From an uncultured Bacteroidaceae bacterium (GTDB taxonomy: Bacteria > Bacteroidota > Bacteroidia > Bacteroidales > Bacteroidaceae), in assembly GCA_905234605.1 (NCBI GenBank), contig CAJOIE010000003.1, forward strand, positions 62,001 to 126,000: 64,000 nt of DNA, written 5' to 3'. The notes beneath the pieces were generated by a model. It was not told the origin of the DNA. It ran no database searches and saw nothing but the letters and a program-made list of their open reading frames with translations. Positions 1 through 64,000 of the stretch are shown here, in pieces. The position numbers were made by a program, and so were the translations under genes. Position 1 is the stretch's first letter, and each line of letters opens with the position of its first letter.

Positions 1-1
1 C

Positions 2-1381
2 AAGTATATTCCCTACCCCATCGTGGTGGGCTTCACGAGTGGCATCGCGCTCACCATCTTCACCACTCAGGTGAAGGACCTTCTGGGGCTCACGGTGGAC
101 GGTGGTGTGCCGGCAGACTTCATCGGGAAGTGGGTGTGCTACGTGCGCCACATCACGACCATCGATGCCGCCTCGGCCGTCGTGGGCATCGGGTCGGTGG
201 CTCTCATCGCGCTGTGGCCCCAGATAGCCCGTGTGCGCTACACCGGCGGCCGCCTCTCGGCCCTGACCAAGCTGCCAGGGTCGCTCGTGGCCATCATCGT
301 GACCACTGTCGGCGTGCTGGTGCTCAAGCACTACGGCCTGGCCACAAGCGTGGCGACCATCGGCGACCGTTTCAGCATCAGCGCTGCGCTGCCTGCACCC
401 GAGGTGCCTGCCATGTCGTGGAGCATAGTGCGCAGCCTCTTCGCGCCGGCAGTGACCATTGCCGTGCTCGGGGCCATCGAGTCGCTGCTCTCGGCCACGG
501 TGGCCGACGGTGTCACTGGCGACCGCCACGATTCCAACCAGGAGCTGATAGGCCAGGGCATAGCCAACCTGCTCACGCCCCTCTTCGGCGGCATACCGGC
601 CACGGGGGCTATTGCCCGCACCATGACCAACATCAACAACGGAGGCCGCACGCCCGTGGCAGGCATCGTGCACGCCGTGGTGCTGCTGCTCATCTTCCTG
701 CTGCTCATGCCCTACGCGCAGTACATACCCATGGCCTGCCTGGCCGGCGTGCTCGTGGTGGTGAGCTACAACATGAGCGGCTGGCGCACGTTCCGTCAGC
801 TGCTCAAGAACCCTAAGAGCGACATCTCCGTGCTGCTGATCACCTTCCTGCTCACTGTCGTCTTCGACCTCACCGTGGCCATCGAGGTGGGCCTGATGCT
901 GGCCTGCCTGCTGTGCATGCGCCGCATGGCCGAGACCACACAGGTGAGTGTGCTCACCGACGAGATAGACCCCGAGCAGGAAGTGGACTTCGCCAGCACC
1001 AACCTGGAACACTTCAAGATACCCGACGGCTGCGAGGTCTACGAGATCAACGGCCCGTTCTTCTTCGGCATAGCCAACCGCTTCGAGGAAATCATGGGGC
1101 GCATGGGCCGCCGTCCGCGTGTGCGCATCATACGCATGCGTCGCGTGCCGTTCATCGACTCCACGGGCATGCACAACCTGCAGAACCTCATCACCATGTC
1201 CCACCAGCAGGGCATACACGTCATCCTCTCCGGCGTCACCGACAAGGTGCACGACGTGCTCCTGCGCAACGACTTCGAGCAACTGGTGGGCAGTGCCGAC
1301 ATACTGCCGCACATCAACCTCGCCCTCGACCGTGCACACCAGGTGCTTGCCAACCCCTCAACAGCCACCCACAGCGCATGA
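2..1381 (+). CDS. SulP family inorganic anion transporter with C-terminal STAS domain (5' truncated by window edge)
   Basis: Frame open from base 2 (KYIPYPIVVGFTSGIAL...); multi-TM permease, GGIPATGAIARTMTNINNGGRTPVAGI SulP signature, C-terminal STAS (IDSTGMHNLQ). Confidence 0.93.
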   Translation, partial: KYIPYPIVVGFTSGIALTIFTTQVKDLLGLTVDGGVPADFIGKWVCYVRHITTIDAASAVVGIGSVALIALWPQIARVRYTGGRLSALTKLPGSLVAIIVTTVGVLVLKHYGLATSVATIGDRFSISAALPAPEVPAMSWSIVRSLFAPAVTIAVLGAIESLLSATVADGVTGDRHDSNQELIGQGIANLLTPLFGGIPATGAIARTMTNINNGGRTPVAGIVHAVVLLLIFLLLMPYAQYIPMACLAGVLVVVSYNMSGWRTFRQLLKNPKSDISVLLITFLLTVVFDLTVAIEVGLMLACLLCMRRMAETTQVSVLTDEIDPEQEVDFASTNLEHFKIPDGCEVYEINGPFFFGIANRFEEIMGRMGRRPRVRIIRMRRVPFIDSTGMHNLQNLITMSHQQGIHVILSGVTDKVHDVLLRNDFEQLVGSADILPHINLALDRAHQVLANPSTATHSA

Positions 1382-1878
1382 CCACCCCTGCCCCCGCCTT
1401 CCGCCCCATGCGGCGCAGACGCCAGCAGCTGCCCGAGGAGCAGAGCATAGAGATACTGCGGCACGCCACTTCGGGCGTGCTCTCCGTGCTCGGCGACGAC
1501 GGCTACCCCTACGGTGTGCCTCTCAGCTACGTGTACCATGACGGGCGTCTCATCTTCCACAGTGCCGTGACAGGCCACAAGGTAGATGCCATCCGTGCCT
1601 GCAACAAGGCCTCGTTCTGCGTCGTGGAGCTGGACGATGTGCAGGCAGAGCGTTTCACCACCTTCTTCCGCAGCGTGATAGCCTTCGGCCGCATACGCGT
1701 GCTCGAGACCGACGAGGAGAAGATGGCCGCCATCCGCATCCTGGCACACAAGTACTCCCCCCATGCAGGCACCGAAGCCACCAGCCACGAGATTGCGCGC
1801 GGCTTCCCCCACCTGCTCATGTTCGAGCTCGCCATAGAGCACGTCACAGGCAAGCAGGCCAAAGAGCTCATGCCATAG
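1378..1878 (+). CDS. Pyridoxamine 5'-phosphate oxidase family protein (NimA-like flavin-binding split barrel)
   Basis: ATGA overlap with upstream CDS; GVLSVLGDDGYPYGVPLSYVYHDGRLIFHSAVTGHKVDAI typical of the family. Confidence 0.85.
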   Translation: MTTPAPAFRPMRRRRQQLPEEQSIEILRHATSGVLSVLGDDGYPYGVPLSYVYHDGRLIFHSAVTGHKVDAIRACNKASFCVVELDDVQAERFTTFFRSVIAFGRIRVLETDEEKMAAIRILAHKYSPHAGTEATSHEIARGFPHLLMFELAIEHVTGKQAKELMP

Positions 1879-1984
1879 AGCCACACAGCTCCCTTGCAGG
1901 CAGAGAGCCCTCCGGACCCCACCACCGACACGGCAAGCACACAGCGTGTACACATTTATGCACACGCCGTGCGCCGGAGAACAC

Positions 1985-2064
1985 CATGCAGGGTGTAGCC
2001 ACGCACCCTGCACAGTGTGCAGCATGCACCATGCATGGTGTCAGCAAAGAGGGTGCAGGGTGTG
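1985..2064. repeat. ACCCTGCA-type intergenic palindromic repeat, locus 1
   Basis: TGCAGGGTGT, CACCCTGCA, the perfect palindrome CACCATGCATGGTG (2027-2040) and GGGTGCAGGGTGT clustered in one intergenic gap. Confidence 0.75.
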
Positions 2065-2247
2065 GCGGACAAAAAAACTTGCTCTGCGGCGCACGCCCGT
2101 AACGCTATTATTGCTATCTTGCGAGCGCATTAAGCGGCACACACGGCCATGCGCCACGCGACGGCGTCGGGCCACAACCCCACAGGCACAGCCGCAGCCG
2201 CCATGCACGGCACAGACCAACCAAACCTAACAATAAACCTAACCTGA

Positions 2248-4404
2248 ATGAAGACCTATCAGACAAAGGAGATTAAGAACATCGCACTCTTAGGCAGCGA
2301 TGGCTCCGGCAAGACCACACTCACCGAGGCCTTGCTCTACGAGAGCGGCATCATCAGCCGCCGCGGACGCATCACACAGAAGAACACCGTGTCCGACTAT
2401 CTGCCCGTGGAGCAGGAGTACGGCTACTCCGTGTTCGCCACGCCCTTCCACGTGGAATGGGGAGGCAAGAAACTCAATATCATTGACTGCCCGGGCTCCG
2501 ACGACTTTGCCGGTGCCGCACTGACAGCCATGGGAGTGACCGACACCACCGTGCTGCTCATCAACGGGCAGAACGGCCCCGAGGTGGCCACACAGAACCA
2601 CTTCCGCCTCACAGAGAAGATGGGCAAGCCCGTGATATTCCTCGTCAACCAGCTCGACCAGGAGAACTGCGACTACGACCAGGTGCTCGAGCAGCTGCAA
2701 AGCATCTACGGCTCAAAGGTAGTGCCCGTGCAGTATCCCATCAAGACCGGACCGGACTTTAATGCACTCATCGACGTGCTCCTCATGAAGAAGTACTCCT
2801 GGAAGCCCGAGGGCGGCGCACCCATCATTGAGGACATACCCGCCAGCGAGCTCGACAAGGCACAAGAGATGCACAAAGCCCTCGTGGAAGCCGCCGCCGA
2901 GCACGACGAGACCCTCATGGAGAAGTTCTTCGAGACCGAAGAACTCAGCGAGGACGAGATGCGCGACGGCATACGCGCCGGCCTGGCATCGCGCGGCATG
3001 TTCCCCGTGTTCTGCGTCTGCGCAGGCAAGGACATGGGCGTGCGACGCCTGATGGAATTCCTCGGCAACGTGGTGCCCTTCGTGGACCAGATGCCCGCCG
3101 TGCACAACACACGCGGCGAGGAAGTGCCCGTCGACGCCGCAGGACCCACATCGCTCTACTTCTTCAAGACAGCCGTGGAGCCACACATCGGTGAGGTGCA
3201 GTACTTCAAGGTGATGAGCGGCGTGGTGCGCGAAGGCGACGACCTGACCAACGCCGACCGCGGCAGCAAGGAGCGCATAGCACAGCTCTTCGTCTGCGCC
3301 GGAGCCAACCGCACCAAGGTGACCGAGCTCGTGGCTGGCGACATAGGCTGCTCCGTGAAGCTCAAGGACGTCAAGACAGGCAACACACTCAACGGCAAGG
3401 ACTGCGACCACCGCTTCACCTTCATCAAGTACCCCGAGCCCAAGTACATACGCGCCATCCGCGCCGCCAACGAGGCCGACACGGAGAAGATGATGAACAT
3501 ACTCCAACGCATGTCGCAGGAAGATCCCACGTGGGTCGTGGAGCAGTCGAAGGAGCTCCGCCAGATACTCGTCAAGGGACAAGGCGAGTTCCACCTCCGC
3601 ACACTCAAGTGGCGCATCGAGAACAACGACAAGCTCCCCATCGTCTTCGACGAGCCACGCATACCCTACCGTGAGACCATCACCAAGGCATCACGCGCCG
3701 ACTATCGCCACAAGAAGCAGTCGGGCGGTGCCGGACAGTTCGGCGAGGTGCACCTCATCATAGAGCCCTATGCCGACGGCCAGCCCGTGAACGAGGTGTA
3801 CCGCTTCGGCTCACAGGAATACCGCATCAACGCCAAGAGCGAAGAGGTCATCGACCTGGAATGGGGCGGCAAGCTCGTGTTCATCAACTCCGTGGTGGGC
3901 GGTGCCATCGACGCACGCTTCATGCCCGCCATCCTCAAGGGCGTGATGAGCAAGATGGAACAAGGCCCCCTCACCGGCAGCTATGCCCGCGACGTGCGCG
4001 TCATCGTCTACGACGGCAAGATGCACCCCGTGGACAGCAACGAGCTCTCCTTCATGCTCGCCGGCCGCAACGCCTTCAGCCAAGCCTTCAAGGAGGCAGG
4101 TCCAAAGCTGTTGGAGCCCATCTACGACGTCGAAGTGTTCGCACCAAGCGACAAGCTGGGCGACGTGATGAGCGACCTGCAGGGCCGTCGTGGCATGATC
4201 ATGGGCATGACCCACGAGAATGGCTTCGAGAAGCTCACTGCCAAGGTGCCCCTCAAGGAGATGTCGTCCTACAGCACAGCACTGAGCTCCATCACCGGCG
4301 GACGCGCCAGCTTCGTGATGAAGTTCGCCTCCTACGAGCTCGTTCCTACCGACGTGCAGCAGAAGCTCCAGAAGGAGTTCGAGGCTTCACAGGCAGAAGA
4401 CTAA
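2248..4404 (+). CDS. fusA2: Elongation factor G paralog (EF-G2-like) with degenerate GTPase motifs
   Basis: 718 aa, EF-G domain architecture; G1 GSDGSGKTT, G3 DCPGS, G4 NQLD, domain IV/V conserved (GGRASFVMKFASYELVP). Confidence 0.88.
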   Translation: MKTYQTKEIKNIALLGSDGSGKTTLTEALLYESGIISRRGRITQKNTVSDYLPVEQEYGYSVFATPFHVEWGGKKLNIIDCPGSDDFAGAALTAMGVTDTTVLLINGQNGPEVATQNHFRLTEKMGKPVIFLVNQLDQENCDYDQVLEQLQSIYGSKVVPVQYPIKTGPDFNALIDVLLMKKYSWKPEGGAPIIEDIPASELDKAQEMHKALVEAAAEHDETLMEKFFETEELSEDEMRDGIRAGLASRGMFPVFCVCAGKDMGVRRLMEFLGNVVPFVDQMPAVHNTRGEEVPVDAAGPTSLYFFKTAVEPHIGEVQYFKVMSGVVREGDDLTNADRGSKERIAQLFVCAGANRTKVTELVAGDIGCSVKLKDVKTGNTLNGKDCDHRFTFIKYPEPKYIRAIRAANEADTEKMMNILQRMSQEDPTWVVEQSKELRQILVKGQGEFHLRTLKWRIENNDKLPIVFDEPRIPYRETITKASRADYRHKKQSGGAGQFGEVHLIIEPYADGQPVNEVYRFGSQEYRINAKSEEVIDLEWGGKLVFINSVVGGAIDARFMPAILKGVMSKMEQGPLTGSYARDVRVIVYDGKMHPVDSNELSFMLAGRNAFSQAFKEAGPKLLEPIYDVEVFAPSDKLGDVMSDLQGRRGMIMGMTHENGFEKLTAKVPLKEMSSYSTALSSITGGRASFVMKFASYELVPTDVQQKLQKEFEASQAED

Positions 4405-4442
4405 CCTCACACAGGGAGCCCTACAGGCACCCGTACAATCGA

Positions 4443-4479
4443 TTTGCGCCTTGCCCGCATCCAACGGGCAAGGCGCAAA
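4443..4479. terminator. Bidirectional terminator hairpin between convergent genes
   Basis: Perfect 15-bp stem TTTGCGCCTTGCCCG / CGGGCAAGGCGCAAA, 7-nt loop. Confidence 0.88.
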
Positions 4480-4494
4480 CTCATTATGCACTCA

Positions 4495-5946
4495 CTACAG
4501 CGAGTCGCCGAAGTCATCGCGGAACTTCTTCACTAAACGCTGCTGCCAGTCGCCGATGGGACGCAGACGTCCGAAGAAGAAGCGCAGCACGGCAGGCTCC
4601 TCGTAGAAGTCGAGACCACCTATGAGCTCGCGGTTGTCGTAGAGCCACTTCACACGGTCCACGACATACTTGATCTGAGAGAGCGTGAACACACGGCGGG
4701 GCACAGCCAAGCGCAACAGCTCGAGCTCGGCATAGCGCTCTGTGCCATCGGGCTCACGCTGCTCAGAGAGCGTGCCGCGCTCCATGCCGCGTATGCCGCC
4801 GGCAATGTAGAGGGCTGCACCGAGGGCACCGGCGGGATACTGATTGTGAGGCAGATGTGGAACTATCTCCGATGCATTGAGGTGTGCTCCCAGACCGCCG
4901 GCCGGCTTGACAACAGGCACACCGGCCTTGTCGAGCTCGCTGACGAGGTACTCAATGAATATGGGTCCCTGATTGATATACTCCATATCGAGGCTCTCCA
5001 GCATGCCCACGGCAAAGCTCTCCATGGAGCGCACTTCCATGCCGCCGTATGTGAGGAAGCCTTCATAGAGAGGCACGAAGGTGCGCATGCGTGTGTAGAG
5101 GTCGGCATTGTTGGTGATGATGGCACCTCCACGTGAGAAGCCCAGCTTGCGCGCGCTCCAGTAGACAATGTCGCAGGCATCAGCCAGCTTGCGGTATATC
5201 TCCTGCGCAGGCACGTCGCGGTACTTGGGGTCGCGCGTCTTGATGAAATACACATTGTCTTGCAGCAGCGAAGCGTCGAGCACGGAGATGACACCGGCCT
5301 CGCGGCATATCTCGGCCACGGCGAGCATGTTGTCCATTGAGATGGGCTGACCGCCTATCAGGTTGGTGCCGGCCTCAATGCGCACGAAGCCGATATTGTC
5401 CTTGCCGCGCGTGGCAATCTCCTCACGCAGGCGGTTGAGGTCGAAGTCGCCCTTGAAGGGTACATCGTTCTGCGGCTCGAGGCCTTTGGCCGTGACGAGC
5501 TCCACGACAGAGCCCCCAAGGCGTGTGATATGAGCCTTGGTGGTGGTGAAGTGGAAGTTCATCAGCGTCACCTGCCCTGGCTTGACAAAGGCTTCGGCGA
5601 GGATGTTCTCGGCAGCACGTCCCTGGTGTGCCGGCAGGAAGTACTTGGTGCCGAACACTTCCTCAATGGCTTTCACCAGACGGTTGCACGACTCGGAGCC
5701 GGCGTAGGAGTCGTCGGCCACAAACTGTGCAGCCACCTGCCGGTCGCTCATGGCATTGACGCCGGAGTCGGTGAGCATGTCCATGAACACATCCTTGTTC
5801 TGGAGCAAGAAGGTGTTGTTGCCTGCTGCCTCGATGCGCTTCTGCCGCTCCTCAACAGGCAAGAGAGTAAGTTTCTGCACTACGCGCACTTTGTGCATCT
5901 CCAAGGGAACCTTGTTCGCCTCGTCGTAGAATTTCACTGTAGACAT
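4495..5946 (-). CDS. Beta-eliminating lyase, tyrosine phenol-lyase/tryptophanase-like (divergent)
   Basis: THQG-like AHQGRAAEN, FTTTKAH, GGQPISM, YEGFLTYGG, GIRGMERG, LRLAVPRRVFT motifs; start taken at MSTVKFYDE. Confidence 0.85.
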   Translation of the reverse strand: MSTVKFYDEANKVPLEMHKVRVVQKLTLLPVEERQKRIEAAGNNTFLLQNKDVFMDMLTDSGVNAMSDRQVAAQFVADDSYAGSESCNRLVKAIEEVFGTKYFLPAHQGRAAENILAEAFVKPGQVTLMNFHFTTTKAHITRLGGSVVELVTAKGLEPQNDVPFKGDFDLNRLREEIATRGKDNIGFVRIEAGTNLIGGQPISMDNMLAVAEICREAGVISVLDASLLQDNVYFIKTRDPKYRDVPAQEIYRKLADACDIVYWSARKLGFSRGGAIITNNADLYTRMRTFVPLYEGFLTYGGMEVRSMESFAVGMLESLDMEYINQGPIFIEYLVSELDKAGVPVVKPAGGLGAHLNASEIVPHLPHNQYPAGALGAALYIAGGIRGMERGTLSEQREPDGTERYAELELLRLAVPRRVFTLSQIKYVVDRVKWLYDNRELIGGLDFYEEPAVLRFFFGRLRPIGDWQQRLVKKFRDDFGDSL

Positions 5947-6039
5947 GTGGGTTTTGGTATTTGTGTTTGTTAATAAATGAATGTGTCGCTGTCTTAATGT
6001 GGTGTCATGGTATCGCACAAGCAGGATACAGGTGTGGCT

Positions 6040-8157
6040 TCACTCCGGCACCTCCTCCCAGTGGAGCACAGCCCCGCCCCGACGTGCAGGGTCGGCACCG
6101 CGCCAGTCCATGCTGTAGGGGCTACCCGTGGTAGGACTCTTGCCCACATAGGTGTTGGTGCGCAGGCTCATCAGCATGAAGTCGTGGTGCAGATAGTCCT
6201 GAAAGAGGAAGAGTTCAGCCTTGTCCGCATCGTTGGTCAGACGCAGGTCGCCAGGCAAGCCGAAACCGGAGCACCACACGTAGCGGCCGTCAGCGCATTG
6301 CAGCACCACACGCCCTCCACCTCGGTCAATGAGACGGAAGTGTGTGCGCCGGTCGCGGCTGTCGGCATCGGTGTCGTAGACCAGTCCGTGCGGCAAGGCA
6401 TGCATCAGGCGCCCATTGGCCAGGTTGCTGATGCGTATGGTCTTCCCCACGGGCAGGTTGCCGCTGCGGTCAGCCTCAAGCTCCTCCACGGTGAAGTTGT
6501 CGAACAAGGCCTTGCCGCCCTCGTGCCCCTTCGTGTTGAAGGCAAAGAGGGCATGGCGTGAGCCCTGGAAGGTGATGAGCTGATAGCTCAGAGGCATGCG
6601 GCGGCCTATATCGGTGAATGTGCGCCCGTCGAGCGAGTAGCTGTATTGGGCCGAGTCCACATCGTAGGTGCCTGTCATGCGGAGCCAGATGCGTGCGTCC
6701 TTGCCCAGAACCACAGGCACTGCCACCGTGTCGTTGGTGGCCTGCTCAAAGCATCGCAACAGGTATGTCCCCGCGGTGCTACGGCTCTTGCCCGCCTCAA
6801 CGACAGGGCTCACGCCTATCCATGAGCAGGGCACGTTGATGTTGCCCAGCCCTGCTACATCGCCATCCTTGAGGGCGTTGGCATAGAGCTCCACGGTGGT
6901 GACGCTGGTGGGACCGACGACACGCTGTGTCAGTGAGTTGCGGGCCCACATCAGCTGCTCGGCAGGCATGGATGTGAGCTGCAGGCGGCCGCCCTTGAGA
7001 CGCCACTTGGCATCGTCGGGGTTGTGGTTCCACTGCCAGATGCGCGCCAGCTGCTTCCCATCGAAGCTGTCCGACCTACAATATGGGCCGTGAGGCTCTA
7101 CCGGAGCCTGCTCCGTGCTGCCCACATTGGGTTTGAACCATGTGCGCGGCGCACGTCCAAGGTTGCCCGGCAGACCGAGCATGGGCCAGCCGTCGACCCA
7201 CGTCATGGGAGCCAGTGTCACGGTACGCCCTATGCTGTGGAAATCCATCATCAGCAGTGCCCACCACTGGCCACTCTGGTCTTGCACGATGCCCCCCTGG
7301 TGAATGTTACTGCAAGCCGTGGCATCGCAGTCTGCCTCAGGTATGCCGAAACGGGAGCCGTCGGGCACGATGCGGCCACGCACCTGCGTCAGCGGTGCGG
7401 CATGGTAGCCAAAGGTCTCGTCGGCAGCCACGACGATGGTCTCGTAGGGGCCGTCTATCTTGTCGGCACGCGAGCACAGGGTGCGCCCGTTAGGCTTGTA
7501 GTCGGTGGATATGAGGTAGTATCGGCCGTCTATCTTGTACATGTGGTGCCCCTCGCCTACGGCCGAGCCGTTGGGGATAATCACCCTGTCAGTGCCTTCC
7601 ACGGGCCCGCTCATGTCGGCCTTTAGCTCTGTGCAGTGCACTTCGCCGTAACCGTGGATGGCATATATCTTGCCGTCATCGTCGAAGAGCACGCTGAGGT
7701 CGTAGATGCGCCCTTCCATGTTGTGGTGCTCCCACGGCCCCCGTATGTCCTTGGCAGTATAGCACTGCAAGCCCTTGCCGTTCACGTTGGAGTACACGTA
7801 GAACTGTCCATTGGCATAGCGTATGCACGGAGCCCAGATGCCCTGCCCGTATATCTCCTTATGGTTGACGAGTGAGAAGGCATCGTCCTGAAAGTCGAAA
7901 CGGTCGAAGCAGTAGCTGATGTTCTCCCAGTTGACGAGGTCGCGCGAATGGAGTATCACCAGTCCGGGCACGGTGTGCATTGTCGTGCCGGCAAGATAGT
8001 AGTCGTCGCCCACACGCAGAATGTCGGGGTCGGAGAACTCATCGTAGAAAAGCGGGTTGGTGAATGTGCCGTTGCCGTTGTCGGCAGTCCACGTGCGCGT
8101 CTGCGCCATGGCAGCCGTGGCAATCACAAGAAGCAGAGATAACAGTATGCGTCGCAT
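6040..8157 (-). CDS. Glycoside hydrolase family 43 (beta-xylosidase/arabinofuranosidase-like), secreted
   Basis: Signal peptide MRRILLSLLLVIATAAMAQ; NPLFYDEFSDPDILRVGDDYYLAGTTM GH43 N-terminus; IWAPCIRY, EGHHMYKIDGRYYL. Confidence 0.9.
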   Translation of the reverse strand: MRRILLSLLLVIATAAMAQTRTWTADNGNGTFTNPLFYDEFSDPDILRVGDDYYLAGTTMHTVPGLVILHSRDLVNWENISYCFDRFDFQDDAFSLVNHKEIYGQGIWAPCIRYANGQFYVYSNVNGKGLQCYTAKDIRGPWEHHNMEGRIYDLSVLFDDDGKIYAIHGYGEVHCTELKADMSGPVEGTDRVIIPNGSAVGEGHHMYKIDGRYYLISTDYKPNGRTLCSRADKIDGPYETIVVAADETFGYHAAPLTQVRGRIVPDGSRFGIPEADCDATACSNIHQGGIVQDQSGQWWALLMMDFHSIGRTVTLAPMTWVDGWPMLGLPGNLGRAPRTWFKPNVGSTEQAPVEPHGPYCRSDSFDGKQLARIWQWNHNPDDAKWRLKGGRLQLTSMPAEQLMWARNSLTQRVVGPTSVTTVELYANALKDGDVAGLGNINVPCSWIGVSPVVEAGKSRSTAGTYLLRCFEQATNDTVAVPVVLGKDARIWLRMTGTYDVDSAQYSYSLDGRTFTDIGRRMPLSYQLITFQGSRHALFAFNTKGHEGGKALFDNFTVEELEADRSGNLPVGKTIRISNLANGRLMHALPHGLVYDTDADSRDRRTHFRLIDRGGGRVVLQCADGRYVWCSGFGLPGDLRLTNDADKAELFLFQDYLHHDFMLMSLRTNTYVGKSPTTGSPYSMDWRGADPARRGGAVLHWEEVPE

Positions 8158-8164
8158 ATAGCCG

Positions 8165-11100
8165 TTAGTTGTTAGGGTTGATAGTCTTTGGGAAGAAACG
8201 TTCCTCCAGCCCCTGGAAGAGCACGAACAATGCCGGCAGGAACAGCAGCAGTGCCACGGTGCCCACAAGCATGCCGCCCACGGTGCCCACAGCCAGCGAC
8301 ATGTTGCCTCCTGCCCCTGCGCCGGTGGCAAACATCATTGGCATGAGGCCGAACACCATGGTCAGCGAGGTCATCAGTATAGGTCGCAGGCGCACACGGG
8401 CCGCCGCCAGTGCTGCCTGCCCGAGGGTCATGCGGTGCCATATACCGTCGCGGCCTATTTGTCCGCGCCGCAGCACGGTGGCATATTCCGTGAGGAGTAT
8501 CGCCGTCTTGGAGAGCAGACCAATGAGCATAATCACACCCGTCTGCATGTATATGTTGTTCTCTAATCCGAACCACTGCGCGAAGAGGAAGCTGCCCATG
8601 AGACCGAAAGGCACCGCAAAGATAATAGCCAATGGCGTGAACAGGCTCTCATAGAGGGCACATAGTATGAGATAGATGAAAACAATGCATGCGGCAAACA
8701 CATAGATGGTGTTGCTCCCTGCCGCCGCTTCCTCACGGCTCATGCCCGCAAACTCATAGCCATAGCCGGCAGGAAGCAGGCGCGCGGCCTCCTCGCGCAC
8801 GGCCTTGATGGCTTCGCCAGAGCTGTAGCCTTTCTCGGGCATACCGCTCACCTGTATGGCGGGGAAGAGGTTGAAGCGTGTCAGGTTGGCAGTGCCCAGC
8901 ACAGGCGTGAGCTCCACGAAGGCTGCCACGGGAGCCATCGCCCCGTCACGCGCACGCACGTACATATTATTTAATGCCTCTGTGTCGAGACGCTGGTCCA
9001 CATCGGCCTGCAGCATGACACGGTAGAGCTTGGAGAACTTGTTCATGTTGCTTGAGTAGGAGCCGCCTATATATCCTGAGAGGCATGAGAGCACATCGGC
9101 AGGCGACACGCCGGCCAGCTTGCAGCGTGCGGCATCCACGGTGAGGCGGTACTGCGGGTAGCGGTTGTCGAATGAAGTCTGCGCGCGTGCTATCTCCGGA
9201 CGTGAGCGCAGCCCCTCGATGAAGCGTGAGGTGACGTGCATGAGCGAGTCCACCGAGCGGTCCTGATGGTCCTGCACGTGCAGCTCAAAGCCATTGGTTG
9301 CTCCGTAGCCGCTTATCATGGGCTGGGTGAACACCATTATCTTGGCCTCATCAATGCCGGCCATACGGTGGTTCACCTCTGCCATGACGCTGGCCAGGTC
9401 GTCGCCGCGTCCACGCCGCTCGTCCCAGTTCTTGAGGCGCAGCAGGAACATGCCGTTGTTGGAGCTTTGGCCAGCCATGCGGCTGACTCCCGTGCTTTTG
9501 CTGTAGGCCTTCATCTGCGGCAGGTCCTTGATACGTTGCTCCACACGGTCCATCATGGCACGCGTGGTGGCCTTGCTGCTGCCGGGCTGCGTCTGCACCG
9601 TGACATAAATCACCCCCATGTCCTCATCGGGCACGAGCGATGTCTTGGTGATGGCAAGCATGTGGCCAAAGGCAGCTATGGCGGCTGCGGCCAGCAGCAA
9701 CGCGAGCCACTGGCGGCGGAGGAAGCAGGCCACGGCACCACGGCCTGCGCTACGTGCCTGCAGCAGCCACCGGCGGTGCCTGACGTGCCTGCCTTTGCCT
9801 CCGGGGGCTGCCGTGGCACGGGGGGCACGCAGGAAATGGGCGCACATGGCGGGACTGAGGGTGAGGGCACCTATCATGGATATGAGCACTGCCACGGCCA
9901 TGGTGAGGCCGAACTGTGTGTAGAAGATGCCGCTCGTGCCGCCCATGAAGCACACGGGTATGAACACAGCCATGAACACGAGTGTGCTGGTGACGAGTGC
10001 CGTGGTCACGCTGTGCATGGCCTCTGCCGTGGCCTGCCGCGGTTCTCTGACGCCGGCATCGAAGCGTTCCTGCGTGGCCTCGGTCACCACTATGGCATCG
10101 TCCACCACGGTGCCTATCACGAGCACCAGTGCGAAGAGCGTCAGGGTGTTGAGCGAGAAGTGGGCCACGTAGAGGAAGGCGAATGTGCCCACGAGCGACA
10201 CCACGATGCCGAGCAACGGTATCACCGTGGCACGCCATGAGCGCAGGAACAGCAGCACCACGAGCACCACGAGCACCACGGCCTCGAGCAGTGTGCGCGT
10301 CACGCTCTCGATGCTGGCATCAAGGAAGTCCTTGGTCGACATCAGGTCGATGAGCTCCATGTCGGCAGGCAGGTCGTGGCGTATCTCCTCCACGAGGCGG
10401 TCTATGCCGGTGATTATCTCGTTTGCATTGGAACCAGGCGTCTGCGATATCATGCATGTGGTGCCTGGGTGACCGTTGATTTCGCCTTCTATGGCATAGC
10501 CCTGAAGGCCTATCTCCACGCGGGCCACGTCGCCGAGGCGCAGCATGCTGCCGTCGGGCTCGGCGCGCACCACCATGCGCTCGTAGTCGGCGGCATCCTC
10601 GTAGCGGCCGCGATACTTGAGCACATACTGGTAGGTGTTGTCGCTCTCCTCGCCAAGAGTGCCGGCAGGGCTTTCCACATTCTGCTCGGCGAGCACGGCG
10701 GCGATGTCGGAGGGCATGAGTCCGTGGCGTGCCATCCGTGCGGGGTCGAGCCAGATGCGCATGGCATAGTTGGAGCCATAGACATCCACCTCGCCCACGC
10801 CAGGCACCCGCGACAGCCGCGGCTCTATGTTGATCTTGAAGTAGTTGTTGAGGAAGGCCAGGTCGTAGGTGCCGCCAGGGCTGTAGAGCCCCAGGCTCTT
10901 GAGTGTCGATGTCTGGCGGCGCATCACGGTGACACCCGTGCGTGTCACCTCGGCCGGCAGCAGTCCCTGTGCCTGTGCCACGCGGTTCTGCACGTTGACG
11001 GTGGCCATGTCGGGGTCGGTGCCTTGCTTGAAGAACACGTTGATGCGTGCCGAGCCGTTGTTGCTGGCATTGGAGGTCATGTAGAGCATGTTCTCCACGC

Positions 11101-11317
11101 CGTTGATGGCTTCCTCAAGCGGCACCACCACCGCTTTCTGCAGCGTCTCGGCGTTGGCTCCGGTGTAGCTGGCTCCCACGCTCACCGTGGGTGGCGCTAT
11201 GTCGGGGAACTGCTCTATGGGCAGCTGTGTGAGGCTGATGGCACCCACCAGCACTATCATCACCGAGATGACAGCCGAGAGTATGGGCCGGTCTATGAAT
11301 ATGCGCAGGCTGGGCAT
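8165..11317 (-). CDS. RND (HAE1/AcrB-type) efflux transporter permease
   Basis: IDRPILSAVISVMIVLVGAISLTQLPIEQFPDIAPPTVSV N-terminus; GTVVDDAIVVTEAT (TM4 DD pair) and LLSKTAILLTEYA (TM10 Lys). Confidence 0.95.
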   Translation of the reverse strand: MPSLRIFIDRPILSAVISVMIVLVGAISLTQLPIEQFPDIAPPTVSVGASYTGANAETLQKAVVVPLEEAINGVENMLYMTSNASNNGSARINVFFKQGTDPDMATVNVQNRVAQAQGLLPAEVTRTGVTVMRRQTSTLKSLGLYSPGGTYDLAFLNNYFKINIEPRLSRVPGVGEVDVYGSNYAMRIWLDPARMARHGLMPSDIAAVLAEQNVESPAGTLGEESDNTYQYVLKYRGRYEDAADYERMVVRAEPDGSMLRLGDVARVEIGLQGYAIEGEINGHPGTTCMISQTPGSNANEIITGIDRLVEEIRHDLPADMELIDLMSTKDFLDASIESVTRTLLEAVVLVVLVVLLFLRSWRATVIPLLGIVVSLVGTFAFLYVAHFSLNTLTLFALVLVIGTVVDDAIVVTEATQERFDAGVREPRQATAEAMHSVTTALVTSTLVFMAVFIPVCFMGGTSGIFYTQFGLTMAVAVLISMIGALTLSPAMCAHFLRAPRATAAPGGKGRHVRHRRWLLQARSAGRGAVACFLRRQWLALLLAAAAIAAFGHMLAITKTSLVPDEDMGVIYVTVQTQPGSSKATTRAMMDRVEQRIKDLPQMKAYSKSTGVSRMAGQSSNNGMFLLRLKNWDERRGRGDDLASVMAEVNHRMAGIDEAKIMVFTQPMISGYGATNGFELHVQDHQDRSVDSLMHVTSRFIEGLRSRPEIARAQTSFDNRYPQYRLTVDAARCKLAGVSPADVLSCLSGYIGGSYSSNMNKFSKLYRVMLQADVDQRLDTEALNNMYVRARDGAMAPVAAFVELTPVLGTANLTRFNLFPAIQVSGMPEKGYSSGEAIKAVREEAARLLPAGYGYEFAGMSREEAAAGSNTIYVFAACIVFIYLILCALYESLFTPLAIIFAVPFGLMGSFLFAQWFGLENNIYMQTGVIMLIGLLSKTAILLTEYATVLRRGQIGRDGIWHRMTLGQAALAAARVRLRPILMTSLTMVFGLMPMMFATGAGAGGNMSLAVGTVGGMLVGTVALLLFLPALFVLFQGLEERFFPKTINPNN

Positions 11318-11369
11318 GGAGCCGGTGTGTGTGTTCCGTGGTAAGGTGTTATGCAGTGTGGATGCCGTC

Positions 11370-13565
11370 TCAGCGCAGTTCGCGCTCAAACCATCGGGCT
11401 ATGCTGCTGTAGATGTGCAGGCGTGTGCGTGCGCCGTAGATGCTGTGGTTGCGGTTGGTGTAGACAATCTGGTGGAACGGTTTGTCGGCCTGCACCAGTG
11501 CCTCGGTGAGCTCGGCAGTGTTGCGGTAGTGCACATTGTCGTCGGCCGTGCCGTGACAGAGCAGCAGGGCTCCGTGCAGGTGGCTGGCGCGCGACATGGG
11601 GTTGTCGGCATATCCGGCAGCATTCTCCTTGGGGGTGCGCATGTAGCGCTCGGTATAGATGCTGTCGTAGAAGCGGTAGTTGGTGACGGGAGCCACGGCG
11701 ACACCGGCGGCGAACACCGGACGCCCTTCCATCATCGACATCAGGGTCATGTAGCCGCCATAGCTCCATCCCCAGATGCCTATATGCTCCTTGTCCACGT
11801 AGGGCAGCGACCCCAGGTAGAGGGCGGTTTCCACCTGGTCGCGGGCCTCCGTCTGTCCCAAATGCAGGTAGGTCTGCTTCTCGAAGGCTGCTCCACGGCC
11901 GCCGGTGCCACGCCCGTCCACGCACACCATGATGAAGCCCTGCTCGGCCATGTAGCGCTCGAACATGGCTCCACCCATATTGCCGGTGTTCCATGCGTCG
12001 AGCACTTGCTGTGAGCCTGGTCCGCTGTATTGGAACATGACCACGGGGTAGCGGCGTGAGGCGTCGAAGCCGGCGGGCTTGTACATGTAGCCGTTGAGTG
12101 TCACGCCGTCATGTGTCTGGAAGGAGAAAAGCTCGGCCTGGGGCATGTGGGCTTCCTGCACACGACGGCGCAGGTCGGCGTTGTCCTCGAGCGTGGCCAT
12201 GAGCTTACCTTTGGCGTCGCGCAGGGTCACCACGGGAGGTGTGGTGAGCGACGAGTAGGTGTTGACATACCACTTGAAGTTGGCCGAGAACACGGCGCTG
12301 TTGCTGCCGCGCCCGTCGCTCAGCCGTGTCACGTTGCCGCGGGCATCAGCGCGGCACACGGTGCGGTACTGCGGCCCGTCGGCGGTGGAGGCGTAGTAGG
12401 TGTTGCCGCTCTTGGGGTCGTAGCCGTAGAAGTCGGTCACGACATAGTCGCCACTCGTGAGCTGGCGGCGCAGCGTGCCGTTGAGGTCGTAGAGGTAGAG
12501 GTGGTTGTAGCCCGAGCGCTCACTCATCATGACGAAGCCCTGGTCGAAGACGTGGAAGTGGCGGTAGGGCTCCTCCGTGATGTAGGGCTCCACCTGGTCG
12601 CGCACTATGAGCTTGCACTCCGTGGAGCGCGGGTTGGCGGCATAGATGTCGAGGCGGTCCTGATGGCGGTTCTGCGTGAGCACGAGCAGGCGCTCGGCGT
12701 CGGAGGTGGCAACGAGGCGCGTCACGTAGCCGTCATCGTCGAGAGGCAGCTTGAGGCGTCGTGTGGCATGGCTCTTGATGTCGTAGGTGCACACGCTCAC
12801 GCTGCTGTTCTGCTCGCCGGCGATGGGATACTTGTAGGTGTAGGAGCCCGGGTAGTCGGCATACTCCTCGAGCACGGGTGCCATGCCACGGTAGAGGGGG
12901 AAGGAGAACTGGCGCACGGCTGTCTCGTCGTAGCGCAGCCAGCAGAGCATGGTGGCGTCGGCAGTGAAGCAGAAGGCGCGTGCGAAGCTGAACTCTTCCT
13001 CGTTCACCCAGTCGGGCTTGCCGTTGATGATACTGCCGGCCTGTCCGTCCTTGGTCACCTGCACCTCGGCGTTGCCATAGAGCAGCTCCACGAGGAAGAG
13101 GTTGTTCTGGCGCACGAAGGCTATCATGTTGCCGTCGGGCGAGAAGGCGGGCACCTCCTGCGGCCCCGCAGTGGAGAGGGGGGCGAGGGTCTGGTTGCGC
13201 ACATCGTAGACATACCACTCGGCGGTGGCGGAGTGGCAGTAGATGGGTGTGCGGTGCGTCTGGATGAGGATGCGCCGCTCGTCGGGACTGACGATATAGT
13301 CGGTGAAGCTCTCCACCTCGACGTCGCCGCGTGCTGTCGCCACGTCGAAGAGCACCGACGTCGGCTCGCCCGTGCGGAAGCTGTGGGCCACGATGCGGCG
13401 GCCGTCCATCTGGGCGTAGTGCTCACCGTCGGCCAGAGGGCGCACGCCATGCACGCCGCGCGCGGCATACGTGCCGGAGGCTATGGCCTCGAGGGTGAGG
13501 GTGGCGGCACGGGCTGTGCCGAGCAGCGTGAGGGCTGCGGCTATGAGGACTGCTATGCGGTGCAT
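11370..13565 (-). CDS. S9 family prolyl oligopeptidase, dipeptidyl-peptidase IV-like
   Basis: Signal peptide; N-terminal beta-propeller; WGWSYGGYMT nucleophile motif, DDNVHYRNT, NRNHSIYG. Confidence 0.93.
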   Translation of the reverse strand: MHRIAVLIAAALTLLGTARAATLTLEAIASGTYAARGVHGVRPLADGEHYAQMDGRRIVAHSFRTGEPTSVLFDVATARGDVEVESFTDYIVSPDERRILIQTHRTPIYCHSATAEWYVYDVRNQTLAPLSTAGPQEVPAFSPDGNMIAFVRQNNLFLVELLYGNAEVQVTKDGQAGSIINGKPDWVNEEEFSFARAFCFTADATMLCWLRYDETAVRQFSFPLYRGMAPVLEEYADYPGSYTYKYPIAGEQNSSVSVCTYDIKSHATRRLKLPLDDDGYVTRLVATSDAERLLVLTQNRHQDRLDIYAANPRSTECKLIVRDQVEPYITEEPYRHFHVFDQGFVMMSERSGYNHLYLYDLNGTLRRQLTSGDYVVTDFYGYDPKSGNTYYASTADGPQYRTVCRADARGNVTRLSDGRGSNSAVFSANFKWYVNTYSSLTTPPVVTLRDAKGKLMATLEDNADLRRRVQEAHMPQAELFSFQTHDGVTLNGYMYKPAGFDASRRYPVVMFQYSGPGSQQVLDAWNTGNMGGAMFERYMAEQGFIMVCVDGRGTGGRGAAFEKQTYLHLGQTEARDQVETALYLGSLPYVDKEHIGIWGWSYGGYMTLMSMMEGRPVFAAGVAVAPVTNYRFYDSIYTERYMRTPKENAAGYADNPMSRASHLHGALLLCHGTADDNVHYRNTAELTEALVQADKPFHQIVYTNRNHSIYGARTRLHIYSSIARWFERELR

Positions 13566-13621
13566 GGTGGTTTCGTCGGGCTTAATGAACAACTAAGGAT
13601 TGCGTGCGCGTGCACGATGGG

Positions 13622-13629
13622 CAAAGATA
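13622..13629 (-). promoter_or_regulatory. Bacteroidetes -7 box (TATCTTTG) upstream of DPP-IV gene
   Basis: CAAAGATA on + strand about 57 nt upstream of minus-strand start 13565. Confidence 0.55.
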
Positions 13630-13705
13630 GCACTTATTTGCTTCTGCCAATGCTTTGAAGCGGCTTTATCTGCCGCCTTCGTGCACGCCGCTGCCGCCCA
13701 ATGGT

Positions 13706-13713
13706 TACCTTTG
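13706..13713 (+). promoter_or_regulatory. Bacteroidetes -7 box (TACCTTTG) immediately before hemW start
   Basis: TAnnTTTG ends 7 nt before ATG at 13721. Confidence 0.6.
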
Positions 13714-13720
13714 CGCCTGC

Positions 13721-14881
13721 ATGGCTGGCATATACATACACATTCCATTCTGCCTGTCGCGATGCATCTACTGCGACTTCTATTCCACCACGGCTGCCGA
13801 GCTGCTGCCGGACTACGTCGACGCGCTATGCCGCGAGATGGCCCTGCGGCGCAGCGAGCTGGAGGGCACGCCCGTGGCCACCGTATACATCGGCGGCGGC
13901 ACGCCGTCGGTGCTCTCGCCGGCACAGCTGCAGCAGATTGACACCTGCCTGCGCGACAACTACGACGTGGTGCCCGGCGCGGAGTACACCGTGGAGCTCA
14001 ACCCCGACGACGTGGGCCGCAAGGGGGGGCTGCTGGATGCCGGCGAGCTGCCATTCAACCGCGCCTCGATGGGCATACAGACGCTCGACGACAGACTGCT
14101 GCGACTGCTGCGGCGACGCCACGACGCCGACACGGCCATACGCGCCGTCGACACACTGCGCCGCAGGGGCATAGGCAACATCAGCGTTGACCTCATCTAC
14201 GGACTGCCGACACAGACGCTCGAGGCCTTCACCGCCGACGTGGACGCCGTGCTCGCACTCGGCACGCAGCACCTCTCGGCCTACGCCCTCTCCTACGAGC
14301 CCGGCACGCCGCTCCACGCCATGCGCCGCCGCGGCGAGGTGCAGGAGACCGACGAGGAGGTGAGCGTGGCCATGTATGAGACATTGTGCCGGCGTGCACG
14401 CCAGGCCGGCTTCGAACATTACGAGCTTTCCAACTTCGCACTGCCTGGCCGGCACTCACGCCACAACAGCGCCTACTGGCAGGGGGTGCCCTACATAGGC
14501 TTCGGCCCTGCGGCACACAGCTACGACGGACGCAGCACACGCCGCGCCAACACGCCGTCGCTCACGGCCTACCTGCGCCACCTCAGCCAGGACGGCGCGG
14601 CAGCGGCAGCAGCCACCGGCACCACGGCATGGGCCGAGATGGAACACCTGACAACGGCCGAGCTCTACGACGAGCACGTCATGTGCGCCCTGCGCACACG
14701 GCAGGGCATCAGCCTCACGGCACTGCGCGACCGCTTCGGCAGCACATGGCAGGCCCACCTGATGCATGCCGCCGCACCGCACATCGCTGCCGGCCGCCTC
14801 TGCGTCGACGGCGACCGCCTGCACCTCGCCCACTCTGCCCTCATGGTGGCCGACGACGTGATGAGCGACCTCATGGCATAG
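13721..14881 (+). CDS. hemW: Radical SAM heme chaperone HemW (coproporphyrinogen III oxidase-like)
   Basis: MAGIYIHIPFCLSRCIYCDFYS (CxxxCxxC), IGGGTPS, ELNPDD, SAYALSYEPGTPL. Confidence 0.93.
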   Translation: MAGIYIHIPFCLSRCIYCDFYSTTAAELLPDYVDALCREMALRRSELEGTPVATVYIGGGTPSVLSPAQLQQIDTCLRDNYDVVPGAEYTVELNPDDVGRKGGLLDAGELPFNRASMGIQTLDDRLLRLLRRRHDADTAIRAVDTLRRRGIGNISVDLIYGLPTQTLEAFTADVDAVLALGTQHLSAYALSYEPGTPLHAMRRRGEVQETDEEVSVAMYETLCRRARQAGFEHYELSNFALPGRHSRHNSAYWQGVPYIGFGPAAHSYDGRSTRRANTPSLTAYLRHLSQDGAAAAAATGTTAWAEMEHLTTAELYDEHVMCALRTRQGISLTALRDRFGSTWQAHLMHAAAPHIAAGRLCVDGDRLHLAHSALMVADDVMSDLMA

Positions 14882-14891
14882 GCTGCCACAA

Positions 14892-14973
14892 ACACCCTGC
14901 ACCCCCAACACAAGGACCCTGCACCGCCGCTGTTGCGACCGTGCAGGGTTCTTGTGTTGGGGGTGCAGGGTGT
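14892..14973. repeat. ACCCTGCA-type intergenic palindromic repeat, locus 2 (33-bp stem hairpin)
   Basis: ACACCCTGCACCCCCAACACAAGGACCCTGCAC vs inverted copy GTGCAGGGTTCTTGTGTTGGGGGTGCAGGGTGT; 1 G:U position, 16-nt loop. Confidence 0.92.
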
Positions 14974-15036
14974 CACAGAGGCACCTGCTCATGCTTCCGG
15001 CGAGGGATGCGGCTGCGCCGCACACATGCCGGCAGC

Positions 15037-15417
15037 TCAGGCACCGCCCTTGCGCACCTGCCCTGGCGTGAGACCGTACTTCTTCTTGAAAATGGCTGAG
15101 AAGTGCGACACATTCTTGAAGCCCACGTCGAAGCAAGCATCCGACACCCTACAGCCGCGCTCCAGCAACTCGTGGGCTGCACGCAGGCGCCGATCCGTGA
15201 GCCACCGCTCAGGCGAGAGCTCGCTCATGCGCTTGAAGTCGCGCTTGAACGTGCTGAGACTGCGCCCCGACGCCTGAGCAAACTCGCTCATCGACATGTC
15301 GGCAGAATAGTGTTTCTCCATGAAGGCTGCAAGGTCGGTCTTCCGGGAGGGACGAGCGCTGACGTCGGTCGAGAGGAAAGCGTCTAACGGTGCGAGAGGA
15401 GGGTGGCTGTCTGGCAT
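15037..15417 (-). CDS. AraC-family helix-turn-helix protein (HTH domain only)
   Basis: SEFAQASGRSLSTFKRDFKRMSELSPERWLTDRRL...DACFDVGFKNVSHFSAIFKKKYGLTPGQVRK. Confidence 0.88.
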   Translation of the reverse strand: MPDSHPPLAPLDAFLSTDVSARPSRKTDLAAFMEKHYSADMSMSEFAQASGRSLSTFKRDFKRMSELSPERWLTDRRLRAAHELLERGCRVSDACFDVGFKNVSHFSAIFKKKYGLTPGQVRKGGA

Positions 15418-15499
15418 AAAGTCAAGAGGGTGCTGGTGCTATCGCTGTGGGACATAGTGTGAAAGACCTATGCGCAAGGGCTGTTTCGTCTTCACACCG

Positions 15500-15507
15500 C
15501 AAAAATA
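15500..15507 (-). promoter_or_regulatory. Possible -7 box TATTTTTG upstream of AraC-type gene
   Basis: CAAAAATA on + strand, about 83 nt upstream of start 15417. Confidence 0.4.
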
Positions 15508-15657
15508 TGCCATTGCAACACACATGCGTTTGTTTTACGGCTCAAACTGAGGCTTCCTTGCCCGTTAAAGGCTGAGAATATGGCATTTAGGCCCTCTCAC
15601 CACAAAACATGCCAAAAACATTTTGCCCGCGGGCTTCATGCACGCTGTCTTTTTGCA

Positions 15658-15665
15658 TACCTTTG
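15658..15665 (+). promoter_or_regulatory. -7 box TACCTTTG upstream of rhaM-like gene
   Basis: TAnnTTTG motif about 70 nt upstream of ATG 15736. Confidence 0.6.
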
Positions 15666-15735
15666 CCTTGCGACAGGCTGCCGGCAGGCATGCCACAACA
15701 CCAAGCTATTCTCAACCAACAACCATCACATCAGC

Positions 15736-16050
15736 ATGAAACGCTTTGCCTTCAAGATGCACCTCAAGCCCGGATGCGAGCAGGAGTATGAGCGACGCCA
15801 CGCAGCCCTGTGGCCCGAACTGAAGAAACAAATCAAGGACGGCGGCATAGCCAACTACAGCATCTACTGGGACCGCGACACCAACATCCTCTTCGCATAT
15901 CAGGAGATAGAGGGCGAACAGAGCTCGCAGGACATGGGAGCCGACGAGACAACACAGCGCTGGTGGGCCTACATGCGCGACATCATGGACACAAACCCCG
16001 ACAACAGCCCTGTCACCACACCCCTCCAGGAAGTGTTCCACTTAGACTGA
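15736..16050 (+). CDS. rhaM: L-rhamnose mutarotase
   Basis: MKRFAFKMHLKPGCEQEYERRHAALWPELKKQIKDGGIANYSIYWDRDTNILFAYQEI; WWAYMRDIM. Confidence 0.92.
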   Translation: MKRFAFKMHLKPGCEQEYERRHAALWPELKKQIKDGGIANYSIYWDRDTNILFAYQEIEGEQSSQDMGADETTQRWWAYMRDIMDTNPDNSPVTTPLQEVFHLD

Positions 16051-16143
16051 GACACCCGAGCCACCATGCCTGCGCGACAAAGCCACAGCAGCGAGTGCAT
16101 ACGTGTGCGCGCCAGCACATCAAACTAACATAACAGCAGAACC

Positions 16144-16863
16144 ATGACCAAAGAACATTCCACACTCCTTGCCGCCGCCATAGTGGCAATAGGCATCGCA
16201 ACAGCCGGATGCGCACTGCGCAGCGGCATCATAGCCTTCAAGACCCTCGACCGCGAAGTGACAGCCAAGGGACTGGCCGAGAAAGAAGTGGTGGCCGACA
16301 AAGCCACGTGGCCACTGCGCTTCAAGCTGCTCAGCAACGACCCTACCGAGCTATACAACCGCATCGAGGCCGCGACAAAGACCATAGTGGCCTTCCTCCG
16401 TCAAGGCGGCATCGCAGAGAGCGAGATCAGCGTGGCTGCACCCACCATAGTGGACCAGCAGGCCAACATGAGCTACTCCACCGAGGAGGTGCGCTACCGC
16501 TACAAAGCCAACTGCACCGTGACCGTAGTCACACGCGACGTGGAGCGCGTGCGCACCCTCGTAGGCCGCCAGGCCGAGCTCATGCGCCAAGGCATTGCCA
16601 TCGTGGGCAACGAGTATGAAGAGGGCAATGCCGTGACCTACGAGTTCACCGCTCTCAACGACATCAAGCCCGAGATGATATCCAGCGCACTGCAAGCGGC
16701 ACGCACCACAGCCGAGCGCTTCGCCGCAGACAGCAACAGCCGCCTCGGCAAGATACGCACAGCGCAGCAGGGACAGTTCTCCATCGAGACACGCGACCAG
16801 ACAACACCCTGGCTCAAACAGGTGCGTGTGGTGTCGACCGTCGTCTTCTACCTCGACGACTGA
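16144..16863 (+). CDS. SIMPL (DUF541) domain protein
   Basis: N-terminal TM; repeated VTAKGLAEKEVVADKATW / YSTEEVRYRYKANCTVTV... DQTTPWLKQVRVVSTVVFYLDD. Confidence 0.82.
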   Translation: MTKEHSTLLAAAIVAIGIATAGCALRSGIIAFKTLDREVTAKGLAEKEVVADKATWPLRFKLLSNDPTELYNRIEAATKTIVAFLRQGGIAESEISVAAPTIVDQQANMSYSTEEVRYRYKANCTVTVVTRDVERVRTLVGRQAELMRQGIAIVGNEYEEGNAVTYEFTALNDIKPEMISSALQAARTTAERFAADSNSRLGKIRTAQQGQFSIETRDQTTPWLKQVRVVSTVVFYLDD

Positions 16864-17064
16864 GCCACAGCACATGCCACACAGACCACTACAGCCCCAA
16901 CGGCACACACAGACAATCCCGCTGCCGCCATGCTCCACCACAGCTTGCCGCAGCCCGCTACCACGGGATAGACGCCTGGGGATGGAGCCATGGGCCGGCA
17001 GGCGTGAAGCCATCTGAAAATAAAAAAGAAGGCTCCCTTGTTGGCGTATATTAAGCTAAAGGCC

Positions 17065-17072
17065 TACCTTTG
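17065..17072 (+). promoter_or_regulatory. -7 box TACCTTTG upstream of BIG2-type secreted protein gene
   Basis: TAnnTTTG about 98 nt upstream of ATG 17170. Confidence 0.6.
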
Positions 17073-17169
17073 CCACCGAGCTGCAACGAGTGTTCACCCT
17101 AACGACGCTATACAACTAACATCTTTATATTCACTCAAATACATTAACAATCACTAAACAAAAAAAGCA

Positions 17170-19632
17170 ATGAAACAGACTTTACTCAAGACGTTCATGC
17201 TTGCCACAGCCTTTGCCATGAGCATTGGCGCGTGGGCTCAAACGGAAGAAGTAGTATTTGACTTCACCCAAAGCACTAATGACTATAGATCGGGAATTAC
17301 TCCTTTGGGCAACAAAGATTTGACAGAAGGTGAAACCACTTTCACAAATAGTAACGTGACCATCAAGTATGCCGAGAAGGGCGGAACCACCAATTTGCGT
17401 TGGTGGTCCGATGGCATCCGAGCATACAACGGCAATATCTTTACTATCGAAGCTGCTGACGCTGAGATTGAGAGAATCCAGATAGAAGGTACCATCACCA
17501 TTGTGGAAACATCAGAAACAGGTGGCTCCATTTCTTCAAACACATGGACACAACCTAATGGTGGCAGTGTAAGCTCTGTTTCATTCAAGGGTAACCATAC
17601 AAGCAAGAATAAGACTATAACAAAGGTAACTGTCACATTGGCTGCCGCTTCCGATCCTTCAGATGAGAGCGTTGCTACCACTGTGACGATTGATGCTACG
17701 AAAATCACCAACACCGATATATACGGAGGCACTAATGCTGGTGCCCTCACTGCTACCGTCAGCGTAACTGACGGCGATGAGATTGCCGGTGCTTCTGTCA
17801 CATGGTCATCCAACGACGAAGGCATTGTCACTATTGATAACGAAGGCAATGTGACACTTGTTGCAGAAGGCACAACGACCTTAAAGGCAAATTACGCCGG
17901 CGAAGAGGGGAAGTACAAGGCTTCCAGTGCCACTTACCAAATCACTGTGACCGACACAGACCCCAACAAACCTGGCACTGAAAGCAATCCGTACACCGTA
18001 GCCCAAGCCATCGCATTCATCAATACATTGAACGGGGCTACTTCCAGCACTGTCTATGTTTCGGGCATTGTTTCGCAGATTGACAACTACAATGGAACTT
18101 ACCACAGCATAACATATTGGATTTCCGATGACGGCACGACAGAGGGTCAGATGGAAGTATATAGCGGCAAGGGCCTGGATGGTGCGGACTTCGGCGCTAT
18201 TACAGACCTTCGTCTCGGAGATCAAGTAACTGTAAGCGGCAATGTAAAGCTTTATAACGGTAGCATCCCTGAGTTTGACAAGAGCAGCTCTATAACCTCA
18301 TTTTATCGTGACGAGACTCAGCCTGTTAACATTTGCACACTTAACAGCATCACTCCCACCAACATCATTGTCGGTGCCAGCGGAGAATTTGAGATTAGTG
18401 CCACATTTGTTGATGAAGACCTTGTAGAAGGTAATGACTACGAGTTCACCTTGACCTCAAGCGACACATCAATCCTTGAGATTACAGGTAATACTTACGA
18501 GGCTAAGGCTGCCGGAGAAGTTACCATCACTGTGCATGTAACCGTTCTTGATGATGAGAAATATAATGAGGTTGAAGAAGAGTTCACAATCATTGTCAAA
18601 GAGCCTGCTGTTGCCTATACATTTGCTCCTGTAAAAGACATCACAGCACTTACTGATGGCTGCAACGTAATCATCGTTAACTCTGAAGCTGCAGTTGCTA
18701 TCAGTACAGAGCAAAAGACAAACAACCGCGGGCAGACAGACCTCACATTCAATGGCGACAATGCCATTGTTGAGTTGGATGGCTATGTTCAGATATTCAC
18801 CGTAGAGGAGGCCGAAGACGGTTGTTGGTACTTCAACACTGGCGCAGGTTACATCTATGCAGCTTCAAGCTCAAGCAACAATCTGAGAACAGAGGAAGAA
18901 AAGGACGACAACGCCAAGGCCGAGATTACTATCGATGACAACGGCAACGCAAGCATCGTTTTTCAGGGGAGTAACACCCGTAACAGCCTCTTCTACAACA
19001 GTGGTAGCAGTCTCTTCTCCTGCTACGCAAACACTTCATCACAGAAGCCTGTGCAGATTTATACAGCAGTGACAGCACCTGCCACTGTGTCTGAAGCTGG
19101 CTACGCTACTTTCAGCAGCACACAGGCTCTCGACTTTACCAATGTTAAGAACATCGAAGCCTACACCGCTACAGTCGAGGGCTCTCTCATCACATTCACT
19201 CGCATACAGAAGGTGCCAGCCAACACAGGCGTCTTACTGCGTAGCGTAGACGGCGGTGAGGCTACAGCACAGGTGCCTGTCTTGACAATGGCAAATGCTG
19301 TTGACGACAATGTCTTCGTGGCAGTGAGCGAGGACATCGATGAGCTCGCAACCACCGTTGAAGGCAACACCAACTACATCCTTCAGGCCTCGCCCGAGGT
19401 GGGCTTCTACCTCGCAGCAGGCAACGCCGTGGATGCCGGCAAGGCATACATCAGCGTGGAGACAGCTGCCAACGTCAAGGGCTTCCAGCTCCCGGGCAGC
19501 AATACCACTGCCGTGCAGACCGTGCGCCAGAACAACGTGAATAGCAACGTCATCTTCAACATTGCCGGCCAGCGAGTATCGCGTGCACAGAAGGGCATCT
19601 ACGTCATCGGCGGCAAGAAGGTCGTGAAGTAA
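17170..19632 (+). CDS. Secreted multidomain protein with BIG2/Ig-like domain, NPYTVAQAI OB-like domain and short C-terminal tail
   Basis: Signal peptide MKQTLLKTFMLATAFAMSIGAWAQ; ASVTWSSNDEGIVTIDNEGNVTLVAEGTTTLKANYAG (BIG2); C-terminus IAGQRVSRAQKGIYVIGGKKVVK. Confidence 0.85.
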   Translation: MKQTLLKTFMLATAFAMSIGAWAQTEEVVFDFTQSTNDYRSGITPLGNKDLTEGETTFTNSNVTIKYAEKGGTTNLRWWSDGIRAYNGNIFTIEAADAEIERIQIEGTITIVETSETGGSISSNTWTQPNGGSVSSVSFKGNHTSKNKTITKVTVTLAAASDPSDESVATTVTIDATKITNTDIYGGTNAGALTATVSVTDGDEIAGASVTWSSNDEGIVTIDNEGNVTLVAEGTTTLKANYAGEEGKYKASSATYQITVTDTDPNKPGTESNPYTVAQAIAFINTLNGATSSTVYVSGIVSQIDNYNGTYHSITYWISDDGTTEGQMEVYSGKGLDGADFGAITDLRLGDQVTVSGNVKLYNGSIPEFDKSSSITSFYRDETQPVNICTLNSITPTNIIVGASGEFEISATFVDEDLVEGNDYEFTLTSSDTSILEITGNTYEAKAAGEVTITVHVTVLDDEKYNEVEEEFTIIVKEPAVAYTFAPVKDITALTDGCNVIIVNSEAAVAISTEQKTNNRGQTDLTFNGDNAIVELDGYVQIFTVEEAEDGCWYFNTGAGYIYAASSSSNNLRTEEEKDDNAKAEITIDDNGNASIVFQGSNTRNSLFYNSGSSLFSCYANTSSQKPVQIYTAVTAPATVSEAGYATFSSTQALDFTNVKNIEAYTATVEGSLITFTRIQKVPANTGVLLRSVDGGEATAQVPVLTMANAVDDNVFVAVSEDIDELATTVEGNTNYILQASPEVGFYLAAGNAVDAGKAYISVETAANVKGFQLPGSNTTAVQTVRQNNVNSNVIFNIAGQRVSRAQKGIYVIGGKKVVK

Positions 19633-19650
19633 AGACAATCAAGGTCCAGC

Positions 19651-19682
19651 CCTCGCCCCTCCCTTCTGCTGGAGGGGCGAGG
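19651..19682 (+). terminator. Hairpin downstream of the BIG2-type gene
   Basis: 12-bp perfect stem CCTCGCCCCTCC / GGAGGGGCGAGG, 8-nt loop. Confidence 0.65.
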
Positions 19683-19731
19683 ATGCCCAACCAACAATTA
19701 GCAATCCATTTCACTTGAAAACCTAACTATT

Positions 19732-19896
19732 ATGAAGAAGACATATATCACTCCCGACACTGAGCTTGAGGCTATGGCTGCAGCAACAATCATAGCAGTA
19801 TCCAACCTATCCTTCGATAGCGAAAACGGCACCGGCACAGGCAAACTCATCGAAGAGGATGCCCAAAGCGATGCCCTCGTGAAAGGCATCTGGTAA
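19732..19896 (+). CDS. 54-aa small protein (not in ORF track)
   Basis: MKKTYITPDTELEAMAAATIIAVSNLSFDSENGTGTGKLIEEDAQSDALVKGIW*; followed 24 nt later by a strong terminator. Confidence 0.75.
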   Translation: MKKTYITPDTELEAMAAATIIAVSNLSFDSENGTGTGKLIEEDAQSDALVKGIW

Positions 19897-19920
19897 ACAC
19901 CTCAGCCAACCGACTATACA

Positions 19921-19963
19921 GCATCAGCCCTGCCGCACAACACGGCAGGGCTGATGCTTTTTA
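19921..19963 (+). terminator. Rho-independent terminator after the 54-aa gene
   Basis: 15-bp perfect stem GCATCAGCCCTGCCG / CGGCAGGGCTGATGC followed by TTTTTAT. Confidence 0.92.
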
Positions 19964-19997
19964 TGAATAACCACTGAACCACTGTTCAGCTTCACAA

Positions 19998-20412
19998 CCA
20001 CTATTCCTCTCCGGCCCCACTATCTCCCCTCTGAGCCGGCCTCACAATCACCCCCTCTCCGGCCCAACTTTCTCCCTTCTGAGCCAGCTTCACAATCATC
20101 CTTCCTCTCCGGCCCAACTATCTCTCCTATGAGCCGGCCTCACAATCATCCTTCCTCTCCGGCCCAACTATCTCCCCTCTGAGCCGGCCTCACAACCACC
20201 AGCCTCTCCGGCCCAACTTTCTCCCTTCTGAGCCAGCCTCACAACCACCCCCTCTACGGCCTCACTATCTCCCCTCTGAGCCGGCCTCACAACCACCAGC
20301 CTCTCCGGCCTCACTATCTCCCCTCTGAGCCAGCCTCACAACCATCCTTCCTCTCCGACCCCACTTTCTCCCTTCTGAGCCGGCTTCACAATCATCCGCC
20401 TCTCCGGAGGAA
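19998..20412. repeat. Minisatellite: about 8 tandem copies of a 48-50 bp unit
   Basis: Unit CCTCTCCGGCCCAACTATCTCCCCTCTGAGCCGGCCTCACAATCATCCTT; CTCCGG-equivalent positions at 20011, 20059, 20109, 20159, 20208, 20256, 20305, 20355, 20404. Confidence 0.93.
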
Positions 20413-20492
20413 AGAGGGGAGAAGCACGCCGGCAAGGAACTTGTTCCGAGCAAGTTAACGGTCCTGCTTAAAGCGACCTGATTTGCATTGCT

Positions 20493-20550
20493 TGATTAGG
20501 GCATAGCCTGATTAGGGCATAGCCTGTGATTAGGGCATAGCCTGTGATTA
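20493..20550. repeat. Short tandem repeat GATTAGGGCATAGCCT(GT), 3 full copies plus a partial
   Basis: GATTAGGGCATAGCCT-GATTAGGGCATAGCCTGT-GATTAGGGCATAGCCTGT-GATTAG. Confidence 0.9.
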
Positions 20551-20571
20551 GCACGACTTCGCAGCCAAGTC

Positions 20572-21870
20572 TTACTCGGCGAAGCTGTCGAGCTTGCGGA
20601 GGTAATAGTCGCGCAGGTCGCTCCAACGGTAGTAGGGGTGCCTCACAGGCGGCACAGGCAGCGACATCTCGCGCTCATTGAGGAGAGCCTTGACGAGGAT
20701 GTCGCCCTGCCTGCCGTGGCGAGGGCGATAGAACACGAGCTGTATGTTGCAGGCCATGGGGAAGATGTCGTAGTTGCGCCACACACGGTCCAGCGTGTCG
20801 AGGTCGGCCACCTGTGCGCCTGCCGTGCCGAGCTCCAGGAGAGCGGCAAGAGGCATGACGCAGACCTCATGGCCGAAGCGCAGTGTGGCCTGCGTGGTGG
20901 TGACGGTATCGGCCGTGGCAATGATGTTGCGCAGCAGTGCAGCCTGGCTGAAGGGCATGATGGAGCGCGTCTGCGGTGCAGCACCATAGCTCAGGTACCA
21001 GTCCACGTTCTTGATGCGCCACAAGTCGTAGAGCTCATCGGCGGTGTAGAGCGAGAGCAGGTCGGAGTCGAAGTCGTGGCTCTGCATGTTGTTGGCCACA
21101 TAGAAGAGCTGACGCATGAAGGCTGGCGCATCGACGCTGTCGGCCACCCATCGGGCATCGTTGAAGAGCACCTGCATGAGACGCTCCGGATGGGTGTGGC
21201 GTCGCCGCATGTCCTGCCCTATCTGCCAGCCCTGACGGTTGGCGTCGCTGAGAGCCTGAGGCCACGGAGCGTTGAGGTAATACTGGAAGGCCTCGCTCAC
21301 GTCGTTGTGTATGCGCATCGTGGGGTTGGCCGCCATGAGCTCCTCACACTCGGCCTCCATGGACAGTATGCAGCGAACAACGACGGTGCTGCGGGCATCC
21401 ACTGCCACCCCCTTCCTGCGGAATATCTCGGGAAAATGCTCTGCCATGCGCCGCCCTATGCCATGATGCTGACGCTCGCCCACGGTAGTGAGGTCGCCCA
21501 GACGCTTCAGCGTCGTGGGGTAGAAGGCCTGCAGCTGCCGCAGTGCCTGCCGCCCGCGCTCGGTGAGCTTGCCCTGCGCCTCAGCCTTGGCCAGCACACC
21601 CATGGGACGCGAGTACTCGCCGTCGCCCAGAAGCCAGCGGGCACCATGACGGCCATAGTGGGAGAGATAGAACGGCTCGTAGCCCTTGGGAGCAGGCGTG
21701 AGCTGCGCGGTGGCCGGATGGCGGTCGTAGTCGAGATGGTTGCTACCGGCGAGGAAGGGGTTGGCAGCTATCTCCTCGCGTGCCGTGCTCTGGGCATAGA
21801 CGTTGAGAGTTGCGGCAATGACGGCGCACACGGCAATGCATCTGCGCCTAAGGGGAACTGGGTGTCTCAT
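20572..21870 (-). CDS. Histidine-type phosphatase (histidine acid phosphatase/MINPP-like), secreted
   Basis: YLSHYGRHGARW (RHGxR) and RFGHE motifs; signal peptide. Confidence 0.87.
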   Translation of the reverse strand: MRHPVPLRRRCIAVCAVIAATLNVYAQSTAREEIAANPFLAGSNHLDYDRHPATAQLTPAPKGYEPFYLSHYGRHGARWLLGDGEYSRPMGVLAKAEAQGKLTERGRQALRQLQAFYPTTLKRLGDLTTVGERQHHGIGRRMAEHFPEIFRRKGVAVDARSTVVVRCILSMEAECEELMAANPTMRIHNDVSEAFQYYLNAPWPQALSDANRQGWQIGQDMRRRHTHPERLMQVLFNDARWVADSVDAPAFMRQLFYVANNMQSHDFDSDLLSLYTADELYDLWRIKNVDWYLSYGAAPQTRSIMPFSQAALLRNIIATADTVTTTQATLRFGHEVCVMPLAALLELGTAGAQVADLDTLDRVWRNYDIFPMACNIQLVFYRPRHGRQGDILVKALLNEREMSLPVPPVRHPYYRWSDLRDYYLRKLDSFAE

Positions 21871-21916
21871 AGCTTGATGGTTTAAGGGGACAGAGGACCT
21901 TTCGCCTCCAATTGTT

Positions 21917-21976
21917 TCCTATCTATTCCTATACTCTCCTATAGTCTCCTCTTTACTCCTATACTCTCCTATTCCT
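21917..21976. repeat. Low-complexity TCCTATACTC/TCCTAT repeat tract between genes
   Basis: CCTATCTATTCCTATACTCTCCTATAGTCTCCTCTTTACTCCTATACTCTCCTATTCCTAC. Confidence 0.8.
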
Positions 21977-22826
21977 ACTTCACCACATGAGTGCCAAGTA
22001 TGTAGGACTTCTCGAGGTTGGCCATAGCCCCCATGTGGTCGGTCTTAGCCGAGATGTCGTCAAGGTGGTTGACCACCTCTGCCTCGGGCGTGCATGGCAC
22101 TACCGGCGAGCCATACTCCAAGCGTCCGTGGTGAGCCAGGATGCAGTGCACGATACGCTTCACCTCGACAGGCTCCACGTCACGCCGCTCCAGCTCGGAG
22201 TGCAGCTTGTGGGCACCTATATATATATGTCCCAACAGGAACTTATCCTCCTGCGGCTCGCCGGCACGGTTGTACTCATACACCTTGCCATAGTCGTGGA
22301 AGAGTATTGCCAGAATGCATCGCTCAGGCTTCACGTCGGCCGGCAGCGAGGGGTATATGGCGAGGAACATCTGCAACATCTGGTGCGTGTGGTTGAGCAG
22401 GCCTCCAGGGAAGGCATGGTGCACCGATGTGGCTGCCGGATACTCGCTATATGGCGGATAGAGCTTCGCGCCGAAGTCGGCAATGATGTCCTTCAGGGCC
22501 TGGTCCGTGCACAACTCAAGCAAGCCGGCGATGGTGGCGTCCCACACCTGCCGCTCAATGGGATGTGGCACGAGGGCATACAGCGGGTGGTCGGGCGTCA
22601 ACGGCGGTCCCATGACTATTTCGGATGCCGAGCATGAGCGCTTGCCCTGCTGGTCGCGTATGCTGATGAACGACACCACCTCGCCCTGCTGAGGCTGTTG
22701 CTGTGGCGCGAGGTCCCATACGGTTATGCTGAAGGCTCCCTCCTGACTGGCCACCTTGAGCACGGCATAGGGAGCGTTGGTCTTGGTCACGGCATTGGCC
22801 CGCGATGTTACTACGTATTGCGTCAT
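21975..22826 (-). CDS. OB-fold + HD domain 3'-5' exoribonuclease, YhaM-like
   Basis: N-terminal OB-like region; HHAFPGGLLNHTHQML ... ILFHDYGKVYEYN ... HCILAHHGRLEYGSPVVPCTPEA. Confidence 0.87.
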   Translation of the reverse strand: MTQYVVTSRANAVTKTNAPYAVLKVASQEGAFSITVWDLAPQQQPQQGEVVSFISIRDQQGKRSCSASEIVMGPPLTPDHPLYALVPHPIERQVWDATIAGLLELCTDQALKDIIADFGAKLYPPYSEYPAATSVHHAFPGGLLNHTHQMLQMFLAIYPSLPADVKPERCILAILFHDYGKVYEYNRAGEPQEDKFLLGHIYIGAHKLHSELERRDVEPVEVKRIVHCILAHHGRLEYGSPVVPCTPEAEVVNHLDDISAKTDHMGAMANLEKSYILGTHVVK

Positions 22827-23605
22827 GCGGTGTGAATATTGAAGCGTAGGGCTGTGGCGTCGAAGCCGACGTCACGAGTGGAGAAGAAGCGGGCAAGTGT
22901 GCCGTCGGCAGCCAGCGCGGCAGTGCTGCCCTCGATGAGCCCCTGCCGGCCTGGCTCCATGAGCCACAGGCGGTCGGCCACCTGAAGGGCTATCTCAATG
23001 TCGTGGGTGGAGAGCAGCACCGTGAGCTGCCTTTCGCGCGAGAGGCGGCGCAACAGGAGCATCATCTCCACCTTCGATGGGAAGTCGAGGAAGGCAGTAG
23101 GCTCGTCGAGCAGTATTATGGGTGTCTGCTGAGCCAGTGCCTTGGCTATCATCACCTTCTGCCGCTCGCCGTCGGAGAGCGTGTCCATGTGCCGGTCGGC
23201 CAGGCTTGCTATGCCCACCTGCTCTATGGCCTGCTGCACTGCGGCATGGTCGTCGGCATGCAGCGTGCCCCAGAAACCGGTATATGGGCTTCGCCCCATG
23301 GCCACCATCTCATGCACGCGCATGCCACGCAGGTTGGGTCGCTCCGTGAGCACCACGCCAATGATGCGGGCCAGCTCACGCGGAGTGTAGGCTGCCACGT
23401 CGCGGTCGCCAAGCATCATGTGTCCGCCCACTGGTGGCTGAAAAGCCGAGAGCGTGCGCAGTAGCGTGCTCTTGCCGGCACCGTTGGGTCCCATCAGGCA
23501 CGTCAGCTGCGCAGGGACGAGCGTAGCGTTGACATGCTCCGACACAATGTGGTGCTCCTTGTGCTGCGTGTAGCCCGTGGCGAGGTCCTGAAGGCTGTAT
23601 GTCAT
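22823..23605 (-). CDS. ABC transporter ATP-binding protein (iron-siderophore/cobalamin FecE/BtuD type)
   Basis: GPNGAGKSTLL Walker A, LSDGERQKVMIAKALAQ, IILLDEPTAFLDF; 4-nt overlap with downstream gene. Confidence 0.92.
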   Translation of the reverse strand: MTYSLQDLATGYTQHKEHHIVSEHVNATLVPAQLTCLMGPNGAGKSTLLRTLSAFQPPVGGHMMLGDRDVAAYTPRELARIIGVVLTERPNLRGMRVHEMVAMGRSPYTGFWGTLHADDHAAVQQAIEQVGIASLADRHMDTLSDGERQKVMIAKALAQQTPIILLDEPTAFLDFPSKVEMMLLLRRLSRERQLTVLLSTHDIEIALQVADRLWLMEPGRQGLIEGSTAALAADGTLARFFSTRDVGFDATALRFNIHTA

Positions 23606-23612
23606 GGCCGGT

Positions 23613-25289
23613 TCACTCTATGGTATGGCAGTAGGTGATGCCAGCCTTGTCGTAGAGACGCAGCATGTGGTTGAGACGCTGGCGGAAGTCGTCGTAGTCC
23701 TTGGCCTCGGCCGGTGTCCACTGCACCTCGCTGATGGCATCGAGCCGCGGCAGAAGCATGTAGAACACGTGCTCGGGATATGCCACATACTCGCCCCAGA
23801 GGTTCACCTGCGGGCCGAGAATGTAGGGCTGTTCGTCGGCCGTGAGTGCCTCCGGCACAGGCTCCAGCGAGTAGACCTTGCTGCACGGCACATAGCCGCC
23901 GATGCCAAGGGGAGCACCCCAATGGCTGCGCGTCTGGTAGTAGTCGATATAGCAGTAGTCAGTGGGCGACATGATGACACGATGGTGCTGCCGTGCAGCC
24001 TCGATGCCTCCGTTCATACCCCGCCACGACATCACGATGGCATTCTCCGTGAGGCCGCCCTCGAGGGTCTCGTCCCAGCCTATGATGACACGTCCGCGTC
24101 CGGCAAGAAACTGCTCCATCTGGCTGTTGATGTATGTCTGTAGCTGTGCCTCGACGGTGCGTCCCTCCTGTGCGGTAATGCCCAGTTGCCGCCCCTTGGC
24201 CTGGCACTTGGCGCAGTTCTTCCAGCGCACCTTGGGACATTCGTCGCCACCTATATGTATATAAGGTGAGGGGAACACGTCGCAGATCTCGCCGAGCACC
24301 GTGCGCAGGAAGGTGAGCACATCATCGTTGCCGGCGCAGAGCACATCGTCGGATATGCCCCAACGCTCCATCACCTGATAAGGGCCGCCTGTGCAGCCCA
24401 GCTCGGGGAACACGTGCAAGGCCGACATCATGTGCCCTGGGAGGTCAATCTCAGGAATGATGTTGATGTAGCGTTGTGCAGCATAGTTGACCACCTCGCG
24501 GCATTCCTCCTGCGTGTAGAAGCCTCCGTGGGGCACGCCGTCGTAGATGCTGGAGTTGGTGCCGAGCACCGTCTGTCGGCGCACGCTACCCTCGCGTGCC
24601 AGACGCGGATAGGCCTTGACCTCGAAACGCCAGCCCTGGTCGTCGGTGATGTGCCAGTGCAGCTGGTTGCATCCGTGCATAGCCATCAGGTCTATGTACT
24701 GCTTGATGACATCGATGCCGAAGTAGTGGCGGGCGGTGTCGAAATGCACACCTCGGTAGCCGAAGCGCGGCACGTCGGTGACAGTAGCATACGGACATTC
24801 CACTGCCTGCCATGCCGTCTGGCTGTCGGCAATAGGCAAGCTCTTGCGCAGTGTCTGCGCGGCACGGAAGAGCCCTTCGGCCGTTGCGGCCGTGAGACGG
24901 ATGCCCTCCTTGCCCACACTGATGGCATAGCGACTCTGCTCCGCGCCATCGGGTGCCTCGGCCACAGGGGCGGCTTTCCTGCGTGCCTTGCCCTTGGCGG
25001 CACCTTTGGGCACAAGAGCCAGCGTCACGGCAGCATGGCGGTCGTCAGGAGCCAGGGTCAGCGTCAGGCCTGCGGCATCGCTCACCCACTGCCGCAGCCA
25101 CATTGCCGTGCGTGCCACTTCAGGGTTGGCGGCATCGTAGGCTATGGTCATGCCCGAGCTGAGAGTGAAGCACTTGGTGGTATCGGTCTGCACGCTCTGC
25201 GGCAGGGGCACCACACGATAGTCTGCACGCTGTGCCGACGTGCCTGTGCACAGCATGATGAGCAACAATGAAGATATCAACTTGTTCAT
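23613..25289 (-). CDS. Beta-N-acetylhexosaminidase, GH20, secreted
   Basis: GYRGVHFDTARHYF, HWHITDDQGWR, IHIGGDECPK catalytic motif. Confidence 0.95.
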   Translation of the reverse strand: MNKLISSLLLIMLCTGTSAQRADYRVVPLPQSVQTDTTKCFTLSSGMTIAYDAANPEVARTAMWLRQWVSDAAGLTLTLAPDDRHAAVTLALVPKGAAKGKARRKAAPVAEAPDGAEQSRYAISVGKEGIRLTAATAEGLFRAAQTLRKSLPIADSQTAWQAVECPYATVTDVPRFGYRGVHFDTARHYFGIDVIKQYIDLMAMHGCNQLHWHITDDQGWRFEVKAYPRLAREGSVRRQTVLGTNSSIYDGVPHGGFYTQEECREVVNYAAQRYINIIPEIDLPGHMMSALHVFPELGCTGGPYQVMERWGISDDVLCAGNDDVLTFLRTVLGEICDVFPSPYIHIGGDECPKVRWKNCAKCQAKGRQLGITAQEGRTVEAQLQTYINSQMEQFLAGRGRVIIGWDETLEGGLTENAIVMSWRGMNGGIEAARQHHRVIMSPTDYCYIDYYQTRSHWGAPLGIGGYVPCSKVYSLEPVPEALTADEQPYILGPQVNLWGEYVAYPEHVFYMLLPRLDAISEVQWTPAEAKDYDDFRQRLNHMLRLYDKAGITYCHTIE

Positions 25290-25312
25290 AGCTACAGAAG
25301 GAAGTGGTCTGT

Positions 25313-26041
25313 TTACATCTCAATGACATTGTCGTAGGGCACAGCATTGCCGCCAATAGGCGACGTGCACTTGCCTGCGAAGTGGGAGAGCTGGAAGAAG
25401 GTCACCATGAGCAGGAATTGTGCCACCACCTCGGCAAAGATGATACCCACGCAGCAAGCGCAGTAGCCAAGGATGAGCACACCCACGTAAACCAGCAGCG
25501 TCAGCAGCAGTTCCCAGAAATGGCCTGCCGTGAGAGCCCACGAGTGCTTGAAAGCCTCGGCAAACGAGGCCTTCTCCACCACCACAAGATATGGCGCGTA
25601 CATCAGGCGCACACCAAGTATGATGCCCGGCAACAGGCACGCCATCAAGCCGACACTGATTATTATGCCCAAAGCTATTCCGACAACGATGAATGTGGCC
25701 AACTGCATGATGTCGCAGCGCAGCACATCGCCGAAAGACTCGTAGGGACGCCCCGTCTGCACTGCGTTGGCATACATGCGAACACATACGAAGCTGAGAT
25801 ACATCTTCAGCAATACCGCCACCATAAACCACGGGCTCAAGGTGATGGCCTCCGAATAGGCTTCCATCACCGAGGATGGGTCGTCTGCAGAAGCTATTTC
25901 GGCCAGTGCGCCATTGTCCACACTGATGCCGAAACCTGAGGATATGCTCTCAACTATTGTGAGCACCACGAAGATGGGCCAATACTTCACCGAAAGTTCC
26001 CAGGCCCGTGAGAGCAATTCGCCTACGCTTAGAGTTTTCAT
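25313..26041 (-). CDS. Multi-pass membrane protein (DUF975/GDPD-membrane-domain-like)
   Basis: MKTLSVGELLSRAWELSVKYW...; 5-6 hydrophobic segments; PGIILGVRLMYAPYLVV. Confidence 0.75.
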   Translation of the reverse strand: MKTLSVGELLSRAWELSVKYWPIFVVLTIVESISSGFGISVDNGALAEIASADDPSSVMEAYSEAITLSPWFMVAVLLKMYLSFVCVRMYANAVQTGRPYESFGDVLRCDIMQLATFIVVGIALGIIISVGLMACLLPGIILGVRLMYAPYLVVVEKASFAEAFKHSWALTAGHFWELLLTLLVYVGVLILGYCACCVGIIFAEVVAQFLLMVTFFQLSHFAGKCTSPIGGNAVPYDNVIEM

Positions 26042-26066
26042 TTCCTTATTAGAATTAGTGTTATGG

Positions 26067-26363
26067 TTATACTGACAATATGTTACGCACCACACCCCAT
26101 GCAAGCAATAGTGCCACACCGGCAAATGCCGCCCCGGGAGTCACCTCGCGCCGCCACAGCCAGTAGGCCGCCGCCACGGGCACGCCCACCATCAGGGCAG
26201 GGTTGAGCCAGAAGGCCTCGCCCACATGGCCATGCAGCAATGCTACCGCCATGCGCTGTGCGCCGCACAGCGGACAGTTCAGACCTGTGAGCCAGTGAAA
26301 GGGACAGATGAGCATGGCGAGGAAGTGTGATGAGTGGAATGGTGAAGTGTGGACAACAGACAA
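26067..26363 (-). CDS. DUF2752 domain membrane protein
   Basis: CPFHWLTGLNCPLCGAQRMAVALLHGHVGEAFWLNPALM. Confidence 0.82.
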   Translation of the reverse strand: MSVVHTSPFHSSHFLAMLICPFHWLTGLNCPLCGAQRMAVALLHGHVGEAFWLNPALMVGVPVAAAYWLWRREVTPGAAFAGVALLLAWGVVRNILSV

Positions 26364-26391
26364 TGTGCACAGAGTGGCGGAAGTGACCCTG

Positions 26392-27102
26392 TCAGCCTGC
26401 GAAAGGCAATACTGCGAGCTGTGCCGGCATGGCTGTGAGGAACAGGCGTGTCACCTCGAAGGAGTGGTCGGCCACACTGTCCCAGAAGTTGAAGTACTGG
26501 TCTATGTGGTTGTCTGCCCCCGGACTGTCGCTTATTACCCGGAAGCTCACGAAGGGCACCTGCCGCAGAAAGCACGTGTGAGCTATGGCTGCACTCTCCA
26601 TGTCCACAGCCTTCACGTCGGGCCACGATGCCACTATGGCGTCGCGCTGCTGCGCCGTTGTCACGAACTGGTCGCCGGTGCATATCAGCCCTGCCATGAT
26701 GCGGCTGTCGGCATGTAGCGAGGTGGCTATCTCCACCAGCTGCTCGTCGCAGCGGAAGCGTGCCGGCAGGCCTTGCATCTGTCCGGGCTCACAGCCAGGG
26801 ATGCTCACGTCGTGGTATGCCGTGGCAGAGCTCACCACCACATCCATCACCGACATGCCTGCCACTCCGCCGGCACAGCCTGTGGACACTATGCAATCTG
26901 GAGCATAGAGGTCTATGAGTGCCGCTGCCCCGAGAGCTGCGTTCACCTTGCCCATGCCCGACTGCATGAGCACGAGGGTGTTGTCGCCCACACTGCCTAT
27001 GTCGAAGCTGTAGCCCCGATGGTTTTCTGTGAGACCGTTGTTGAGGAGTGCCGTGAGCTGGCTGTGCTCCTTGGCCATTGCCGAGATAACGCCTATTGTC
27101 AT
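26392..27102 (-). CDS. mtnN: 5'-methylthioadenosine/S-adenosylhomocysteine nucleosidase
   Basis: MTIGVISAMAKEHSQL; STGCAGGV; VDMESAAIAHTC; FRVISDSPG. Confidence 0.9.
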   Translation of the reverse strand: MTIGVISAMAKEHSQLTALLNNGLTENHRGYSFDIGSVGDNTLVLMQSGMGKVNAALGAAALIDLYAPDCIVSTGCAGGVAGMSVMDVVVSSATAYHDVSIPGCEPGQMQGLPARFRCDEQLVEIATSLHADSRIMAGLICTGDQFVTTAQQRDAIVASWPDVKAVDMESAAIAHTCFLRQVPFVSFRVISDSPGADNHIDQYFNFWDSVADHSFEVTRLFLTAMPAQLAVLPFAG

Positions 27103-27129
27103 GGTGGTGATGATTATGTCTGTTGCCCA

Positions 27130-27137
27130 CAAAGATA
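27130..27137 (-). promoter_or_regulatory. -7 box TATCTTTG upstream of mtnN
   Basis: CAAAGATA on + strand, about 28 nt upstream of start 27102. Confidence 0.6.
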
Positions 27138-27210
27138 GGTGTTCCACAGCCTCAGGCAAAGCATTTGCCGCAAAAAGGCGGCTCAGCCAGGGCCATAGGC
27201 GGCGCAACGA

Positions 27211-27256
27211 AGAGGGCTACACCCTCGGCCTTGCGGTCGGAAGGATGTAGCCCTTT
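27211..27256 (-). terminator. Hairpin downstream of the outer-membrane protein gene
   Basis: AGGGCTACA...TGTAGCCCT inverted repeat. Confidence 0.65.
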
Positions 27257-27303
27257 GCTTGTTCAGCTTACGCTAAACGTGATGTCGCTGTGTACGCTCC
27301 GGT

Positions 27304-27819
27304 TTAGAAGGTGTAGTACACACCGAAGGTCAGAGCATTCTCGTTGGCATTGAGGGCGAAACGGTTAAGACCGTCGCGGTGCTGGTAGCCAAGATAGCCG
27401 AGCTGAGAGATGATGCTCACGTTGTCGCTGAGGTTGATAGCGACGCCTGGACGGAGGCCAACATGCCACACCGTTTCGGCATCCTCACCGCTGGGCTTGT
27501 GGCTGCCGATGCCGAAGCCGCCATCGACGAAGAAGCTGGCGATGCCCGACTTGAAGTAGGTGTAGCGGGCGAAAGGAGCGACGGTCATATCGGTGTAGTC
27601 GCCGGCTGCCTTGTTGGCAAGCTTCAAGCCGAGCTCAATGCCAAGGCTCAAGTTCTCATCGAGGTTGTAGCCTACCTGAGGAGCGATGTTGAAGGTGGTA
27701 CTGGCATCGCCAACCTTGGGCTCCTCGTAGTTGAAACCGAGGCCACCGCCAATCCATACCTGTGCGTTTGCTGTGAGAGAGGCCACTGCCATAGCGGCCA
27801 CAAGAAGCATCTTCTTCAT
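27304..27819 (-). CDS. Outer membrane beta-barrel protein (porin-family)
   Basis: MKKMLLVAAMAVASLTANAQ signal; GGGLGFNYEE..., ends ALTFGVYYTF (terminal Phe). Confidence 0.88.
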   Translation of the reverse strand: MKKMLLVAAMAVASLTANAQVWIGGGLGFNYEEPKVGDASTTFNIAPQVGYNLDENLSLGIELGLKLANKAAGDYTDMTVAPFARYTYFKSGIASFFVDGGFGIGSHKPSGEDAETVWHVGLRPGVAINLSDNVSIISQLGYLGYQHRDGLNRFALNANENALTFGVYYTF

Positions 27820-27902
27820 AATTGTTATCACTATTTTTACCATTCCTACTCTATTAAGGGTTTTCGGAGTCTCCCTTCGAGTGCTCTCTTCCGAAAGCGA
27901 TG

Positions 27903-27910
27903 CAAAGGTA
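27903..27910 (-). promoter_or_regulatory. -7 box TACCTTTG upstream of OM barrel gene
   Basis: CAAAGGTA on + strand, about 84 nt upstream of start 27819. Confidence 0.6.
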
Positions 27911-28348
27911 AGGCTGTTGGCTTGTAATGCGCAAATATTTATGCCCTACAGCATAGCCTTCCCTACCTTTTGCACACTTTTGATGCCCTCAGTGGTCTTC
28001 TGTCATGCTCTCACCAGAGTGCTATCGTGTCCGCTCATTGCGACATTACTGCCATGGGCGGGAGTTGCGGCGGCTCGTGGATTATGCTGTGCCGCGACAA
28101 AAAACGCGCACAACGCATCGGCCATGACGATTATCTCCGTACTTTTGTGTCTCACACTCAGCATGCCGGCCAACTGTTGCCTGTAAGCATGTCACCTGTT
28201 GCCATCAAGCAAGTTGTCAGACACTTGCAAGCAGGCATAAGTGGCCTTGCATCATGGTCGAAGCCGCGAGCACACGCTGCATTGACGCTCTCCGCGAGGC
28301 TGCCGCGCAGGTTGCGGCGATGCCGGATGGCTGCAATCACACTCTGCT

Positions 28349-29104
28349 ATGAAACTCATATCATGGAATGTCAACGGCCTGCGCGCCTGTGTCGGCAAGG
28401 GGTTTGCCGATGTCTTTGCCGAGGCCAGTGCCGACATCTTCTGCCTTCAGGAGACCAAGATGCAGGAGGGTCAGCTCGACCTGCCATTCACGGGCTACCA
28501 CTCTTTCTGGAACTATGCCGACAAGAAGGGCTACTCCGGCACTGCCGTCTACTCGCGGCGGCTGCCTCTCGGTGTGCGCCTCGGCATTGGCATCGACGCC
28601 CACGACCACGAGGGGCGCGTAATCACGCTGGAGTTCGACACGCACTATGTGGTCAACGTCTACACGCCCAACTCGCAGGACGGGCTGCGCCGCCTGCCCT
28701 ACCGCATGGAGTGGGACACGGCTTTCCGCTCCTACGTGTGCAGCCTCGATGCGCATAAGCCCGTGCTCATCTGCGGCGACATGAACGTGGCCCACCAGGA
28801 GATAGACCTGCGCAACCCGCAGACCAACCACCAGAATGCAGGCTTCACCGACGAGGAGCGCGAGCAGTTCACACGTCTGCTCGACGCCGGCTTCACCGAC
28901 TCGTGGCGCACGCTGCACCCCGACGTGCGCGACGTCTACTCCTGGTGGAGCTACCGCTTCCATGCCCGCGAGAAGAACATAGGCTGGCGCATCGACTACT
29001 GGCTGCTCTCGTCGCGTCTGTTGCCGCGTGTGCAGGAGGCCGACATCCTCACGTCCGTCACGGGCTCCGACCACTGCCCCGTGGCTCTCACCATCGACCT
29101 GTAA
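28349..29104 (+). CDS. xth: Exodeoxyribonuclease III
   Basis: MKLISWNVNGLRA, LQETKMQ, YTPNSQDGLRRLPYR, GDMNVAHQEIDL, SDHCPVAL. Confidence 0.95.
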   Translation: MKLISWNVNGLRACVGKGFADVFAEASADIFCLQETKMQEGQLDLPFTGYHSFWNYADKKGYSGTAVYSRRLPLGVRLGIGIDAHDHEGRVITLEFDTHYVVNVYTPNSQDGLRRLPYRMEWDTAFRSYVCSLDAHKPVLICGDMNVAHQEIDLRNPQTNHQNAGFTDEEREQFTRLLDAGFTDSWRTLHPDVRDVYSWWSYRFHAREKNIGWRIDYWLLSSRLLPRVQEADILTSVTGSDHCPVALTIDL

Positions 29105-29120
29105 CGCAGCCGACTGCCTC

Positions 29121-30263
29121 ATGCCACTCTCCACACTCTCTCCGTCCGACCACCCCTTGCGCGGGCTGCGCGCAGAGCCCCTGCCTGTGGTGCGCATAGG
29201 CATCGTAGGCCTCGGACAGCGTGGACAGACGGCCCTGCGCCTGCTCATGCTGCTGCGCCACGCCCGTGTCACAGCCCTCTGCGATGCCTGCGGCGACGTG
29301 GCCGCCGAGGCCATGCAGCGGCACATGGGGTCCCGTGCACAGGCTGCCCTGTGCAGCGGCGCGGAGGGCTACCTCGACCTGTGCTCCCGCACCGACGTGG
29401 ATCTCGTGTACATCTGCTCCGACTGGGAGAGCCACGCCCGCGTGGCCATGGCCGCCATGCGCTGCGGCAAGCATGTGGCGATAGAGGTGCCTGCCGCCGT
29501 CACGCTCAGCGACATTGAGGCTCTCGTGGCCACGGCAGAAGCCACCCGCCGCCACTGCACGCTTCTGGAGAACTGCCTCTACGACACGTCGATAGCCCAT
29601 GCCATAGAAGCCGTGGGGCGCGGCGAGGCAGGGCGCGTGGTCCACGCCGAGGGTAGCTACTATCACCAGCTTGCCGGCCGCTGGACGCCATGGCGCATCG
29701 ACATCAACCGCCGCCTGCGGGGCGACCTCTACCCCACCCACGCCTTCGGACCCATCTGCAAGGCACTCGGCATAGGCTCGCGCGACCACCTCACCACCCT
29801 TGTAGCCATGGACTCGGCAGCCGTCACGGGGCAGCAGGTGTATGCGCGGCAGACAGGACATGAGCCGGAGGCCTTCGCCAACGCCGACCACACCCTCACA
29901 CTGGTGCACACGGCACTCGGCACCACCATCCTGCTGCGCCACGACGTGCTCACGCCTCAGCCCTACGACCGCAGCATCGCCTTCGTGGGCACACACGGGC
30001 GCATTGAGGCAGGCCATGAGCTTGAGGCCGACGCGCAGGAGGCACTGGAGAGCGTGGCTGCCGGCGTGCGCCCCAGCATGCTGTCGGCCCACGACCCGCT
30101 GACCTATGAGATGAACCGACGCCTCGTGGAAGCCCTGCACCTTGGTGGGCCGCTCGACGTGGATGCCTACGAGATGGCGGCATGGTCGGCAGTGGGGCCG
30201 CTGTCGCGTGCCAGCATCGAGGGCGGCAGCGTGCCGGTGGCATTCCCCAGACACTTGCAGTAG
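29121..30263 (+). CDS. Gfo/Idh/MocA family oxidoreductase
   Basis: RIGIVGLGQRGQTAL Rossmann motif; GKHVAIEVPAAVTLSDIEALV; HAFGPICKALG. Confidence 0.9.
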   Translation: MPLSTLSPSDHPLRGLRAEPLPVVRIGIVGLGQRGQTALRLLMLLRHARVTALCDACGDVAAEAMQRHMGSRAQAALCSGAEGYLDLCSRTDVDLVYICSDWESHARVAMAAMRCGKHVAIEVPAAVTLSDIEALVATAEATRRHCTLLENCLYDTSIAHAIEAVGRGEAGRVVHAEGSYYHQLAGRWTPWRIDINRRLRGDLYPTHAFGPICKALGIGSRDHLTTLVAMDSAAVTGQQVYARQTGHEPEAFANADHTLTLVHTALGTTILLRHDVLTPQPYDRSIAFVGTHGRIEAGHELEADAQEALESVAAGVRPSMLSAHDPLTYEMNRRLVEALHLGGPLDVDAYEMAAWSAVGPLSRASIEGGSVPVAFPRHLQ

Positions 30264-30270
30264 CAGCCCG

Positions 30271-30373
30271 ACACCCTGCACCCTCTTACACAACACCCTG
30301 CACCCTCTTACGCAACACCCTGCACTCACTTTGCCATGTGGGTGCAGGGTGTCAGCGCAAGAGGGTGCAGGGG
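30271..30373. repeat. ACCCTGCA-type intergenic repeat, locus 3 (3 direct copies at 22-nt period plus 2 inverted copies)
   Basis: ACACCCTGCACCCTCTTACACA / ACACCCTGCACCCTCTTACGCA / ACACCCTGCACTCA..., then GGGTGCAGGGTGTCAGCGCAAGAGGGTGCAGGGG. Confidence 0.92.
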
Positions 30374-30443
30374 TATGGAGCGATGCCTGCCAGGCGGCCG
30401 CTCTCTCCCTACATGGAGGGCAGGTAGAGGGTCCGCCGCCTTA

Positions 30444-30851
30444 TCAGTATGTCACCACGGGCTCGAGTTCCTTGGCCTCGGCCACCATCTTCTCCACCTC
30501 CTTGAGCGAAGGCACACGGCGCACGAGATGCTTCTCCTCATTGGTAGCCTCAAGCTTGGGCTGCAGGTTCTCAGGCACGCGATGGCGGAACTCCTTCACG
30601 GTGTCGACGCCGGCTGCCTCAAGCAGCTCTGCAAACTGCGGACCCACCCCGTTGATGCGGAAGAGGTCGGCATGGTTGACCCAGCGCAGTATGAGCTTAT
30701 CGCTGATCTCTGTGGCCTCGGCAATCTCCTTGCGACCCTTTGGCGTGGCACCACGCTCCAGGAGCTGGTCCACGGTGTTGATGCCCTGGGCAGTGAGCTT
30801 CTGGGCGTACACCTCGCCCACGCCCTCGATGTCGATAATCTTGTAGGTCAT
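30444..30851 (-). CDS. DUF4332 helix-hairpin-helix-like protein
   Basis: MTYKIIDIEGVGEVYAQKLTAQGINTVDQLLERGAT...DLFRINGVGPQFAELLEAAGVDTVKEF. Confidence 0.88.
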   Translation of the reverse strand: MTYKIIDIEGVGEVYAQKLTAQGINTVDQLLERGATPKGRKEIAEATEISDKLILRWVNHADLFRINGVGPQFAELLEAAGVDTVKEFRHRVPENLQPKLEATNEEKHLVRRVPSLKEVEKMVAEAKELEPVVTY

Positions 30852-30893
30852 AGTGGTTGGTTTGTTTTAGGGTTAGTAGATACTGGCATGAGG

Positions 30894-30901
30894 CAAAAGT
30901 A
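30894..30901 (-). promoter_or_regulatory. -7 box TACTTTTG upstream of DUF4332 gene
   Basis: CAAAAGTA on + strand, about 43 nt upstream of start 30851. Confidence 0.5.
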
Positions 30902-30975
30902 GCCATTTATGGCATATACTGCTGCCCCAAAGGCCAAAAATGCAGGCCGTGAACCGCGCATATCACCTTAATTGG

Positions 30976-30983
30976 TACATTTG
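30976..30983 (+). promoter_or_regulatory. -7 box TACATTTG upstream of GH127 gene
   Basis: TAnnTTTG 20 nt before ATG 31004. Confidence 0.6.
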
Positions 30984-31003
30984 CCTACACCTATCATACT
31001 ACT

Positions 31004-33445
31004 ATGCGTACACTCACAACCATCGGTCTGGCCACAGTGCTGCTCACGACAGTGCACGGCCACGCCGCTGCCAAGGCCGCCACAGCCTCCGCAGGTTACC
31101 CCATCACCCCCGTAGCCTTCACCAGTGTCAGGCTCAACGGCGGCTTCTGGGGGCAGCGCCTGCAAGCCTCCCGCGAGGTGACCATCCCCCTGGCCTTCGC
31201 CAAGTGCGAGGAGACAGGGCGATACCTCAACTTCGAACATGCCGCCATGCACCTGCACGACACCACGCAGGTGTTCAAGGTGAGCGGCGTGGGCTACTCC
31301 TTCGACGACACCGACCCCTACAAGACCATCGAGGGTGCAAGCTACCTGCTCCAGACCTATCCCGACGCACGTCTCGAGGCATACATGGACAGCGTCATTG
31401 CCATCATAGCCGCAGCACAGGAGCCCGACGGCTATCTCTACACGGCGCGCACACAGAACCCCCGCGAGCCGCACAACTGGGCCGGAGCGCGCCGCTGGGT
31501 GAAGGAAGAGGACCTGAGCCATGAACTCTACAACCTGGGACACTTGGCCGAGGCTGCCGTGGCCCACTATCAAGCCACCGGAAAGCGCACACTCCTCGAC
31601 GTGGCCATGCGCTATGCCGACTGCGTGTGCCGCGAGGTGGGAACGGCCGAGGGGCAGGCATGCGTGGTGCCCGGCCACCAGATAGCCGAGATGGCACTTG
31701 CCAAGCTCTACCTGTGCACAGGGCAGCGACGCTACCTCGATGAGGCCAAGTTCCTGCTCGACTACCGCGGCCGCACCGAGATACGCCATGAATACTCACA
31801 GGCCCACCTGCCCGTGGTGGAACAGTCGGAGGCCGTGGGCCACGCCGTGCGTGCCGCCTACATGTATGCCGGCATGGCCGACGTGGCAGCCCTCACCGGC
31901 GACACGGCCTACATCCACGCCATCGACCGCATCTGGAACAACATAGTGACACGCAAGCTCTACATCACGGGAGGCATAGGTGCCACGGCCAGCGGCGAAG
32001 CCTTCGGTGCCGACTACGAGCTGCCCAACATGAGTGCCTACTGCGAGACATGCGCCGCCATAGGCAACGTGTACGTGAACCACCGTCTGTTCCTGCTCCA
32101 CGGCGATGCCAAATACTACGACGTGCTGGAACGCACACTCTACAACGGCCTCATAGCAGGCGTAAGCCTCGACGGAGGCAGCTTCTTCTATCCCAACCCG
32201 TTGGCCAGCATCGGCCAGCACCAGCGGCAGCCATGGTTCGGCTGCGCATGCTGCCCAAGCAACATCTGCCGCTTCATACCCTCGCTGCCTGGCTACGTCT
32301 ATGCCGTGCGCGACCGCGACCTCTACGTCAACCTCTACGTCTCCTCGCAGAGCGACATCAGCGTGGGCAAGGGCACCGTGCGCCTCACACAGCAGACCGC
32401 CTACCCCTTCGACGGCACCGTGGAGCTCCGCGTGGAGCGCACCACAGCCGGTGTCTTTGCCCTCAAGCTGCGCATACCCGGCTGGGCTCGCGGCAAGGCC
32501 GTGCCCTCCGACCTCTACGGATATGCCGACACCGAAACCTGTGCCTACAACGTCAGCGTCAACGGCGTGGATGCCGGCACAGCAACCATAGGCACCGACG
32601 GATACCTCACACTGGAACGCCGCTGGCGCAAGGGCGACACGGTGGTGCTCAACATGGCCATGCCCGTGCACACGGTGGCTGCCAATGCCCGCGTGGCTGC
32701 CGACAGGGGCATGGTGGCCGTGGAGCGCGGACCGCTTGTGTACTGTGCAGAGCACCCCGACAATGCCCACGACATCACCTCCACCCTCATGCGCCGACAG
32801 CCGCGTTTCGCCCTCGGGAGCACCACGATAGACTCCACGCCCGTGACCACCATAACCACCGATGCCCAGGCCTTAGGCTACGACAAGGACGGCCGCCTCA
32901 CCGTGGCCGACGTGCAGCTGACACTCATACCCTACTACGCCTGGTGCCACCGAGGCAGCGGCAAGATGGCAGTGTGGCTGCCGCAGGAGCTGCGTGCCAC
33001 GACACCGGCACAGCCCGCCACACTGGCCTCGGAGAGCGAGGTAGCAGCCTCGGTGCCTACGGCCGCACTCTCGGCCATCAACGACCGCCTCATGCCACGC
33101 GATGCCGACGACCGCTCCGTGCCCTACTACCACTGGTGGCCAAAGCAAGCCACGACAGAGTGGATCACATACACCTTCCCCTCCGCCACACGTGTGCAGA
33201 GAGCCTCCGTGTGGTGGTTCGACGACGGCCCGTGGGGCGGATGCCGTGTGCCCGCATCGTGGCGGCTGCTGTACCTCGATGCGCAGGGCGAATGGCACAC
33301 GGTGGCAGAGCCCGACGGCTATCCGTGCACCAAGGGAGCCGCATGCACCGTGCGCTTCAGCCCTGTGGTGACCACTGCCATGCGCCTCGAGGTGCAGCTG
33401 CCCGCCGACAACTCGGCAGGCCTCTATGAGTGGAGCGTGGAGTGA
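31004..33445 (+). CDS. Glycoside hydrolase family 127 (beta-L-arabinofuranosidase, DUF1680)
   Basis: VRLNGGFWGQRL; HAVRAAYMYAGMADVA; YCETCAAIGNVYVNHRLF; WFGCACCPSNICRFI. Confidence 0.93.
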   Translation: MRTLTTIGLATVLLTTVHGHAAAKAATASAGYPITPVAFTSVRLNGGFWGQRLQASREVTIPLAFAKCEETGRYLNFEHAAMHLHDTTQVFKVSGVGYSFDDTDPYKTIEGASYLLQTYPDARLEAYMDSVIAIIAAAQEPDGYLYTARTQNPREPHNWAGARRWVKEEDLSHELYNLGHLAEAAVAHYQATGKRTLLDVAMRYADCVCREVGTAEGQACVVPGHQIAEMALAKLYLCTGQRRYLDEAKFLLDYRGRTEIRHEYSQAHLPVVEQSEAVGHAVRAAYMYAGMADVAALTGDTAYIHAIDRIWNNIVTRKLYITGGIGATASGEAFGADYELPNMSAYCETCAAIGNVYVNHRLFLLHGDAKYYDVLERTLYNGLIAGVSLDGGSFFYPNPLASIGQHQRQPWFGCACCPSNICRFIPSLPGYVYAVRDRDLYVNLYVSSQSDISVGKGTVRLTQQTAYPFDGTVELRVERTTAGVFALKLRIPGWARGKAVPSDLYGYADTETCAYNVSVNGVDAGTATIGTDGYLTLERRWRKGDTVVLNMAMPVHTVAANARVAADRGMVAVERGPLVYCAEHPDNAHDITSTLMRRQPRFALGSTTIDSTPVTTITTDAQALGYDKDGRLTVADVQLTLIPYYAWCHRGSGKMAVWLPQELRATTPAQPATLASESEVAASVPTAALSAINDRLMPRDADDRSVPYYHWWPKQATTEWITYTFPSATRVQRASVWWFDDGPWGGCRVPASWRLLYLDAQGEWHTVAEPDGYPCTKGAACTVRFSPVVTTAMRLEVQLPADNSAGLYEWSVE

Positions 33446-33492
33446 GACCGTCCACGAGATGCACAGACAACAACCTTGCAACTATAAGACAA

Positions 33493-33894
33493 ATGAAAAC
33501 AAGACACATCATGTGCGCCGCCATGCTCGCAGTCATGACGGCGGCACCCGCCACGGCACGCGACTTGGTGGTGACACTCCGTGACGGCCGACGCTACGCC
33601 TACGCGCTCTCCACCAAGGCCGGTGAGCACGTGGTGATGACACGTTCCGACGGTGCCATCTGCATCGCTGGCGACACCTATGCGCTGGCCGACGTGCGCG
33701 AGCTGCGCATCTTCAAGGACGCACCCGACGAAGCCATACGGACAGGCGTGCGCGACATAACCACGACACCTGCCGCCACACAGCCCTGCAACGGCAGCCC
33801 GCAAGCCGTGGACCTCGGCGGTCGTGCCATGCAGGGCACACGGCCAAGGAAAGGCATCTACATTGTCCGACACCGTAAGATTGCAGTCAGATGA
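33493..33894 (+). CDS. Small secreted protein with KGIYIV...RK-type C-terminal tail
   Basis: Signal peptide; LVVTLRDGRRYAYALSTKAGEHVVMTRSDG...ADVRELRIF; ends RPRKGIYIVRHRKIAVR; ATGA overlap with next gene. Confidence 0.8.
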   Translation: MKTRHIMCAAMLAVMTAAPATARDLVVTLRDGRRYAYALSTKAGEHVVMTRSDGAICIAGDTYALADVRELRIFKDAPDEAIRTGVRDITTTPAATQPCNGSPQAVDLGGRAMQGTRPRKGIYIVRHRKIAVR

Positions 33895-36017
33895 GACACA
33901 TCGTGCTTACCATAATGCTTGCTGCCGCAGCAGCAGGCTACACCCGCGCCGCCGAGGGCGACACGCTATGGGTGGCCCACACCGACCGCCATGCACTGCC
34001 CGAAGTGCTCGACCTCACGGACGCCGACTCCGTGGTGTTCACATCGACCTACGCCCGTGTATGGAAAAACGGCAAGGCACAGGTCAGGAGCTTCGCCTCA
34101 ATGCTCGACATGAGCACCACGGCCGACAGCAGTGCCGCCATCACCCCGCAGTGGCCCGGACGAGCCATCTGGAAGCCCACGACGAGCGACAACCAGTATA
34201 ACAACAACTACACTCTCGACACCAGCCGCTGGAACTTCAAGCGCTCGCGCGAGTCGGAGCACTTCATAGTGTTCTGGGACAAAGGCTTCGGCGACAATCC
34301 CAGCGCGGCCACCGTGCCGCAGGCACTGCGTGTTGACATCGACGACCTGCTGCGCAAGGCCGAGACCTTCTACGCCACCAACGTGGAACGGCTTCAGATG
34401 GCCACACTCGGCCAAGGCCTATCGCAGCTCGACGACTACAAGATGAGCATCTACCTGCTCTATCAGACCGAATGGCTGGCCGTGGGCTCAGGCTACGACG
34501 ACATTGTGGGCGCGCTATGGGTGAACCCCTCCACATGCCAGCCTGTAGGCCAGACCATAGGGCACGAGATAGGCCACTCGTTCCAGTACCAGGTGGCCGC
34601 CGACTACCGCCGTCAGGGCGTGACATCCTACATGCAGCGGGGCTGGCGCTACGGCTTCGGAGCCGACGGCTCGGGCGGCAACGCCTTCTGGGAGCAGTGT
34701 GCACAGTGGCAGTCGTTCCAGGACTACCCCTCGGCAGCCTTCGGCTACAATGTCGACGTGTGGCTCCGCAACTACCACCGCCACTTCAACCACGAATGGA
34801 TGCGCTACGCATCATACTGGCTCCAATATGCATGGACGGAGCGGCACGGCTATCCCGCCTACGGACGCCTGTGGCGTGAGAGCCGATATCCCGAGGATTC
34901 CATAGAGGCATACGTGCGCCTGTTCTGCGACGGCAGCCTCGAGGCATTCTGGGACGAATACTTCGACTATGCCACACGCCTGCCAGCCTACCAGTTTGAG
35001 GCCATACACCGCTATGCCACCGAGCAGCGCGTGCATGCCTACGACACACAGCTGCTGCGCACGTCCGACGGCTGGTGGCAGGTGGCCTACGCCTCCTGTC
35101 CCGAGACCACCGGCATCAACATCGTGCCGCTGACCGTGCCGGCAGCAGGCACCACAGTGACAGCCTCCTTCCACGGCCTCACACCAGGCGCAGCCCTACA
35201 TGCCGACGACCCGGGCCATGCGCTGACATCCGACAGCGGCACCGACTACACCACCGTGCACAGCTACAACGCCGTGGGCGCACCATCCGATGCCGCCTGG
35301 CGCTATGGCATAGTGGCCATCGTGGACGACCAGACCATCGTCTCCGCCATGGGCAAAGACACCGACGGCACCGTGGCGTTCACCATACCCGCCGGCACCG
35401 AGCAGCTCTACTTCGTCGTTGCAGCCACACCCAAGACATACCACCGCCACGCATGGGACGAGCGCGACGACACCGACGAGCAGTGGCCATACCGCGTGGC
35501 CTTCGGCGGCACCGAGCGCACCGGCTACTACGACTTCGACCCCGAGGCAGCACCCGCCGACACCACCGTGGCCTACACCGTGACAGCCAACGGCGCATCG
35601 GCCGAATATGCCTTAGGCACCGTGAACCTCATCGCCACAGGGCTGATGGAACCCGTAGGCAAGGCTTTCAAGATGCAGCCCGCCGAGATAGCAGCCGCCA
35701 TGCTGCCCATAGCCGCCGGACAGACAGCCACGCCGCAGGAAGGCAAGATAAGCCTTGCCATGAAAGCACCGACAGGCACTGCCTACAGCTACACCTACAC
35801 GGCCAACACCGGCTTCTGGTGCAACGCCGCAGGAGCAGCCACCAGTTTTGCCGCAGGCGCGGTGTTTGTGGAATACGACACCGCCACCGCAACACTCACC
35901 TACGGTCACCAGCCATCGCAGGGGCGAGGACAGACCTACACCCTGCGCCCCACCTTCGTGCTCAAGCATGGCGGTGTGCTCTACCACGCCACCATCGAGC
36001 TCACGATGAAGCTGTAA
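33891..36017 (+). CDS. Secreted DUF6055-like putative metallopeptidase with HEIGH motif and C-terminal DUF4859-like region
   Basis: SEHFIVFWDKGFGDNP, TIGHEIGHSFQYQV (HExxH), GWRYGFGADGSGGNAFWEQCAQWQ. Confidence 0.78.
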   Translation: MRHIVLTIMLAAAAAGYTRAAEGDTLWVAHTDRHALPEVLDLTDADSVVFTSTYARVWKNGKAQVRSFASMLDMSTTADSSAAITPQWPGRAIWKPTTSDNQYNNNYTLDTSRWNFKRSRESEHFIVFWDKGFGDNPSAATVPQALRVDIDDLLRKAETFYATNVERLQMATLGQGLSQLDDYKMSIYLLYQTEWLAVGSGYDDIVGALWVNPSTCQPVGQTIGHEIGHSFQYQVAADYRRQGVTSYMQRGWRYGFGADGSGGNAFWEQCAQWQSFQDYPSAAFGYNVDVWLRNYHRHFNHEWMRYASYWLQYAWTERHGYPAYGRLWRESRYPEDSIEAYVRLFCDGSLEAFWDEYFDYATRLPAYQFEAIHRYATEQRVHAYDTQLLRTSDGWWQVAYASCPETTGINIVPLTVPAAGTTVTASFHGLTPGAALHADDPGHALTSDSGTDYTTVHSYNAVGAPSDAAWRYGIVAIVDDQTIVSAMGKDTDGTVAFTIPAGTEQLYFVVAATPKTYHRHAWDERDDTDEQWPYRVAFGGTERTGYYDFDPEAAPADTTVAYTVTANGASAEYALGTVNLIATGLMEPVGKAFKMQPAEIAAAMLPIAAGQTATPQEGKISLAMKAPTGTAYSYTYTANTGFWCNAAGAATSFAAGAVFVEYDTATATLTYGHQPSQGRGQTYTLRPTFVLKHGGVLYHATIELTMKL

Positions 36018-36064
36018 GGAGCCGAGGACTTTGCTTGCAATGGTATTATAAAGCGACAGCAAGT

Positions 36065-36200
36065 AACACACAAGCAGGGTGCGCCCTCTGTTGGGCGCAC
36101 CCTGCTTGTGTGTTGGCAAGACCCTGCATGGTGATGCCCATCACGGTGCAGGGTCTATGACGACTCCATGCAGGGTGATGGGCATTGACCATGCAGGGTG
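36065..36200. repeat. ACCCTGCA-type intergenic palindromic repeat, locus 4 (22-bp perfect stem plus further hairpin/direct copies)
   Basis: AACACACAAGCAGGGTGCGCCC/GGGCGCACCCTGCTTGTGTGTT (36065-36114); GACCCTGCATGGTGATGCCCATCACGGTGCAGGGTC (36120-36155); CCATGCAGGGTG twice. Confidence 0.92.
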
Positions 36201-36268
36201 TTTCGGGCTTGGATGACGGGCGCGATGACGAGGTATGCAGGCGGATAACGGCCTGCATGCGTGCTGCC

Positions 36269-36880
36269 TCAGGCCAGGATGTGTGTCTGTGTGTGGCGGA
36301 GCGTGAGGTCGCGGTGTGCAGCCATGCGGCGTAGGTTGAGCAGGGCATAGTGCATGCGTCCGAGGGCTGTGTTGATGCTTACGTGTGTGGCAGCGGCTAT
36401 CTCCTTGAAGGAGAGCTTGTCGTAGACGCGCATGCGCACCACTTGCTGCTGGGGTTCAGGCAGCCGTGCTATCATGGAGCGCAGGTCCTCGTAGGTCTGC
36501 TCGTTGTGCATGATGTCCTCGACTGAGACGTCGGCGTAGCGGACATCGGCGGCCACGGCGGCAGTGGTGCGGTCTGAGGCGATGTCGGCTGTCGGGTGGG
36601 CGCGCCTGAAAGTGTCGATGACGCGGTTGCGGGCTATGCGCATGAGCCACTGCTGGAACTTGCCTTCGGCGGTGTAGCGGTGGGCGCGTATGCACTGGAT
36701 GGCCTTGAAGAAGGTGTCCTGGAATATGTCGTTGGCCACGTCGGTGTCGCAGACGATGGAGAGGACATAGCCGTATACGTTTTGCTGATAGCGCTCGAGC
36801 AGGATGTCGAAAGCATCGTCATTGCCATTCTCGTAGAGGCGGACGAGCTGGTCGTCGGTCTCTTGTCGCAAATTGCACAT
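36269..36880 (-). CDS. ECF-type RNA polymerase sigma factor
   Basis: LVRLYENGNDDAFDILLERYQQNVYGYVLSIVCDTDVANDIFQDTFFKA; RLPEPQQQVVRMRVYDKLSFKEIAAATHVSINTALGRMHYAL. Confidence 0.93.
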   Translation of the reverse strand: MCNLRQETDDQLVRLYENGNDDAFDILLERYQQNVYGYVLSIVCDTDVANDIFQDTFFKAIQCIRAHRYTAEGKFQQWLMRIARNRVIDTFRRAHPTADIASDRTTAAVAADVRYADVSVEDIMHNEQTYEDLRSMIARLPEPQQQVVRMRVYDKLSFKEIAAATHVSINTALGRMHYALLNLRRMAAHRDLTLRHTQTHILA

Positions 36881-37061
36881 TACTGTCTTATGAACAATGG
36901 TTAAGGAGTAATGTTGTCTCGATAGGCAATGGTGTTTAAGTGGTTAGCGGTTGCAAAGAAAGGGAAAAGTAATTAATGCAAAAAGGGGAAGAGGGGAAAA
37001 AGAGCTGTCACGCATCTCTTTTCCCTTCTTCCCGCCTGTCCTTTTGTCTTCCTCAGAGCTG

Positions 37062-38267
37062 TCAGAGCCCGAGTTTCTTGCGTATGTCCTTGGGTATGGC
37101 GTTGCGGTTGACGAGGAAGTCCATGGTGCGTGCGGCGATGAAGTTCTTGGTCATGTACCAGATGCCGTCGTAGTCGCCAGTCTTGCCCCAGGAGTTCTTC
37201 ACCATGTAGTATTCACGTCCGTTCTGGTCCTTAGCTATGCCGTAGATGTGCATGCCGTGGTCGTCGGTGAGTTCCCATGTGTCGAAGTCGTGTTGCCGCT
37301 GTTCCTGTGTCGGTGTGAGCTCGGGTGCGTTGACTCCGAGTGTCTCCATAAAGCCTTTGCGCTCGGTGGGCTTGAGCTTGAGCCAGCGTGCCTGGTCGGA
37401 GCCTGTGAGGCCGTCGGCTGTCTTGGTGTTGAGGAGCATGGCCAGTCCCTGACGGGTGAAGCCGTCGTCGCTCACGTCGCCGCCCCATGCGACGGTGTAG
37501 CCCTGCTCGATGGCGTTGTCGATGATGCGCATCATCTCGTCCATTGGCACGTTGTAGGAGTGGTCCCAGCGCCAGTTGTCCTGCACCTCGACGGCGAATG
37601 ATGTGTAGAACGGGTGGTGTGTGTAGGACGTGATGCTGACATAGTCGTCCCAGTTGAGGCCGAGGCTTGCGGCGAAGGTCTTGGGTGTGTACTGGCGGCC
37701 TTCATATTCGAATGTCTCGGGCACCTGTCCGATGTAGGAGTCGATGATGCCCTGTAGGCCTGCGCGCCACTGTGGCGTGATGGTCTTGGCCTTGCTCTTT
37801 GCCACGGCATCCACGTAGGGCGACATGACGGAGAAGAACTCGTTGAAGTTGGCCAGCGAGTCGCCTTGCAGCGTGCCTGGCAGCGGCATGGCAGTCTCGG
37901 GACAGATGCCGTGGTTGCGGATGGTGATGAGCACGTCGCCGGCCGAGCCTCCCTGTGCGAACTGGCTGTCGCCATGCATGCGCACGGTGAGCTCTGCACG
38001 CTCCATGTAGTCGTGGTTGGCGATGAACATCTCGCAGAGGTCGACCTCGCGGCCTGTGGCTCTGAGTATCTCGCTCTCAAAGAAGCTCAGTGTGCTGTAG
38101 GCCCAGCATGTGCCCGAGCGGTTCTGGTTCTTGACCGATGTGATGGGCAGTTGCTTCACTACGGTGAAGATGGGTTTGGTAGACACCGGCGGCTCGTCGT
38201 TGCGGTCGTCGGCATAGGCTCCCGTGGCAATGACAGCGAGGAGCGCGAATGACAATAGTCGTTTCAT
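37062..38267 (-). CDS. C1 family peptidase (aminopeptidase C/bleomycin hydrolase-like), secreted
   Basis: QNRSGTCWAYSTLSFFESE; DDHGMHIYGIAKDQNGREYYMVKNSWG. Confidence 0.92.
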   Translation of the reverse strand: MKRLLSFALLAVIATGAYADDRNDEPPVSTKPIFTVVKQLPITSVKNQNRSGTCWAYSTLSFFESEILRATGREVDLCEMFIANHDYMERAELTVRMHGDSQFAQGGSAGDVLITIRNHGICPETAMPLPGTLQGDSLANFNEFFSVMSPYVDAVAKSKAKTITPQWRAGLQGIIDSYIGQVPETFEYEGRQYTPKTFAASLGLNWDDYVSITSYTHHPFYTSFAVEVQDNWRWDHSYNVPMDEMMRIIDNAIEQGYTVAWGGDVSDDGFTRQGLAMLLNTKTADGLTGSDQARWLKLKPTERKGFMETLGVNAPELTPTQEQRQHDFDTWELTDDHGMHIYGIAKDQNGREYYMVKNSWGKTGDYDGIWYMTKNFIAARTMDFLVNRNAIPKDIRKKLGL

Positions 38268-38298
38268 GTGATTGATATGGTTAATAATAGGGGGTCAT

Positions 38299-41200
38299 TC
38301 AACGGTGACGGAGGCTCTTCCTGCCGCCCACGACGTACACGCCATTGGCTGCCGGCTTGACCACACGGCGTCCTGCGATGTCGTAGACTGCCTGTGGCTC
38401 TGCGCTGACCGACGGTGCGTTGACGGCATTGGGGTCGGCCACGACGGCGATGACGCCTTCCGATGCGAGGCGTGAGACGTCCCACTTGAGGCCTGCGGCA
38501 GGAACTGCAGGCGTGATTGTCGGCGTGCCGCTGACAGTGACCGTGCCCGCACCGGTGAACACAGCCAGCTCGCTGCCTTCAGCGAGGTCGTTGCTGCCCA
38601 GCACGGTGATGGCGAAGGTGGGATTGTTGAGCGACACGCGGCCGGCCACCTTGAAGGCATCCGACGTGGTGCGCGTGCCAGTGTTGCGCGCCTTCACCGC
38701 CACGATGCCGCCACGGGCCACGGAGAGGGTGCCGTTGACAGTGAGCGTGCTGACTGTGGAGGTGCTGGGGGCCGTGGCTATGGTGCCGCCGCCCTGAACG
38801 GACACGGCCTGCACCTGTCCGCGTCCGGCCAGGGTGCCTCCGTTGCGCACGGTGAGGGCTCCAGTGGTGACAGGAGCCGAGGTGCCTGCGGCCACCACCG
38901 TGCCGGCATAGATATTGAGGGTGCCAGTGCTGGCTCCCGTGAGTGTCAGTGTGCCGTCGCCATACTTGTTGAGTGCACCTGTGAACTTGCCTGCATAGGT
39001 GTCGTTCTTGCCGAGATAGCCCACGTTCCATGTGCCGGTGCCCAGTGTGGCATCGGCCGCCGCACTGGCGAGCGAGCCTATGCGGCTTGTCCAGTTCTGC
39101 TCGCTGGAGCCTCCGCCACTGACGTGTACGGCATAGACTCCTGCGTCGAGGCGCAGCGTGCCCTTGGAGAGGTCGAGGCCCGACGATGTGGTGACGCGGA
39201 ACTGTCCGCCGGTCACCTCCACGGTGCCCTCGTATGCCGACGTGTTGGTAGAGAAGTCGCCACGCACGTAGGGGAAGCTTATCTTGAGGGTGCCCGCGCC
39301 GAGCAGCGTGCCGGCAATGCTGCAACGGCTGCCTGCGGCTATGGTGAGAGTCTTTCCGGCAGGTATGGTGATGCGGTTGCGCAGCGATGGCACGGCACTG
39401 GTGCTGTTGTTGTCGAACACGCGCAACGTGCCACCGTTGGCCGTTATGTCCGACGTGGCTGTGCCGAAGGTGGTGTTCCATGCTCCCATGGCCAGCGTGC
39501 CGGCATTGAGCGTGGTGCCGCCGGCCCATGTGTTGGCTCCCCCGTAGCCTATGGTGAGCTGCCCTGCGCCAGTCTTGGTGAGCGAGCCGCGTCCCTCAAT
39601 GCGGCCACGCAGGTTGACGGCACCCGTGTTCACATTGATGGTGGCCGAGTCGGTCAGGGTGAGCGCACGCGTGGTAGAGGCATTGGGGTTGTTGACATTA
39701 AGCGTGGCACAGCCTATCCGCAGGTTTGTGGCCGCATCGCTTGCCGCACCTATGCTGCTGGGGCGCCCGCCGTCGGCCAGCTCGGCAATGGTCAGGGTGC
39801 CCCCGCTGACGATGGTGGCTCCCGTGTAGGTGCTCTTGGTGTTGTTGACGGTGAGCGTGCCCGTGCCCTCCTTGATGAGGTCGGCTTCTCCGCTGAAGCC
39901 GCCCTCGGTGCCGCTGAAAGTGTAGTTCTTGGCAGCAGCGACGGTGACGCGACTCACGGGCATGAGCTCGTTGAGTGTGACGGTAGTGCGCTGTGCATCG
40001 TCGGTGAAGCAGACGGCATCGCCTGCCACGAAGTCGGTGGCAGCATCGCCCAGCAGCCAGTTCTCTGTCTGATAGTCCCAGATGGCACTGCCGGCACCTG
40101 TCCACACCACGCCCGCAGATGCCTCCCGCTGCTCCTTCACCACGAGGCTTATTGCGCCGTTGCCTACCTCTATATTATATGACAGACCTGCCAGGCCCAT
40201 CACGCTGATGTTGGCATCCTGCCCCTTGAAAGCACCCGTGTAGTGCACAAGCTGATATGTGCCCGGCAGGAGCTTGGCGTCGGCAGTCTTGATATTGAGC
40301 ACGAGCGGCTTGGTGACACTCAAGTCGCCCTCAACGCGGACCACATCGGAGCGCACCTCGCCCTCGGTCTGCACGTTGAGCTCGAAGTAGGCCGGCTGGT
40401 TTATGTCAAGCCCCTTTGTGAAGGTGATTTGCCCGAAGGGCTCAACCTGTGTGCCAGGGCTGAAGCGGCCACCCTCATAGTTGAGAGCACCCTCGAGCAC
40501 CACATCGCCCACGCGGGCGTTGCCGGCAAGAGTGCCGCGTGCACGCAGGTCGAGCGTGGTGGTGGTGAGGTCGGCATCGGTCTCAATGGCGCCTTCGCTG
40601 ATGATGGTCTTGCCCGTGTAGGCCACACCCGTGCCGAGCACAAGCGTGCCCTGCTGACTCTTCCAGAGATCCATGGTGCCGCTCAGTGCACCACCTCCTG
40701 TGAGCTCAATGGTCTGGCCCTTGACAGGCATGGCATATACCACGCCTGGCTGCACGTTGCCCTCCACGGCAATCTGTGCCGGTGCCGTGAGGTCGAGCAG
40801 CACACTCTGCCCGTCGGCATAGGTGGCAGCTGCTGTGCGCTGGTAGTTGGTGAAGCCGTTGCTGCCCGCACTCCATGTGCTGCCTGCAGCTATTACGTCG
40901 GCAACCATCACAGGCGGCAACTGCGGGTAAGGCATGCCGGCACCAAGATAGAAGCCCGTGTTGGGTGCCTGATAGTAGCCACGTGTGGTGCAGTCCAGAC
41001 GGTAGTGCGGGTCTTCCTGCAGGCAATACATGGAGTAGCTGGTCTCCAGGTCGGTGGAATAGACCACCATGCCTGTCGATGTCTCGTCGTTCTGCACCAT
41101 GAGTGCCACCTCCTCGCGCCAGTCGCCCATGATGTCGCCCATGAACAGTGGACGCACAGCCCATCCGGCATGAACCTGCCACCCGCTCTCGCTCGATGGC

Positions 41201-42840
41201 TGGAGGAAACGGTTGCCCTTCTCACCGCCATACTTGTTGATGATGACATTGGAGCCGTAGCCGCTGCCGCCTGGCGAACCCAGCACCTCACGCAGCAGGT
41301 CGCCGTCCCACCAGATGCCCTCGTAGGGGTAGTCGGTGCCGGTATTGCTGATGACGTTGCCCTTGCAGTCGAAGAGCAGGCTGCGATCCACGAAGGAGTA
41401 TATCTCGTAGCCCTTGCGGCTGGCGTCGACATCCATGCACTCGCCGCGTGCCACGTCGTACACCGACGGCAGGTACCACTCCTTGATGTGCTCGCCCGTG
41501 GCGGCATCATATATGAGTTGCCCGAGCAGGTCGCTCTGCTGTATGGCAAAAGTCTCCAGCCCAGGACGGTCGGGGTCTATGTCGCTGATGCGGAAACGGT
41601 CGCCGTGACCTATGCCTGCGCTGTAGACCATACCCTTGCGTGTGTTCACGCCGTAGCCGCCTGGCACCATCTCGTCGATGCCGTCGCCATCCACGTCGCA
41701 GACGCGCACCATGTGGAACTCGGCCGGCCATGGACGCTTGTCGTTGCGGCTCCATGTGTATTCGTGGTGGAAGTTGGTTGGCACTCCATTCACCCAGTCG
41801 TAGCCGAATGAGAAGAAGTAGACGTGGTGTGTGCCGCCTGCATCGCGTACCATCGACTCCGAGGCCAGCGAGGGGTGTATGCCGTCGAAGTAGCATATAC
41901 AGAAGTGGCCTCCCATGGTGGAGTACTCGCAGTATTCGTCGTCGCTACGGTAGTCGCTGCGGTTGTCGCGCCCGTAGCGGTTGGCCCCGTCGTAGGCTTC
42001 AGCATAGTGGAGCTCGGCATGGTCAATCTCGGCACCAGTCATGCCGTCAATGACACTAATATAATAAGGTGGGTTGCGCTGTGCCTGCGTGGCATAGTCG
42101 ATGATGTGGTCGCCGTCGGTGTCGCCGGTAGGGGCACCGCCCACGTATGCTCCCCATGTGTCGTTGGCAGCGTCCCAGAAGCGTGTGCCGTCGGAGCTTC
42201 GTATGATGACCTCCGCCTTGCCGTCGCAGTTGATGTCGTAGGCGAGCACCATGTCGTTCTGCCCTGCGTCGATGTTCACGTTAGGGCCGAGGTCCACGGT
42301 CCATAGACACGTGCCGTCGGTCTTGTAGGCTTGCAGCTTGTGGCTGCGTGTGCGTATGCTCGTCGTGGACAGTCGGTCCACGACCCACTCATACTCGCCG
42401 TCGCCATCGAGGTCGGCAGGCCAGGCGTACTTAGCCTTATACTCGTTGGGAGTGAGCACACGGGTCTCGAAGTCGATGCGTGTGACCACGTTGTTCCACG
42501 CCTGTGTCTTATATATATAAGGTGTGCTCTGTGCCTGCTCCACGCCATCGACCACGAGGGCCACGGTCACCTGTGCGCCATTGGCCACACGCGACGTCGT
42601 GGTGGCGAAGTTGGTTCGGCTCAAGGGCGAAGCATTGAGTTTCGCGCCATTGACGTAGACGTTGTAGTGCGCGCTCTCCGGTTCCTGTGCCAGCTTGCGC
42701 CACGACACGAGCACCTTGCTGCCGTTGCGCACTGCCACCACGCCGCGTCCCAGCTGTTGCTGCAAGCGTTGGGCGTGGATGCTGCTTGTCATGGAGAGCA
42801 GGAGCATCACGATGGCTGCTATTCTGTACATTGTTTTCAT
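38299..42840 (-). CDS. Rhamnogalacturonan lyase (PL11-like) fused to autotransporter-associated beta-strand repeats and a C-terminal sorting-like tail
   Basis: 1513 aa; RGVVAVRNGSKVLVSWRKL...YKTQAWNNVVTRIDFET...YAWPADLDGDGEYEWVVDR (PL11); repeated GTLTVNNTKSTYTGATIVSGGTLTIAEL, GSLTKTGAGQLTI; end VYDIAGRRVVKPAANGVYVVGGRKSLRHR. Confidence 0.9.
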   Translation of the reverse strand: MKTMYRIAAIVMLLLSMTSSIHAQRLQQQLGRGVVAVRNGSKVLVSWRKLAQEPESAHYNVYVNGAKLNASPLSRTNFATTTSRVANGAQVTVALVVDGVEQAQSTPYIYKTQAWNNVVTRIDFETRVLTPNEYKAKYAWPADLDGDGEYEWVVDRLSTTSIRTRSHKLQAYKTDGTCLWTVDLGPNVNIDAGQNDMVLAYDINCDGKAEVIIRSSDGTRFWDAANDTWGAYVGGAPTGDTDGDHIIDYATQAQRNPPYYISVIDGMTGAEIDHAELHYAEAYDGANRYGRDNRSDYRSDDEYCEYSTMGGHFCICYFDGIHPSLASESMVRDAGGTHHVYFFSFGYDWVNGVPTNFHHEYTWSRNDKRPWPAEFHMVRVCDVDGDGIDEMVPGGYGVNTRKGMVYSAGIGHGDRFRISDIDPDRPGLETFAIQQSDLLGQLIYDAATGEHIKEWYLPSVYDVARGECMDVDASRKGYEIYSFVDRSLLFDCKGNVISNTGTDYPYEGIWWDGDLLREVLGSPGGSGYGSNVIINKYGGEKGNRFLQPSSESGWQVHAGWAVRPLFMGDIMGDWREEVALMVQNDETSTGMVVYSTDLETSYSMYCLQEDPHYRLDCTTRGYYQAPNTGFYLGAGMPYPQLPPVMVADVIAAGSTWSAGSNGFTNYQRTAAATYADGQSVLLDLTAPAQIAVEGNVQPGVVYAMPVKGQTIELTGGGALSGTMDLWKSQQGTLVLGTGVAYTGKTIISEGAIETDADLTTTTLDLRARGTLAGNARVGDVVLEGALNYEGGRFSPGTQVEPFGQITFTKGLDINQPAYFELNVQTEGEVRSDVVRVEGDLSVTKPLVLNIKTADAKLLPGTYQLVHYTGAFKGQDANISVMGLAGLSYNIEVGNGAISLVVKEQREASAGVVWTGAGSAIWDYQTENWLLGDAATDFVAGDAVCFTDDAQRTTVTLNELMPVSRVTVAAAKNYTFSGTEGGFSGEADLIKEGTGTLTVNNTKSTYTGATIVSGGTLTIAELADGGRPSSIGAASDAATNLRIGCATLNVNNPNASTTRALTLTDSATINVNTGAVNLRGRIEGRGSLTKTGAGQLTIGYGGANTWAGGTTLNAGTLAMGAWNTTFGTATSDITANGGTLRVFDNNSTSAVPSLRNRITIPAGKTLTIAAGSRCSIAGTLLGAGTLKISFPYVRGDFSTNTSAYEGTVEVTGGQFRVTTSSGLDLSKGTLRLDAGVYAVHVSGGGSSEQNWTSRIGSLASAAADATLGTGTWNVGYLGKNDTYAGKFTGALNKYGDGTLTLTGASTGTLNIYAGTVVAAGTSAPVTTGALTVRNGGTLAGRGQVQAVSVQGGGTIATAPSTSTVSTLTVNGTLSVARGGIVAVKARNTGTRTTSDAFKVAGRVSLNNPTFAITVLGSNDLAEGSELAVFTGAGTVTVSGTPTITPAVPAAGLKWDVSRLASEGVIAVVADPNAVNAPSVSAEPQAVYDIAGRRVVKPAANGVYVVGGRKSLRHR

Positions 42841-42896
42841 AGTGTCAAGGCTGAATGTTGTTCATGCCAGTGTTTACTGCTTATGCTTCACGCTCT

Positions 42897-44300
42897 CTAC
42901 TGCCTTGCCTCGAGGTATGCTTCGAGCTCGTCCACATGATATGGTATGCGCTTCTCACCGAGATAGCGTGCGCCTGAGGCTGTGATGAGCAGGTCGTCCT
43001 CAATGCGTATGCCTCCGAAGTCCTTGTAGGCTTCTATCTTGTCGAAGCAGAGGAACTCGGCATTATGCCCCCGTGCGCGCCAGTCGTCGATGAGGTCGGG
43101 GATGAAGTATACGCCCGGCTCGTCGGTCATCACGAAGCCCTCTTGGAGGCGACGGCCACAACGCAGACAGTTGGTGCCGAACTGGTCGAGCCGTGGCTGC
43201 ACCTCGTCGTCGAAGCCCACGTAGTTCTGCCCCAGGCCTTCCATATCATGCACGTCCATGCCCATCATGTGCCCCAGTCCGGTGGGGAAGAACAGTGCGT
43301 GTGCGCCTGCTTCGAGGCTGTCGTCGATATTGCCCCTCATGAGTCCGAGGTCGTGCAGTCGTTCCGTTATGATGCGTGCGGCGGCGAAATGTGCGTCCCA
43401 CCACTTGAGTCCCGGGCGGGCGATGTCGCGCACATGGTCGTGAGCGTCCACGACAATCTGGTATATGTCGCGCTGCCGCTGCGTGAAGCGTCCGCTCACG
43501 GGTGTTGTGCGTGTGTGGTCGGAGCAGTAGTTCTCGTTGGTCTCGGCCCCGCAGTCGCACAGCATCAGGCGTCCGGCCTCCAGTGGGCGCGTCGACGGGT
43601 AGCCGTGCATGATCTCGCCGTGCATGGTGAGTATGCTTGAGAAGCTCACGATGCACCCCTTCGACGATGCTATGCCGCTGATGCGTCCTGCTATCTCCTG
43701 CTCTGTCACTCCCGGGCGGCACATCTGCATGGCCGTGGTGTGCATCTCGTAGCCTATGGCACATGCACGCTCTATCTCGGCCACCTCGCCTTCGCTCTTC
43801 ACGGCACGCTGGTCCACCACGGCGCGAATGAGCTCCACGCTGGCCGCGGCACGCTGTTCGCGAGGGTGGATGCCTGTGAGGTCCATGAGCTGTATCATGA
43901 TGTCGTGGCGGTAGGGCGGCAGGAAATGCAGCCTGCGGCCTTGTCGGTGCACCTCACTGACGATGTCGGCCAGACGGCTCATGGGTGCACTCTTGGCCAC
44001 ACCTGTCTGTGCTGCCATGGTGGCCACGCTGTCCACGGAGCCGAACCACACGATGTCCTCGATGTCGATGTCGTTGCCTATCAGCCACTCGTCGCCCGAG
44101 TCGGCATCTATCACTCCGACGAGGCCGTCGCGGTGTAGGCCGTAGTAGTAGAGGAATGAGCTGTCCTGCCTGTATTTGTAGGCATTGGCAGGGTAGTTGA
44201 CGGGCGACTCGTTGTTGCCAAAGAGCACTATTACGCCATGCTCCACGCGGCGGCGCAGCACGTCGCGGCGTGACTTATAGGTTTGCTTGTCGAATAACAT
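42897..44300 (-). CDS. Aminopeptidase P family protein (Xaa-Pro aminopeptidase, M24)
   Basis: MLFDKQTYKSRRDVLRRRV; LMLCDCGAETNENYCSDHTRTTPVSG; GLGHMMGMDVHD; GVYFIPDLIDDW; start trimmed from ORF-track 44504. Confidence 0.92.
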   Translation of the reverse strand: MLFDKQTYKSRRDVLRRRVEHGVIVLFGNNESPVNYPANAYKYRQDSSFLYYYGLHRDGLVGVIDADSGDEWLIGNDIDIEDIVWFGSVDSVATMAAQTGVAKSAPMSRLADIVSEVHRQGRRLHFLPPYRHDIMIQLMDLTGIHPREQRAAASVELIRAVVDQRAVKSEGEVAEIERACAIGYEMHTTAMQMCRPGVTEQEIAGRISGIASSKGCIVSFSSILTMHGEIMHGYPSTRPLEAGRLMLCDCGAETNENYCSDHTRTTPVSGRFTQRQRDIYQIVVDAHDHVRDIARPGLKWWDAHFAAARIITERLHDLGLMRGNIDDSLEAGAHALFFPTGLGHMMGMDVHDMEGLGQNYVGFDDEVQPRLDQFGTNCLRCGRRLQEGFVMTDEPGVYFIPDLIDDWRARGHNAEFLCFDKIEAYKDFGGIRIEDDLLITASGARYLGEKRIPYHVDELEAYLEARQ

Positions 44301-44331
44301 AGCTATGTCTTTTGTTGTTGGTTGTCGGTGT

Positions 44332-44625
44332 TCAGTCCTGCCTGTCCACGGGGTCTTGCGCAGTGGTTGTTCCAGCCGTGGCTGCGGCAGGGGCCAGCTG
44401 CTCACGCAGGTACATGAGCATGGCAAACTGGCCGTAGAAGGTGCGGTTGCCGATGCGCGGCCGCAGCACCGTGACCATGCGGCGCACGGTGCGATGCACG
44501 TCATCGAGCTTCATGGCAGGCAGCACGGCCGTGGCCGGCAGCTCGCCGATGTGCTGCTCCATCCAGTCGAGGCACTCGGTGAGTTCCTTTGCCGTGAAGT
44601 TGGTGCGGTAGTGTGTGTTCTGCAT
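44332..44625 (-). CDS. Conserved-looking hypothetical protein, 97 aa
   Basis: MQNTHYRTNFTAKELTECLDWMEQHIGELPATAVLPAMKLDDVHRTVRRMVTVLRPRIG...; non-overlapping placement between two minus-strand genes. Confidence 0.6.
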   Translation of the reverse strand: MQNTHYRTNFTAKELTECLDWMEQHIGELPATAVLPAMKLDDVHRTVRRMVTVLRPRIGNRTFYGQFAMLMYLREQLAPAAATAGTTTAQDPVDRQD

Positions 44626-44664
44626 TGCTGTGGATGGTTGTCTGGGTTCATGTCGGTCCGCCGG

Positions 44665-45906
44665 CTACTGCTGGAGCCAGCCAGTCGAGGCGAAGCCGAC
44701 GGCTTCACTCCATGCCAGCTGCCCGTAGTGCTCGAGCCATCCTGTGGAGGCATATAGCTCCGAGGGCACGAACATGGCTATGCCTGCCGTGTTGGCTGCA
44801 TCGGTGAGGGTTAGCGGCCATGGAGCATAGCCCGTGACCCACTTGTCGGAGAGGCGTGCATGCACCACGGCTCGGTCGAGCACCTCGCGCCATGCCGCAT
44901 AGTCGGCTTCCGGCAGGTTGGCATGCATGAGCGAGGCGGCATCGTAGCACTCGGTGAAGGTGGTCCGCCAGCCATAGGGGGCAAACATCTGCACCTGCGA
45001 GCAGTCGGGCGTGGAGCGGTAGCCCATCAGCCCTGCCACATGGCGGCGCGTGGCCTCGGCGAGCAGCTCCATCTGGCTTGTTGCCACCACGGAGAGCTCC
45101 GTGCCGCCGCCGTTGTACACCCCTGCGCCTGTCTCGTAGTAGTCGGCATAGGTGTCGGTGATGGCTGCGGCATCGGCTGGCACGGCGGCCAGCAGCGGCA
45201 TGAGCAGGTGGTAGGGTGCCCCGTTGCCCGGTATCTCGGCAGGCGAGGCTATTATGTAGTCTGCCACGTGGCGCAGCTCGTAGGCCACTTCCACGCTCTG
45301 CATGAAGCATGCGTCGAAGAGAATGTAGTCGAAGTGGGCCACCTGCGCGAGCACCTGCGCCAGTGTCGTGATGTCCATCTCCGTGCCGCTGTTGTCGGCC
45401 AGTGAGCGGCGTCCGCTGTCGATGCCGAAGGAGCGGCGCGGCAAGCGTGCCTGCCTGGCAGGCACCCAGCCCGAGGCATGGCTCCAGAGCACGAGGCCGT
45501 AGTTGTCGGCGGGATAGGTGGTCACGATGTCACGCAGGATGGTGAGCATGGTGAGGCTGTCGGTGAGCGTGGGGTTGCCCGTGTATGTGCGCACCGTCTG
45601 CAACGGTGTGCCGGCAGTGCCCGCACAGAGGCGCGTGCCGTGGGCGTCGTCGATGACGGCCACCACGCGGGCCGAGGGCTGCATGGCTCCCAGCCCGGCA
45701 GCTATCTCGAGCGAGTCGGCCGTGGCGAAGTCGGAGAGCGAGTTCTCCGCCTCCACATAGACTATCACCGTGCGCGCCAGCGTGTCGCCAGGCGTGCCTG
45801 CGGCAGTCTGCTGCGGCTGCGGGTCGCAGTGCGAATGGCAGCCGGCAAGCAACATGGCTGCAAACAGCAACAGCGGGAGCAGCGTGTGTGTCGGGCGAAG
45901 ATGCAT
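44665..45906 (-). CDS. Clostripain-family (C11) cysteine peptidase, lipoprotein
   Basis: LLLFAAMLLAGC lipobox; GLVLWSHASGW, YILFDACFMQSVEVAYELRHVADYIIASPAEIPGNGAPY. Confidence 0.9.
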   Translation of the reverse strand: MHLRPTHTLLPLLLFAAMLLAGCHSHCDPQPQQTAAGTPGDTLARTVIVYVEAENSLSDFATADSLEIAAGLGAMQPSARVVAVIDDAHGTRLCAGTAGTPLQTVRTYTGNPTLTDSLTMLTILRDIVTTYPADNYGLVLWSHASGWVPARQARLPRRSFGIDSGRRSLADNSGTEMDITTLAQVLAQVAHFDYILFDACFMQSVEVAYELRHVADYIIASPAEIPGNGAPYHLLMPLLAAVPADAAAITDTYADYYETGAGVYNGGGTELSVVATSQMELLAEATRRHVAGLMGYRSTPDCSQVQMFAPYGWRTTFTECYDAASLMHANLPEADYAAWREVLDRAVVHARLSDKWVTGYAPWPLTLTDAANTAGIAMFVPSELYASTGWLEHYGQLAWSEAVGFASTGWLQQ

Positions 45907-46001
45907 AATATGTGGCGAAGATAGGTATTTCCGCGACACTCCACACTAAAAGGCCCGCTTTTTCGTTAATACAAAGGTGCGGCTGCAAGCGCACATGTTG
46001 T

Positions 46002-46009
46002 TATCTTTG
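46002..46009 (+). promoter_or_regulatory. -7 box TATCTTTG immediately before histidine kinase start
   Basis: TAnnTTTG ends 5 nt before GTG at 46015. Confidence 0.6.
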
Positions 46010-46014
46010 TCGCC

Positions 46015-47178
46015 GTGAAACTGTCATTCTCCCCCTCCCGTCACTCCCGCTGGAAGACGCTGCTCGCCGTGGCGGCCATCGTTGTGTGCGGCGGCTCGCT
46101 GCTGTGGTCGCACTGGTTAGTGGCCGACCTTGCCGACGAGGAGCGCACGCGCATGCTCATCTGGGCCGAAGCCATGCGCTGCATCGGCACTGCCGACGAC
46201 GAGACCGACCTCTCGCTGGTGCTGCGCGTGGTGAACAGCAACCACACCATCCCCGTGGTGGTGCTCAACCGCGACGGCGACGTGGAGACCTACCGCAACC
46301 TGCACTTCAAGGCCGCCTCCGCGGCCGACACGCTGCACACCGTGGCCGCCGTGGCACAGGAGATGAAGGCCGCAGGCCGTGTGATACGCATCAGCCTCGA
46401 CCGCGACGACTACATGGACGTGTGCTACGACGAGAGCATCATGTTGCGCCGTCTCGCACGCTATCCCTACATCCAGCTCGGGATAATAGTGTTCTTTGTG
46501 GCCACAGCCATCGTGGCACTGCTCAGCTCCAAGCGCGCCGAGCAGAACCGCGTGTGGGTGGGCCTCTCCAAGGAGACGGCGCACCAGCTCGGCACACCCA
46601 TCTCGTCGCTCCTGGCATGGACACAGATGCTGCATGAGACCTATCCCGACGACGAGCTGCTGCCCGAGATGGACAAGGACGTGCAGCGGTTGCAGATGAT
46701 AGCCGAGCGCTTCTCCAAGATAGGTTCACAGCCCGAGCTGCAAGTGGACAACGTGGGCGACGTCATTGCCCACGTGGCCGACTACATAGCCCGCCGCACA
46801 TCGTCGCGTGTCGACATCTGCGTGCGCGCACCGCAGCACCCCGTCTACGCACGCATCAACGCCTCACTCTTCGAGTGGGTGGTGGAGAACCTGTGCAAGA
46901 ATGCCGTCGACGCCATGGACGGCCGCGGCAACATCACCATCACCACCCTTGAGGAAGCCTCGCGCATAGCCATCGAAGTGGCCGACACAGGCAAAGGCAT
47001 AGCACCGCGCCACCTGAAGGACGTGTTCCAGCCAGGCTTCACCACCAAGAAGCGAGGCTGGGGCCTTGGCCTCTCTCTGGCCAAGCGCATCGTGGAGGAC
47101 TACCATCAGGGCCGCATCTACGTCAAGGCATCCGAGCCCGGCCGCGGCACCACCTTCCGCATCGAGCTGCGCAAGTAA
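46015..47178 (+). CDS. Sensor histidine kinase
   Basis: Two TMs; GLSKETAHQLGTPISSLLAW (H-box), NLCKNAVDAM (N-box), VADTGKGIAPRHLKDVFQPGFTTKKRGWGLGLSLAKRIVEDYH. Confidence 0.93.
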   Translation: MKLSFSPSRHSRWKTLLAVAAIVVCGGSLLWSHWLVADLADEERTRMLIWAEAMRCIGTADDETDLSLVLRVVNSNHTIPVVVLNRDGDVETYRNLHFKAASAADTLHTVAAVAQEMKAAGRVIRISLDRDDYMDVCYDESIMLRRLARYPYIQLGIIVFFVATAIVALLSSKRAEQNRVWVGLSKETAHQLGTPISSLLAWTQMLHETYPDDELLPEMDKDVQRLQMIAERFSKIGSQPELQVDNVGDVIAHVADYIARRTSSRVDICVRAPQHPVYARINASLFEWVVENLCKNAVDAMDGRGNITITTLEEASRIAIEVADTGKGIAPRHLKDVFQPGFTTKKRGWGLGLSLAKRIVEDYHQGRIYVKASEPGRGTTFRIELRK

Positions 47179-47294
47179 AGACCATCGCCACGCACTGCCA
47201 TGACGACGGCCCCACAGCCATCCCGCCGCCACCATGCACCACAGCCGGCGGCAGCCTGCCAGCCCGCCAAATACACCTGCTTTCCCGCTGCAAG

Positions 47295-47378
47295 ACACCC
47301 TGCACCCTCATCGCAAACACAGTGCAGGGTAGGCACACCACACCCTGCACCCACATCGCCGTCACCATGCAGGCTGAT
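47295..47378. repeat. ACCCTGCA-type intergenic repeat, locus 5
   Basis: ACACCCTGCACCCTCATCGC...GTGCAGGGTAGGCACACCACACCCTGCACCCACATCGCC...CATGCAGGCTGATGC. Confidence 0.85.
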
Positions 47379-47562
47379 GCAAGCCCACGGCACAGCCGCC
47401 ACACCATGCGCCACCACCCCTGCCAAAGCCACACCGCCGCCATGGTTCCACGCCACCGCAAGGCATCGGGCCGCACCATCAGCAAGCAAGCTCCGGCACA
47501 GCCATAAGGCAGAACCGGAGCTTGCTGCGCCAAGAGCTGCCTCATGCAGCGCGGCGGCTATG

Positions 47563-47647
47563 CGGAGAGAGAGGGATTCGAACCCCCGGTGCCTTGCGGC
47601 ACGGCGGTTTTCAAGACCGCTGTAATCGACCACTCTACCATCTCTCC
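47563..47647 (-). tRNA. tRNA-Ser (anticodon TGA)
   Basis: GGAGAGATGGTAGAGTGGTCGATTACAGCGGTCTTGAAAACCGC + class II variable arm GTGCCGCAAGGCAC + GGGGGTTCGAATCCC + TCTCTCC G; CCA not fully encoded. Confidence 0.95.
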
Positions 47648-47664
47648 AATGGACTAAGCGACTG

Positions 47665-47672
47665 CAAAGATA
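47665..47672 (-). promoter_or_regulatory. -7 box TATCTTTG upstream of tRNA-Ser
   Basis: CAAAGATA on + strand, 18 nt upstream of tRNA 5' end. Confidence 0.6.
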
Positions 47673-47777
47673 GGCATTTGCGCCGATGGCATCGTCCTGC
47701 AAGGCCCATTTTTTTGCCTCATGGCACCTTTTTCGCCTAAAACCTGCATCCACACTTGCCCATAGACGGCAAACACA

Positions 47778-47785
47778 TATATTTG
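47778..47785 (+). promoter_or_regulatory. -7 box TATATTTG upstream of 38-aa micropeptide gene
   Basis: TAnnTTTG about 54 nt upstream of ATG 47839. Confidence 0.6.
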
Positions 47786-47838
47786 CATTAGCACAGAAGC
47801 ACAACAGTGTCAACCTAAACAACAGGAGGAAATTAGCT

Positions 47839-47955
47839 ATGAAACCGAAACCCAAAATGCATGGCCAGGACGACTACGAACTGGACAACTACATGAACGA
47901 CGACTACGACCGCTTCTACGAGGTGTCGAGCAACACCTCCACCTGGTACAACTGA
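47839..47955 (+). CDS. 38-aa micropeptide
   Basis: MKPKPKMHGQDDYELDNYMNDDYDRFYEVSSNTSTWYN*; AGGAGGA Shine-Dalgarno at 47823-47829, promoter box upstream, terminator downstream. Confidence 0.7.
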   Translation: MKPKPKMHGQDDYELDNYMNDDYDRFYEVSSNTSTWYN

Positions 47956-47993
47956 GCGGCAAGCACACCGCTGCGTCACAGCAGTGCCACCGC

Positions 47994-48035
47994 GGGGAGC
48001 GAAGAGGGGAGCCAAGAGCACCTTCTTCGCTCCCC
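47994..48035 (+). terminator. Terminator hairpin after 38-aa micropeptide
   Basis: 12-bp perfect stem GGGGAGCGAAGA / TCTTCGCTCCCC followed by TGCTTGCTTTCTTG. Confidence 0.75.
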
Positions 48036-48082
48036 TGCTTGCTTTCTTGCCCCGCAGGGCATCGTTCTTCACTTTTAATCCC

Positions 48083-48090
48083 TACATTTG
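48083..48090 (+). promoter_or_regulatory. -7 box TACATTTG upstream of mazG
   Basis: TAnnTTTG about 62 nt upstream of ATG 48152. Confidence 0.6.
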
Positions 48091-48151
48091 CACCGTTTTA
48101 GCCCGAAGGGGCATGGCAACGTAACCACACACACCTACACCACACACAGCA

Positions 48152-48982
48152 ATGCACAGCAGAGAAGAAAAGATGGAGGCCTTCGGGCGGCTGCTCGACG
48201 TCATGGACGAACTCAGAGAGAAATGCCCATGGGACCGCAAACAGACTAACGACAGCCTGCGGCCCAACACCATTGAGGAGACCTACGAGCTCTCCGACGC
48301 CCTCCTGCGTCACGACACGGCCGATATATGCAAAGAGCTCGGCGACGTGCTGCTCCACATCGTGTTCTATGCCAAGATAGGGCAGGAACAAGGCCAGTTC
48401 GACATTGCCGACGTGTGCCACCGACTCTGCGACAAGCTCATCTACCGCCACCCACACGTGTATGGCGAGGTCAAGGCCTCCGATGCCGAAACCGTGGTGA
48501 AGAACTGGGAGCAGCTCAAGGTGAAGGAGAAGGACGGCAACAAGCGTGTGCTCAGCGGCGTGCCCGGGGCTCTGCCCTCAATCATCAAGGCATACCGCAT
48601 CCAGGACAAGGCACGCGGTGTGGGCTTCGACTGGGAGCAGCGCCGCGACGTGTGGGCCAAGGTGCACGAGGAGCTGCAGGAGCTGGAAGCCGAGCTGGAA
48701 CGTGAGGACAAAGAGGCCAGCACCAACGAGCTGGGCGACTTCCTCTTCGCCGTCATCAACGCAGCACGCCTCTACCACCTCAACCCCGACAATGCACTTG
48801 AGCGCACCAACCGCAAGTTCATCAGCCGCTTCACCTATCTGGAGGAACACAGCATACGCATTGGCAAGCCACTCACCGAGATGTCGCTCCAGGAGATGGA
48901 CACCCTGTGGGAGGAGGCAAAGAGGCTGGAAACAGAAGCCCCCATGCCACAAGAGGGAGAGCAGCTACCAGGCAACCAATGA
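48152..48982 (+). CDS. mazG: Nucleoside triphosphate pyrophosphohydrolase MazG
   Basis: FGRLLDVMDELREKCPWDRKQTNDSLRPNTIEETYEL; LGDVLLHIVFYAKI; ELGDFLFAVINAARL. Confidence 0.95.
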   Translation: MHSREEKMEAFGRLLDVMDELREKCPWDRKQTNDSLRPNTIEETYELSDALLRHDTADICKELGDVLLHIVFYAKIGQEQGQFDIADVCHRLCDKLIYRHPHVYGEVKASDAETVVKNWEQLKVKEKDGNKRVLSGVPGALPSIIKAYRIQDKARGVGFDWEQRRDVWAKVHEELQELEAELEREDKEASTNELGDFLFAVINAARLYHLNPDNALERTNRKFISRFTYLEEHSIRIGKPLTEMSLQEMDTLWEEAKRLETEAPMPQEGEQLPGNQ

Positions 48983-49002
48983 ATTCATAAATACGCAACA
49001 GT

Positions 49003-51813
49003 ATGAGCGATAACCATCAGCAGAACATTCCACACTCCCCCGCCGAAGGGGAGCGGGGAGGAGGACTTCCTCCCAAGTACTCCCCCTCTGAGGTCGAAGG
49101 CAAGTGGTACCAGTACTGGCTGGACCACCACATGTTCGCCTCCAAGCCCGACAGCCGCGAGCCCTACACCATAGTGATACCGCCACCCAACGTGACAGGC
49201 GTGCTCCACATGGGCCACGTGCTCAACGAAACCATTCAGGACATACTCGTGCGCCACGCCCGCATGGAGGGCAAGAACGCCTGCTGGGTGCCCGGCACCG
49301 ACCACGCCTCCATCGCCACCGAGGCCAAGGTGGTGAACCGTCTGGCAGAACAGGGAATAAAGAAAACCGACCTCACCCGCGAGGAGTTCCTCCGCCACGC
49401 CTGGGCATGGACAGAGGAGCACGGAGGCATCATACTCAAGCAGCTGCGCCGCCTGGGATGCTCATGCGACTGGGACCGCACGGCATTCACCATGGACGAC
49501 GTGCGCTCCGAGAGCGTCATCAAGGTGTTTGTCGACCTCTACCGCAAGGGACTCATCTACCGTGGCGTGCGCATGGTGAACTGGGATCCCAAGGCCCTCA
49601 CAGCCCTCTCCGATGAAGAGGTAATATATAAGGAAGAGCACACCAAGCTCTACTACATGAAATACTACGTGGCCGCGAGCACGCCCGTCGGTCAGTCCGA
49701 CATCGCAGCCTCAGTGCCAGGCACCGACACGGAATGCGCCAACGTCGTGCACCACGACGAGCGCGGCTACTATGCCGTCGTGGCCACCACCCGCCCCGAG
49801 ACCATCATGGGCGACGTGGCCATGTGCATCAACCCTGCCGACCCCAAGAACCAGTGGCTCAAGGGCAAGCACGTCATCGTGCCGCTCGTGGGACGCGAGA
49901 TACCCGTCATCGAAGACGACTACGTGGACATCGACTTCGGCACGGGTTGCCTCAAAGTGACGCCTGCCCACGATGTCAACGACTACATGCTGGGCGAGAA
50001 ATACAACCTGCGTGCCATCGACATCTTCAACGACAACGCCACACTGAGCGACCGCATCCTGTGCGACACCGGCGACCTTGCCAAGTATGTGGGCATGGAC
50101 CGCTTCGACTGCCGACGCCAGATAGCCCAGGACATGGTGGAGGCCGGACTCATGGAGCATATCGACGACTACGACAACAAGATCGGATGCTCGGAACGCA
50201 CCGGCGTGCCCATAGAGCCCAAGCTGTCGATGCAGTGGTTCCTGCGCATGGAACACCTGGCCGACATCGCACTGAAACCCGTCATGGACGACGACATCCA
50301 GTTCTACCCCGCAAAATACAAGAACACCTACCGCCACTGGCTTGAGAACATCAAGGACTGGTGCATATCGCGCCAGCTGTGGTGGGGGCACCGCATCCCG
50401 GCATGGTATCTGCCATCGGGCGGATACATCGTTGCCGAGACTGCCGACGAGGCACTGCGCCTCGCACGCCAGCAAAGCAGCAATCAAGAGCTGCAGATGG
50501 CCGACCTCCGTCAGGACGAAGATGCCCTCGACACATGGTTCTCATCGTGGCTGTGGCCCATAAGCCTCTTCGACGGCATACGCCACCCTGGCAATGCCGA
50601 GCTCTCCTACTACTACCCCACGGCCGACCTTGTGACAGGACCCGACATCATCTTCTTCTGGGTGGCACGCATGATTATGGCAGGCTACGAGTATGAAGGC
50701 AAGATGCCCTTCCGTCATGTCTACTTCACAGGCATCGTCCGCGACAAGCTCGGGCGCAAGATGAGCAAGAGCCTCGGCAACAGTCCCGACCCCCTCGACC
50801 TCATAGACCGCTTCGGTGCCGACGGTGTGCGCATGGGCATGATGCTCAGTGCCCCCGCAGGCAACGACATACTCTTCGACGAGAGCCTGTGCGAACAGGG
50901 CCGCAACTTCAACAACAAGATATGGAATGCCTTCCGCCTTGTGAAAGGGTGGGAGGTGGCAGACAGCACACAGCCTGAAGCTGCCCTGTTAGCTACCAAC
51001 TGGTTTGCCGCCAAGCTGCGGCTCGCCGCCGAGGAACTTGCCGACGACTTCTCCAAGTATCGGCTCTCTGAGGCACTGATGACTGTCTACCGCCTCTTCT
51101 GGGACGAGTTCTCATCGTGGTACCTGGAGATGGTGAAGCCTGCCTACGTTGACGGCCAGCCCCAGCCTGTGGACCGTGCCACCTACGACAGTACGCTCCA
51201 GTTCTTCGAGGTGCTGCTGAAGATGCTCCACCCCTTCATGCCCTTCATCACCGAAGAGCTGTGGCAGGCACTCTGCGACCGCCAGCCCGGCGACAGCATC
51301 ATGCGTTCCGAGCTGCACATTGCCACACCCGAGGAGAGCGACCGCACGCTCTGTGCCGCCGTGGACGTACTGAAGGAGATAGTAACCAGCGTGCGTGCCG
51401 TGCGCTCACAGAAGAACATCGCTCCCAAGGAGAAGCTGGTGCTCGAAATGGTGGATGCCGCCGCCCAACAGCCACTGCCTCAGGGCGGTGCAGATGCCCT
51501 CATGAAGATGGCCAACCTCTCTGCTGTCAATGCCGTGGCAGAGAAGAGCAAGGGCAGTGCCAGCTTCCTCATCGGCACCAGCGAGTACGCCGTGCCCCTC
51601 GGCGACCTCATCGACACCGAGGCCGAGCGCAAGAAGCTCGAGGCTGAGCTGCAACGCATAGAGGGTTTCCTTGCAAGCATCGAGAAGAAGCTTGCCAACG
51701 AGCGCTTCGTGCAGAACGCCCCTGCCGCCGTGGTCGAGATGGAGCGCAAGAAGCAGGCCGATGCGCAGCAGAAGATTGCCTCCATACGCGAAACCATCAA
51801 GCAGCTGGGCTGA
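49003..51813 (+). CDS. valS: Valine--tRNA ligase
   Basis: [14 protein letters not shown] (HIGH), [30 protein letters not shown]-terminal coiled coil. Confidence 0.97.
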
Positions 51814-51874
51814 CACCTACTTATATATTAGGCTGACACCTATTATATATAATAACGCCCACGGCTGAACCCGC

Positions 51875-51912
51875 CAGGAGGCACAGAGCTTGACACAGCC
51901 CTGTGCCTCCTG
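51875..51912 (+). terminator. Terminator-like hairpin after valS
   Basis: 12-bp perfect stem CAGGAGGCACAG / CTGTGCCTCCTG, 14-nt loop. Confidence 0.65.
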
Positions 51913-51956
51913 CATTATACCACATTAGGGGTATTGCCCGCACGGCACACGCCCCT

Positions 51957-51964
51957 TACCTTTG
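51957..51964 (+). promoter_or_regulatory. -7 box TACCTTTG upstream of metY-like gene
   Basis: TAnnTTTG 55 nt upstream of ATG 52020. Confidence 0.6.
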
Positions 51965-52019
51965 CACCAGACAAACAGCAAGACCGCACACAACCGACAA
52001 ACCAATAAACACACACACC

Positions 52020-53309
52020 ATGGCAGACAAGAAACTACACTTTGAGACCCTACAGCTGCACGTGGGCCAGGAGCAGCCCGACCCCGCCACCGATGCCCGC
52101 GCCGTGCCCATCTATCAGACCACGAGCTACGTGTTCCGCAACTCCCAGCACGCCTCCGACCGTTTTGCCCTGCGTGACCCAGGCAACATCTACGGCCGCC
52201 TGACCAACTCCACACAAGGCGTGTTCGAAGACCGTGTGGCTGCCCTCGAGGGCGGCGTGGCAGGTCTGGCCGTTGCCTCAGGTGCCGCCGCCGTGACCTA
52301 TGCCCTCCAGAACATCGCGCAGGCCGGCGACCACATCGTGGCAGCCGACAACCTCTACGGCGGCTCCTTCAACCTCATCACCCACACGCTTGCCACCCAG
52401 GGTATCACGAGCACCATCGTCAATGTCAACAACCTGGAGGCTCTCGAGGCAGCCATCCGGCCCAACACGAAGGTTGTCTACGCCGAGACCTTCGGCAACC
52501 CCAACTCCGACGTCACCGACCTTGAAGGCGTTGCCTCCGTGGCTCACAAGCACAACATACCCCTCATCATAGACAACACCTTCGGCACGCCCTACCTCAT
52601 CCGCCCGCTCGAGCATGGAGCCGACGTAGTGGTTCACAGTGCCACCAAGTTCCTCGGCGGCCATGGCACCAGCCTGGGCGGCGTCATCGTGGACGGCGGC
52701 TCCTTCGACTGGAAGGCCAACGCCGACCGTTTCCCCACACTGGCCAAGCCCGACCCGTCATATCATGGTGCCGTGTTTGCCGACGTGGCAGGTGCCGCAG
52801 CCTTCGTCACCCGCATCCGCGCGGTGATACTACGCGACACAGGTGCCGCCATATCGCCCTTCAACGCCTTCATACTCCTGCAGGGAGTGGAGACACTGAG
52901 CCTGCGTGTGGAGCGCCATGTGGCTAATGCCTTGAAGGTGGTGGAGTTCCTGCAGAAGCACCCCAAGGTGGCCAAGGTCAACCATCCCAGCCTGCCCGAC
53001 CACCCCGACCATGCCCTCTACCGCAAGTACTATCCGCAAGGCGGCGGCAGCATCTTCACCTTCGAGATTAAGGGCGGGCAGGAGGAGGCATGGCACTTCA
53101 TCGACGCGCTGAAGATCTTCTCCCTGCTGGCCAACGTGGCCGACGTGAAGAGCCTCGTCATTCACCCCTACACCACCACCCACTCGCAGATGACGCCCCA
53201 GGAGCTGGCCGAGCAGCACATCACGCCGGCCACCGTGCGCCTCAGCATAGGCACGGAGCACATCGACGACATCATCGACGACCTCTCACAGGCTCTCGAC
53301 AAGATATAG
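52020..53309 (+). CDS. O-acetylhomoserine aminocarboxypropyltransferase / sulfhydrylase (Cys/Met PLP enzyme)
   Basis: ETLQLHVGQEQPDPATDARAVPIYQTTSYVF; SATKFLGGHGTSLGGVIVDGG. Confidence 0.94.
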   Translation: MADKKLHFETLQLHVGQEQPDPATDARAVPIYQTTSYVFRNSQHASDRFALRDPGNIYGRLTNSTQGVFEDRVAALEGGVAGLAVASGAAAVTYALQNIAQAGDHIVAADNLYGGSFNLITHTLATQGITSTIVNVNNLEALEAAIRPNTKVVYAETFGNPNSDVTDLEGVASVAHKHNIPLIIDNTFGTPYLIRPLEHGADVVVHSATKFLGGHGTSLGGVIVDGGSFDWKANADRFPTLAKPDPSYHGAVFADVAGAAAFVTRIRAVILRDTGAAISPFNAFILLQGVETLSLRVERHVANALKVVEFLQKHPKVAKVNHPSLPDHPDHALYRKYYPQGGGSIFTFEIKGGQEEAWHFIDALKIFSLLANVADVKSLVIHPYTTTHSQMTPQELAEQHITPATVRLSIGTEHIDDIIDDLSQALDKI

Positions 53310-53358
53310 TCTGTCCGTTGACCCCTCAACCTTGTCATTCATGACATTGCCTTGCAGC

Positions 53359-53407
53359 GTCGTGGCGCAGCATCCTCACAGGCGAGGATGTGCGCCACGA
53401 CCTCTTT
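53359..53407 (+). terminator. Rho-independent terminator after the metY-like gene
   Basis: GTCGTGGCGCA(G)CATCCTC acaggc GAGGATGTGCGCCACGAC followed by CTCTTTTTG. Confidence 0.9.
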
Positions 53408-53455
53408 TTGCCTGAAAGTGTGGCCGTGCCATGGTGCAGCCCCGCCTTTTTTGCC

Positions 53456-53463
53456 TATTTTTG
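53456..53463 (+). promoter_or_regulatory. -7 box TATTTTTG upstream of recG
   Basis: TAnnTTTG 48 nt upstream of proposed TTG start. Confidence 0.5.
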
Positions 53464-53510
53464 CCCAGACCATCTCCCCGCGGCCACAATGCCGCGCTCC
53501 CACCACTCCC

Positions 53511-55622
53511 TTGACAGACCTCTCCACAGCCATCACCTACCTCCCTGGCGTAGGGCCGCAGCGGGCCAAGGTGCTCGAGGCCGAGGCTGGCATACGCACC
53601 TTCGGCGACCTGCTGCACACCTTCCCCTACAAGCATATCGACCGCACGCGCCTCTACTACATCCACGAGCTCACGGCCGACATGCCCTTCGTGCAGTTGC
53701 GCGGCGAGATACTGAGCTACGAGGAGGATGGTGCCGGCCGCAAGCACCGCCTCACTGCCCATTTCACCGACGGCCACGGCGTAATCGACCTGGTGTGGTT
53801 TCAGGCGTCGGCCATCAAGTGGATACGCTCGCACTACACCGTGGGCCGCGTGTACATAGTATTCGGCAAGGCCACGGTGTTCAACGGGCGGCTCAACATC
53901 CCGCACCCCGACATTGAGCCTGCCGACAGCCTGCAGCTCTCCGCCATGGCGATGCAGCCCTACTACACCACCACGGAGCGCATGAAGAAAGCAGGCCTCA
54001 ACAGCCGCTCGCTGGAACGCTTCACGTCGACTCTGTTCACCCGCTTCGGTGCCGACATGGAAGCAGCCACGCGCGAGACCCTGCCGCCCGACATCATCGG
54101 CAGCCTGCACCTCGTGGCGCGCTGGCAGTCGCTGCGCGACCTGCATTACCCCCCGTCGGCCGAGGCCTTGCGCCGCGCCACCTACCGCCAGAAGTTCGAG
54201 GAGCTCTTCTTCATACAGCTTGGCATCCTGAGCTACGCCCGCCAGCGTCAGCAGGTGGCACGCGGCTACGTGATGGCCACGGTGGGCCGCCAGTTCAACA
54301 CCTTCTACCGCGACCACCTGCCCTTTGCCCTGACCGCGGCACAGAAACGCGTCGTGCGCGAGATGCGCCACGACATGCTCACAGGGCGGCAGATGAACCG
54401 CCTGCTGCAAGGCGACGTGGGCTCTGGCAAGACGCTGGTGGCACTGCTCACGATGCTCATCGCCATCGACAACGGCTACCAGGCATGCCTCATGGCTCCC
54501 ACGGAGATACTGGCCGAGCAGCACTGCCAGACGTTCCGCTCCATGCTTGCCGGCATGGACCTGCGTGTGGAGCTGCTCACGGGAGCCGTCAAGGGCAAGC
54601 GCCGGATGGAGGTGCTCGCCGGCGTGGAGACCGGCAGCGTGCACATACTCATCGGCACCCATGCCGTGCTCGAGGACTGCGTGACATTCGCGCAGCTCGG
54701 CCTCGTGGTCATCGACGAGCAGCACCGTTTCGGCGTGGCACAGCGCGCCCGCCTGTGGCGCAAGAGCACCACGCCGCCACATGTGCTGGTGATGACGGCC
54801 ACGCCCATACCACGCACGCTGGCCATGACCCTCTACGGCGACCTCGACGTGAGCGTAATCGACGAGCTGCCGCCAGGACGCAAGCCCGTAGAGACGCGCC
54901 ACTACTGGACCGAGACCCTCCAGACCCTCTACGCCGGCATGCGCCGCGAGATAGGCAAGGGGCGACAGGTCTACGTGGTCTACCCCGCCATCCACGAGAG
55001 CGAGAAGCTCAACGTGCAGGACCTGGAGAACGGCTATGCCGAGATGCAAGAAGCATTCCCCGACGTGCGCATATCCCGTGTGCACGGCAAGATGAGGCCG
55101 CGCGAGAAGGACGAGGAGATGGCCCGTTTCGCCTCGGGCGAGACACAGATGCTCGTGGCCACAACAGTGATTGAGGTGGGCGTCAACGTGCCCAACGCCA
55201 CCGTCATGGTCATCATGAACGCCGAGCGCTTCGGGCTGGCCCAGCTCCACCAGCTGCGCGGCCGCGTGGGCCGTGGCGGCGAGCAGTCCTACTGCATCCT
55301 GGTCACACGCTACCAGCTCACCACCGAGACACGCCGCCGCATAGACATCATGTGCGAGACCAACGACGGCTTCGAGATTGCCGAGGCCGACCTCAAGACA
55401 CGCGGCCCCGGCGACCTCGAGGGCACACAGCAGAGCGGCATGGCCTTCGACCTGCACATAGCCAACCTGGCACGCGACGGCCAACTCGTGCAGCTCGCCC
55501 GCGACACCGCCTCGGCACTACTCGATGCCGACCCCGACCGCACGCTCCCCCAGAACGCACCCACCTGGGCGCGCCTCGCCGAGCTGCGCCACGACCAGTT
55601 CGACTGGAGCAACATATCCTGA
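53511..55622 (+). CDS. recG: ATP-dependent DNA helicase RecG
   Basis: ITYLPGVGPQRAKVLEAEAGIRTFGDLLHTFPYKHIDR; GDVGSGKT; DEQHRFGVAQR; MTATPIPRTL; GRVGRGGEQSYC. Start inferred as TTG (LTDLSTAITYLPGVGP); ORF-track start 53352 lies inside a terminator. Confidence 0.9.
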   Translation: MTDLSTAITYLPGVGPQRAKVLEAEAGIRTFGDLLHTFPYKHIDRTRLYYIHELTADMPFVQLRGEILSYEEDGAGRKHRLTAHFTDGHGVIDLVWFQASAIKWIRSHYTVGRVYIVFGKATVFNGRLNIPHPDIEPADSLQLSAMAMQPYYTTTERMKKAGLNSRSLERFTSTLFTRFGADMEAATRETLPPDIIGSLHLVARWQSLRDLHYPPSAEALRRATYRQKFEELFFIQLGILSYARQRQQVARGYVMATVGRQFNTFYRDHLPFALTAAQKRVVREMRHDMLTGRQMNRLLQGDVGSGKTLVALLTMLIAIDNGYQACLMAPTEILAEQHCQTFRSMLAGMDLRVELLTGAVKGKRRMEVLAGVETGSVHILIGTHAVLEDCVTFAQLGLVVIDEQHRFGVAQRARLWRKSTTPPHVLVMTATPIPRTLAMTLYGDLDVSVIDELPPGRKPVETRHYWTETLQTLYAGMRREIGKGRQVYVVYPAIHESEKLNVQDLENGYAEMQEAFPDVRISRVHGKMRPREKDEEMARFASGETQMLVATTVIEVGVNVPNATVMVIMNAERFGLAQLHQLRGRVGRGGEQSYCILVTRYQLTTETRRRIDIMCETNDGFEIAEADLKTRGPGDLEGTQQSGMAFDLHIANLARDGQLVQLARDTASALLDADPDRTLPQNAPTWARLAELRHDQFDWSNIS

Positions 55623-55671
55623 CGCCACATGCAGCCGCGCCGCAGCCTCCAAGCAAGGCAGACCGCGCCAC

Positions 55672-55758
55672 GCAGACCCTGCACCCTCAGCGCCACGAGG
55701 GTGCAGGGTCTGCATTTTCACTGTGCAGGGTGACAGGCCCACACCCTGCACGGTGTCA
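55672..55758. repeat. ACCCTGCA-type intergenic palindromic repeat, locus 6
   Basis: GCAGACCCTGCACCCTC agcgccac GAGGGTGCAGGGTCTGC then ATTTT; second hairpin GTGCAGGGTG...CACCCTGCAC (55723-55751). Confidence 0.92.
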
Positions 55759-55823
55759 GCAGCACCAGCGGCACGCCGCCGGAAAAACACAACGCAATAT
55801 TTTGCTCGGACCACAAAAGGACG

Positions 55824-55831
55824 TACATTTG
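55824..55831 (+). promoter_or_regulatory. -7 box TACATTTG upstream of tRNA-Pro
   Basis: TAnnTTTG 9 nt before tRNA 5' end. Confidence 0.6.
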
Positions 55832-55840
55832 CAACCGCTT

Positions 55841-55916
55841 CGGGGTGTAGCGCAGTTGGTAGCGCTCCTGGTTTGGGACCAGGCGGTCGCCCGTTCGAGT
55901 CGGGTCGCCCCGACCA
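55841..55916 (+). tRNA. tRNA-Pro (anticodon TGG), CCA encoded
   Basis: CGGGGTGTAGCGCAGTTGGTAGCGCTCCTGGTTTGGGACCAGGCGGTCGCCCGTTCGAGTCGGGTCGCCCCGACCA. Confidence 0.97.
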
Positions 55917-56058
55917 CATCTCCACTCAGACACACGGGTGGCACTACGCAGCTCACAGCGCGACAGGTGCCACCCGTGTGGTCGTTCATGCGCAGGCACC
56001 CCCGCCGGCAGCAGCACCCGGCAAAGCCATCACCCATCCACACCCAAACCCACACACC

Positions 56059-58605
56059 GTGAACACGCCAACAACACCCGCCGCCCAGCTCTCCGACCAG
56101 GCTGTGCAACGCCTGCGCGCAGCCCGCCGCCTGGCCGCCGCCAAGCTGGACAATGTGGAAGAGCAGCTGCAACGGTGCCACCGTCAGGCCGACCGCCTCC
56201 GCCTCTTCGTGACGCTCCGCACGGAGCTCGATGCCGCACAGAGCCGCCTCTTCGCCCTTGGCAAGCAACAGGCCGCCATGCTCACACAACAGCAGGAGCT
56301 GGCACGATTCGAGGAGTTCGAGCCCATGTCGCCACTCTTCCAGCAGCTCACACTGCTCACAGCACATATAGACCAGCTCAACAGCGATAGAGCCGACAAC
56401 AGCCGCACCCTGGCCCTCCGGCAGCAAGAACTCACCGCCGCCGACCAGCGACTCAGCGACAGCCGCAGCGAGCAGCACAACGCCCTGGACACCCTCACCG
56501 CCGCAGCCTACACCATGAGCGACGCCGAGCGCCTCACAGCCATGGCCGAAGCATGCCGCACAGCCATAACACTGGTGCAGCCCGCATGCAACAGCCTGCA
56601 CGAGCGCAGCCAGCGTCTGGCCAACCTGCTGCAAGAGACCGACACACTCATAGCCACACACACACAGCACCTCAACGACGTGCGCGCCACACTGCAAGGA
56701 CTGGAGCCACACCGCCACATGCTCGAGACAAGCCACGCGCTACTCGTGCAACTCGACGAGCTGGCCAGGGCCATGGACTGGCGCGACAGCCTCAGCATGC
56801 AGCTCGAGCAGGCCATCCGTCAGCAGAACGAGCACAACGAGCGCCTCGGCATGCTCTTCCGCAGCCACGAGGAGATAAAGGCAGCCATAGCCACCAAGGA
56901 CGCCGAGGTGCACAACCACCGCCAGGAAATAGCAGGGCGCGACACCTATGCCATGCAGCTGCGCGCACTCGACCTGCGCAGCCGTGGCCTCATGTTCGAG
57001 ACAGCCCTTGCCCTGTGGCAGGGCATCGCCGAGGGCTTCGACCTGACAGAGCACGAGGAGGCCGTCGTCACACAACTGCGCCAACAAGCCGACATGCTAC
57101 ACAAGAGCACGGCAGCCCTCGAGACCGAGATACACCAGCTGCAGCAACAGCTGCAACAACGCACACACCACTGGACCATGGCCAAGAGCCAGAACGTAGT
57201 GTGCCTGCGCTCCGACCTCAGCGAGGGCACTGCCTGCACCGTGTGCGGCTCCACCCACCACCCCTGGCACAGCGAGAGCATGCGCGAGCAGAGCGCACTC
57301 ATCACATCGCTCAAGGCCGACGTAGACAACATCAGCACCACACTCGACAACCGCCGCCACACGCTCCAGCAACAGCAGTGCCAGCTGGCAGCCATCGAAG
57401 CAAAGACAGACGTGGCCAACGAAACCATCCGCCGCTTGAACGACCGCCTGCAGCGCGACATAGCCGAATGGGCACACTTCAGCACGCTCGACAGCTCGCT
57501 GCGCGACTGCTCACGCTCCACCAACAGGCCGGCACGCACAGCCATACTGCGGCAACTCATCGAGAAGACACGCCACGACGCCGACGAGGCCGGACGCGAC
57601 CTGAAAGCCCTGACCTACCACCTCGACACCATCGACTCGCTCAGCGAGGACATACGCCAGCTGCAACGTCAGGCCACCGACCTGAGCAACACCATGGGCG
57701 AAGAAAACACCGCCTGCCAGGTGATGGCCCGTCAGACCGTGCGCCTGAACAGAGACCTCAAGGCTGCCACACAGGACTACGCACAACGCTACGATGCCCT
57801 GACGCACGCCATAACCCTGCCCGAGTGGTTCCAGCAGTGGAAGGCATCACACGAGTCCGTGAAGATGCGCATACAGGAGTTGGCCACCCAGTGGGCACAA
57901 GCCAACAGCGAGGCCGCAAGCATCAGCAAAGAGCTGGCCACGCTGCAGGCACGGCAGGAACAGATGCGGCAGTCGCAAGAGCTGACCATGCAGCACATCA
58001 CACAGATAGAAGCCATGCAGGCACGCATGGACGACATAGCCTCCAAGGCCGACGACAGCATCAAGCGGATGCCCTTCCACGAAAGCGACGCCCGCACCCA
58101 CTTCACCAACGCCGTGGCAGCACATGCCGACAGGCAGAGAGACAGCGAAGCCGCACAGCAGCAGCAACAACAACAGCAGGAACAGTATCTCACGGCACAG
58201 ATACGCGCCCGTCAGCTACAGCAGCACGCCAGCACAGCAGAACAGTCCGTAGCCGCCATCCAGCAACAGATAGACATCGCCATACGCCGCTACAACGCCA
58301 GCCACCCGCCCGTGCAGGCCGCCGAACTGACGCGCGTGTTTGCCGGCGGCAACGACTGGAACACAGTGAGGCAGACAGTGCGCCAACTGACCATCGACAA
58401 AGCCGTGGCCGAGGCACGTGTCGACACGCTGCGGGCACGCATCGTGACACTCCAGGCCGAAGGACTGCGCATCATGGACGACAACTGGCAGCGCGAACAG
58501 GACAGCCTCATCACACAGCAAGCCGAACTGCAAGACCAACGCTCACAGATACTCATGCAGATAGCTGCCATCGACGTGCAGCTGGCCAACGCCGCAGCAT
58601 CCTGA
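56059..58605 (+). CDS. SbcC/Rad50-like coiled-coil protein with central CxxC zinc-hook motif, lacking ATPase head motifs
   Basis: GTG start VNTPTTPAAQLSDQAVQ; long Gln/Leu-rich heptad-like arms either side of LSEGTACTVCGSTHHPW (CxxC at 57235-57246); no Walker A, signature or Walker B seen. Confidence 0.8.
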   Translation: MNTPTTPAAQLSDQAVQRLRAARRLAAAKLDNVEEQLQRCHRQADRLRLFVTLRTELDAAQSRLFALGKQQAAMLTQQQELARFEEFEPMSPLFQQLTLLTAHIDQLNSDRADNSRTLALRQQELTAADQRLSDSRSEQHNALDTLTAAAYTMSDAERLTAMAEACRTAITLVQPACNSLHERSQRLANLLQETDTLIATHTQHLNDVRATLQGLEPHRHMLETSHALLVQLDELARAMDWRDSLSMQLEQAIRQQNEHNERLGMLFRSHEEIKAAIATKDAEVHNHRQEIAGRDTYAMQLRALDLRSRGLMFETALALWQGIAEGFDLTEHEEAVVTQLRQQADMLHKSTAALETEIHQLQQQLQQRTHHWTMAKSQNVVCLRSDLSEGTACTVCGSTHHPWHSESMREQSALITSLKADVDNISTTLDNRRHTLQQQQCQLAAIEAKTDVANETIRRLNDRLQRDIAEWAHFSTLDSSLRDCSRSTNRPARTAILRQLIEKTRHDADEAGRDLKALTYHLDTIDSLSEDIRQLQRQATDLSNTMGEENTACQVMARQTVRLNRDLKAATQDYAQRYDALTHAITLPEWFQQWKASHESVKMRIQELATQWAQANSEAASISKELATLQARQEQMRQSQELTMQHITQIEAMQARMDDIASKADDSIKRMPFHESDARTHFTNAVAAHADRQRDSEAAQQQQQQQQEQYLTAQIRARQLQQHASTAEQSVAAIQQQIDIAIRRYNASHPPVQAAELTRVFAGGNDWNTVRQTVRQLTIDKAVAEARVDTLRARIVTLQAEGLRIMDDNWQREQDSLITQQAELQDQRSQILMQIAAIDVQLANAAAS

Positions 58606-58647
58606 CCATTCTGCATCCTATCATTTAACACTTTACCCTCCCCCTAA

Positions 58648-59082
58648 ATGCCCTCCTATCAGCTCCGCTTCAGTCAGGAACTCGTCGACACGCTCTACGA
58701 GAAGATACTGCGCAAGATGCTCATCGAGAAACGCTATCTCGTGCCAGGCTACACCGCCAGGCAGCTGGCCGAAGAGCTACACACCAACACACGCTACATC
58801 AGTGCCACCATGTCGCGCCGCTTCGGCACCAACTTCTCGCAGCTGCTGGCAGGCTTCCGCGTGCGTGAGGCCGCCGCAGTGCTCACCAACCGCAAGACAG
58901 CCGACATAACCATGGAGGAACTCGCCACACGCTGCGGCTTCAACAGCCGGCAGGCACTCTACATAGCCTTCCAGAGCGTGATGGGCACCACGCCAAGGCT
59001 CTATCAGAACGACTTCAACGACAAACGCCGCCAAGCCGGCACAGCCAAGCCTAAACACACTACCACCACCCCCAACACATGA
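58648..59082 (+). CDS. AraC-type helix-turn-helix protein (HTH only)
   Basis: YTARQLAEELHTNTRYISATMSRRFGTNFSQLLAGFRVREAAAVL...TMEELATRCGFNSRQALYIAFQSVMGTTPRLYQNDF. Confidence 0.87.
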   Translation: MPSYQLRFSQELVDTLYEKILRKMLIEKRYLVPGYTARQLAEELHTNTRYISATMSRRFGTNFSQLLAGFRVREAAAVLTNRKTADITMEELATRCGFNSRQALYIAFQSVMGTTPRLYQNDFNDKRRQAGTAKPKHTTTTPNT

Positions 59083-61160
59083 CAACCAAAACACTCTCAC
59101 TAATGCTCATGCTCACAGCATCACTAATCACGGCATCATGCCAGAGCGCAGCCGACGCCGACAGCTCCTTCAGCTACAACGACGAGCGCTTCGCCGACCT
59201 ACAGATGCTGCGCTACCGCGTGGATGGCTTCGACCAGCTCACCCTGCGCCAGAAGACACTCATCTACTACCTCTCCGAGGCAGCACTGAGCGGCCGCGAC
59301 ATACTCTGGGACCAGAACGGACGCTACAACCTGCGCATACGTCGGCTGCTCGAAGCCGTCTACACCAACTATGGCGACAGCCGGCAGTCCGCCAACTTCA
59401 AGGCCTTTTCCGTTTACCTCAAGCGCGTGTGGTTCGCCAATGGCATACACCACCATTACGGGTCGGACAAGTTCCAACCAGGTTTCGACGAGGAGTTTCT
59501 ACGCTCTGCCATAGAGCTCTATGTGCCTGAAAGCGAGCTGCCGCTGGCAGAGGGACAGACCGTCGACGAGATGATGGCAGAACTCTTCCCCATAATCTTC
59601 GACCCCACAGTAATGCCCAAGCGCACCAATCAGGCCGACGGCGCAGACCTCGTGCTCACCTCCGCCGCCAACTACTACGGCGAGGGCGTCACCCAGGCCG
59701 AGGCCGAGCAGTTCTACCTCGCCATGAAGGAAGCCGCCCCCGACCCCGCACACCCCGTCATGTTCGGCATGAACTCACGCTTAGTGAAGGAGGACGGTCA
59801 GCTGCGCGAGCGCGTGTGGCGCAGCGGCGGCCTCTACGGCCCTGCCATCGACCGCATCATATATTGGTTGGAGCAGGCCCGCGGCGTGACAGAGAGCGAC
59901 AGGCAGGCCGCCGTGATCGACAAGCTCATTGAGTTCTACCGCACAGGCGACCTGCACACCTTCGATGCCTACAGCATACTGTGGGTGGAAGACACCGACG
60001 GCGACGTCGACTTCACCAACGGCTTCACCGAGTCATACGGCGACCCCCTGGGCATGAAAGCCAGCTGGGAGGGATATGCCAACTTCAAGGACCAGGCAGC
60101 CACCGAGCGCACCCGCAAGCTCTCGGCCAACGCCCAGTGGTTTGAGGACCACTCACCCGTGGACAGCCGCTTCAAGAAGGAGAACTGCCGCGGCATCACG
60201 GCCAAGGTCATCGTGGCAGCCATGCTCGGCGGCGACCTCTACCCCTCCACCGCCATCGGCATCAACCTGCCCAACAGCAACTGGGTGCGCGCCGAGCACG
60301 GTTCCAAGAGCGTGACCATCGGCAACCTCACCGATGCCTACAACAAGGCTGCACGCGGCAACGGCTTCCAGGACGAGTTCGTAGTCGATGCCGCCACACG
60401 CCAGCTCATCGACACCTACGGCGATGTGTGCGACGACCTGCACACCGACCTCCACGAGTGTCTCGGCCACGGCTCAGGCAAGCTGCTGCCCGGAGTGGAC
60501 CCCGACTCGCTCAAGGCCTACGGCAGTGCCATCGAGGAGGCACGCGCCGACCTCTTCGGGCTCTACTACATTGCCGACCCCAAGCTGCATGAGCTGGGGC
60601 TGACCCCAACGGCCGATGCCTACCAGAGCCAATACTACACCTATATGATGAACGGCCTGCTCACACAGCTCGTGCGCATAGAGCAGGGAGCAAGCATCGA
60701 GGAGGCACACATGCGCAACCGTGCCATGATAGCCCACTGGGTGCTCGACCACGCCACACAGCAAGCCACCACGCAAGGCACGAAGCCCGCCGTGGAACTC
60801 GTGAAACGCGGCGGCAAGACCTACGTCAGGGTGAACGACTACCCTGCCCTGCGGACACTCTTCGGTCAGCTGCTGGCCGAGGTGCAGCGTGTGAAGAGCG
60901 AGGGCGACTTCGCCGGCGCACGCACCCTCATCGAGACATACGGCGTGAAGGTCGACTCCACGCTCCACGCCGAGGTGCTGGAGCGCTATCGCCGTCTTGA
61001 TCTGGCCCCATACAAGGGCTTCATCAACCCCGAATATGTGGTGACACGCGATGCCGACGGCAACATCACCGACGTGCAGGTGCGCTACGGCGAGGCCTAT
61101 GACCACCAGATGTTGCGCTACAGCCGCGACTATGCCACACTGCCCCTTGTGAACGAATGA
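59079..61160 (+). CDS. Dipeptidyl peptidase III (M49 family), lipoprotein
   Basis: SLITASC lipobox-like; HECLGHGSGKLLPG and EEARADLFGLY zinc motifs; ATGA overlap. Confidence 0.93.
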   Translation: MTTKTLSLMLMLTASLITASCQSAADADSSFSYNDERFADLQMLRYRVDGFDQLTLRQKTLIYYLSEAALSGRDILWDQNGRYNLRIRRLLEAVYTNYGDSRQSANFKAFSVYLKRVWFANGIHHHYGSDKFQPGFDEEFLRSAIELYVPESELPLAEGQTVDEMMAELFPIIFDPTVMPKRTNQADGADLVLTSAANYYGEGVTQAEAEQFYLAMKEAAPDPAHPVMFGMNSRLVKEDGQLRERVWRSGGLYGPAIDRIIYWLEQARGVTESDRQAAVIDKLIEFYRTGDLHTFDAYSILWVEDTDGDVDFTNGFTESYGDPLGMKASWEGYANFKDQAATERTRKLSANAQWFEDHSPVDSRFKKENCRGITAKVIVAAMLGGDLYPSTAIGINLPNSNWVRAEHGSKSVTIGNLTDAYNKAARGNGFQDEFVVDAATRQLIDTYGDVCDDLHTDLHECLGHGSGKLLPGVDPDSLKAYGSAIEEARADLFGLYYIADPKLHELGLTPTADAYQSQYYTYMMNGLLTQLVRIEQGASIEEAHMRNRAMIAHWVLDHATQQATTQGTKPAVELVKRGGKTYVRVNDYPALRTLFGQLLAEVQRVKSEGDFAGARTLIETYGVKVDSTLHAEVLERYRRLDLAPYKGFINPEYVVTRDADGNITDVQVRYGEAYDHQMLRYSRDYATLPLVNE

Positions 61161-61768
61161 AGCGTCTGCCATACGACGAGCAACGGCGGCTGCTGCTCGC
61201 CGACCTGCATGCCGCCATGAACGGCATTGCCGCCAAAGCCATCACCGGCAGCGGCATGGGCTACACCATGGCCTTCGGCGTGGAGCTCCCACGCCTGCGC
61301 CAGATAGCAGCCGCCGTGGAGCCTGACCTCGGGCTCTCCATGTCGCTATGGCAGGAGGGTGTGCGCGAGCTCAAGATGCTGGCCATCATGCTCATGCCCA
61401 AGGAACTCTTCGACACCGCGACGGCCATGCAATGGCTCTCGCAGCTGCCAGCCTCACAGGCCGAGCTGTGCCAGCTTATGGTGCTCGACCTGATCTCACA
61501 GATGCCCGATGCACCGACAGTGGCATTCGCCCTGATGGCTCACGAGGATGCCATGCACCAGACAGCCGGTTTCCTCACCGTGAGCCGTATCCTCGCACAG
61601 GGTGCCACGCTCTCGCCCGACGCCGAGGCCGAGTACCTCGACCAGGCTCGCTCGCTACTGCATTCCCCCTATGCGCCGCTGGCCCGCGCCGTGAGCAACT
61701 CCCTGCTCCACTATGGCCAGACATCACGGCAAGCACAGCACAAAGCCGACAGCATCCTATGCAACTGA
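61157..61768 (+). CDS. DNA alkylation repair (AlkD/HEAT-like) protein
   Basis: GVELPRLRQIAAAVEPDLGLSMSLWQEGVRELKMLAIMLMPKE; ATGA overlap with upstream gene. Confidence 0.65.
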   Translation: MKRLPYDEQRRLLLADLHAAMNGIAAKAITGSGMGYTMAFGVELPRLRQIAAAVEPDLGLSMSLWQEGVRELKMLAIMLMPKELFDTATAMQWLSQLPASQAELCQLMVLDLISQMPDAPTVAFALMAHEDAMHQTAGFLTVSRILAQGATLSPDAEAEYLDQARSLLHSPYAPLARAVSNSLLHYGQTSRQAQHKADSILCN

Positions 61769-62523
61769 CAATCCTGCAACACGACATTCAATGGTGCGAG
61801 GTGGCGGCCAACCTGGCTCATCTCGACCGTCTGCTCTGCCGCATTCCACGCACCGACCTGCTGCTTCTGCCCGAGATGTTTGCCACAGGGCTCAACAACA
61901 TGGCCTCCGAGGTGGCAGACGCCGCACCAGCCATCACCGGATGGATGGCACGCACAGCCGCCGAGCACGACTGTGCCGTGGTAGGCACCATGGCCGTGCA
62001 GGACGGTGAGCGCTACTACAACCGCCTGCACTTCGTGCGCCCCGACGGCAGCATCACCACCTACGACAAGCACCACCTTTTCGCCTATGGCGGTGAGGCC
62101 ATGCACTACTCACGCGGCACAGAGCGGCGCATAGTGGAATGGCGCGGCGTGCGCTTCCTGCTCCAGGTGTGCTACGACCTGCGCTACCCTGTCTGGGCCC
62201 GCAACCGCGGCGACTACGACTGCATCCTCTACTCTGCCAACTGGCCCATCAGCCGCGACACGGCATGGCGGACACTCATCCGCGCACGGGCCATCGAGAA
62301 CCAGTGCTATGTGGCTGCCGCCAACCGCATCGGCACCGACCAGCAATGCGAGTACTACGGCCGCTCGGCCATCATCAACCCCTATGGCGAGACCATGACC
62401 GAGTGCCCCGACCAGACAGAGTGGGCAGCAGCCGGCGTGCTCGACATGGACTTCCTGCGCCACTACTGCGACAAGTTTCCCGTGCTGGCCGATGCAGACG
62501 CCTTCACCATTCTTCCTTCCTGA
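61759..62523 (+). CDS. Nitrilase-family amidohydrolase (omega-amidase-like)
   Basis: LLLLPEMFATG (Glu), YDKHHLF (Lys), VCYDLRYPVWARN (Cys), NRIGTD. Confidence 0.93.
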   Translation: MQLTILQHDIQWCEVAANLAHLDRLLCRIPRTDLLLLPEMFATGLNNMASEVADAAPAITGWMARTAAEHDCAVVGTMAVQDGERYYNRLHFVRPDGSITTYDKHHLFAYGGEAMHYSRGTERRIVEWRGVRFLLQVCYDLRYPVWARNRGDYDCILYSANWPISRDTAWRTLIRARAIENQCYVAAANRIGTDQQCEYYGRSAIINPYGETMTECPDQTEWAAAGVLDMDFLRHYCDKFPVLADADAFTILPS

Positions 62524-62529
62524 ACAAGC

Positions 62530-63000
62530 ATGGCCACCGCAACACACACTCAACACCTGCAGGAGCGTGCCGCCGCCCAGCTGCGCGACTACCTCGTGAC
62601 ACGCGGCATGAGGCAGACACCGGAGCGCTATGCCGTCCTCGCGGCTGCCTACGCCTTCACTACCACCTTCACCGCCGAGGAGCTCATAGCCAGGCTCAAG
62701 GAAGAGCATGCCTACGTCAGCCAGCCCACGGTCTACAACTCGCTACAGCTCTTCCTGCAAGCCAACCTCGTGGTGCGCTACCCTCACGTCACGCATCAGA
62801 GTGTGTATCTGCGTGTCGAGAGCGACGCACCACGCTGCTATCAGGTGTGCAACTACTGCGGGCGCACCACCCCCATCAAGAACCGCGCGCTGACCGCTGC
62901 CGTGGCAGCCTACCACACGCGCAGCTTCAACATATCCCACCGTGTGCTGTATATATGCGGCGTATGCGGCAAATGCAAGAGGATGAAGAATGAAGAGTGA
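62530..63000 (+). CDS. Fur family transcriptional regulator
   Basis: YLVTRGMRQTPERYAVLAAAY; VSQPTVYNSLQLF; CNYCG...CGVCGKC paired cysteine motifs. Confidence 0.9.
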   Translation: MATATHTQHLQERAAAQLRDYLVTRGMRQTPERYAVLAAAYAFTTTFTAEELIARLKEEHAYVSQPTVYNSLQLFLQANLVVRYPHVTHQSVYLRVESDAPRCYQVCNYCGRTTPIKNRALTAAVAAYHTRSFNISHRVLYICGVCGKCKRMKNEE

Positions 63001-63069
63001 AGAATAAAGGCTACCTTTGCCGCCGCAGTGAGAACACCTTATTCTTCATCCTTCATTCTTCACTCATCC
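62980..63069. repeat. Inverted GAAGAATGAAGAGTGAAG repeat flanking the purA promoter
   Basis: GGATGAAGAATGAAGAGTGAAGAATAAAGG ... CCTTATTCTTCATCCTTCATTCTTCACTCATCC. Confidence 0.8.
63012..63019 (+). promoter_or_regulatory. -7 box TACCTTTG upstream of purA
   Basis: TAnnTTTG 50 nt upstream of ATG 63070. Confidence 0.6.
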
Positions 63070-64000
63070 ATGGAACACTCAAACAGCAACCCTGCCGCCA
63101 CAGACACCCGCGGCCGTGTTGACGCCCTGCTCGGCATTGTCTTCGGCGACGAAGGCAAGGGCAAGGTGGTCGACGTGTTTGCCCCACGCTACGATGTGGT
63201 GGCGCGTTTCGCCGGCGGTCCCAATGCCGGGCACACCATCATCTTCGACGGCAAGAAGTTCGTGCTGCGCAGCATCCCCTCAGGCATCTTCTCGGAGCAT
63301 CAGCTCAACATCATCGGCAACGGCTGCGTCATAGCCCCCGACCTCTTCATGGCCGAAGCCCGCGAGCTCGAGGCTGCCGGCTACGACCTGCGGCCGCGCC
63401 TCCACATCAGCACACGTGCGCACCTCATACTGCCCACACACCGTGTGCTCGACCGCGCCCTCGAGGCAGCCAAGGGCAAGAATGCCGTGGGCACCACAGG
63501 CAAGGGCATAGGCCCCACCTACAGCGAGAAGGCTGCACGCACAGGGCTTCGCGTGGGCGACATTCTCGAAGGCTTCGAGGCCAAGTATGCCGCCCTCAAG
63601 GCACGCCATGAGCAGCAGCTGCGCGACCTGCACTATACCGACTACGACATCACGGCCGAGGAGCGCACATGGATGGAAGGCGTAGCCTACATGCGTCAGT
63701 TCACCATCACCGACACCGTGACCGAGCTGGGCGAGCTCCTGGCACAGGGCAAGAGCGTGCTGGCCGAGGGCGCACAGGGCACCATGCTCGACATAGACCA
63801 CGGCACCTACCCCTACGTGTCGAGCTCATCGACCACCACGGGCGGCGTATGCACCGGCCTGGGCGTTGCGCCACAGGCAATAGGCGATGTCTATGGCATC
63901 TTCAAGGCCTACTCCACCCGCGTGGGAGCAGGCCCGTTCCCTGTTGAGCTCTTCGATGAGACAGGCGAGCAGCTGTGCCAGATAGGCCATGAGTATGGTG
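63070..64000 (+). CDS. purA: Adenylosuccinate synthetase (3' truncated by window edge)
   Basis: LLGIVFGDEGKGKVVDVF; GGPNAGHT; GTTGKGIGPTYSEKAAR; LAEGAQGTMLDIDHGTYPYVSSSSTTTGG. Confidence 0.95.
   Translation, partial: MEHSNSNPAATDTRGRVDALLGIVFGDEGKGKVVDVFAPRYDVVARFAGGPNAGHTIIFDGKKFVLRSIPSGIFSEHQLNIIGNGCVIAPDLFMAEARELEAAGYDLRPRLHISTRAHLILPTHRVLDRALEAAKGKNAVGTTGKGIGPTYSEKAARTGLRVGDILEGFEAKYAALKARHEQQLRDLHYTDYDITAEERTWMEGVAYMRQFTITDTVTELGELLAQGKSVLAEGAQGTMLDIDHGTYPYVSSSSTTTGGVCTGLGVAPQAIGDVYGIFKAYSTRVGAGPFPVELFDETGEQLCQIGHEYG

Follow-up and report, generated by a model that had tools for sequence, protein, structure and literature searches.

The window analysed here, a 64,000-nucleotide stretch of the genome of an uncultured Bacteroidaceae bacterium, carries a short word, ACCCTGCAC, at six intergenic loci, all of which lie where the original prediction placed them (Table 1). 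The window holds 19 copies of the word where 1.41 would be expected, and none of 100 shuffled sequences contained as many. It is enriched genome-wide as well, with 380 copies in 2.36 Mb compared to 26 of the reversed control word; a longer version, ACCCTGCAYGGTG, is present in 154 copies and its control in none. A single one of the 19 window words falls within a called gene (6084-6092), in agreement with the earlier impression that no cluster lies inside a coding sequence, and the placing of copies in four convergent gaps holds if the minus-strand tRNA at 47563-47647 is counted. Word counts and gap occupancy (see below) thus bear out a non-chance repeated intergenic family that is biased to 3' ends and convergent gaps.

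Table 1. Arrays and the adjoining hairpin in the window, with site orientations and centre-to-centre spacings in the order of the forward strand.
Feature	Positions	Site orientations	Spacings (bp)	Setting and remarks
Four-site array	1983..2061	- + + -	22, 23, 22	Co-directional gap
Four-site array	14894..14971	+ + - -	22, 22, 22	Convergent gap 14882-15036; copy with the ~33-bp stem; spacer pairing z ~-5
Five-site array	30273..30373	+ + + - -	22, 22, 22, 23	Convergent gap 30264-30443
Four-site array	36121..36199	+ - - -	22, 22, 23	Convergent gap 36018-36268
Four-site array	47297..47375	+ - + -	22, 23, 22	Between histidine-kinase-like gene and minus-strand tRNA
Four-site array	55676..55754	+ - - +	22, 22, 23	Between recG and tRNA
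Long perfect hairpin (AACACACAAGCAGGGTGCGCCC...)	36065..36117			Adjoins array 36121..36199; distinct from the array

The family had been described as one of hairpins. It is real, but its words turn out to be the sites of larger arrays rather than the arms of two-armed hairpins. A typical array is made up of four near-palindromic sites (CACCnTGCAnGGTG), each centred 22-23 bp from the next in either orientation. When separations were measured between TGCA centres in contig C1 (400 kb) plus the window, words with centres no more than 160 bp apart were separated by 22-23, 44-46, 66-68 or 91 bp and by no other distance, whatever their orientation. A weight-matrix search of the same 464 kb returned 39 arrays, compared to none in shuffled sequence, which corresponds to about 200 arrays per genome. 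Four sites are found in 24 of the 39 arrays, five in 6, three in 3, two in 4, and six and seven in one array each. Strong sites are nearly confined to arrays, with 55/55 of those scoring at least 20 bits and 86/88 of those scoring at least 18 bits located there.

The sites are 12-14 bp long, share the core ACCnTGCAnGGT, and have a mean centre spacing of 22.4 bp, or about two helical turns. The two bases flanking TGCA seldom match each other and perfect palindromes are avoided (8/134 sites vs about 37 expected); within an array, the outer sites are stronger than the inner ones. The intervening spacers of 10-11 bp are unrelated in sequence from array to array, and their middle is symmetric, with G/C steps marking the centre and A/T steps the positions about +-3. 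Neighbouring spacers of one array are slightly similar (0.50 vs 0.43), and some arrays, such as C1:295867-296010, are homogeneous tandem repeats.

With respect to genes, which were called approximately by a simple gene finder, an array is present in 58% of the convergent gaps that measure 100 bp or more (11 of 19), compared to 20% of the co-directional (16 of 81) and 20% of the divergent ones (6 of about 30). The majority of arrays in co-directional gaps are closer to the 3' end of the upstream gene, and five arrays lie inside called genes, two of these having just two sites. The arrays are also evenly spread. The median interval is 10.9 kb, or roughly one array per 11 kb, and short intervals are depleted, with 1 of 96 below 5.5 kb where about 34 would be expected. 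The 37 intervals measured in C1 plus the window all reach 5 kb or more, whereas random choice of intergenic gaps would put 13 below that length (P<1/5000). In contigs C2-C7, whose positions were compiled from word listings complete only to C2:194633, one interval in 64 is shorter than 5.5 kb, and 22 would be expected (P=5e-11); omissions could merely lengthen intervals, and the expectation, derived from the same mean, is hence lowered as well. The one short interval is due to a lone word at C2:99798; this word excepted, the minimum spacing of arrays is about 5.7 kb. A stretch of about 90 kb in C1 (~29-121 kb) contains two-site arrays only, and we rejected a recent island as its explanation since it holds the core genes LysRS, PGI and FTHFS.

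The inverted pair of the own word is absent from all 36 of 36 genomes of the same genus. When the intergenic DNA of four relatives (G003, G015, G017 and G011) is compared with itself, distances nevertheless peak sharply at 22 bp, and the arrays of relatives are built from other words: CACGTGCGGACGTG in G017, TACGACCGGTCGTA in G015, CGTGAAGGGC-linked words in G003, AAAGGTTAACCATTA in G011 and ATTCGTGAATTC in G004, with counts for G017 and G078 not firm because the sequence samples were small. In G011, eight of ten arrays are four-site and all spacings are exactly 22 bp. A survey of 61 genomes found the GGTTAACC pair 105 times in G011, 113 times in G023, mostly in four-site arrays, and 0 times in the 59 others; between syntenic arrays of these two genomes, differences amount to 4/72 in the word flanks vs 14/96 in the spacer centres. 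Even spacing is weaker in the relatives (P=0.002 for G011 C17 and P=0.009 for G003 C5) and not significant for the five arrays of G015, and intervals go down to 2.1-2.4 kb on contig C1 of G011.

Array positions turn over, as judged from three orthologous gaps compared with G003, in each of which one species of the two has the array; in one of these gaps, G003 has an ordinary hairpin in place of the array. Downstream of recG, G017 has a 22-bp array, as does the own genome. Given that the three other orthologous gaps are unshared, this match may be chance, and we did not retain the idea that arrays are conserved at orthologous places; further flanking-gene searches found no conserved synteny around arrays. 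In a genome of another family (G054, L278), a 23-bp unit, CTCACAAGTTTGTCAGTTTTTAC, forms two arrays within 20 kb, which suggests that the phenomenon extends past the genus. G015 has a further word, about GCCTTGCATGCAGATTAGGTTG, in 22-bp repeats at two places (L193 and L195), and a single genome can therefore carry more than one word family. As for the own word elsewhere, it has 74 scattered matches in named genomes, where the roughly 15 viewed in context resemble ordinary single hairpins, several of them T-tailed, and 10 matches in viral contigs, where those viewed in context are other repeats and not four-site 22-bp arrays. In several unrelated viral contigs (L303, L304, L307-L309 and L311), ACCCTGCAC is densely repeated, often at intervals of 9-12 bp; these repeats look like replication iterons and not like members of the own array family. 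We found no account of such arrays in the open-access literature.

We considered how such arrays might arise and what they might do. If they acted as RNA hairpins, either intrinsic terminators or 3'-end stabilisers, the bias to 3' ends and convergent gaps would be accounted for, as would the long stems of some copies (14894-14971 and 36121-36199) and the hairpin that replaces an array in the G003 gap. The stem originally reported at 14892-14973 is indeed about 33 bp long, with one G-T pair. It is nevertheless exceptional, since arrays do not in general have pairing spacers: a comparison of fold energies with those of spacer-swapped arrays revealed no general excess, and spacers pair no better within their own array than after swapping (mean z -0.18, 64 folds). 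The exceptions are the window arrays at 14894 and 36121 (z about -4 to -5) and C1 383027, and the presence of the first two among the few arrays with strong spacer pairing explains the initial impression of a hairpin family. Selection on structure, as the original prediction had it, finds no support in these results, nor in the avoidance of perfect palindromes or the frequency of T-tracts after arrays, which is at background (20% vs 18%), so that a stable hairpin followed by a T-tract, as expected of an intrinsic terminator, is seen in single cases only. An RNA role, which would also leave the even spacing unexplained and has to contend with arrays in 6 of the 30-31 divergent gaps, appears improbable to us. 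The long hairpin at 36065-36117, by its sequence, is probably an ordinary bidirectional terminator. The alternative origin first proposed, a REP mobilised by a RAYT, draws on a genuine likeness, in that REP/BIME elements are species-specific intergenic palindromic repeats for which 3' ends and convergent gaps are frequent locations (PMC3733652), and the arrays are likewise species-specific, near-palindromic, intergenic and biased to such places. REP/BIME elements, however, are tagged palindromes of 20-40 bp, whereas here we find 22-23-bp phased arrays with spacing far more even than chance and no Y1_Tnp gene: PF01797 (Y1_Tnp) has no match in the own genome, which is 87% complete, and matches 5/14 control genomes. 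CGTC-type REPs do not require a RAYT gene in the genome. Wide copying of one transposed unit is not borne out by the spacers and flanks, which are unrelated between arrays; 70 array flanks of 150 bp gave only 5 short weak matches at E<=0.01. Unrelated flanks also led us to reject a MITE with leader and tail of the type of BrickBuilt, the intergenic minisatellite/MITE of Porphyromonas gingivalis whose tandem repeat is 23 nt long (PMC4596501). BrickBuilt is present in about 19 copies, and its leader and tail, with their terminal inverted repeats, are conserved, in contrast to the roughly 200 evenly spaced arrays of near-palindromic sites with their four-site mode. A system akin to a transposon or integrase, with several ~22-bp binding sites at its ends and a target immunity that spaces copies by kilobases, would give the observed minimum spacing of about 5.7 kb (one lone word aside), and four 22-bp sites recall the ends of Tn7 and Mu, as a lead only. 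Such an origin is nonetheless very unlikely, since unrelated flanks and spacers mean that no single element has been copied to give the arrays, and since there is no Y1_Tnp gene; PF09299 (Mu-transpos_C) has no match in the own genome, and none in the control genomes either. We give equally little credence to the idea of selectively neutral repeats, minisatellite or REP-like, surviving where gaps are permissive. The homogeneous tandem arrays and the similarity of adjacent spacers would suit such repeats, but the spacing statistics already disfavour them, as do the four-site mode of two species whose words differ and the single word common to arrays whose spacers are unrelated.

The main rival to the explanation that we prefer is that the arrays are species-specific DNA uptake tags, or "dialects", which a competence receptor reads and which build up through biased uptake (molecular drive). 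Such drive would give even spacing, gene avoidance, turnover of positions and a word for each species, all of which are observed. The known uptake sequences, DUS in Neisseriaceae and USS in Pasteurellaceae, are likewise short species-specific dialect words with a fairly even spread, rare in coding sequence and present as inverted pairs at gene ends, for which drive alone can suffice (PMC3630211, PMC7811141). In other words, the arrays have the over-represented, evenly spread, species-specific word of an uptake sequence. They differ in that DUS and USS consist for the most part of single words, about 1 per kb, which is ten times the density of about one array per 11 kb found here, where lone strong sites are nearly absent (2/88) and the unit is four phased sites. 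We regard uptake tags as an unlikely explanation, though one to be taken seriously.

A word shared by arrays with unrelated spacers, a constant phase and number of sites, and an even distribution argue for recognition of the DNA by an oligomeric protein. We suggest, as a tentative preference held with somewhat less than even confidence, that the loci are species-specific docking arrays for a putative oligomeric DNA-binding protein with a chromosome-wide role. Each locus would dock one oligomer at the DNA level, with four dimeric DNA-binding units occupying the four sites side by side and about 90 bp of DNA wrapped or looped. Some 200 such complexes, spaced ~11 kb from one another and placed mostly in convergent gaps and at the 3' ends of genes, could serve as chromosome-wide anchors, for example as barriers at the borders of ~10-kb supercoil domains. 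The recognised word would shift from species to species while the geometry of the oligomer (22-23 bp, four sites) was retained. Published estimates for topological barriers in E. coli range from one per 10 to one per 100 kb, and an array spacing of about 11 kb would fit the lower of these (PMC9071471). With modest confidence, we favour domain organisation over uptake tags. Of the explanations offered originally, a binding site for a nucleoid protein comes nearest to this, whereas the REP and terminator proposals are mostly unsupported. Several observations count against docking: word turnover is unexpected if the reader is a core architectural protein, and even spacing is weaker in relatives, positions turn over, a few arrays have pairing spacers, and C1 ~29-121 kb has two-site arrays only.

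Four dimeric sites two turns apart resemble the DNA wrapped on an Lrp/AsnC octamer, since Lrp-type proteins contact semi-palindromic sites with one dimer each and wrap DNA on an octamer (PMC10201364). The four phased palindromic sites of an Lrp/AsnC operator are found in the 24 of 39 arrays that have exactly four, 22-23 bp apart. The own genome has one AsnC-domain gene. Word turnover would, however, need turnover of the recognition helix of such a protein. The systems matS/MatP, SBS/SlmA, NBS/Noc and parS/ParB also pair dispersed near-palindromic sites with a dimeric reader, but their sites are mainly single, conserved among relatives and regionally confined, in contrast to evenly spread four-site arrays with species-specific words. 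We may be dealing, and here we are a shade more guarded, with an undescribed chromosome-marking system, in which each species has its own word in quantised four-site, 22-bp-phased arrays every ~11 kb and a putative, fast-evolving oligomeric reader sets domains or identifies self DNA.

Either possibility has implications beyond this genome. Bacterial chromosomes are thought to be split into topological domains of about 10 to 100 kb, and regular boundary markers encoded in the sequence would allow this to be tested directly. If the arrays are uptake tags, they would constitute a multi-site class of self-recognition sequence; we know of no self-recognition uptake sequence described in this group. 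Under both readings, about 800 sites in each genome have turned over among species of the same genus while their geometry was retained, which would provide a clean case of co-evolution between a protein and its sites.

The window and its surroundings hold several other repeated or structured elements. A 50-bp tandem repeat of about 8.4 copies occupies intergenic DNA at 19992-20407 and is followed by an 18-bp repeat at 20493-20551, and shorter tandem repeats with units of 30 bp and 23 bp lie at 21906-21972 and 51808-51850, respectively. Another word, TATAGGAACTAT, is over-represented too in C1 plus the window (10 copies). At 27843-27877, immediately 5' of the minus-strand gene 27304-27843, a DUF805b RNA motif scores above the Rfam gathering threshold.
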